In this document: positions 1-26,641 of the stretch, one piece after another | Layout: every line of letters starts with the position of its first letter | Numbering within the stretch: position 1 is the first letter of the stretch | IMG/VR virus record: IMGVR_UViG_3300045922_000215 | Location: 1 to 26,641 of that record | Strand: one strand, 5' to 3' | DNA: 26,641 bases | DNA from: a virus | Translations under genes and position numbers: made by a program | Notes under the pieces: generated by a model | Databases searched by the model: none | Seen by the model: the letters and a program-made list of their open reading frames with translations, nothing else | What the model was told of the DNA's origin: nothing

Positions 1-2
1 AT

Positions 3-149
3 TGGGCTATAGATCGTGCCAAAGATGGCGAACCAACTTCCATCGAGAACATGCTAGAACACATGGCAGAAGACCGACCGGAAGTTGCCAAGAAGTTAAA
101 TGATAACAAAAATCTGTGGAAAACGTTGATGAAGTATTACTTGGACTAA
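3..149 (+). CDS. C-terminal fragment of an unrecognised protein, upstream of tnpB A
   Basis: This frame is open from the left window edge to a TAA at 147-149. Its 48 residues look like real coding sequence (acidic, amphipathic, ending KTLMKYYLD), whereas the opposite strand gives poor translations. The gene stops 2 bases before the tnpB ATG, so the two may be translationally coupled. I do not recognise the family. It could be an accessory gene inside the transposable element, matching the short ORF that overlaps tnpB in element B, or a phage gene next to which the element landed. The surrounding phage genes are all on the minus strand and one of them is cut at the element's right end. That favours the view that this plus-strand ORF belongs to the element. 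The N-terminus lies outside the window. Confidence 0.6.
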   Translation, partial: WAIDRAKDGEPTSIENMLEHMAEDRPEVAKKLNDNKNLWKTLMKYYLD

Positions 150-151
150 AT

Positions 152-1396
152 ATGAAGCATCTGTACTCCTACAAGTTTCGGCTGTCTCCAACACCACAGC
201 AAGAAGTGTTGCTCGCCAAGCACTTCGGCTGTGTGCGTTGGATATACAATCATTTTCTTGACAAAAGGATTGAGGAATACAAGACTAACAAGAAGACGCT
301 TCGTAGATCAGACAACGAAAAGGAACTACCTGAAATCAAGACGACTTGTATCTGGCTCAAAGAAGTCGGCAGTCAGTCTTTGCAGTATGCGGTTGAATGC
401 TTGCAGAATGCGTATAACAACTTCTTCCGCAGAGTGAAAGAAAAGAAAAAAGGCAAGAAGGGCTTTCCTCAGTTTAAGCGAAAGCACGACAAACAGTCTT
501 TCCGCATTAAACAGAACATCTACTTAGTTAATGGCAAGCTGGTGTTTCCTAAGTTTCTTGAAGGTATACCAATCATTCAGCACCGTGAGGTTGAAGGCGA
601 TATACAGTTTGCAACAATCAGCAAGAACAAAGCAGGACAGTATCATGTATCCATCACGGTTGAACGAGATATACAGCCGCTACCAGTAAGTAATCGAAGT
701 GTTGGCGTGGACTTGAACGTGACAGCGATGGTAGATAGCAATAGTGTATCACATAAAAATCCACGACCAGCGAAAGAACACCGGCAACGATTGAAGCTAT
801 TGCACCAGAGAGTCACCAGAAGAAAAAAGAACAAAAGTAATGGATTAACGAAAGCAAAGAAAGCGTTAGCAAAGTTGTACCTCAAGGCACATAATAAGCG
901 TGAAGATTTCCTGCACAAATTGAGTCGTCGGATAGTTGATGAAAACCAAATCATCTGTCTGGAAGACCTTGATGTGGCATCCATGCTTGCAAAGACCAAA
1001 CCAGATGACCGAGAAGAACCACGATGGAAGGAGAAGAGAAGACACAGGGACATTCAGGACTGTGGTTTCTATTCTTTTGTCCAGAAATTGAGCTACAAGG
1101 CGGTCTGGCATGGTCGGCAGTTGGTGAAGGTATCACGATGGTTTCCATCGTCGCAACTATGCAGTCATTGTGGTTGGCGATATAAAGATTTGCCGAAGGA
1201 TTGCAAGGAGTGGTGTTGTTGGAATTGTTGGGAAACGAACCAGCGTGATTATAACTCAGCCAAGAACATTTTAGTTGAGGGGATGAGAATACTAACCTCT
1301 GGAACAGAGGGGATAGCCGTTTGTCTTGGCGTAAGACCTGCTCAGAGTGGGCTGCTGATTGGAACGGAAGCCCCGCCGTCTTTAGCGGCGGGGTAG
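152..1396 (+). CDS. tnpB: TnpB RNA-guided endonuclease, element A
   Basis: This is a TnpB (OrfB) protein of IS200/IS605 elements, an RNA-guided DNA nuclease that cuts targets matching a guide taken from the element's right flank. From the ATG at 152 it is 414 aa, a normal length. I prefer this start to the in-frame ATG at 116 because MKHLYSYK matches the start of the second copy. It has the N-terminal OrfB helix-turn-helix region (residues 1-100). The RuvC-like nuclease is split into GVDLN (D187), LEDLD (E271) and the QRDYNSAKN segment (D366). A zinc finger (C337, C340 and the later CCWNC) lies between the last two motifs. All catalytic positions appear intact. The stop codon lies in the right-end hairpin, so the 3' coding region doubles as guide RNA scaffold. 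It is more GC-rich than copy B and shares well over half its residues by eye, so the two are not recent duplicates. Confidence 0.95.
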   Translation: MKHLYSYKFRLSPTPQQEVLLAKHFGCVRWIYNHFLDKRIEEYKTNKKTLRRSDNEKELPEIKTTCIWLKEVGSQSLQYAVECLQNAYNNFFRRVKEKKKGKKGFPQFKRKHDKQSFRIKQNIYLVNGKLVFPKFLEGIPIIQHREVEGDIQFATISKNKAGQYHVSITVERDIQPLPVSNRSVGVDLNVTAMVDSNSVSHKNPRPAKEHRQRLKLLHQRVTRRKKNKSNGLTKAKKALAKLYLKAHNKREDFLHKLSRRIVDENQIICLEDLDVASMLAKTKPDDREEPRWKEKRRHRDIQDCGFYSFVQKLSYKAVWHGRQLVKVSRWFPSSQLCSHCGWRYKDLPKDCKEWCCWNCWETNQRDYNSAKNILVEGMRILTSGTEGIAVCLGVRPAQSGLLIGTEAPPSLAAG

Positions 1397-1401
1397 TTCA
1401 C
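1296..1401 (+). ncRNA. Predicted omegaRNA (reRNA) scaffold 3' part and right end, element A
   Basis: Within and just after the 3' end of tnpB there is a hairpin, CCTCT-GGAAC-AGAGG (1296-1310), then GGATAGCCG, then the right-end hairpin (1371-1393) and TAGTTCAC. In element B the first hairpin has a different stem, CTCTC/GAGAG, with the same GGAAC loop and the same GGATAGCCG. That is compensatory change and supports a conserved RNA fold. In the TnpB family the guide is the sequence directly 3' of the right end, which here would begin at 1402. The 5' end of the RNA is not determined. Confidence 0.6.
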
Positions 1402-1561
1402 ATTTCTCACACTGGACCGTTCGAGAATTCGGCACCGCTGATGGGCCGTATTTGGTGGGCATACAGGCAAAAATCATATTGCCTGCGTCTGCTTCTTTGT
1501 TGATTTCCTCTTGAGAGGCGACCTTTATATCGACGCCACCGATGTTGATTGTTTCGTCCAT
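1402..1561 (-). pseudogene. Small CxxC (zinc-finger-like) protein gene truncated by element A
   Basis: The gene starts at an ATG at 1561 whose first base overlaps the stop codon of the ART-HD gene (TAATG). A good ribosome binding site (GGAGG, 1567-1571) precedes it. About 53 residues remain, ending in a CEKCE motif that looks like half of a zinc knuckle. The frame then enters the right end of element A and stops at 1382 after a few element-encoded residues. The rest of the gene should lie beyond the element's left end. It is the fifth gene of the AAA+/VWA operon. Small zinc-binding proteins are common in phages and no specific function can be assigned. An in-frame ATG 12 bases upstream (1573) has no matching ribosome binding site. 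Confidence 0.7.
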
Positions 1562-2706
1562 TAAATCCTCCAAAGGAATTTCTTCCCGGCCTCAGTAGAG
1601 AGATATTTCGGGTCAGGAGTGATGCCTACTCGTGGCAAGTCCAGACGGTCAGCATCCCAACATACACCAATCGTCGGGTCGTTGCTAGTCTGGCCATCGT
1701 TGTGGTACTTGCAAGCCTCTACCAATTTGTTTAATTGATCCCGATTGATCTTGAGTCGCCCTTCCTCGAATAGTTCTTCTGCCCATTTAGCAGAGCGATG
1801 CCCGTGTTCGGGGTCTTCATCTTCGTTTTGCCGCTTGCTATCGTGGACCAGAGCAAACAGTTGGGCCACGGTCTTGTCGGCCCCCGGTGTGTTGTTCGCC
1901 AAGAACACTGCATTCTTTTCTACCTTCTCCCAATGCCAAAGTCCATGAAAACTTCCCGCCCGAACCAAAGAAAATCGGGACCACGCCTCTTTCAACACCG
2001 ATTCCATCCAACCGGGTCGCTTTGCAACCTTCTGGCAGGGTTCGATTTTGAGACGGCTGGGCAGGGTGACGATTTCGTACTCCCCTCGCCCAAGAAGGAC
2101 GCCGATAATGTCCTTTTTGTTGACAATGGCTTGTACGACGCCGTTCTTTTTGTGATCGAATCGTTGAGCGAACCAACGGGCACGCCAATAACTGAGCGTC
2201 CAGCTATACCCGCTTCGATTGATTCCCTGATGGCCTCGATAAATGATGAATTCTTCCGGCAAGCCCTCAAGGAACTTCCGTTCTTCATCATTCATAAAGT
2301 GTTCTTTATCGCCACGGCTGCTCAATAGAAGCATGGCGACGATATGCTTGTATTGCCAGATATTTTCGCTATCTGACCAGATGCTTCCCAAATTGTCCCA
2401 ATAATCCTTGTCGGACATTAGGTTTTCAATTTCGACAAACTTCTGGAAGCGATAGGGACGTTCGTGGATGTAGAGATAACTACTCCATTTCTGCTCTTCC
2501 ATCGCTTTGGCAGCATATTCTTTCTTGGCTTTTAGTTGAGCGTTATACATGGCATTCATTGCTTCCATGTATGGGACGCCGAATACAAGTGGGTGCTTGA
2601 GAGTAGGCCAACCAAGCGCACCCCGACCCTTCTCAAGCCAAGGCTTGAGTTCCGGGTCAAGGGCTTCTTGACGTTTCAGGACTTCTTCAAAAGATTCGAT
2701 ATTCAT
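1561..2706 (-). CDS. ADP-ribosyltransferase-like + HD-domain fusion protein
   Basis: This 381-aa protein has two apparent enzyme domains. The middle part (about 150-225) reads like an ADP-ribosyltransferase fold, which transfers ADP-ribose from NAD. It shows IIYRG (R157), GYSWTL (S168) and RGEYEIV with an ExE pair (E209, E211), giving the R-S-E pattern. The C-terminal part (about 250-360) is an HD-superfamily phosphohydrolase: H254, the HD pair H288-D289, HGHR (H301/H303), H335 and a CWDADRLDL segment with D351. The N-terminal 100 residues are not recognised. Its start overlaps the end of the upstream gene by 20 bases and its stop overlaps the next ATG, so it is embedded in the operon. Plausible roles are modification of a host or phage protein, with the HD domain removing or processing a nucleotide or ADP-ribose product. 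The combination is inferred from motifs, and the ART call is less certain than the HD call. Confidence 0.8.
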   Translation of the reverse strand: MNIESFEEVLKRQEALDPELKPWLEKGRGALGWPTLKHPLVFGVPYMEAMNAMYNAQLKAKKEYAAKAMEEQKWSSYLYIHERPYRFQKFVEIENLMSDKDYWDNLGSIWSDSENIWQYKHIVAMLLLSSRGDKEHFMNDEERKFLEGLPEEFIIYRGHQGINRSGYSWTLSYWRARWFAQRFDHKKNGVVQAIVNKKDIIGVLLGRGEYEIVTLPSRLKIEPCQKVAKRPGWMESVLKEAWSRFSLVRAGSFHGLWHWEKVEKNAVFLANNTPGADKTVAQLFALVHDSKRQNEDEDPEHGHRSAKWAEELFEEGRLKINRDQLNKLVEACKYHNDGQTSNDPTIGVCWDADRLDLPRVGITPDPKYLSTEAGKKFLWRI

Positions 2707-4036
2707 TGGAATGAAGGATATTCTCGTAGGAATCAGGAGGGCAAATGAGAATGAAATTCTCTTCGGCCTCTGTGACCGCCTCGATTTGTTGGATTGTATT
2801 GAGAACTTTTACTTTCTGCACAATTCCTACCGTACCGGCTGGTACTTCGTCAGCGTTGATAACTTTGATTTTCGTGCCGACCCTCGGTCCAATATTTTGT
2901 GGTTTTCTTGCTGCATGGGCAGTATAAGTGACGCTCGTATTTTTTACGTCACCGAAGAATGCGCCAGCACGAACCATTACGGGTTTGCGGAAAATGATCT
3001 TTCGCTCCCGAAGGCCCGGTCCATAGGGCTGGTTGGCAAAATGCCCCCGCCGCCAGTGGGAACGTGGCGATTTCTTGAGCAAATCCATTTCTACAGCTTC
3101 GCCTTCGGGTACATTCTCCACGACTTCATCATAAAACTCGACCTTTTGATCGAATTTCAAAAGATTGACAGAGGCGGCAAGGTTTGCTTGTGCTTCCATC
3201 GCCCGCCGTGTTGGAATATTGCCACGACGCTTAGCCCGTGCTTCCTGTTGCCATTGTTTATACTTTTGTGGATCGAGTGGCCCATAATCCTTGACGGAAT
3301 ACAGGCTCATCATCATGGCGAAATTCACACCAAGCCTCTGTACGTTTTCAGCAGCATTGCATTCGGCATCAGCCAAATTCACTAACCCCTCGTTGCGATT
3401 GGGCCGGTTGCCGATGATGGCATCTTCAATAGTTTTAAATTCTTCTCGCCGGGGTGTGACGTGAGTAATCACGTTACTTCGGTTGAAGAAGGCACTGACG
3501 TTGATGAATTTCTTTTGATCGTCATGATGTACCAAAACAAATTTTGGTGTATCAGGAATGTTGTATTCCTGTTTGAGAGTGTTCCCGTATTCTGGTGGGA
3601 TTTCCAGAATAATGACGGGATATGGTTGCTTGTAATCATCAAATGAATACGAAGCAGACGAATGCTGCAATGCCTCACATTGCTCTGGAAGCGGGCGAAA
3701 TAGCTTCGGCCCACCAGCCAAAGATTTGCTGAGGGTGTAATACCAAAAAGTCCCGATAGGGTCTATTTGGAGTACATCGAGAATTTTGTTAAATTGCCGC
3801 CAGAATTCAGGGGGATGGCTTTTGAATTCTTTCTCCCCCACGACAATGACGGGTTCATCGGGGTGCTTGGCCTTATATGCATCGGCTTCGCCGTGCTTTG
3901 GGACAAGCATGAATTTAACAGGCCGTACTGAAATGGCCCGGCGTTCCGAGAGTGCTTTGTAAACAATCCACTCTTTTCTGCCGAGCCATGTCAGTACGGG
4001 AATATTCTCTTTGTGATCCAAGAACGTGAAGTCCAT
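2687..4036 (-). CDS. Uncharacterised HWRRGH-motif protein of the AAA+/VWA operon
   Basis: This 449-aa protein has no recognised enzyme domain. I chose the ATG at 4036 because GGGAG lies at good spacing before it, while the in-frame GTG at 4042 is too close to that site. The most distinctive segment is SPRSHWRRGHFANQPYGPG followed by a basic stretch (about residues 333-365). As I recall, similar HWRRGH segments occur in uncharacterised phage and plasmid proteins. The C-terminal ~70 residues, with GTKIKVIN and AGTVGIV, look like a small beta-barrel. The middle is charged and partly helical. It sits 14 bases after the metallopeptidase/VWA gene and overlaps the ART-HD gene. It may be an adaptor or substrate of the AAA+/VWA pair, but this is inference from position only. 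Confidence 0.85.
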   Translation of the reverse strand: MDFTFLDHKENIPVLTWLGRKEWIVYKALSERRAISVRPVKFMLVPKHGEADAYKAKHPDEPVIVVGEKEFKSHPPEFWRQFNKILDVLQIDPIGTFWYYTLSKSLAGGPKLFRPLPEQCEALQHSSASYSFDDYKQPYPVIILEIPPEYGNTLKQEYNIPDTPKFVLVHHDDQKKFINVSAFFNRSNVITHVTPRREEFKTIEDAIIGNRPNRNEGLVNLADAECNAAENVQRLGVNFAMMMSLYSVKDYGPLDPQKYKQWQQEARAKRRGNIPTRRAMEAQANLAASVNLLKFDQKVEFYDEVVENVPEGEAVEMDLLKKSPRSHWRRGHFANQPYGPGLRERKIIFRKPVMVRAGAFFGDVKNTSVTYTAHAARKPQNIGPRVGTKIKVINADEVPAGTVGIVQKVKVLNTIQQIEAVTEAEENFILICPPDSYENILHSNEYRIF

Positions 4037-4050
4037 GACCACTCCCGTAT

Positions 4051-5448
4051 TTATTCGTAATCTTCAAGGCGGAAGAAATTGCAATCTTTGTCGATATAGT
4101 TTTTGGTTCCGCCCTGAGTAATAAACCAATACCATTTCGACGGGTCTTGCGGACGAATCGAATCACCGTATCCGTCAGTAATCACAAATACCGCTTCGGG
4201 ATATTTGCAGTTTTCCTGATTCATGACGGCCTGAACATGCTTCTCCAAGATGGAAAAGCTAGTGCCACCACCACCATAAATTTTCTTGGACGCCAAGGTG
4301 GTTTCCTTGACGACCGTATCGAAGCAGAACAGGCGAACATCGAATCGTTCCGTGGGAAGACTCTCGGCGGCGGTGAAAAACCGATCCTTGAGTCCCCAAC
4401 ATGAACCCGAAGTATCAAGGAAGAAAAACACCTTGATCTTTTTCTTTTCATTTTCATGTTCTTCGACTTCCATATCGGAAGGTAAGAACATATCACGAGG
4501 CAGGAACGTCAACCGGCGCTGGACTCGTGCCCATTGCTCAATATCCTTGTCTTTTTCAACAAGATATTTGCTCGCCCATTTCTTGATGACGGTTTCCCAC
4601 TTCTTTTTCTTTACGACCTTGCCGATTTTGGCAAAGACCCACTGACCACCAGTGCCGGTTCCGGCCTGCTGGTTTTTTGCATCCTTGGGCGGATTCTGAA
4701 AATGCTTGTCCACCATCGACTTGAGGGGTTTCTTTTCATCCTCAGTCAATTCCTTGGACAAATTGTCAATGACTTTGCCCCAAGCGTCGGACTGTTCCTC
4801 GCCCATCATCGAGTGATCGTCAAGCGAACCACCCGGTTGACCGGGGCCAGCTTCCCCGTCACCGGGTCCACCATCGCCGTACATCTTCTCGAATAGGTTG
4901 TAGTAATGCTCGAACATTTCGTCGTCTTTGGGCATGGGTTTCTTGTCCTTAAAGACAGTATCCACCCAGCAAAGACCGCCGTTAGCCTCTTGTTCCGGTC
5001 CCCACGGCTTGCCCTCGTCAATAGCCATTTGTTTGAAAATGGGCTTGATAACATCGTCAATTTTCTTCCGGTCGAAGCCAAAGCCCCGCACCAGATTATG
5101 ATTGACAACAATATCCAAAGCAGAATTGGCTGCACGCCGATTGATACCGGCATCACGAATACGGATGCCGTGATTCAAAATAACGTGCAGTGCTTCGTGG
5201 CAAATTACGAATAACTTGCCATTAAAGTCCAAACGCTGCCAGAATGTCGGATTGAAGTGGAAGTAAACAAATTCCCCCACTTCATCAAACTGTACAGCAG
5301 CGGTGGGCAAATCCTCGTTGAATACGGGCTTGCCCATCTGCCATAGCTTGTAGAAGACTGCGTGGTGCCCTTCAAGGGCCATCGAAATCTCCAACCATTC
5401 ATCGTTGGTGATTCGAGGCAGGGCCATAGTTTTCATGAAGTCGGCCAT
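4051..5448 (-). CDS. Zinc metallopeptidase-like / VWA-domain protein (DUF2201-like)
   Basis: This 465-aa protein combines an N-terminal putative metallopeptidase domain with a C-terminal von Willebrand factor A-like domain. The HExxH motif is HEALH (H84-H88), inside VICHEALHVILNH, with a further conserved-looking NH at 116-117. A Gly/Pro/Asp-rich linker (about 191-210) and a basic region follow. The VWA part has the metal-binding DTSGS (345-349), a GGGGTSF segment (T396) and FVITDGYGD (D425). This arrangement matches DUF2201/VWA-like proteins, which are usually encoded beside MoxR-type AAA+ ATPases, as here. In MoxR/VWA pairs the ATPase remodels a client and the VWA protein is the partner or adaptor. 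Here the intact HExxH suggests proteolysis. GAGGAA precedes the ATG at 5448. The target is unknown. Confidence 0.9.
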   Translation of the reverse strand: MADFMKTMALPRITNDEWLEISMALEGHHAVFYKLWQMGKPVFNEDLPTAAVQFDEVGEFVYFHFNPTFWQRLDFNGKLFVICHEALHVILNHGIRIRDAGINRRAANSALDIVVNHNLVRGFGFDRKKIDDVIKPIFKQMAIDEGKPWGPEQEANGGLCWVDTVFKDKKPMPKDDEMFEHYYNLFEKMYGDGGPGDGEAGPGQPGGSLDDHSMMGEEQSDAWGKVIDNLSKELTEDEKKPLKSMVDKHFQNPPKDAKNQQAGTGTGGQWVFAKIGKVVKKKKWETVIKKWASKYLVEKDKDIEQWARVQRRLTFLPRDMFLPSDMEVEEHENEKKKIKVFFFLDTSGSCWGLKDRFFTAAESLPTERFDVRLFCFDTVVKETTLASKKIYGGGGTSFSILEKHVQAVMNQENCKYPEAVFVITDGYGDSIRPQDPSKWYWFITQGGTKNYIDKDCNFFRLEDYE

Positions 5449-5455
5449 TGTTTCC

Positions 5456-7048
5456 TCACTTGGGTTGCACGAGTTTGTGGCTCAAGCCAGCCTCATTCAG
5501 CTTAGTCATAAGGGCCACAAATCGCCCACCGTGCCGACTCAGAATCATCGACCAGTTGTGGCCGGTGTTCCGATGGATTTCCTTGATGCAGTGGTTGACC
5601 ACGCCCGGCAGCTTGGCAAACGGCGGGCTTGTCAACGATGCGGGCCACATCTTGCCCACCGATGCACTAAGCACTTCCAGAGCATTCAATGCTTGGTCTG
5701 CCGTCATGTCTTTCGGAAGGCTCTTCTCGATCTTCTCATACGCCGACTGTTGCAGTTGCGGAGTATTGGCATCCAATCGGCGTAGTTGCGTCAGGATGCC
5801 GGTGAATGCCGCTGCGGACTCGCCAGTGTAGTGTGCTTCTGCTACTTCACTGTCGCCGCCGCTGCTTTTGGTGGCGAAGGCACGAGCCAACTCTTGGTTC
5901 TGTTGAAGAACTTTGCGAATTTCTCGTCCCGTTTTCTGGTCGGTGCCAGCCTTGAGAATTTCGTCACAAACATTCATGAATACCGGAATTTTGTCCGAAT
6001 TCGTGATGATATGCTTGCGAATTTTGGCATTATCCGCCATCGAGGAAGCAATCTTTTCCTTCGAGATAAGCGGCAGGAAGAAATTCATCAGAGTATCCGA
6101 CTCTGGAATGAACTTCATCGCTGCGGCGAAGTTATTCTCGTTGGAAAGGAATGTCCGTGCCCCGGCAACGTCGTTGGCTTCCATCAATTCCGAAAGCCGG
6201 TCGGAAGTCGGCCCGGTATTGAGGGCGTTCGCCAACTTGCTGACGCCAGCCTCATGCGGAATAACATCCCGAATATCTCCGTGTAATTGGAACATATTCA
6301 GGGCGTATTCGAGACGCCGGGGCGAGACGACATTCTGCATTTCGGGGGTCAATTCCTTCCACCAACCGATGGCGGAATCGGCCAAGCGACGACCAAATTT
6401 CTGCCGGAACCACTCGGTATTCGGCAAATAAGGGATGGTCGTAATAACGTGGTAGCGGTCCTGCTGAGCAGGGTCCAACTTTTCCACGTCGTAGGTTTCA
6501 TCTTCGTCGTCGTCGGGGTTGATCGCCGCCCAAACGATCTTGAGATTCGGGAATTTCTCGCCGTTGATGGATTTGAATTGCAGCAATTCCATCACGGCAT
6601 TGCGAACCTTCTTCGGGCTACGGTTGAATTCGTCAAAGAATAACGCTTCGACTTCGCCAGTGGCAAAGGTGCGAGGACGAACCAACTCAAGATAGTTGAA
6701 TTGACGACGGTTTTCGACGCTCTGCACTACCTTTTGAGCAGATTCGCCTTTCAGGTGCCAATTCTTTTCGATCCATTCCAAAGCAAGGGATTGGTCGATG
6801 TTGATAAGTTCACGAATAACTTCAAACTGGTCGGAGCCGAATTTGCCTTCGGACTTTTCCTTGGGGACACCAACGAAGTCAACCCAAGGGTCCATTGTGG
6901 ACGCCGAGAAATACCGCCAGTTTAAGTTGTGTTCATCGAAGGCTTGCTTGACCATAGCGGTCTTGCCGACGCCGTGCTTGCCGATAAACAACACGTTGAG
7001 GTTGTTCTTGATCCAAAAACCCAGCTTATTCTGAATGTTGACGGCCAT
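5456..7048 (-). CDS. MoxR-like AAA+ ATPase
   Basis: This 530-aa ATPase is the first gene of the operon. Walker A is GKHGVGKT (23-30) and Walker B is EALFFDEFNR (about 134-143). Sensor 1 is in WAAINP (N177) and a candidate arginine finger follows in LDPAQQDRYH (R198). The DEFNR...VRNAVMELLQ arrangement is typical of the MoxR/RavA branch, whose members act as ring-shaped chaperones with VWA partners. The ATPase core fills the first ~280 residues. The C-terminal ~250 residues are longer than in simple MoxR proteins and probably form a helical lid and partner-binding region. It lies 7 bases before the metallopeptidase/VWA gene. CGGAG precedes the ATG, and a promoter with an inverted repeat lies 40-70 bases upstream. 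A phage origin rather than a captured host operon is likely but not proven. Confidence 0.92.
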   Translation of the reverse strand: MAVNIQNKLGFWIKNNLNVLFIGKHGVGKTAMVKQAFDEHNLNWRYFSASTMDPWVDFVGVPKEKSEGKFGSDQFEVIRELINIDQSLALEWIEKNWHLKGESAQKVVQSVENRRQFNYLELVRPRTFATGEVEALFFDEFNRSPKKVRNAVMELLQFKSINGEKFPNLKIVWAAINPDDDEDETYDVEKLDPAQQDRYHVITTIPYLPNTEWFRQKFGRRLADSAIGWWKELTPEMQNVVSPRRLEYALNMFQLHGDIRDVIPHEAGVSKLANALNTGPTSDRLSELMEANDVAGARTFLSNENNFAAAMKFIPESDTLMNFFLPLISKEKIASSMADNAKIRKHIITNSDKIPVFMNVCDEILKAGTDQKTGREIRKVLQQNQELARAFATKSSGGDSEVAEAHYTGESAAAFTGILTQLRRLDANTPQLQQSAYEKIEKSLPKDMTADQALNALEVLSASVGKMWPASLTSPPFAKLPGVVNHCIKEIHRNTGHNWSMILSRHGGRFVALMTKLNEAGLSHKLVQPK

Positions 7049-7089
7049 CAGTCCGCTCCGAATTGCGATGAGGGAGTTAGTCTGCTGCG

Positions 7090-7118
7090 ATTATACCACA
7101 GTTTTGTTATGTGGTAAA
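7090..7118 (-). promoter_or_regulatory. Sigma70-like promoter of the AAA+/VWA operon
   Basis: On the minus strand TTTACC (7118-7113) is followed after 17 bases by a perfect TATAAT (7095-7090). The bases just before the -10 box (TGG) make it an extended -10 (TGnTATAAT). It lies about 40 bases before the AAA+ start codon. The ParB-like gene has a near-identical promoter. Confidence 0.75.
7094..7116. promoter_or_regulatory. Inverted repeat (candidate operator) over the promoter
   Basis: TACCACA and TGTGGTA form a perfect 7-bp inverted repeat separated by 9 bases. The arms overlap the -35 and -10 boxes. A dimeric repressor bound here would block RNA polymerase. Only the -10-proximal arm is kept at the ParB-like promoter, so the repeat may instead be partly coincidental with promoter sequence. 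Confidence 0.4.
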
Positions 7119-7174
7119 GCAGTTTTGCTTGCTACGCTACATATACGGAAAAGTTCTTCGCACTCCCAGATAAA

Positions 7175-7208
7175 AAAATAGCCCGGTGAATATTCACCGG
7201 GCTATTTT
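7175..7208. terminator. Bidirectional intrinsic terminator (34-bp perfect palindrome)
   Basis: Two 17-base arms meet without a loop at 7191/7192. Each arm is AAAATAGCCCGGTGAAT or its complement, with A/T runs on both outer sides. It lies just after the stop of the ParB-like gene and would end its transcript before the AAA+ promoter. Being symmetric, it could act on either strand. Confidence 0.85.
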
Positions 7209-7224
7209 CGCCGGATATTCGGGA

Positions 7225-8460
7225 CTACGACTTCTTCGGCATTTCCCAGCCGGGCAACCACTGGAAAATATCCTCGTCCCGTTCATAGAGTTTGTCGATC
7301 TTTTTGTCCGTCATGAGGGCGTTGATGGCCCCCAAGGTTTTACGGTACGACAATCCCTGTGCGTTAATGCGTTGGGCACGCATTCGCTGCAAACTCACGA
7401 ACAGGGCACGGGCCGGATCGCCGTCATCGCTGAACTTGATTTCACGGAGCCGTTCACAGAACGGTTCGATCTTCTCGGCACCGTACCACATATACGCCTT
7501 GGCGACAGCGGCTTGCACTTCCGCCCGGCCTTGTGGCAGATGAGTGTGAATCCAGTCGATGACGTGTTCCCACTTGTGGGCGAATGCCGCCACTTCGGAT
7601 TCGGTGTATCGAACCTGCTTGCTGCTCAATCCCTTCATCAGCGCCCGACAGAAACCGGCAATGCGATTGCTTGCCAATTTCGAGTCCACAATCAGCTTCA
7701 AACGGTCGCTGAGTGGACGGACACGCCCGGAGTCGATGACGAATCGTGCCGTAGTCAGCACGTTAAAGGTGAAGTAAAGCGGGATTTCGATCTGCCCGCC
7801 TTCTTCCCAGATTTCTTTGATTGCCGTCAGCCGGTGACGACCGTTGTAGACCTTGTTCTGGTAGTCCACACCGATTGCTTCGTCGGTGGGAATCCACGAA
7901 CCATTGAGCATGTCCCGTTTGTACTTCTCAACAGTTGAACGGTCAAGACGACGATTGCCTTCGTCTTCCAGCCAAATGTTGTCGAGACAGGTCTTTGCCA
8001 TTGGCCCCGTCAGCATAATGTACTCGCTATACTGATTCTGGTTGCGGGGGAAAGCGAACCACGGCTTGTCTTTGCCGTTGCAGGCAAACAGGTAGTATTC
8101 CTGATTCGTCTTGGCCTGCTTGCAGATTTCCTTGTGACGACGCTGCTCTTCCGATACAATCTCGTCGGTGATCTTGCCAACAGGACTGGTCGGAGCGGGC
8201 TTGTGCTGTGGCTGTTGCTGATTTGCAACACCCGGCAATGGCTTATCAGGAGAGACAGGCTGAACCTGCGGTTTCTCTTCGTGCAAGAAGCGATGCTTCT
8301 GCAAGACCATATCCGCAACACTGGTGCGGCCAACGCCGCCAAAGAGGGGTTGATTCACTGGACCTAGACCTCCTGCGAGTTGTGACTTGCGCATCTGTTC
8401 GGCTTGCTGTTCCTTCGCACGCTTCTCGTTCTGACGCCGGATACGTCGCTTAGAACCCAT
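7225..8460 (-). CDS. ParB-like (ParB/sulfiredoxin fold) phage protein
   Basis: This 411-aa protein has a long basic and Gln/Pro-rich N-terminal region (1-100) that is probably disordered. A ParB-like domain then spans about 165-260. The diagnostic part is NRRLDRSTVEKYKRDMLNG, a segment introducing IGVDYQNKVYNGRHRL (NGRHRL at 206-211), and a following beta-rich segment. ParB-like folds bind or hydrolyse nucleotides. In phages such stand-alone proteins are common and mostly uncharacterised, so this one should not be read as a chromosome partition protein. The C-terminal ~150 residues are helical. It stands alone between two terminators under its own promoter. Its promoter resembles that of the AAA+ operon, suggesting shared timing. 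Confidence 0.8.
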   Translation of the reverse strand: MGSKRRIRRQNEKRAKEQQAEQMRKSQLAGGLGPVNQPLFGGVGRTSVADMVLQKHRFLHEEKPQVQPVSPDKPLPGVANQQQPQHKPAPTSPVGKITDEIVSEEQRRHKEICKQAKTNQEYYLFACNGKDKPWFAFPRNQNQYSEYIMLTGPMAKTCLDNIWLEDEGNRRLDRSTVEKYKRDMLNGSWIPTDEAIGVDYQNKVYNGRHRLTAIKEIWEEGGQIEIPLYFTFNVLTTARFVIDSGRVRPLSDRLKLIVDSKLASNRIAGFCRALMKGLSSKQVRYTESEVAAFAHKWEHVIDWIHTHLPQGRAEVQAAVAKAYMWYGAEKIEPFCERLREIKFSDDGDPARALFVSLQRMRAQRINAQGLSYRKTLGAINALMTDKKIDKLYERDEDIFQWLPGWEMPKKS

Positions 8461-8511
8461 AAATGCCTCGTCGTTTAGAACTGATGGGACACCGAATCGA
8501 CAACGAAGTGC

Positions 8512-8539
8512 ATTCTACCACAGATTTGTCGGTTGTAAA
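8512..8539 (-). promoter_or_regulatory. Sigma70-like promoter of the ParB-like gene
   Basis: TTTACA (8539-8534) and TAGAAT (8517-8512) are separated by 16 bases, with TGG just before the -10 box. The block GCTTTAC, then ACAAA and CTGTGGTA before the -10, is shared with the AAA+ operon promoter. It lies about 50 bases before the start codon. Confidence 0.7.
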
Positions 8540-8558
8540 GCTGCGGGAATCCCAGCAA

Positions 8559-8599
8559 CAAAAAAACCGCAAGTCTTAGAAAACTAAGGACTTGCGGTT
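8559..8599 (-). terminator. Intrinsic terminator after the small tube-like gene
   Basis: AACCGCAAGTC-TTAG (8565-8579) pairs with CTAAGGACTTGCGGTT (8584-8599), with a single bulged base and an AAAA loop. On the minus strand it is followed by a T run (A run at 8559-8566). It ends the transcript of the gene finishing at 8640. Confidence 0.85.
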
Positions 8600-8639
8600 C
8601 AAACCCAAACCGGGTTTTCGCTCATGAAAAGACAGAAAA

Positions 8640-9047
8640 TCAGTTTTTGTCGGTTCGCTTGTAGTTCGAGAAGTTGAAAGTTAGAGCGTGCGTGACGATC
8701 TTGCTGCCCGTGCTGTAGTCGTACTTGACGGAATGATCTGTGACGGTGACGCCTTCAAAAATTTGGGTGTACAACTTTGTTCCTGCGGCGCTGAGGGCCA
8801 CCAAAGTCCAGCGGTCTTTTGATCCTTCTCGAATGATCTTCTCGATCCAATCGAAGGTCTTGGCATCGACCACTTCGTATACGTTTACTTTTAATTCCTT
8901 TTTGATGTAATTTATTTCTGTGTCTTTGATTAACCATTCAAGGTCTTTGAATAGTTCAGAATAAACTTTGAATCTAAAAGCAAATGGCAATTTGTCTGCG
9001 GCCAAATATGGGTTATCTTTTCCAGACATATCTACTTTATCGGTCAT
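8640..9047 (-). CDS. Small tail-tube-like virion protein
   Basis: This 135-aa protein is the last gene of the baseplate-side operon. Its C-terminal half (FDWIEKIIREG, then FEGVTVTDHSVKYDY and a final THALTFNFSNYKR) follows the pattern of short gp19-like tail tube proteins. In these, a helix-containing segment is followed by beta strands ending in a TFxF-type strand. AAGGAG sits 5 bases before the ATG. It could be a minor tube, baseplate-tube junction or tube initiator protein. The fold assignment rests on pattern only, and the family is more convincingly represented by the two genes at 15533-16731. Confidence 0.7.
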   Translation of the reverse strand: MTDKVDMSGKDNPYLAADKLPFAFRFKVYSELFKDLEWLIKDTEINYIKKELKVNVYEVVDAKTFDWIEKIIREGSKDRWTLVALSAAGTKLYTQIFEGVTVTDHSVKYDYSTGSKIVTHALTFNFSNYKRTDKN

Positions 9048-9055
9048 CTATCTCC

Positions 9056-9799
9056 TTAATCGAATATTTGTAATTGATTCTTTTCTGATATAAAAACATT
9101 CTCTCCAAACGCCAATTCAAACCATACGTTGTAAATTCCACATTCGAGTTCATTCGTGTCTAGGAAATAGTAAGCATACATTTTTTCCCGATAGTCCACG
9201 AGGGCACGATCTACTAACAGGCGTAAATCTTGTTCTGCCGGGACACACTCCCCGCAGGCAATTTCAATAGATACCCGTAAATCTGAGACTATGGCGAGAT
9301 TTTCGTAGTAGGGTAGTATATCGGACCCTCGTGGGACATTCGGGGTTATTTGTATGATTATGTATCTCTTTGTTCCCTTGCGTATTTTGTTTGGTCTGAA
9401 GGCAAAGCTGAAGTCATATATCGGTGGTACAGGAGAAGTAAACCATAAGTCGGGATAAATTACAAAGTTATTTGTGATACAAGCTGTTTGACATTCGCCG
9501 TCCTCAAATGTCACATACCAAGCATCGACATATCTCCCGATTGTATAAAGCGGATCGGCAATCGGGACTTCAATTAAATATTGTCCGGTGGCTTCTTGAA
9601 CAACGTCATCGGCAGAAATTGTTTGCACCAGTCTGCGACCATCTGGATTGGTGGAACTAACTTCATTGGGATCAAGGAAATAAATTTCTATCTTTTCGAT
9701 AGACTGCACATTTCTACGGTTATTGGAATTGTATGTCAATAACCGTAGACGCACGGTGTCACCGCAGACCGGATTTTGCATTCTTTCTTTGGTTGCCAC
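9056..9799 (-). CDS. Putative virion structural (baseplate/tail) protein
   Basis: This 247-aa protein starts at a GTG at 9799 preceded by AAGGAG. I do not recognise a named family. It looks beta-rich with at least two immunoglobulin-like halves. The first (about 10-115) contains GQYLIEVPIADPLYTIGRY and WYVTFEDGECQ. The second (about 125-245) ends in IYNVWFELAFGENVFI. It lies between the gp26-like baseplate assembly gene and the small tube-like gene, separated from both by fewer than 10 bases. This placement suggests a baseplate or tail component. There is no signal peptide or membrane segment. Confidence 0.75.
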   Translation of the reverse strand: MATKERMQNPVCGDTVRLRLLTYNSNNRRNVQSIEKIEIYFLDPNEVSSTNPDGRRLVQTISADDVVQEATGQYLIEVPIADPLYTIGRYVDAWYVTFEDGECQTACITNNFVIYPDLWFTSPVPPIYDFSFAFRPNKIRKGTKRYIIIQITPNVPRGSDILPYYENLAIVSDLRVSIEIACGECVPAEQDLRLLVDRALVDYREKMYAYYFLDTNELECGIYNVWFELAFGENVFISEKNQLQIFD

Positions 9800-9804
9800 T
9801 TATC

Positions 9805-10038
9805 TTATCTCCTTCTTGAAGCTGCTTGGGCCTTTCTTCTCTGGGCTTCCATTGCTTCGTTTTCTTGTTCTTTCTGCTGGACAAACCTATCAATTAACCA
9901 CTTTCTGGTATTGATAGGCATAGACATGCTGCTATGCAGCCCTTGACGCAAGTGATACATGAAGAAGAATTGCTCTTCTAGCAAGTTTTTCCCCAAAGTT
10001 AGGCTTGGATGTTCTCGGCCTTCTTCTTCCGGGGGAAG
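9805..10038 (-). CDS. Frameshift-accessed C-terminal extension of the gp26-like protein
   Basis: This frame lies -1 relative to the gp26-like gene and is open from upstream of that gene's end to a stop at 9805. It has no convincing start of its own: the first possible start is a TTG at 9996 without a ribosome binding site. The translation looks genuine (for example MYHLRQGLHSSMSMPINTRK, then a Glu/Gln/Arg-rich helix). A slippery T TTT TTC at 10044-10038 would deliver ribosomes into it, adding 77 residues to the first 364 residues of the gp26-like protein. Tail assembly chaperones of many phages, such as lambda G/GT and P2 E/E', use this strategy. An independent start at the internal ATG (MYHLRQ) is the alternative. 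Confidence 0.65.
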   Translation of the reverse strand, partial: LPPEEEGREHPSLTLGKNLLEEQFFFMYHLRQGLHSSMSMPINTRKWLIDRFVQQKEQENEAMEAQRRKAQAASRRR

Positions 10039-11129
10039 AAAAAATTTGCTTCAAGAGGCAAGTCCATTTCAAATTCTTGGAGGCAACTTGGGCAGAAAAT
10101 TTCCACGTTTGTATCCACGCCGAATGGTGGCTCATTGATACAGTTGCGGATATGAGCAACGTCATTGATCGGCAAATTCTTCAAGAGAATTTGAAGCTCA
10201 GACTTGTCAGTAATTCCGTCAATATCTTCGAGCAACATCGACGTTCTGTGAGTCAAGGTGTCGTCTGCCGCTTGATCGCCGTAGGTCTTGAGTCTTCGAT
10301 CACGATATTCTGTGATTTCTTGTTCATCACGACCTGTGGAAAGACGGTAATGGAAAACCAAACCAGTTGTTGGCAATGTGTCTTCGAGCATTGGGCCGAA
10401 TTCGTCTGGGCAATGCTCAACATAAAGGCTTGCCAAATCAATATCAGCCGAGAATTTCTTCTCGCACTCTGGGCACTTTACTTCTACATCGTAGTGATTT
10501 GAGTAAGAAATACCACGAAGATAAATCAAAAGATAAGTTCTGTCAGCAGTCAAAAGATTTTCTGGTTGGAAGTTTTCCATCATACAACGCTTGAAAATCA
10601 TGTTGATGGCTTGGCCCTTCCGAACGAATCTCGGTGTGGCAAGAATTTGCTCTTCTTCGCCGGTCATTTGACGGATACTGAGGATGCCGTTGCTTGGACC
10701 ATTTACGCCGTCGTAGAACTTGCCCTTAGATGGAAGTTGAACTTCTTCGTAGTTATAAGTCGAAGACTTCAACTGTTGCAAAAGGTCTTTCAAGTGACCA
10801 GAGTGAGTATCGTGACGAACAATTTCTGGACCTTGCTTAGCTTCGTTTGTAAATCTCTTGCTTCCCTTACCGGCTGGTCTTTCCTTTAGAGAAGAAAATG
10901 GCTTTGGTGCTGCCGCCCCTACTTGCTCGCTTAAAGGAACATTGGGGTCGGATTGCTGGGCCATCTTGAGTGCCTGCAAAAACTCCTTGGGTACATTTCC
11001 TTTGACCTCTACGCTGCCTGCGTCTGGCTTAGATTCTTGTTCATCATCACTCAATGCTTTGCGAACGGCTTCGGCCTTCTTTAATTCGTCATCATCTACT
11101 TTTCTTGGACGGAATACATCGTCTGCCAT
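9999..11129 (-). CDS. gp26-like baseplate hub assembly chaperone
   Basis: This 376-aa protein resembles T4 gp26-type baseplate assembly proteins. The family pattern begins at VQLPSKGKFYDG (130-141). It continues with SIRQMTGEEEQILATP (151-166), DRTYLLIYLRGISY, and two CxxC pairs (C219/C222 and C346/C349) that probably bind zinc. It ends in DLPLEANFFFP. The first ~110 residues are charged and low-complexity, longer than in T4. AAGGAG precedes the ATG. In T4 this protein helps assemble the baseplate hub and is not a major virion part. The end of the gene carries a slippery site, so it probably makes a minor -1 product (see 9805-10038). Confidence 0.85.
   Translation of the reverse strand: MADDVFRPRKVDDDELKKAEAVRKALSDDEQESKPDAGSVEVKGNVPKEFLQALKMAQQSDPNVPLSEQVGAAAPKPFSSLKERPAGKGSKRFTNEAKQGPEIVRHDTHSGHLKDLLQQLKSSTYNYEEVQLPSKGKFYDGVNGPSNGILSIRQMTGEEEQILATPRFVRKGQAINMIFKRCMMENFQPENLLTADRTYLLIYLRGISYSNHYDVEVKCPECEKKFSADIDLASLYVEHCPDEFGPMLEDTLPTTGLVFHYRLSTGRDEQEITEYRDRRLKTYGDQAADDTLTHRTSMLLEDIDGITDKSELQILLKNLPINDVAHIRNCINEPPFGVDTNVEIFCPSCLQEFEMDLPLEANFFFPRKKKAENIQA
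10038..10047 (-). other. Slippery sequence for -1 frameshifting
   Basis: On the minus strand the codons GCA AAT TTT TTC hold two overlapping X XXY YYZ heptamers: A AAT TTT (10047-10041) and T TTT TTC (10044-10038). The zero frame ends 12 codons later, and the -1 frame stays open for 77 codons. I could not identify a clear downstream stimulatory hairpin by eye. Confidence 0.6.
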
Positions 11130-11210
11130 ATTTTTCTCCTTGTACTACTCTTTTAATTCGAGCGTCTAATTTCATCATAGTGTGGTTGAATAAATTTTGA
11201 GGCCGATTTC

Positions 11211-11573
11211 ATGATACTCAATTTGCAAAATGTAGAAGATTTAGTTTTCTTCGACAAAAAGGTATGGGACACTCTCCCAGAATTTCGACCTCTTTTTGAG
11301 CAATGGGCACTCAGTAAAAGAGTGCCCGGTATGCAAAACTTAGGCAAACGCAGCCTAATTGATTTCTTGAACTCCCTAGAAAAATCCCATTTGGATAAGC
11401 TAGAAGAGTATTTCCACGATATAATTGTACTGGATAAAATTGATTATCACACAGTCCAGAATTATAATGGCAAGATAGACGAAATCCAATCAGAATTGTG
11501 TAGATTCGAGGGATTTGTAGATTTTTCGGCCTATCGCAAAGGCGACCAAATAAGTTTAACATTCTGGAAATGA
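11211..11573 (+). CDS. Unrecognised 120-aa protein
   Basis: First gene of a plus-strand cluster of four, starting divergently from the gp26-like gene. GAGG lies 8 bases before the ATG. The protein is acidic and mostly helical, with an alternating aromatic/charged N-terminus (DLVFFDKKVWDTLPEF) and a GKRSLIDFLNSLEK helix. It contains no cysteine pairs, membrane segments or catalytic motif that I recognise. It stops 7 bases before the membrane protein gene, so the two are probably co-transcribed. Function unknown. Confidence 0.8.
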   Translation: MILNLQNVEDLVFFDKKVWDTLPEFRPLFEQWALSKRVPGMQNLGKRSLIDFLNSLEKSHLDKLEEYFHDIIVLDKIDYHTVQNYNGKIDEIQSELCRFEGFVDFSAYRKGDQISLTFWK

Positions 11574-11580
11574 GGTAAAA

Positions 11581-12042
11581 ATGACCACTTTAGCTTTTTT
11601 GATGTTTATTTTGACAACCATCGGGATGGCCCATATCATTGTCGATGGTTCTATTTTTGAAACGCCAAGAAAATTGATTAAGGAATATTCGGCCAGAGCT
11701 AAAAATTCCTCCTTCAATTTGAAGGTGATCCTTACTGCGGTTGCAGCGGCGGTGTGCGTCCTTTGGACATTTAAGTTTGGATTTACAGGACTTCCATATT
11801 TTGCAGCTTTGATGGTCGTGCTAATTCTATGGGCCGACTTTGGCTCTGTTGTTGATTGTTATTTGTGTTCTGGTACTTGGGCCGGTTTCCTGATGGGCAA
11901 TATATGGTTGACCCAAGACCCATTGCAAATTTTTGCTTGTGGATGTGCGGGTGGTTTCGTAGCTAACTTAGCAGCAATGCTTTTGAATTGGATCGAAGCA
12001 TCAACCATAGTCAAGTTACCAAGTGACGACAAAGAGGAATAA
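11581..12042 (+). CDS. DUF1360-like membrane protein
   Basis: This 153-aa protein has hydrophobic segments at about 3-22, 48-65, 72-90 and 115-137, so it should be an inner-membrane protein with three or four passes. Between the last two lies DCYLCSGTWAG (C93, C96, W100), the CxxCxGxW pattern seen in DUF1360-type proteins of phages and bacilli, whose function is not known. GAGGT precedes the start. Its stop overlaps the next ATG by one base (TAATG), showing tight coupling to the zinc-ribbon gene. A role at the host membrane during infection is possible but not shown. Confidence 0.8.
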   Translation: MTTLAFLMFILTTIGMAHIIVDGSIFETPRKLIKEYSARAKNSSFNLKVILTAVAAAVCVLWTFKFGFTGLPYFAALMVVLILWADFGSVVDCYLCSGTWAGFLMGNIWLTQDPLQIFACGCAGGFVANLAAMLLNWIEASTIVKLPSDDKEE

Positions 12043-12344
12043 TGTCCCTAAAACGCTATCAATTATATTGTGAAATCTGCGGCTATAAGAGATTAACTGA
12101 TGGAACCGATATTCAAGATTTGGTTCCGGTCAAAACGTCTAAAATACAACACGAATTGCCCTTTATCGACCCGATGACGAAGAAGACCGTTACGCCTCCT
12201 TATAAAGCACAACGCCTTCGTTTCAAATGCCCAAAATGCGGCAGGGTCATTATGTCTAAACAAATAGAATTTGTCGAGGAAGTAAATGAAACTGGTAACA
12301 CTGCTGGACGTGAAACAGGCTCTTCGGGACTCCCGATTTCGTGA
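12042..12344 (+). CDS. Small zinc-ribbon protein
   Basis: This 100-aa protein has two CxxC pairs, C10/C13 (YCEICGY) and C63/C66 (FKCPKCGR), separated by a basic beta-type linker. This is the layout of a zinc ribbon. Such proteins often contact nucleic acid or RNA polymerase, but nothing here says which. It is coupled to the upstream membrane protein gene by a TAATG overlap. Its last 20 codons are overlapped in another frame by the following gene, so its polar, glycine-rich C-terminus may be shaped by that overlap. Confidence 0.8.
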   Translation: MSLKRYQLYCEICGYKRLTDGTDIQDLVPVKTSKIQHELPFIDPMTKKTVTPPYKAQRLRFKCPKCGRVIMSKQIEFVEEVNETGNTAGRETGSSGLPIS

Positions 12345-12663
12345 AAGTCTACCGAAGTCTCTTAATGAAGATGTTCAAAAATATCTGAACAATCCGGGTT
12401 GTGCCTGCAATACGCCACTCTATCGTAAGATACTCAAGGAATGTACAGAACAACTAAAGTCGTATTTCCCCAATCGCTCTTTATCAAACATAGACGAAGA
12501 AATCAAAAAGTTGGCAGAGAACAACTGGACTGTCATCAACTGTCATATTAACGAGCTTGAAGACAAAATGCGTAAGCTGCCAAAAGGTCGCAAACAAATC
12601 GCTATGACCCGCTATGAAGATCAAGTCACGGTAATCATTAACGAACTTGAGATTTTATTCTAA
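12286..12663 (+). CDS. Unrecognised 125-aa protein overlapping the zinc-ribbon gene
   Basis: It starts 59 bases inside the preceding gene, with GAGGA just before the ATG, which supports this start. The protein is mostly helical and charged, with LLDVKQALRDSRFRESLP at the N-terminus, a CAC pair around residue 40 and a long helix LRKLPKGRKQ-like basic patch near the C-terminus. I do not recognise the family. Its end overlaps the convergent glycosyltransferase gene by 26 bases, and no terminator is visible between them. Confidence 0.75.
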   Translation: MKLVTLLDVKQALRDSRFRESLPKSLNEDVQKYLNNPGCACNTPLYRKILKECTEQLKSYFPNRSLSNIDEEIKKLAENNWTVINCHINELEDKMRKLPKGRKQIAMTRYEDQVTVIINELEILF

Positions 12664-13579
12664 TTGCTTTGGAGATTACCTCGTCACAAGATGCAATCAT
12701 TTTGTCGGGGTAATCTTTGTATTTTGATATATCAAATGGCCACTCATCAGAATTAAGTCGCCTAGACCCAAGAATCTTGGCATTTTCATAGAAGCACTTT
12801 GCTTTTCCGTACTCATCAGCTTCGTAGTAAATGTCCCCCAAAAGGCACCAAAATTCGGCCATCAATGGCTTCTCTGCAAAACAATACATCAGCAACTCAA
12901 GTGCCTTGCGTTGATCTTTTAGAACGTAGCAATAAACTGTGGCCATATAATAGCGAGTCATTATCGAAGCCATTGTCATTTTCTTTTCTTGAAATAAGAA
13001 ATGGTTGGCAAGGTCGATGAATTCTTTCCACTTGCTTTGTGTAAGAAAAATGCAGGCTTTGTAATAGTGGTATTCAAAAGCCATTGGGTTGTTGCTTTTC
13101 CAAGCCTCTAACAATTCGAGATTTCTCTCTGTCAGGTCTGGTGGTGTGGATCGAATATAGATGCCAGTCGGCCCAGCAGTTCCCGGTATAATTTCGTAAA
13201 CCGGGTTTTTATATTTGATTTTTCTGCTTTTATGCCACAACCTGATCGGCTTGGTTATCAATGTGTTTTGAATGATATTACAACGATAATTACCTTCATC
13301 TAAACCTTCTATCTCTTCCAAACCAGTCAAAACTTCTTCCCAAGGTTCAAGCTGAAGGTTCCATTCTGTTTCTTTTTGACACAACTCATTGCGAATAGCA
13401 CTAAGATCATTACGGAAATTCATCCGAATGACTTCGCCATATTTCTTGCAAATATCTGCCGTCTTGTCTGTGCATCCTATGTCCGCAAATAAAAACTTTG
13501 CGTTCAATGAAGACACTGAATCAATCGCTTTTTGAATCGTTTTTTGATTGTTCTGTATTACCATGTGAATCGTTATCAT
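12638..13579 (-). CDS. Family-2 glycosyltransferase-like protein with TPR-like C-terminus
   Basis: This 313-aa protein has an N-terminal GT-A-like domain: a short start strand (MITIHMVIQNNQ) and FADIGCTDKTADICKKYG, the equivalent of the DxGSxDxT motif of family-2 glycosyltransferases. AIRNELCQ then leads into WNLQLEPWEEVL where most relatives have a DxD metal-binding motif. That motif is replaced here by LEPWE, so metal use or activity may differ. The C-terminal half (about 165-275) is helical with TPR-like repeats (FWCLLGDIYYEADEYGKAKC). GAGGA precedes the ATG. It may glycosylate a phage or host surface component or DNA; the acceptor cannot be told. Confidence 0.8.
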   Translation of the reverse strand: MITIHMVIQNNQKTIQKAIDSVSSLNAKFLFADIGCTDKTADICKKYGEVIRMNFRNDLSAIRNELCQKETEWNLQLEPWEEVLTGLEEIEGLDEGNYRCNIIQNTLITKPIRLWHKSRKIKYKNPVYEIIPGTAGPTGIYIRSTPPDLTERNLELLEAWKSNNPMAFEYHYYKACIFLTQSKWKEFIDLANHFLFQEKKMTMASIMTRYYMATVYCYVLKDQRKALELLMYCFAEKPLMAEFWCLLGDIYYEADEYGKAKCFYENAKILGSRRLNSDEWPFDISKYKDYPDKMIASCDEVISKAIRIKSQVR

Positions 13580-13694
13580 GGAATCTAGTCCTCATTAAAT
13601 GCTCGAATGCATCGGCCTCATTTTTCATACCTTTGTTTCTATAATAAGTCTGTAAATCCTTATAGAACTTAGGTGCGAAGGGCTTGTCGATCAT
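13521..13694 (-). CDS. Small conserved-looking phage protein (57 aa)
   Basis: Read from the ATG at 13694, the protein begins MIDKPFAPKFYKDLQTYYRN and continues with an EADAFEHL helix and a polar tail. The pattern of a tyrosine-rich helix followed by an EAxAFxxL helix resembles small proteins of cyanophage-type myoviruses as I recall them. An in-frame TTG at 13724 is an alternative start. The gene overlaps the start of the glycosyltransferase by 59 bases. Its ATG shares a CATG with the divergent plus-strand gene. No clear ribosome binding site is visible, so the exact start is uncertain. Confidence 0.6.
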   Translation of the reverse strand: MIDKPFAPKFYKDLQTYYRNKGMKNEADAFEHLMRTRFHDNDSHGNTEQSKNDSKSD

Positions 13695-14553
13695 GTCGCT
13701 AAATAGTTTAAATAACTTTAACAATTTTGCCCCCGTTAGAAATTGTTTGGCAATGCAAAAGCCGTGGGAAGGTTCCTGTTCAAAAAAGCCTTGGCACTAC
13801 AGAGTTACGGCTGTAATTCCTTGTATGGATACATACGATTCATTGGAAATTGCCGTCAAGCTGCTCCAACTACAAAGTGAAACACCATACATTGTTATTA
13901 TTGACACAGGCAGTCTTCCAGAAATCTATTCTAAAATAGAAAGTCTTCGCTCAGAAAGTGTGGAAGTTCATTGCCTTCGCTTAAATTCTACAACACATCC
14001 ATCAGATTTCCCAGCAATAGCAATGGATTTGGCATTTTCTTTGTGTCGCACTCCCTATCTGTTTGCTACCCACGCTGACGTTTTTCTCAAAAAGAAGACG
14101 CTTCTAGCTGACATGATTGATCTTTGCGAAAAGGAATCCCCGGTTGTCGGATATGAAATCAGCCCTCGCAGCCATGATGACTGGAAAGGAATGGTTTCTC
14201 ATACTGCAACCATGTACCACATGGCAACTATGGACAAAATTGGCTTTGGATGGAGTCTCCGAAGACTTTGCAATCTGTTTAATATTTCTGATCCACGACC
14301 AAATCCCAACCGCCCATGTTGGCCAGATACTGAGTTATTAGGGAACTATTTACTTAGGAAAAATAATATCGTTCCACTTTTGATTGGAAAAGAACAAAAC
14401 TTCCAAAGAACGAATGATGAAAATATAGACCATTTCAGGAGTTATACGTCATCAAAATTATACAGTAATAGCTATTTTAAGATGGCTAGTGAATGGTATG
14501 AAGAGGCACGGACTAAGGCTCTCGAAAGAATGTGTGAATGGGTGAAAGAATGA
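13693..14553 (+). CDS. Family-2 glycosyltransferase
   Basis: This 286-aa protein has a GT-A fold signature: VTAVIPCMDTYDSLEIAV (38-55), YIVIIDTGS (66-74) with D71, and FATHADVFLKK around 124-134, where the HAD is the DxD-type metal-binding site. A later PNRPCWPDTELL may form the acceptor side. A short Asn-rich leader precedes the domain. I chose the ATG at 13693; an in-frame TTG at 13684 is possible. It is divergent from the small gene at 13521-13694. It overlaps the next small ORF by an ATGA. Both glycosyltransferases in this window sit among accessory genes rather than in a sugar-biosynthesis cluster. The sugar and acceptor are unknown. Confidence 0.85.
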   Translation: MSLNSLNNFNNFAPVRNCLAMQKPWEGSCSKKPWHYRVTAVIPCMDTYDSLEIAVKLLQLQSETPYIVIIDTGSLPEIYSKIESLRSESVEVHCLRLNSTTHPSDFPAIAMDLAFSLCRTPYLFATHADVFLKKKTLLADMIDLCEKESPVVGYEISPRSHDDWKGMVSHTATMYHMATMDKIGFGWSLRRLCNLFNISDPRPNPNRPCWPDTELLGNYLLRKNNIVPLLIGKEQNFQRTNDENIDHFRSYTSSKLYSNSYFKMASEWYEEARTKALERMCEWVKE

Positions 14554-14684
14554 AAGTGAAAAGTACAATTAGCGCAGTAGATAGATACCCAAGTTCTTTT
14601 GAAACGTCCTCTCGAAAAGAGGATAAGGAGAGGAATGGCCAACGAATACCTAAACAACAAAAAGTTCGAGAGTTTGATTTCTAA
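14550..14684 (+). CDS. Possible 44-aa ORF bridging glycosyltransferase and sigma genes
   Basis: The ATG overlaps the glycosyltransferase stop (ATGA) and the ORF runs to a TAA at 14684, overlapping the sigma gene by 50 bases. The peptide is highly basic and polar (for example SSRKEDKERNGQRIPKQQK) and ends VREFDF. It may be a real small protein, or it may only serve to carry ribosomes from the upstream gene to the sigma start. I recognise no family. Confidence 0.4.
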   Translation: MKVKSTISAVDRYPSSFETSSRKEDKERNGQRIPKQQKVREFDF

Positions 14685-15183
14685 ATTTCTGACGTGTAAG
14701 AAAGAAAAAACCAAGTATTTACTTTTAATCGAGGACATACGGGAAACAGAAGCAAGAACATCGAATCGAAAGAAATATAAGAAGCCCGATAATTGGGAAG
14801 AAATAGAGAAGACTTTTGCCTCACTTGTGGCAGAATATCAAGAACTTCAAGGAGAGTTGACGACGGCGTTCTATCTCTTATCTGAGAATATTGTCAGATA
14901 CCGCAAGTTCAATCTTATTGATCCCGATGATGCAATTCAAGAAGGTGTTATGATTTGCTTTGAAAAAGTAGATCGTTTCGATCCAGATAAGGGAAAAGCC
15001 TTCAATTACATGACGACTTGTATTATCAATCATTTCCGGCAGCTTTATAGGACCGCTCGAAACTACAATGAACTCAAAAAGAAGTATCACGATTTTTTAT
15101 CTGTAAAGGTGGACCAGCCGATTCCACCGATGCGAGCGAATAAGCAATTCTACAAAAAACAAGATATTAACGCCAAATATTGA
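14635..15183 (+). CDS. gp55-like late sigma factor
   Basis: This 182-aa protein resembles T4 gp55, a minimal sigma factor that directs host RNA polymerase to late promoters. The evidence is a sigma region 2-like block: ENIVRYRKFNLIDPDDAIQEG (about 84-104), FEKVDRFDPDKGKAFNYMTT (109-128), then INHFRQLYRTARNYNELKKK (131-150). A short polar tail follows and there is no region 4, as in gp55. I chose the ATG at 14635 because AAGGAG lies 4 bases before it; the ORF could be extended upstream to 14599. A terminator follows at 15215-15250. A TATAAATA late promoter is present upstream of the virion gene at 23395-23820, fitting this role. Confidence 0.85.
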   Translation: MANEYLNNKKFESLISKFLTCKKEKTKYLLLIEDIRETEARTSNRKKYKKPDNWEEIEKTFASLVAEYQELQGELTTAFYLLSENIVRYRKFNLIDPDDAIQEGVMICFEKVDRFDPDKGKAFNYMTTCIINHFRQLYRTARNYNELKKKYHDFLSVKVDQPIPPMRANKQFYKKQDINAKY

Positions 15184-15214
15184 CATTGGTGTTTTTTCCA
15201 TTATAATTATTGAG

Positions 15215-15250
15215 GGCTAATAGGTGCAAAAACACCTATTGGCCGTTTTT
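15215..15250 (+). terminator. Intrinsic terminator after the sigma factor gene
   Basis: GGCTAATAGGTG pairs with CACCTATTGGCC (one G-T pair) around a CAAAAA loop and is followed by GTTTTT. It separates the sigma gene from the next plus-strand gene. Confidence 0.85.
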
Positions 15251-15270
15251 ATCTAGGAAATACTTGAAAT

Positions 15271-15543
15271 ATGAACAATGGCGATCTTATAGAACAAATT
15301 GAAAAACAGGAATTGCTCCAAAAATTGATCGACAAAGGTTATGGGAATCTGATCGACGCTCTTTTAAGTAACGAAAAAGAAGTATACACAAAAAAAGGCA
15401 GACTCAACAAAAGTGGAGCCTGCCGTGTTTTAGGTTGGAAGCCTAAAGAGCTTGATGAAGCTCTGGCTCAATGCCGTGAAATACTTAAAAGGGATATATT
15501 CACCGAAGATGGCGAAGATGACGACGAAGATTCTAAGCGGTAA
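15271..15543 (+). CDS. Small HTH-like protein next to the late sigma gene
   Basis: This 90-aa protein has an N-terminal helical half (LLQKLIDKGYGNLIDALLS) and then VYTKKGRLNKSGACRVLGWK followed by KELDEALAQ. The latter has the spacing of a helix-turn-helix. It ends in an extremely acidic tail (DGEDDDEDSKR). AGGAAA lies upstream of the ATG. The neighbouring gp55-like gene and the acidic tail suggest a transcription role, for example a co-activator comparable to T4 gp33. There is no clear sequence match, so this is inference from position. It ends by overlapping the convergent tail tube gene by 11 bases. Confidence 0.75.
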   Translation: MNNGDLIEQIEKQELLQKLIDKGYGNLIDALLSNEKEVYTKKGRLNKSGACRVLGWKPKELDEALAQCREILKRDIFTEDGEDDDEDSKR

Positions 15544-16063
15544 TTACATACGCTCTGTCGTATCTTAGGGTCAATTCCAAAGTTACTATATCACTGGATG
15601 CCATATCCAAGTCTCCGAATTCTACGGCTTGCGGCCAAATAGATTCAAAAACCCATTGCTCAATGGTTTTTCCGCAACCGTCGTAGAGTTCTAGTCTGGC
15701 GGTGTTCTTTTTGAACCCGTCACAGGAAGGAACCCAACGAGCATCTTGTTGAGGGTCATAGACCTCTTTTATCCACTCAAAGACCGGGTGTTGACTTGAC
15801 CCCGGTTTTTTTATGTCATACAAGCTGAGTGTGATCGGTTTCCATTCGGGCTTAGCTGGGAAATATACAGTCTCATTTAAGTGTTGAGCTTCCATTTCCT
15901 TGAAGCTGAAGCTCGGTCTGGCCCCTCTCGATGGCGGAAGTGTGTTTACACCTTCGGCGGAAACATCGGGGATGATTAACAACCAACGATGCTTTCGCTT
16001 GAAACAGGCTTCGGGACTTTCTAGCCCAAAGTCCAATCCCATGTTTCTTCCGTTACAACCCAT
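15533..16063 (-). CDS. Tail tube protein, second paralogue (gp19-like)
   Basis: This 176-aa protein is a gp19-like tail tube protein and a paralogue of the next gene upstream. Shared landmarks are an N-terminal MG..NMGLDFGLESPEACFKR-type segment, FKRKHRWLLII, a mid-protein TLSLYDI, LELYDGCGKTIEQWVFESIW and a final VTLELTLRYDRAYV strand. The ATG at 16063 is chosen over the upstream in-frame start (16096) because AAAGGAG lies 5 bases before it. Having two full-length tube genes beside one sheath gene is unusual for T4. The second could be a minor tube or a spike-proximal ring protein. Confidence 0.85.
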   Translation of the reverse strand: MGCNGRNMGLDFGLESPEACFKRKHRWLLIIPDVSAEGVNTLPPSRGARPSFSFKEMEAQHLNETVYFPAKPEWKPITLSLYDIKKPGSSQHPVFEWIKEVYDPQQDARWVPSCDGFKKNTARLELYDGCGKTIEQWVFESIWPQAVEFGDLDMASSDIVTLELTLRYDRAYVITA

Positions 16064-16080
16064 TCTACTCCTTTGTCTAT

Positions 16081-16113
16081 AAAAAAAGCCCCACACTAAG
16101 AAAGTATGAGGCT
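16081..16113 (-). terminator. Intrinsic terminator between the two tube genes
   Basis: On the minus strand AGCCTCATACT pairs imperfectly with AGTGTGGGGCT around a short loop and is followed by seven T (A run 16081-16087). It lies between the stop of the major tube gene and the start of the second, and should reduce expression of the second. Confidence 0.75.
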
Positions 16114-16143
16114 CTTAAATCTCTATCTAAAGTGATTTGAAGG

Positions 16144-16731
16144 TTAGCAACCACCGCAGCAAACTGTGATCGAGCCACCGCAGAAGAGTTCGAGTTTAAC
16201 TTCAGCATAACGAAGGGTTAGTTCGATTGTTACTTCTTCCGAAGAAGAGTAGTCCAATTCGCCAAAGTTAACGGCTTGCGGCCAAACTTGTCTGAGTGTC
16301 CACTTTTCCATTACAGTACCGCAACCATCATATAGTTGCAAAGTACCAATGCCTGCGTAACCACCACTGTTCTGTCCAGCACCAATCTTGGACGCTTGAG
16401 ACAAGCAGACCGGATCAGTAAAGTTGTAAACTGTGGCCAACCAGCTATAAAGACCCGACATACCAGCGCCGCCGTTACCAATGTCATAGTAGGTGACGGT
16501 GATGGATTCCCAAGTCCCTTTACCCGGAAGGAACATCTTGCCGTGCAAGAAGTTGATTTCGGTTTCTTCAATCGTCAAGTTCGGGCGAGACGCCAACTTG
16601 ACATAGTGTGGCGGAATGGCTGGACCGCAAGGGGATTCCAGCGCAAACGTCCATCTATACTTTCTTTTGAATACCAAATTGGTGTTGGACGCTAATTCGC
16701 CCAAACCCATATTTTGTTGTGTACATGCCAT
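16144..16731 (-). CDS. Major tail tube protein (gp19-like)
   Basis: This 195-aa protein lies directly after the sheath gene, the position of gp19 in T4. Recognisable parts are FKRKYRWTFAL near residue 26, the NLTIEETEINFLHGKMFLPG strand region, SITVTYYDIG, LYDGCGTVMEKWTLRQVWPQ and the terminal VTIELTLRY. It forms the inner tube of the contractile tail, through which DNA passes. A peculiarity is the last 12 residues, which contain four cysteines and several glycines (GGSITVCCGGC). The second paralogue lacks this tail. AGGAG lies about 10 bases before the ATG. Confidence 0.9.
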   Translation of the reverse strand: MACTQQNMGLGELASNTNLVFKRKYRWTFALESPCGPAIPPHYVKLASRPNLTIEETEINFLHGKMFLPGKGTWESITVTYYDIGNGGAGMSGLYSWLATVYNFTDPVCLSQASKIGAGQNSGGYAGIGTLQLYDGCGTVMEKWTLRQVWPQAVNFGELDYSSSEEVTIELTLRYAEVKLELFCGGSITVCCGGC

Positions 16732-16762
16732 ATTAGTTAATCTCCTATAGTTTTATCCAATA

Positions 16763-19120
16763 TTAGAAAGTATCAGCATTCTCACCGAAGCTGCCTGTAC
16801 GGTGTACAGAGAACTCGATGAAGATGAATTCTGCGGCTCGAACTGGCTGTACACCGATTCTGGCACGGAATTCGTTGCGGTCAATTACGTCTGGGGTATT
16901 GAGTTCTTCGTCAGCCTTGATGATGTAGGCGTATATACCACGGCCCACCAAAACTTCTCTCAAGATACCATCTGCAATGTCTCGGAACTTCGAGCGGAAA
17001 ATTTCATCATGTGGATCGAAGATCAATACACGGGATGCGGCTCTAATTCTCTTCTCAATGTAGAACATCAAACGTCTTACGTTGACACGATCCAAAGCTG
17101 TCGGTCTACGCTGCAAGGTCTTTTGGCCCCACACCACAAAGCCCTCGAAGTCGTTAAACTGTACAATTGGGTTGATGCAGTTTCTGTAACCATACATCAA
17201 GTCTCTTTCTTCAAGAGATGGACGGCTATAAACATCTGTAATACCCGGAACTGTACCACGGTTCAAACCAGCAGGAGCAAACCAAGGCTTAGCCAAGTAA
17301 TCGTTTCTGGCATATACAGCCATTACCGAACCGGATGGTGGAACCCATACGTCAACTTGGTTGAAGTTGTCACGAATCTTTACCCACGGCCAGTACATTG
17401 CACCGAAGTCCGAGTCGAATCTTGTGAGATTCAACGGGTGGGTGCCGTTTTGCCATGCGATGATTTCGTTGACCGTCAAACCGAATGGTGGATCAATGAT
17501 CGCCATGCAGTCCATACGGACGTTCTGACATAGATCGAGCAATGCCGTTACTACCGTTGTGCTTGGGTGTCCCGGTACTGCAATCAAGTCAATATCAATT
17601 TGCTCAGGTTCACTTACTGTGTAAATACCAGTGTAACCTAGTTGTTCACCGATCAAAAGATCGTCTTGCTTATCTGGGTCGGATGGAATACCGTCAGAAC
17701 CACCGCTTAGGCTGTATGTTCCGTTTAGTGGACCAGCGCCTTCAGCAGTATTGTCGGATACTCTAATCCAGTCAGATACCAATGCCATGTAGGTTTCTAC
17801 ATAGAATCGGCTTACAGGGTTCTTGGTTAGGTTGCCCCATGCTTCAAGTTGTACCCCGTTGTTGAATACTTCAATCGTAAAGTTGTTGTCACGAGTGTTG
17901 TTTGTAATTCTTACTTGTGTGCTGTTGCCGTCGATACCGGGGCTGTCAGCAGTTACCGTGAAGGTTACTCTTCCATCTACGTTGTCAGAACCAGTTACAC
18001 GACCAAAGCTCTCTACAGCGGCATCGCCAGTTACACCCAATGGGCTTGTGCCGATTGCGGTTGTGGTTGGGAAACCAAATAGTTGCTCTGCTGTGCTTGC
18101 TGGCTTGATACGGATTCTTGCGTCACGTCCGTGGTGGAGGGTGTAGAATTGGAGGGTTGTACCACCAACTACTGTGCATTCCCAACCGCCCGGTAATGCG
18201 CCGCCGTTCTCGGCCTTCTGATTGTTAATTTCTTCTGCAACTTCGTTAGCTGTCCAAGAAGCGCCTTCCAAGTCGGCAAGGTCGATGGTCTGAACTACGT
18301 TGTCAATTGTTACGTTGTCAGTTCCGTCTACCACGATTTGTAGGTTCAAATTGGTCAAACCGGAGAAGTCATAAATACCCGGTGTCTGATAGCCGACGTT
18401 CGGATACATGGAGTTGGCCGCTGTTACGGAAGCAACTGTCATGCCTGTACCCAAGCCAGTTGGGTTGCCGTCTACTACTGCACCACCGTAGATCGCATTC
18501 TGAACAGATACGAGTTCGAGTTCAGAGTCAGGACCATAAGCCCAAATGCCCTTTACTCCAAGTGTGTCTGTTGCTGTGATGTAGAATTGAATTCCGTCAT
18601 TCTCGAAGTCGAGTTGGTCGTTAAGATCGTCAACAAGCTCGTCTACGTTGTAAGTTCCATCAAGGACTACAAGAGTCTTAACAGACATTACGCCATTGAG
18701 TTTCCAACGGAAGAAGTGGTCGCCATCGAAGGTGTAAGGGCCGGGAGTGTCAGATTCGATCATGATTAGATCGCCTGCTGCCGGTACATCAACCGTCGCT
18801 GTTTCTGCTGCTTCATCACTTACTGGATCGGTGTCCGCAACACGAACGACATACAATTCGTTCGCAACAAGCAAATACTGCTCGGCTGCATAAAGTAAGT
18901 ATGGATCACCCACATCTGGGTGTGGATAACCGAAAATTGTATGCAACTGACGACTGGTCGCTACGACTGTAGGCAAATTAACTGGACCTTTGCTTGCAAA
19001 ACCAATCAAAGCCGCTCTGTGAAACGACTGCTCAGGAGCAATAAAGCTCAAATCTTTTTCTGTAATTCTAACACTTGGGCTAATCGTATTAGAAGGCGGG
19101 AATCCCCTTAATATCGCCAT
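16763..19120 (-). CDS. Tail sheath protein (gp18-like)
   Basis: This 785-aa protein is the contractile tail sheath subunit. The N-terminus (SPSVRITEKDLSFIAP, AALIGFASKGPVNLPTVV) and the C-terminus (ILREVLVGRGIYAYIIKADE, then VRAAEFIFIEFSVHRTGSF) are typical of the sheath family. Between them is a large variable beta-rich insertion (about 110-480) rich in Thr, Asp and Gly, presumably surface-exposed protrusion domains, which makes it longer than T4 gp18. A linker NRGTVPGITDVYSRPSLEER leads into the conserved C-terminal domain. GGGAG precedes the ATG. The small gene at 19125-19346 ends 4 bases upstream of the start. Confidence 0.95.
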   Translation of the reverse strand: MAILRGFPPSNTISPSVRITEKDLSFIAPEQSFHRAALIGFASKGPVNLPTVVATSRQLHTIFGYPHPDVGDPYLLYAAEQYLLVANELYVVRVADTDPVSDEAAETATVDVPAAGDLIMIESDTPGPYTFDGDHFFRWKLNGVMSVKTLVVLDGTYNVDELVDDLNDQLDFENDGIQFYITATDTLGVKGIWAYGPDSELELVSVQNAIYGGAVVDGNPTGLGTGMTVASVTAANSMYPNVGYQTPGIYDFSGLTNLNLQIVVDGTDNVTIDNVVQTIDLADLEGASWTANEVAEEINNQKAENGGALPGGWECTVVGGTTLQFYTLHHGRDARIRIKPASTAEQLFGFPTTTAIGTSPLGVTGDAAVESFGRVTGSDNVDGRVTFTVTADSPGIDGNSTQVRITNNTRDNNFTIEVFNNGVQLEAWGNLTKNPVSRFYVETYMALVSDWIRVSDNTAEGAGPLNGTYSLSGGSDGIPSDPDKQDDLLIGEQLGYTGIYTVSEPEQIDIDLIAVPGHPSTTVVTALLDLCQNVRMDCMAIIDPPFGLTVNEIIAWQNGTHPLNLTRFDSDFGAMYWPWVKIRDNFNQVDVWVPPSGSVMAVYARNDYLAKPWFAPAGLNRGTVPGITDVYSRPSLEERDLMYGYRNCINPIVQFNDFEGFVVWGQKTLQRRPTALDRVNVRRLMFYIEKRIRAASRVLIFDPHDEIFRSKFRDIADGILREVLVGRGIYAYIIKADEELNTPDVIDRNEFRARIGVQPVRAAEFIFIEFSVHRTGSFGENADTF

Positions 19121-19124
19121 AGTC

Positions 19125-19346
19125 TTATTCTCCCTTTCGTAACTTATTTGGTACTTGTTTTACGGAAATCAATCCTGATTTTTCTGCTCTATCTATATAG
19201 TCAGTTGCTCTTTCATCTTCTAAGTAATAAATGTTTTTTTCCGAACCAATGCCCGGCACGTTTAATACGGTGAAGGATCGAGGAGTCTTTCTTGACCTAA
19301 TAACTAGCTGAACTGGAAATCTGTTCTTGTTTCTAATCTCTAACAT
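19125..19346 (-). CDS. Small protein between sheath and gp15-like genes
   Basis: This 73-aa protein starts 7 bases inside the end of the gp15-like gene, with AAGGAG 6 bases before its ATG. It ends 4 bases before the sheath start. The N-terminus is basic and beta-rich (RFPVQLVIRSRKTPRSFTVL), followed by GIGSEKNIYYLEDERATDYI and a helix. It resembles short proteins found beside sheath genes in other large phages. It may be a minor structural or assembly protein. I recognise no named family. Confidence 0.8.
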   Translation of the reverse strand: MLEIRNKNRFPVQLVIRSRKTPRSFTVLNVPGIGSEKNIYYLEDERATDYIDRAEKSGLISVKQVPNKLRKGE

Positions 19347-20323
19347 TCTAGCTCCTTAATGGATTCTTCCAGCCTCGCCAAAACCTCAGTTATTTCTTCA
19401 TCTTTTAGACCATCTACAAATTCGATGCGTGTCTTGAGGACCGCCTTCTTCCTTTGTATAGGTTGAGGTATATATGTTTCTGCTGTTAGATTAAATTCAT
19501 ATTTTATCACTCTAACTGCTTGGTCGCCGGGTTCGTAATCACCGCTATTAGCTATAGAGTCCAGCTTGACAATAACCTCGTAAGGTACGCCTGATACTCG
19601 TATGTATGCAGTTTGGCTAAATTTTGTGATGATTTGTTCCAATATTTGATTCATGTCTTCGACATAGAGTGTCCAAGCCGTTAGCGTATAGCTAATATCT
19701 ACTGGAATACCTCTCGCAACCCCGAAAACCGTGTCACGATCATATTTTTCTTTAATCGTAAAACCCGGCTTTCCGTCAGGACGGAGATGGTTCATATAAT
19801 CTAAAGCCTTGTGATAGACGTACCTATCCAGATTCATTTGAATATCTGAGTCAACGATTGCCAGCATGGGCAATCGAATACGATCCACTACAAGTGTTTC
19901 GTCTTTTCTTACATTGTCCAACAAAATGGCAGCTACCGCTTTTTCCTGTGTACCCCAAATAATTGGAATAGGGTGGGCCTTCCCATCTTCATCAATTACC
20001 ACCAAATCTCTAAACAGGTCTTGCATTGCGTCATCGCACGCTCTTTTAGATTTGGAATAACGATAAATTGTGTTGCGGTCGGTCCCATCGTTGATAATGT
20101 GACCCTTTTGCATCGGGTCGCAAAGAGCTTGAGCGCCTAGACCAATCTTCTTGTTTGTTGTATCTTTGAGCCAATTGAGAGACTGATCGTTTACAGCCCG
20201 CTTATTCATCGGGTCTGGATCGTGATCGCAGTATGGCGGTGGAGGATCAAGGTTGGGAACCGATTGGAATCCAACCTCGCACTCGTTCAATGATTTTTGA
20301 TTGTGGTTAATTTCGTTGCTCAT
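19340..20323 (-). CDS. gp15-like tail terminator / sheath stabiliser
   Basis: This 327-aa protein contains the core of T4 gp15, which caps the tail tube and stabilises the sheath for head joining. Its segment from about 207 to 235 (IPVDISYTLTAWTLYVEDMN, then QILEQIITKF) lines up with gp15's P-YELSIFTRYEDDM-QIVEQI region. The preceding LFRDLVVIDEDG and PIPIIWGTQEKAVA segments match the first strand and fold. The gene sits upstream of the sheath gene as in T4. The N-terminal 95 residues are extra and rich in Pro and Asp. The C-terminus is helical. AAGGA precedes the ATG. Confidence 0.8.
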   Translation of the reverse strand: MSNEINHNQKSLNECEVGFQSVPNLDPPPPYCDHDPDPMNKRAVNDQSLNWLKDTTNKKIGLGAQALCDPMQKGHIINDGTDRNTIYRYSKSKRACDDAMQDLFRDLVVIDEDGKAHPIPIIWGTQEKAVAAILLDNVRKDETLVVDRIRLPMLAIVDSDIQMNLDRYVYHKALDYMNHLRPDGKPGFTIKEKYDRDTVFGVARGIPVDISYTLTAWTLYVEDMNQILEQIITKFSQTAYIRVSGVPYEVIVKLDSIANSGDYEPGDQAVRVIKYEFNLTAETYIPQPIQRKKAVLKTRIEFVDGLKDEEITEVLARLEESIKELEC

Positions 20324-20367
20324 TTATCCTTCTCTGCTTAAAATAGATATGTAGGAGAACATCAAAA

Positions 20368-21195
20368 ATGTCCGACTCTATAAGAGTAAAGTACCGCACT
20401 TGGTATCAAAGTAATCCGCCCAAGCCTATTAAGTTGCAAATTCCCGGCTGGGCGGGCCAAGATCACTCGCCTATGGAGGCGGGAAAAATTCAGCCGTGGC
20501 AGTGTCCGCCTTTTACCGAAGGTAATACTTACGGTTTAGAATTGACCTATCCGTTCGATACCGAGTGCCACATCCGAGTTGTTGATGGACAAATTCGTTT
20601 TGAAGGTGATTTTACAGAAGAGTTGAAAAAGGTTGCCCCATTCAATATTCCCCTTCCACCATTTAAGTCTTTTTCTCCCGGCTATTTCGGTATGACTTCC
20701 TGTCTCGACATAGATGTGCCAGAAGGGTATATTTTACGAATCGAACCACATCCCCGTTTTTATACCGACGATACTTGGACTGTGCCTGCCGCTATGCCCG
20801 GACATATCCAACCACAATGGTGGACTAAAATATTTTTCGTGGTATTTAAGTATCCACGACCGGGGCAAACATATATTTTCAGAAAAGGGGAACCTTACGC
20901 TCAAGTATTGATATTGCCCAGAAAAGTTTCTTATGACATAAAAGAAATGACGCCCGAAGAAGTCGAAGAGCGACAGAAGAGAGATTGGCAAATCACTCAA
21001 AACGCCCAGAAAATCTCAAAAAGCGTTAAAACGAGCCACGGGCATGACTTCGATCACAAATATCAAATATTACGAAGCATTTATCTCAAAAAAGGGAAAG
21101 AAGGCGTCAATGAGTTTTTGGATGGACTCGAAAAGAAGAATAGCCCGAAAATTCAGAATAAGTTTATAGTGCGAAAAAAGAAATATGAAGATTAA
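20368..21195 (+). CDS. DUF6065-like protein of unknown function
   Basis: This 275-aa protein is on the plus strand inside the minus-strand structural block, so it is an accessory insertion. The N-terminal region WYQSNPPKPIKLQIPGWAG, PWQCPPFTEGNTYGLELTYP and the later WWTKIFFVVFKYPRPGQTYI followed by GEPYAQVLIL form a beta-rich domain, reminiscent of DUF6065-type proteins as I recall them. The GEPYAQ segment also resembles the end of dUTPase/dCTP-deaminase-like beta-clip folds, but catalytic motifs of those enzymes are not visible. The C-terminus is basic and helical. A strong terminator follows. Confidence 0.7.
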   Translation: MSDSIRVKYRTWYQSNPPKPIKLQIPGWAGQDHSPMEAGKIQPWQCPPFTEGNTYGLELTYPFDTECHIRVVDGQIRFEGDFTEELKKVAPFNIPLPPFKSFSPGYFGMTSCLDIDVPEGYILRIEPHPRFYTDDTWTVPAAMPGHIQPQWWTKIFFVVFKYPRPGQTYIFRKGEPYAQVLILPRKVSYDIKEMTPEEVEERQKRDWQITQNAQKISKSVKTSHGHDFDHKYQILRSIYLKKGKEGVNEFLDGLEKKNSPKIQNKFIVRKKKYED

Positions 21196-21210
21196 ACTTT
21201 ACACCAAATT

Positions 21211-21294
21211 GACGAAACGGAACCTACAGGTAAATCCGTTTATTATTTTGCCACTTCCCTTACCCAAACCCAAGATTCCGTTTCGTCTTTTTTT
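21211..21294 (+). terminator. Intrinsic terminator with a long loop
   Basis: GACGAAACGGAA (21211-21222) pairs perfectly with TTCCGTTTCGTC (21276-21287) and is followed by seven T. The 53-base loop is unusually long. AAACGG (21215-21220) could instead pair with CCGTTT (21236-21241), so two alternative folds compete for the left arm. Confidence 0.75.
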
Positions 21295-21332
21295 GGATGT
21301 TCATATGCCAAATTTATATCAGTCACCCAAGG

Positions 21333-21758
21333 TTATTGTTGAGGTTGCTGAGCCGGTTGCTGCCCCGCTTGAGGTTGAGCCGGTTGCTGAGCCGGTTGCT
21401 GGCCCGCTTGTGCTTGCGGTGCCGCTGGCTTAGGTGCCGCTGCCGCTTGCTGCCCTTGTGCCGACAACATCGGGTTCTTTCCTAGTTCTTCAAATGTCTT
21501 CTTCAAATTTTGGTCTTGGATTTGTGGAACCAACTTTTGAATTTGTGGCCATAACTTCTTAATTTCTTCTACAGCTTTATCATTGGCCGGTTGAGCCGTA
21601 CCTTGGCCTTGTGCCTGTGGCGGCTGTTGTGCTTGCGGCTGTCCGGCAGGAGCGGGTTGCCCACCAGCAGGAGCAGGCTGTGCAGGAGCGCCCGCAGTAT
21701 TCTCACGAATACGCCGTTCCTGATTCATTTTTTTGTAAAAATCGTAAAAAGATGACAT
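21333..21758 (-). CDS. Low-complexity Ala/Gln/Pro-rich protein
   Basis: This 141-aa protein starts at the ATG at 21758 (SSFYDFYKKMNQERRIREN), preceded by AGGGGA. An in-frame start at 21791 lies within the previous gene and lacks a site. After a short helical head come an Ala/Pro/Gly/Gln-rich stretch, a central helical part (KAVEEIKKLWPQIQKLVPQI) and a second Ala/Gln/Pro-rich tail ending in 13-residue repeats. The protein is probably intrinsically disordered. It lies between the neck candidate and the gp15-like gene. AATAAATA, one base off the late promoter, lies about 20 bases before the start. Function unknown; a linker or scaffold in the neck/tail is possible. Confidence 0.75.
   Translation of the reverse strand: MSSFYDFYKKMNQERRIRENTAGAPAQPAPAGGQPAPAGQPQAQQPPQAQGQGTAQPANDKAVEEIKKLWPQIQKLVPQIQDQNLKKTFEELGKNPMLSAQGQQAAAAPKPAAPQAQAGQQPAQQPAQPQAGQQPAQQPQQ
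21344..21409. repeat. Two tandem copies of a 39-base coding repeat
   Basis: A 27-base segment (21344-21370) recurs at 21383-21409 with one change. The 39-base period equals 13 codons and encodes the QPAQQPAQ-type repeat at the C-terminus of the low-complexity protein. Confidence 0.7.
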
Positions 21759-21783
21759 TCTATTTTCCCCTTTTGTATATTTA

Positions 21784-22323
21784 TTACACAATTTTGATTT
21801 TTGAATCAGGTTGTTTTTGTGTGACTTTGCCCTCGCCAGTTGTAACGCTTTCTTGGAATCTGCGGCAAATCAGTTCTAATCTTAACGCTCCCCACATTTT
21901 GAACTCGCCCAAGTTCCTTTGAACTACTTCCCAATTCTCTCGAAGGTGTGGAGTAAACAACCTCGAACCAATTTTGGGTGGATGCCCTATACTTTTAAGA
22001 GTTGCACGATAATTTACTTCAAACTTCATTTCATCTGGGGCGTCGATACCAAATCGAGTTAGCTCATTCTGTGAGGGTATTGGTTCGTAATTACACCACA
22101 ACATGACTGGATTATTGGAGAATAGCTTTCCACGATCTTCCAAATAAAGCGGATCAACAGTTTGTGGTTGAATCAGGACTTCATAGTAATATAAAGGAGA
22201 GCCACCACGTTTGATTGCTTCTTGATCCCAATCGTTAAACAAATCGTGTTCAGGGGCATCAGGATTAAACTGCTGAATGCTACCCGCCAACGTGTAGGGC
22301 GTTCCATCCTGATTTCTTAACAT
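21784..22323 (-). CDS. Neck / head-closure protein candidate (gp14-like)
   Basis: This 179-aa protein begins with GGAGGAG 5 bases before the ATG, and its start overlaps the preceding stop (TAATG). The sequence PLYYYEVLIQPQTVDPLYLE, then ...NELTRFGID and KIGSRLFTPHLRENWEVVQ follows the general pattern of T4 gp14 and related head-closure proteins: a beta barrel carrying a DPLYxE motif, then an FG segment and a final strand LELICRRFQES. Its place upstream of the gp15-like and sheath genes matches the T4 order (13-14-15-18-19). The assignment is pattern-based. Confidence 0.7.
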   Translation of the reverse strand: MLRNQDGTPYTLAGSIQQFNPDAPEHDLFNDWDQEAIKRGGSPLYYYEVLIQPQTVDPLYLEDRGKLFSNNPVMLWCNYEPIPSQNELTRFGIDAPDEMKFEVNYRATLKSIGHPPKIGSRLFTPHLRENWEVVQRNLGEFKMWGALRLELICRRFQESVTTGEGKVTQKQPDSKIKIV

Positions 22324-23282
22324 TACTCTCCTCCGGTTGCTCTCTTGCCTCCTCCGGGTTTCTTTACTCTGTTGAATCTTAAACCTGAAAGAAGACCTAA
22401 ATCTTTTCTAGCCTTTTCTGTTGCGGTGCGAATAAGATCAATGATTCTTCCTGCTGTAGAACCACCTACACCCAATTTATCTTGTACATCCTGCCAATTT
22501 AAAGAAGAAAGCTCTTCTCCTGAAATCATGTCTAATAATCTCAAAGCCTGAACCGTCTTTTGGTCGTCGGCACGTCCTGCCATCGAACGAATCTGATCTT
22601 TAATGGCATTCATTAAGGTTGTGGCTTCTCCGCTCTCATCGCCCAATGTTCTTACTTCATCATCGTCGCCAGTGTCCATAATGCTGCCACTGCCTACAAC
22701 CGTACCTTTAGTTACGTCTCTATCTCGTCCAATATCGTCTTCCCCCGCACTGCGAGTGCCAGTCTTGATATATGTGTCATATTCCATGCCACGATTTTTG
22801 CCTTTTACTACCTTAGATCGCTGTGAATATCCTTCTGATCTACGACGCAAGGCTGTAACAATAACACTGGTAAACCACCGTCCTTTATCTTCGGGTGACT
22901 TATCTAAAATCCCCAAGAAAGCCTGACGTGTTGCTCCACATTCATTTGGATCAGCTTCGATTCCCTTTTCAGCTTTTCTTCCCAAGAATTTGCCTTGAGC
23001 CATACACATATAGGCGTCTGTGAGAGCTTCACCCAATACAGTAGCAAAGGCTTCTGTATCACGCTTGAAAACAGACCCGCCGCTACTTGCCGACATTGCA
23101 AGATTGACCCAATTCACGCCAGAAGTTTTGAATAGCGAATCGAATGCGCTATTCCAATGTCCCAACTCACTACTGAGGGATTCATTTAGTTTGTTTTTGA
23201 ATTTGAGTTCCGAAATAGCTTCGGTCCACACGTCTCGTAGTTCTACGATTTGGAACCACAAATTAAAGTTCATATTTGCCAT
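22323..23282 (-). CDS. HTH-containing protein, sigma-like C-terminus
   Basis: This 319-aa protein has a helical N-terminus (about 1-160). The middle linker (about 165-225) is rich in Asp, Gly and Thr. The C-terminal segment LNWQDVQDKLGVGGSTAGRI with IIDLIRTATEKARKDL has the spacing of a helix-turn-helix like sigma region 4. The N-terminal part, with a W-containing helix and ALRRRSEGYSQRSK, could be a degenerate sigma region 2. It could also be a neck protein, since it directly precedes the gp14-like gene in the place of gp13. A second transcription factor besides the gp55-like one would be of interest. Both readings are tentative. The gene is certain; its role is not. Confidence 0.75.
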   Translation of the reverse strand: MANMNFNLWFQIVELRDVWTEAISELKFKNKLNESLSSELGHWNSAFDSLFKTSGVNWVNLAMSASSGGSVFKRDTEAFATVLGEALTDAYMCMAQGKFLGRKAEKGIEADPNECGATRQAFLGILDKSPEDKGRWFTSVIVTALRRRSEGYSQRSKVVKGKNRGMEYDTYIKTGTRSAGEDDIGRDRDVTKGTVVGSGSIMDTGDDDEVRTLGDESGEATTLMNAIKDQIRSMAGRADDQKTVQALRLLDMISGEELSSLNWQDVQDKLGVGGSTAGRIIDLIRTATEKARKDLGLLSGLRFNRVKKPGGGKRATGGE

Positions 23283-23332
23283 GATTGTATATATCCTTCC
23301 TACCTTTTTCCGGCGTAGCTGATAATAAACAA

Positions 23333-23368
23333 AAAAACCTTCTGCCTGTATATAGGCAGAAGGTTTTT
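23333..23368 (-). terminator. Intrinsic terminator after the 141-aa virion gene
   Basis: AAAAACCTTCTGCCT and AGGCAGAAGGTTTTT form a perfect 15-bp stem around GTATAT. Read on the minus strand it ends in a T run. It lies between the stop of the gene at 23395 and the start of the HTH gene, and is nearly symmetric, so it could also stop plus-strand transcription. Confidence 0.85.
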
Positions 23369-23394
23369 AAGTTATTGAATTTTAAAGGTCAAAA

Positions 23395-23820
23395 TCAGTC
23401 TAAAGTGACTTTGGGTGTAATAGCAATCTGGCCACCGCCTGCTGGCAACTGGAACGGAGCGCCTGAGAATTTCTCAACCCACAGTAAGTTTCCGCCTGTT
23501 TGGGAAGTTACATAATACCCGTAAACTGTCACTGCCGTCGTGAAAGTAAAGGTCTGTTCACTGTAAACCGCTGTCGTCGTGCCGTTCGTTTGGGTCGTCG
23601 TCCAAGATGAACCCACAAGTGTAATTGGAGCATAACCAGTAGCTCCTACCGCTTCAGTAATAATTGAAGTTGTAATGCTGTCGTTAACAGTTGGATTATT
23701 GGTGTAAAGTCTAAGAACTCTCTGTCCACCGGCTGGTCCGGCTGTGCCATCTGTTGCCAACATATTGACGAGATATTGCAACATCAGAATTTCAGCAACG
23801 TCAGGTACTACTAATGCCAT
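23395..23820 (-). CDS. Virion structural protein (MALVVPDV family)
   Basis: This 141-aa protein starts MALVVPDVAEILMLQYLVNM and continues with VLRLYTNNPTVND, GYAPITLVGSSW, TFTFTTAVTVYGYYVTSQTG and a final FSGAPFQL-GGQIAITPKVTLD. This string of strands matches a family common in cyanophages and other large myoviruses, usually labelled virion structural. It is beta-rich with no catalytic residues. AGGAG precedes the ATG, and a perfect late promoter lies upstream at 23842-23849. A terminator follows, so it is transcribed alone. It may decorate the head or tail. Confidence 0.85.
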   Translation of the reverse strand: MALVVPDVAEILMLQYLVNMLATDGTAGPAGGQRVLRLYTNNPTVNDSITTSIITEAVGATGYAPITLVGSSWTTTQTNGTTTAVYSEQTFTFTTAVTVYGYYVTSQTGGNLLWVEKFSGAPFQLPAGGGQIAITPKVTLD

Positions 23821-23841
23821 ATTTCACTCCTACTTTTCTTC

Positions 23842-23849
23842 TATTTATA
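23842..23849 (-). promoter_or_regulatory. T4-type late promoter (TATAAATA)
   Basis: On the minus strand the octamer TATAAATA is exact and lies about 21 bases before the ATG of the virion gene. It needs no -35 box in T4, where the gp55 late sigma recognises only this motif. Two 7-of-8 matches lie before the neck-module gene at 21758 (AATAAATA) and before the plus-strand gene at 23917 (TATAAATG). Confidence 0.7.
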
Positions 23850-23916
23850 GTTGTCTCCAATTTTTTTTGAGAAATTTATTTGGTCCTACTTCTATATAAA
23901 TGGAAAAGGAACCACA

Positions 23917-24411
23917 ATGCGAAAATTATCTCAAGGCGAAGTCGAAAGAATCTTTGAAGACCAAGGTTGTAAACTTTTGTCGCAATATAAAGATAGTAAC
24001 ACTTCGCTAGAATATGTATGCTCTTGTGGCAACAAAGCTAAAAATAACTTGAAGAGATTCAGGTCTGGTGCCAGATGTAAAAATTGTGGCAACCTTAAAA
24101 GTTCCAAAACTAGAGCCTTTGATTATGAGTATATTAGAGAATATTTTGAATCCAATAAATGTACTCTTTTGAGCAATGAATATAAAAATTCTCTAACGCC
24201 ACTTTGGTACAAGTGTTGTTGCGGCAACGTATCAGAAATTACCTTTGTTAATTTTAGGGCTGGTCATCGATGTCGAAAGTGCAGCTTAAAGATAGGCCCG
24301 AAAAACCATAAATGGAATCCCAATAGACAACTTGTTAAAGAAAATGAATCTTTGAGAAAACGATGCTATAATTTATCCATCGGCGGCGTGAAAACCCCTA
24401 CTTTTCTCTGA
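23917..24411 (+). pseudogene. Zinc-ribbon / HNH-type homing endonuclease gene, C-terminus cut by element B
   Basis: From the ATG at 23917 (AAAGGA upstream) 164 codons are read. There are two repeated zinc ribbons: CSCGNK...CKNC (C35, C37, C54, C57) and CCCGNV...CRKC (C101/C102, C119, C122). GPKNHKWNPNRQLV and LRKRCYNLSI follow, which are the start of the segment preceding the nuclease core in phage HNH-type endonucleases. The frame then enters the left structured part of element B and stops at 24411 after about nine residues (GGVKTPTFL). The catalytic part is missing, so this is a broken gene. Such proteins are often free-standing homing endonucleases. TATAAATG upstream may be a late-like promoter. 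Confidence 0.75.
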
Positions 24412-24499
24412 ATGAGAAAAGTTAGCCCTGTGTAGGGAGTGAGCGAAGCGAACGACCAAACAGGGCTAACCTCTTTAGGGTAGTGGGATGAGAGCCGCC
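24382..24499 (+). ncRNA. Structured left part of element B (four-helix junction)
   Basis: Complementary segments form four helices: GGCGGC/GCCGCC (24382-24387 with 24494-24499) and CCCCTAC/GTAGTGGG (24395-24401 with 24480-24487). Two internal hairpins are CTTTTCTC/GAGAAAAG (24401-24408 with 24414-24421) and GTTAGCCCTGT/ACAGGGCTAAC (24421-24431 with 24460-24470). The loop of the last contains GAGCGAAGCGAAC. It sits at the left end of element B, about 140 bases before the RHH gene. It is probably the left-end DNA structure needed for transposition, or a leader RNA of the operon. Confidence 0.65.
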
Positions 24500-24639
24500 A
24501 TAGTAGAAATTACCTAAAATATGACGCTGATCTAATCTGGTTTCCACTCGTCCAATTAGAAGACCCATGAAAAAGGGATAGAAAACAGATAATTTTTTCT
24601 ATGAGAAATTGTATCCACGATACTATATAATATGTGGAT

Positions 24640-24792
24640 ATGAAAAAAAACAGTAACAACAAGTATTTGACCATACGCATCCCCGACTCACTCATGGAAA
24701 AGTTTCAGCAGACTTGTGTTGATAATTATAAGACCATGAGTGAAGCCTTGCGTGATCTAATACAAGAATATATCAAGAGGAATGATAAGTGA
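24640..24792 (+). CDS. Ribbon-helix-helix (CopG/Arc-like) protein upstream of tnpB
   Basis: This 50-aa protein is a typical short RHH regulator: a beta strand KYLTIRIPD (8-16), helix A SLMEKFQQTC (17-26) and helix B MSEALRDLIQEYI (33-45). RHH proteins bind operator DNA as dimers through paired strands. Its stop codon overlaps the tnpB GTG (GTGA), so the two are translationally coupled. A plausible job is repression of its own operon, limiting TnpB and right-end RNA. A TATAAT at 24626-24631 lies 9-14 bases upstream, but no matching -35 box is present, so the start of transcription is not settled. Confidence 0.8.
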   Translation: MKKNSNNKYLTIRIPDSLMEKFQQTCVDNYKTMSEALRDLIQEYIKRNDK

Positions 24793-26024
24793 AGCACCTG
24801 TATTCCTACAAATACAGATTGAATCCAACACCACAACAACAAGTGCTATTGAATAAGCACTTCGGTTGTGTTCGCTACCTCTACAATCATTTCCTCACTC
24901 AAAGAACCGCTGTTCACAAAGAACACCAAGAAACACAAAATTACTACAACAACGCCACAGAAATACCAAAACTCAAGAAAGACTTGCCTTGGCTCAAGGA
25001 AGTGGGAAGCCAATGCCTGCAATACGCAGTCAAACAACTGCAAAATGGATATGATAATTTCTTCCGTAAATGCAAACAGAAAGTCAAGGGTAAAAAAGGT
25101 TTTCCTCGATATAAGTCCAAACACGGAAAACAATCCTTCAAGGTAATGCAAAATGTAAGACTGATTGAAGGCAATCTGATAATACCTAAGTTCTTAGAAG
25201 GTATCTCAATTATTCAACACCGAGAACTAGAAGGTGAAATCAAATTTGCTACAGTCAGTAAGAATAAGGCAGGACAATACTATGTGAGCATTACTGTTGA
25301 GAAGGAAATTTCCTGTTTGCCTAAGTCTAACAAAACTGTTGGTTATGATTTGAACGTGAAGCAAATGGTTGGTAGTGATGGAAACAAGCACAATAATCCA
25401 CTTCCTGAGCATGAACATAAGCAATATCTCAAGTTTTTAGCAAAGGAAGTTTCAAGAAAGAAGAAAGGCAGTAAAGAACGAAAGAAAGCACAATTGCGAT
25501 ACAATAAATGGAAGTTGTATTGTAAGAATTTGCGTGAAGATTTCTTGCATAAAGTCAGTTCTAAGATTATCAACGAGAACCAAGTGATAGTTTTAGAAGA
25601 CCTTGGTGTTAAAGAAATGTTTGCGAACAAGAAGGACAAACGCAAAGAACCACGCTGGAAAGAGAAGAAACTTCACAAGCAATTGCAAGATTGTTGTTTC
25701 TATTCGTTTGTCCAAAAGTTGATGTATAAGGCAGAGTGGTATGGTCGAGAGATCATCAAAGTAAGTCGCTGGTTTCCAAGTTCACAGCTATGTTCTGAGT
25801 GTAATTACCAGAACAGAGAATTAGGCGAAGAGAAGGAATGGACTTGCTGGAATTGCTGGACTAATCATAATCGTGATGAAAATGCTAGTGTCAATATACA
25901 CAATGAAGGTATGAGAACAAGAACTCTCGGAACGAGAGGGATAGCCGACTGCCCTGATATAAGACCCATCAAAGATGGGCTATTGGTTGGGTCGGAAGCC
26001 CCGCCGTCTTTAGCGGCGGGGTAG
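24789..26024 (+). CDS. tnpB: TnpB RNA-guided endonuclease, element B
   Basis: This 411-aa TnpB starts at a GTG that overlaps the RHH stop. Motifs are GYDLN (D187), VLEDL (E270), a zinc finger (C335, C338, C353, C356) and RDENASVNI (D363), all intact. The N-terminal HTH and arginine/lysine-rich central region match element A, and MKHLYSYK is shared exactly. The catalytic D187 falls at the same residue in both copies. The stop codon lies in the right-end hairpin. It is a likely active nuclease guided by RNA from its own 3' region. By eye more than half of the residues match element A, so the copies diverged some time ago or arrived separately. Confidence 0.95.
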   Translation: MKHLYSYKYRLNPTPQQQVLLNKHFGCVRYLYNHFLTQRTAVHKEHQETQNYYNNATEIPKLKKDLPWLKEVGSQCLQYAVKQLQNGYDNFFRKCKQKVKGKKGFPRYKSKHGKQSFKVMQNVRLIEGNLIIPKFLEGISIIQHRELEGEIKFATVSKNKAGQYYVSITVEKEISCLPKSNKTVGYDLNVKQMVGSDGNKHNNPLPEHEHKQYLKFLAKEVSRKKKGSKERKKAQLRYNKWKLYCKNLREDFLHKVSSKIINENQVIVLEDLGVKEMFANKKDKRKEPRWKEKKLHKQLQDCCFYSFVQKLMYKAEWYGREIIKVSRWFPSSQLCSECNYQNRELGEEKEWTCWNCWTNHNRDENASVNIHNEGMRTRTLGTRGIADCPDIRPIKDGLLVGSEAPPSLAAG

Positions 26025-26029
26025 TTCAC
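25924..26029 (+). ncRNA. Predicted omegaRNA (reRNA) scaffold 3' part and right end, element B
   Basis: A hairpin CTCTC-GGAAC-GAGAG (25924-25938) is followed by GGATAGCCG, a hairpin CCCATC-AAA-GATGGG (about 25966-25980) and the right-end hairpin (25999-26021), then TAGTTCAC. The guide would begin at 26030. The stem sequence differs from element A while the loop and following bases are kept, so base pairing is conserved. Confidence 0.6.
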
Positions 26030-26611
26030 ACCAGCCGTATTGCCCATAGTTTCAATAAAAGTCTGAAAGCAACTTCTCCCAATAATGGAAAAACCTCTCC
26101 CAATGGGAGCGGCATCAAACTAACTGCTAGTTCTCCATCAGAAATCTTCAACAAATCAGGATTGAAAGATGTTACTTGGAACAAAAACCCAGAATTTTTG
26201 AAAGGTAATTGGGGCAAAATTGATGGAGTAACGCCCAAAGATTTCGATCAGGACACCCAATGGCGAATGCTTGATAGAAGATTTGGAATGAGGGAAGAAA
26301 AACAAATTAGAAACGATTTGGCTCGAACCACCAAACAAAAAGAGTTGATGTTACAACGAGGGCAAGATAACGAACCAGTTTGTGTAATATCAACAATTAA
26401 AGGATATAGACTATTAGAAGGGTGGCACAGAACCATGAATTATTTGCTACAAGGTGTGCCATCCGATCAACTGGAAATATTGAAAAGTGGTTATTTGAAA
26501 GATATAGATTTCAATACATGGAAACCAGTTAGAATTAAGGGTTGGGACCAGTTGAACCGAAATCTGGGGAAATCTAGGGATACCTCAAGAAAAATCTTGC
26601 CAAATCTGTGA
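26030..26611 (+). pseudogene. 5'-truncated ParB-like phage gene at the right flank of element B
   Basis: The frame is open from the element's right end to a TGA-terminated end at 26611 (193 codons). The translation contains VCVISTIKGYRLLEGWHRTM (the LEGWHR segment resembles the ParB-type xGxHR motif), then NYLLQGVP and WKPVRIKGW. This fits ParB/sulfiredoxin-like phage proteins. No ATG with a ribosome binding site opens the frame; the only start-like codon is a TTG at 26162. Its N-terminus was therefore lost or lies elsewhere, and it does not continue the endonuclease gene on the left side. The remaining bases after 26611 show nothing recognisable. Confidence 0.6.
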
Positions 26612-26641
26612 TTTCAACCTCAGAAATTCAGGACTAACCCT

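Follow-up and report, generated by a model that had tools for sequence, protein, structure and literature searches.

Organization of the operon

The window, the whole 26,641-base stretch of an IMG/VR virus record, comes from a bacterial virus with very large relatives, which sit on contigs of up to 595 kb (the record itself is 26.6 kb). The five genes claimed in the initial annotation are all present on the minus strand. In order, they encode a MoxR-type AAA+ ATPase of 530 residues (5456..7048; phrog_1297, Walker A/B), a 465-residue protein with an HExxH metallopeptidase-like domain and a VWA/MIDAS domain (4051..5448; DUF2201_N, phrog_1314), the 451-residue HWRRGH protein (2687..4042), which its motif and profile comparisons suggest to be a divergent AcrVA2-superfamily member, a fusion of ADP-ribosyltransferase-like and HD domains, ART-HD (1561..2706; R-S-ExE signature, phrog_4776, HD motif and fold), and a CxxC protein (1382..1573) that looks zinc-ribbon-like by eye. 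The spacings from MoxR to CxxC are +7, +8, -20, and -13 bases. The largest overlap is 20 bases, above the given limit of 14.

The CxxC gene is present but not intact. It is truncated by the right end of an IS605-type element, whose tnpB lies on the plus strand (116..1396; Pfam, junction), and that IS605/tnpB end supplies the final residues, ELPRR, together with the stop codon (about bases 1382-1399). The near-identical contig L054 reads on as CEKCKQ...CLEC before reaching what looks, by eye, like its own IS junction. We considered that the CxxC motif was made by the IS junction and rejected this, as the L054 copy shows both cysteines to be native. A CxxC start at ATG 1561 gives a one-base overlap with the ART-HD stop.

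Upstream of MoxR, the order is a ParB-like gene, a hairpin with a T run, a promoter-like site, and MoxR. The ParB-like gene (7225..8460, minus strand) matches phrog_5931 at 9.6e-25 and a ParB PHROG at 0.015 only; it flanks the slot of MoxR-VWA and cargo genes, and a second, shorter ParB-related gene closes this slot in several relatives. The hairpin (7168..7208, minus strand) is a palindrome of 17 bp without mismatches, with the T run behind it. It is absent from the site list of the terminator scan, and from its sequence it is likely the terminator of the upstream ParB-like gene. The promoter-like site, TTTACC-17-TATAAT with a TG before the -10 element (7090..7118, minus strand), is a consensus match only, and the region has eight such sites against a shuffle mean of 6.6. 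The frequencies of the TATAAATA and TATAATA patterns are not above chance. Further upstream on the minus strand are g9056 (9056..9799), a conserved 247-residue gene that synteny places between baseplate and MoxR in relatives, and a T4-type baseplate protein (9999..11129; PF12322, 2.4e-17), the syntenic partner of MoxR-VWA.

MoxR and the metallopeptidase-VWA protein form a core pair of large phages

The MoxR-like assignment is borne out by Walker A (GxxGxGKT) and Walker B (DE), which are invariant in eight sequences. The protein matches phrog_1297 'ATPase' at 9.4e-19, and its AAA-type Pfam matches are all below their cut-offs. The HExxH/VWA assignment holds equally: H84, E85, and H88, the MIDAS residues D345-x-S-x-S, and D425 are invariant in eight sequences. 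The DUF2201_N metallopeptidase match (E = 2.8e-6) is above the Pfam cut-off, the VWA-type Pfam matches are below theirs, and phrog_1314 is matched at 1.1e-33.

We then inspected 80 VWA-homology loci, the best 80 of 140 confirmed relatives. With separate MoxR and VWA profiles, MoxR was found in all of these best 80 of 140, and tblastn with the window's MoxR alone found it in 79. In 75 of the same best 80 of 140, MoxR is immediately 5' of VWA (74 with a stricter gap limit), the five exceptions being L080, L081, L109, L130, and L131. One ORF, in L018 outside the 80 loci, is matched by both profiles. In L066, L067, and L073 the VWA gene is neither missing nor fused to MoxR; two ORFs merely overlap there by start-codon choice. 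The T4-type baseplate gene and g9056 accompany 64 of the 80 VWA loci, and in the remaining 16, again of the best 80 of 140, this pair is not in the fetched stretch.

Iyer et al. (2021; PMC7824862) describe a MoxR-vWA pair of group 2.2 jumbo phages and propose that its members are virion-assembly chaperones. As in that account, the MoxR AAA+ and vWA genes are adjacent here (with a 7-base gap), the vWA is fused to an N-terminal metallopeptidase domain, and the relatives are in very large phages. A difference is that the pair in the window shares its operon with HWRRGH and ART-HD. Large phages thus have MoxR-VWA(metallopeptidase) as a core pair of a kind already published, so the view that the set is not a described system fails for this pair.

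MoxR-VWA pairs had been cited as known chaperone or conflict modules. The first half of this agrees with the virion-assembly pair in print, while a ternary conflict system is not supported. The MoxR-vWA ternary conflict systems of Kaur et al. (2020; PMC7159879) have VMAP, iSTAND, FtsH, or beta-propeller-vWA as the third component. None of these was seen by Pfam in the operon proteins, in libraries that may lack some of the models, and PADLOC, with model coverage unconfirmed, gave no such third component in four operon proteins and the ParB-like protein.

HWRRGH resembles AcrVA2

The motif SPRSHWRRGH occupies residues 325-334 of HWRRGH and is kept in eight relatives, with changes in single members. 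HWRRGH is not named by Pfam or NCBIfam. Its tblastn search against phage records gave nothing or one motif-only match at E = 1, and a further search gave no HWRRGH match in seven records, an empty result that carries no weight for want of a positive control. The predicted structure is poor (pLDDT 44.9).

A profile of six plasmid/phage proteins, free of HWRRGH, matches AcrVA2 (7ci1) at 3.2e-26. Against 7,060 ORFs of 90 loci, the same AcrVA2-like profile gave 15 domain rows in 14 ORFs at E<=1, and all 14 are HWRRGH-labelled. The best match is that of L049 (3.3e-8), covering profile positions 93-310. A profile-profile comparison gave a probability of 97.2 and E = 4.6e-11 over 41 columns, and with HWRRGH included in the profile, AcrVA2 is matched at 3.2e-17 over 42-318. 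The jumbo-phage-only HWRRGH profile, A6, does not match AcrVA2 at E<=10, and L052, a near-identical copy of the window's HWRRGH, matches the AcrVA2-like profile at E = 0.0044 through its C-terminal part only. Most of the 12 remote proteins lose their match to A6 once the C-terminal motif is removed; a clear match is kept by two only (L146, 5.4e-54; L156, 0.0021), and a third stands at 1.1. In the shuffle control, one of 600 shuffled proteins matched A6, at E = 9.

These comparisons suggest that HWRRGH is a divergent AcrVA2-superfamily member, seen most clearly by the C-terminal motif, the window copy's own link being weak. The two share the C-terminal H-x-R-R-[GA]-H motif region (PDB 7CI1/7CI2), and in L049, the best relative, the similarity extends across profile positions 93-310. 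HWRRGH is nevertheless very divergent from AcrVA2 and longer (451 residues), the window's clade being extended at the C terminus, and it has no known link to Cas12a. Reports on AcrVA2 have it setting off decay of the mRNA of its target through unknown machinery.

ART-HD joins an ADP-ribosyltransferase-like domain to an HD domain

The ART-like domain spans residues ~1-225 and matches phrog_4776 at 1.4e-64 over 5-219. Consistent with its annotation as ADP-ribosyltransferase-like, R157, S168, and E209/E211 are invariant in an alignment of 13 sequences, which come from jumbo-phage-like contigs, actinophages, a rhizobial phage, and a Bauldia MAG. The alignment has just 14 invariant columns, and these include R157-G158, S168-W169, and E209-x-E211. 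By eye, T4 ModA/ModB have the same RG...S...EQE order, and in both cases a hydrophobic stretch and a proline come after the R...S...ExE signature. Unlike ModA/ModB, the ART half belongs to a separate family, phrog_4776, has its own N-terminal half, and is fused to HD. A match of the ART part to 9pha_A (YonE) at E = 0.47 was taken as chance.

The ART-HD structure model is good overall (pLDDT 80.4). Its fold matches concern residues 173-381, and the listed ones are filled by the HD half; the absence of known ARTs among them therefore says nothing on the ART fold. The best viral fold match is an uncharacterised relative. ART-HD as a whole is not named by Pfam or NCBIfam, and our searches gave no published description of the fusion.

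ART-HD could act on RNA, either ADP-ribosylating it or repairing its ends, and the HD half would then take off phosphates. An HD-less ART is beside tRNA genes in Krypton555, another adjoins a tRNA splicing ligase in Cp1R7A-A1, and in Vibrio phage D69 an ART-less HD lies four genes on from an RNA ligase. Yet these are few neighbourhoods with no test against chance, the ARTs of Catdawg and Octobien14 are near a DNA polymerase processivity factor and a terminase, respectively, and the R-S-ExE signature is usual in protein-directed ARTs, though RNA targets of such enzymes exist. We consider action on RNA quite improbable.

The HD phosphohydrolase domain (residues ~240-381) has the canonical motif, and H258, H288-D289, and D351/D353 are invariant in eight aligned HD halves, in agreement with the annotation. 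Its profile matches are 3djb (4.5e-5) and 2pq7 (1.2e-4), and 2pq7 is also its fold match with a Z of 17.2. Pfam HD is matched weakly by four of seven ART-HD proteins (best 0.035), and an HD match is absent from the four ART-bearing phage records searched. ART-HD shares the H...HD...DADRLD motif and the fold with YpgQ/2pq7-like HD phosphohydrolases and differs from them in carrying an ART domain in fusion.

SidE-family effectors are alike in layout, with an mART-type signature and an HD-fold PDE-type domain in one chain. In SidE, the PDE covers residues ~200-600 and the mART comes after; in ART-HD the order is reversed, ART being first (~1-225) and HD second (~240-381). SidE PDE structures are near the top of the HD fold matches (Z 11.0-12.7; YpgQ, at 12.9, ties with the best of them), whereas first place goes to an ordinary HD hydrolase (Z 17.2), and ART-HD has no room for a deubiquitinase domain. 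The SidE PDE catalytic triad is given as H277-E340-H407 in PMC10143409. We take the resemblance as one of layout and would claim homology for the HD fold only.

HWRRGH and ART-HD are an accessory pair

Among the best 80 of 140 VWA-homology relatives, HWRRGH is found in 10 loci and ART-HD in nine, and nine of these best 80 of 140 have MoxR, VWA, HWRRGH, and ART-HD together. With the window excluded, HWRRGH is near ART-HD on 13 of 14 ART-HD contigs, and ART-HD is on 13 of 16 HWRRGH contigs. The 16 leave out L149-L157 (nine of 25 loci), whose HWRRGH match is mainly via the C-terminal motif, and the L018/L143 contig is counted as a carrier despite stops or frameshifts in cassette genes. Several loci are near-identical contigs or one contig fetched twice; the 13 of 14 are not 13 independent events, given how many of the phages are relatives or near copies of one another. 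The slot holding the pair is usually flanked by ParB-like genes. In LR756511, a phage of 595 kb, this place reads ParB-MoxR-VWA-ParB, and ART-HD is matched nowhere in the phage. L137 has ART-HD without HWRRGH nearby; conversely, the contigs of L078, L146, and L148 carry HWRRGH but give no match to ART-HD. On the contigs of L050 and L051 (54 and 37 kb, possibly fragments), the HWRRGH/ART-HD pair is present while VWA and MoxR are not matched, and in L051 the order of the pair is swapped. HWRRGH and ART-HD are hence an accessory pair, of which either member can be absent.

A dedicated five-gene system that modifies and then processes a target, as initially proposed, would fit the tight operon and the nine of the best 80 of 140 loci with four of the genes in one place. 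Against it are the occurrence of the parts without each other, the swapped order in L051, and the CxxC gene, for which just 3 of 87 loci gave a match, each from the window's near-identical group. Independent occurrence of the parts had been named in advance as a refuting result, and it is what we observe; we do not regard the set as one five-part machine and hold such a system to be very improbable indeed. The accompanying idea of host takeover or counter-defence keeps its appeal for the HWRRGH/ART-HD pair, given the AcrVA2 superfamily and the intact ART and HD signatures.

T4 Alt is the model for a virion-packaged, injected ART. ART-HD could likewise be packaged, being loaded or clipped by the MoxR-VWA-peptidase pair, and the operon would then be one virion-loading unit. 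The close packing of the genes, the peptidase beside the ART, and the baseplate neighbourhood are consistent with this, as is the described action of jumbo-phage ARTs on host proteins. Nevertheless, ART-HD is near only nine MoxR-VWA pairs in the best 80 of 140 loci, and the contigs of L050 and L051, which may be fragments, carry ART-HD while neither VWA nor MoxR is matched there. We therefore rate a virion-loading unit as unlikely.

Proposed functions

From gene order, synteny, distribution, homology, and intact motifs, we infer the activities, substrates, and counter-defence purpose proposed here, and lean slightly towards an operon that combines a virion-assembly chaperone pair with counter-defence or host-takeover cargo. 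In large T4-like phages, MoxR and metallopeptidase-VWA would be the chaperone pair. A tail or baseplate client would be gripped by VWA and remodelled by MoxR at the expense of ATP, and it may be clipped by the HExxH domain. HWRRGH and ART-HD would be the accessory cargo, which usually has a ParB-like gene on either side. The target of HWRRGH would be a host polypeptide, bound perhaps during translation, whose mRNA or product it would silence. ART-HD would transfer ADP-ribose from NAD+ onto a host target, and the HD half would cut the pyrophosphate of the ADP-ribose tag or of a released nucleotide.

A bolder version, to which we give little credence, makes the pair a nascent-chain-guided silencing machine. 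The AcrVA2-like protein would find a host protein being made, and ART-HD would be its dedicated effector, ADP-ribosylating the mRNA, ribosome, or nascent chain. Cleavage of the tag by the HD half would release AMP and leave a phosphoribosyl stub that resists ordinary ADP-ribose erasers.

The baseplate synteny, seen in 64 loci of the best 80 of 140, adds genomic support to the proposed virion-assembly role of phage MoxR-vWA pairs. The profile comparisons move HWRRGH, an orphan defined by a motif only, into the AcrVA2 anti-CRISPR superfamily as a probable member, and with it place this superfamily in very large phages, beside an ADP-ribosyltransferase-phosphohydrolase fusion. ART-HD, with an AcrVA2-like neighbour on 13 of its 14 contigs, is a concrete candidate partner for AcrVA2-type mRNA decay. 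If true, nascent-chain silencing would supply the still unknown degradation step of AcrVA2, and HWRRGH/ART-HD would be a phage counterpart of the two-step chemistry of SidE, with the domain order reversed.

Operon layout and boundaries

The IMG/VR virus record of 26,641 bases carries all five genes on its minus strand, and consecutive genes from MoxR (5456-7048) to the CxxC gene (1382-1573) are spaced by +7, +8, -20, and -13 bases. Beyond the 3' end of the ParB-like gene upstream of the operon lies a perfect palindrome of 17 bp with a run of Ts. An extended -10 promoter-like site is located about 40 bases ahead of MoxR; it is a consensus match only, and such sites are about as frequent in shuffled sequences. 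The hairpin after the ParB-like gene and the promoter-like site before MoxR suggest that the five genes plausibly form a single transcription unit. The left edge, position 1402, marks where an IS605-type tnpB element ends, and the sequence common to the window's two tnpB copies runs up to this base. The related tnpB genes (116-1396 and 24789-26024) occupy one window end each. By eye, an apparent tnpA lies past the first tnpB in locus L002.

The window's CxxC ORF has 63 residues, the final ELPRR being encoded by the IS end. In L054, a near-identical contig, the gene continues via CEKCKQ...CLEC and then reaches its own IS junction further downstream (junction placed by eye). This continuation implies a native protein with at least two CxxC pairs, which by inspection appears zinc-ribbon-like; the gene therefore seems to be interrupted at different points in the window and L054. 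The same IS605-type end was seen by eye at window 1382-1402 and L054 12150-12165, two points of one CxxC gene, which suggests either an active IS605-type element or an insertion hot spot. The CxxC profile found a match in 3 of 87 loci, each belonging to the near-identical group, and the ORFs occupying this position in other lineages gave no convincing alignment to CxxC.

The MoxR-VWA pair and its neighborhood

The active-site motifs of MoxR and the HExxH/VWA protein (4051-5448) are kept in eight relatives. Searching viral contigs with a VWA profile gave 140 confirmed relatives, of which the best 80 were used for counting. Among these 80 loci, MoxR is present in all 80 and immediately 5' of VWA in 75, while a T4-type baseplate gene and g9056, a conserved 247-residue gene (window 9056-9799), occur in 64. 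ParB-like genes (16/80), HWRRGH (10/80), and ART-HD (9/80) are less frequent. The distance between g9056 and MoxR is at most 300 bases in 48 of the 61 loci where both were found as plus-strand ORFs. The pair is already known: group 2.2 jumbo phages are described as carrying a MoxR-vWA pair, whose vWA protein has an N-terminal metallopeptidase domain and for which a role in virion assembly was proposed (Iyer et al., 2021, PMC7824862). The neighboring baseplate gene supports this proposal. MoxR-vWA conflict systems are described as needing a third component (Kaur et al., 2020, PMC7159879), and none was seen here by a Pfam scan of the operon proteins or by PADLOC on four of them plus the ParB-like protein.

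The family phrog_1314, which matches the metallopeptidase-VWA protein, bears the label "HNH endonuclease", perhaps a misannotation. A glycosyltransferase-like gene (window 12638-13579; phrog_13126, 2.7e-7) is present near MoxR-VWA in 61 of 87 loci. The protein encoded at window 14599-15183 matches sigma-factor families (phrog_351, 2.2e-8; phrog_234, 2.1e-5) and is a possible phage sigma factor.

HWRRGH and the AcrVA2 superfamily

The profile of jumbo-phage HWRRGH proteins (A6, eight sequences; window gene 2687-4042) found nothing in PDB. It reaches remote phage and plasmid proteins with the common C-terminal motif S-P-x-x-H-x-R-R-[GA]-H. Once these were added, AcrVA2 was the sole significant PDB match, at 4.2e-4 over the motif for profile A10 and 3.2e-17 over residues 42-318 for A11. 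To lessen circularity, A12 was built from six plasmid/phage proteins without any HWRRGH member, although L156, one of the six, had come from the A6 search. A12 matched AcrVA2 at 3.2e-26. Searched against 7,060 ORFs from 90 loci (E<=1), it returned 15 domain rows in 14 ORFs, all HWRRGH-labelled, the best (3.3e-8, profile positions 93-310) being L049 and L056, which are one contig. Profile-profile comparison of A6 with A12 gave a probability of 97.2 (E=4.6e-11) over 41 columns. When the C-terminal region was removed, a clear A6 match was retained by 2 of 12 remote proteins, L146 (5.4e-54) and L156 (0.0021), and the window's own HWRRGH lineage matches A12 at about 0.004 in the C-terminal part only. 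From these profiles we conclude that HWRRGH is assignable to the AcrVA2 superfamily, with homology likely over the full length.

AcrVA2 is reported to recognize the nascent N-terminus of Cas12a, triggering decay of the Cas12a mRNA via unknown machinery (PMC13131331). One remote AcrVA2-like member, a large Erwinia phage protein (L158, ANJ65042.1), was annotated by its depositor as "putative protein FinQ". According to PMC8744291, the plasmid inhibitor FinQ terminates transcription of the F tra operon. The depositor's annotation hints that AcrVA2 and this fertility inhibitor may have common ancestry.

Two halves of ART-HD

The first 220 residues of ART-HD (1561-2706) match phrog_4776 at 1.4e-64. 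The ART part was matched in 106 phage records (102 Mycobacterium, 2 Gordonia, 1 Ruegeria, and 1 Mesorhizobium) and the HD half in six, from Vibrio and Roseobacter. A search with the entire ART-HD protein gave no phage record aligned across 80% of its length, and four ART-bearing records searched whole had no HD match. Fourteen ART columns are invariant in 13 sequences (R86, W103, W110, E114, R157, G158, G166, S168, W169, A176, F179, E209, E211, and P216); they contain the R-S-ExE signature, in the same order by eye as in T4 ModA and ModB.

The last 140 residues form an HD domain by profile (3djb, 4.5e-5; 2pq7, 1.2e-4). In the structure model (pLDDT 80.4), the top match of this half is 2pq7 (Z 17.2, rmsd 3.1, 148 residues), followed by YpgQ (12.9) and SidE-family PDE domains (11.0-12.7). 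The reaction logic described for SidE enzymes (PMC10143409) is common to the chemistry proposed for ART-HD, but ART-HD has its two domains in the opposite order, and its HD half resembles an ordinary metal-dependent hydrolase.

A cargo slot for HWRRGH and ART-HD

HWRRGH and ART-HD are usually flanked by MoxR-VWA on one side and, on the other, by a second ParB-like gene that is shorter than the first. The 595-kb LR756511 has baseplate, g9056, ParB, MoxR, VWA, and ParB genes without either protein in the slot, and no ART-HD match anywhere. VWA is likewise followed by ParB without the pair in L092 (one 93-residue ORF between), L097, L098, and L100. Besides the window, ART-HD is found on 14 contigs, 13 viral and one from a MAG (L137), with HWRRGH nearby on all but L137; conversely, 13 of 16 viral contigs with HWRRGH proper (nine motif-only loci left out) carry ART-HD, the exceptions being L078, L146, and L148, and these counts are not independent events because many of these phages are related. 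In L138, which comes from a Bauldia MAG, only the ART half is present. ART-HD precedes HWRRGH in L051, and small ORFs separate them in L049 and L014-L016. No VWA or MoxR match was found on L050 (54 kb) and L051 (37 kb), and no MoxR match on L146 (99 kb), contigs that may be fragments.

L137 (RXKI01000027.1), which was assigned to a Neisseriaceae MAG, has genes of jumbo-phage type (g9056, ParB, MoxR, VWA, and ART-HD). It is either a phage contig that was grouped with bacterial ones or a clue to the host. On the 146-kb contig of L018/L143, stops or frameshifts break cassette genes, through either sequencing error or decay.

Proposed function

No mention of an ART-HD fusion was found in passages of a viral NAD/ADP-ribose survey (PMC9503650) or of a jumbo-phage overview. 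Titles and abstract openings revealed no paper on an AcrVA2-superfamily member beside ART-HD in very large phages, an arrangement that is apparently new, at least to us. MoxR and metallopeptidase-VWA most likely serve virion building, and the accessory HWRRGH and ART-HD blunting of the host. The predicted target of the ART half is a host factor, which it would mark in the manner of the T4 enzymes. The HD half is predicted to split the pyrophosphate in the ADP-ribose tag or in a related nucleotide, and HWRRGH may act on a particular protein of the host or on the mRNA that encodes it.
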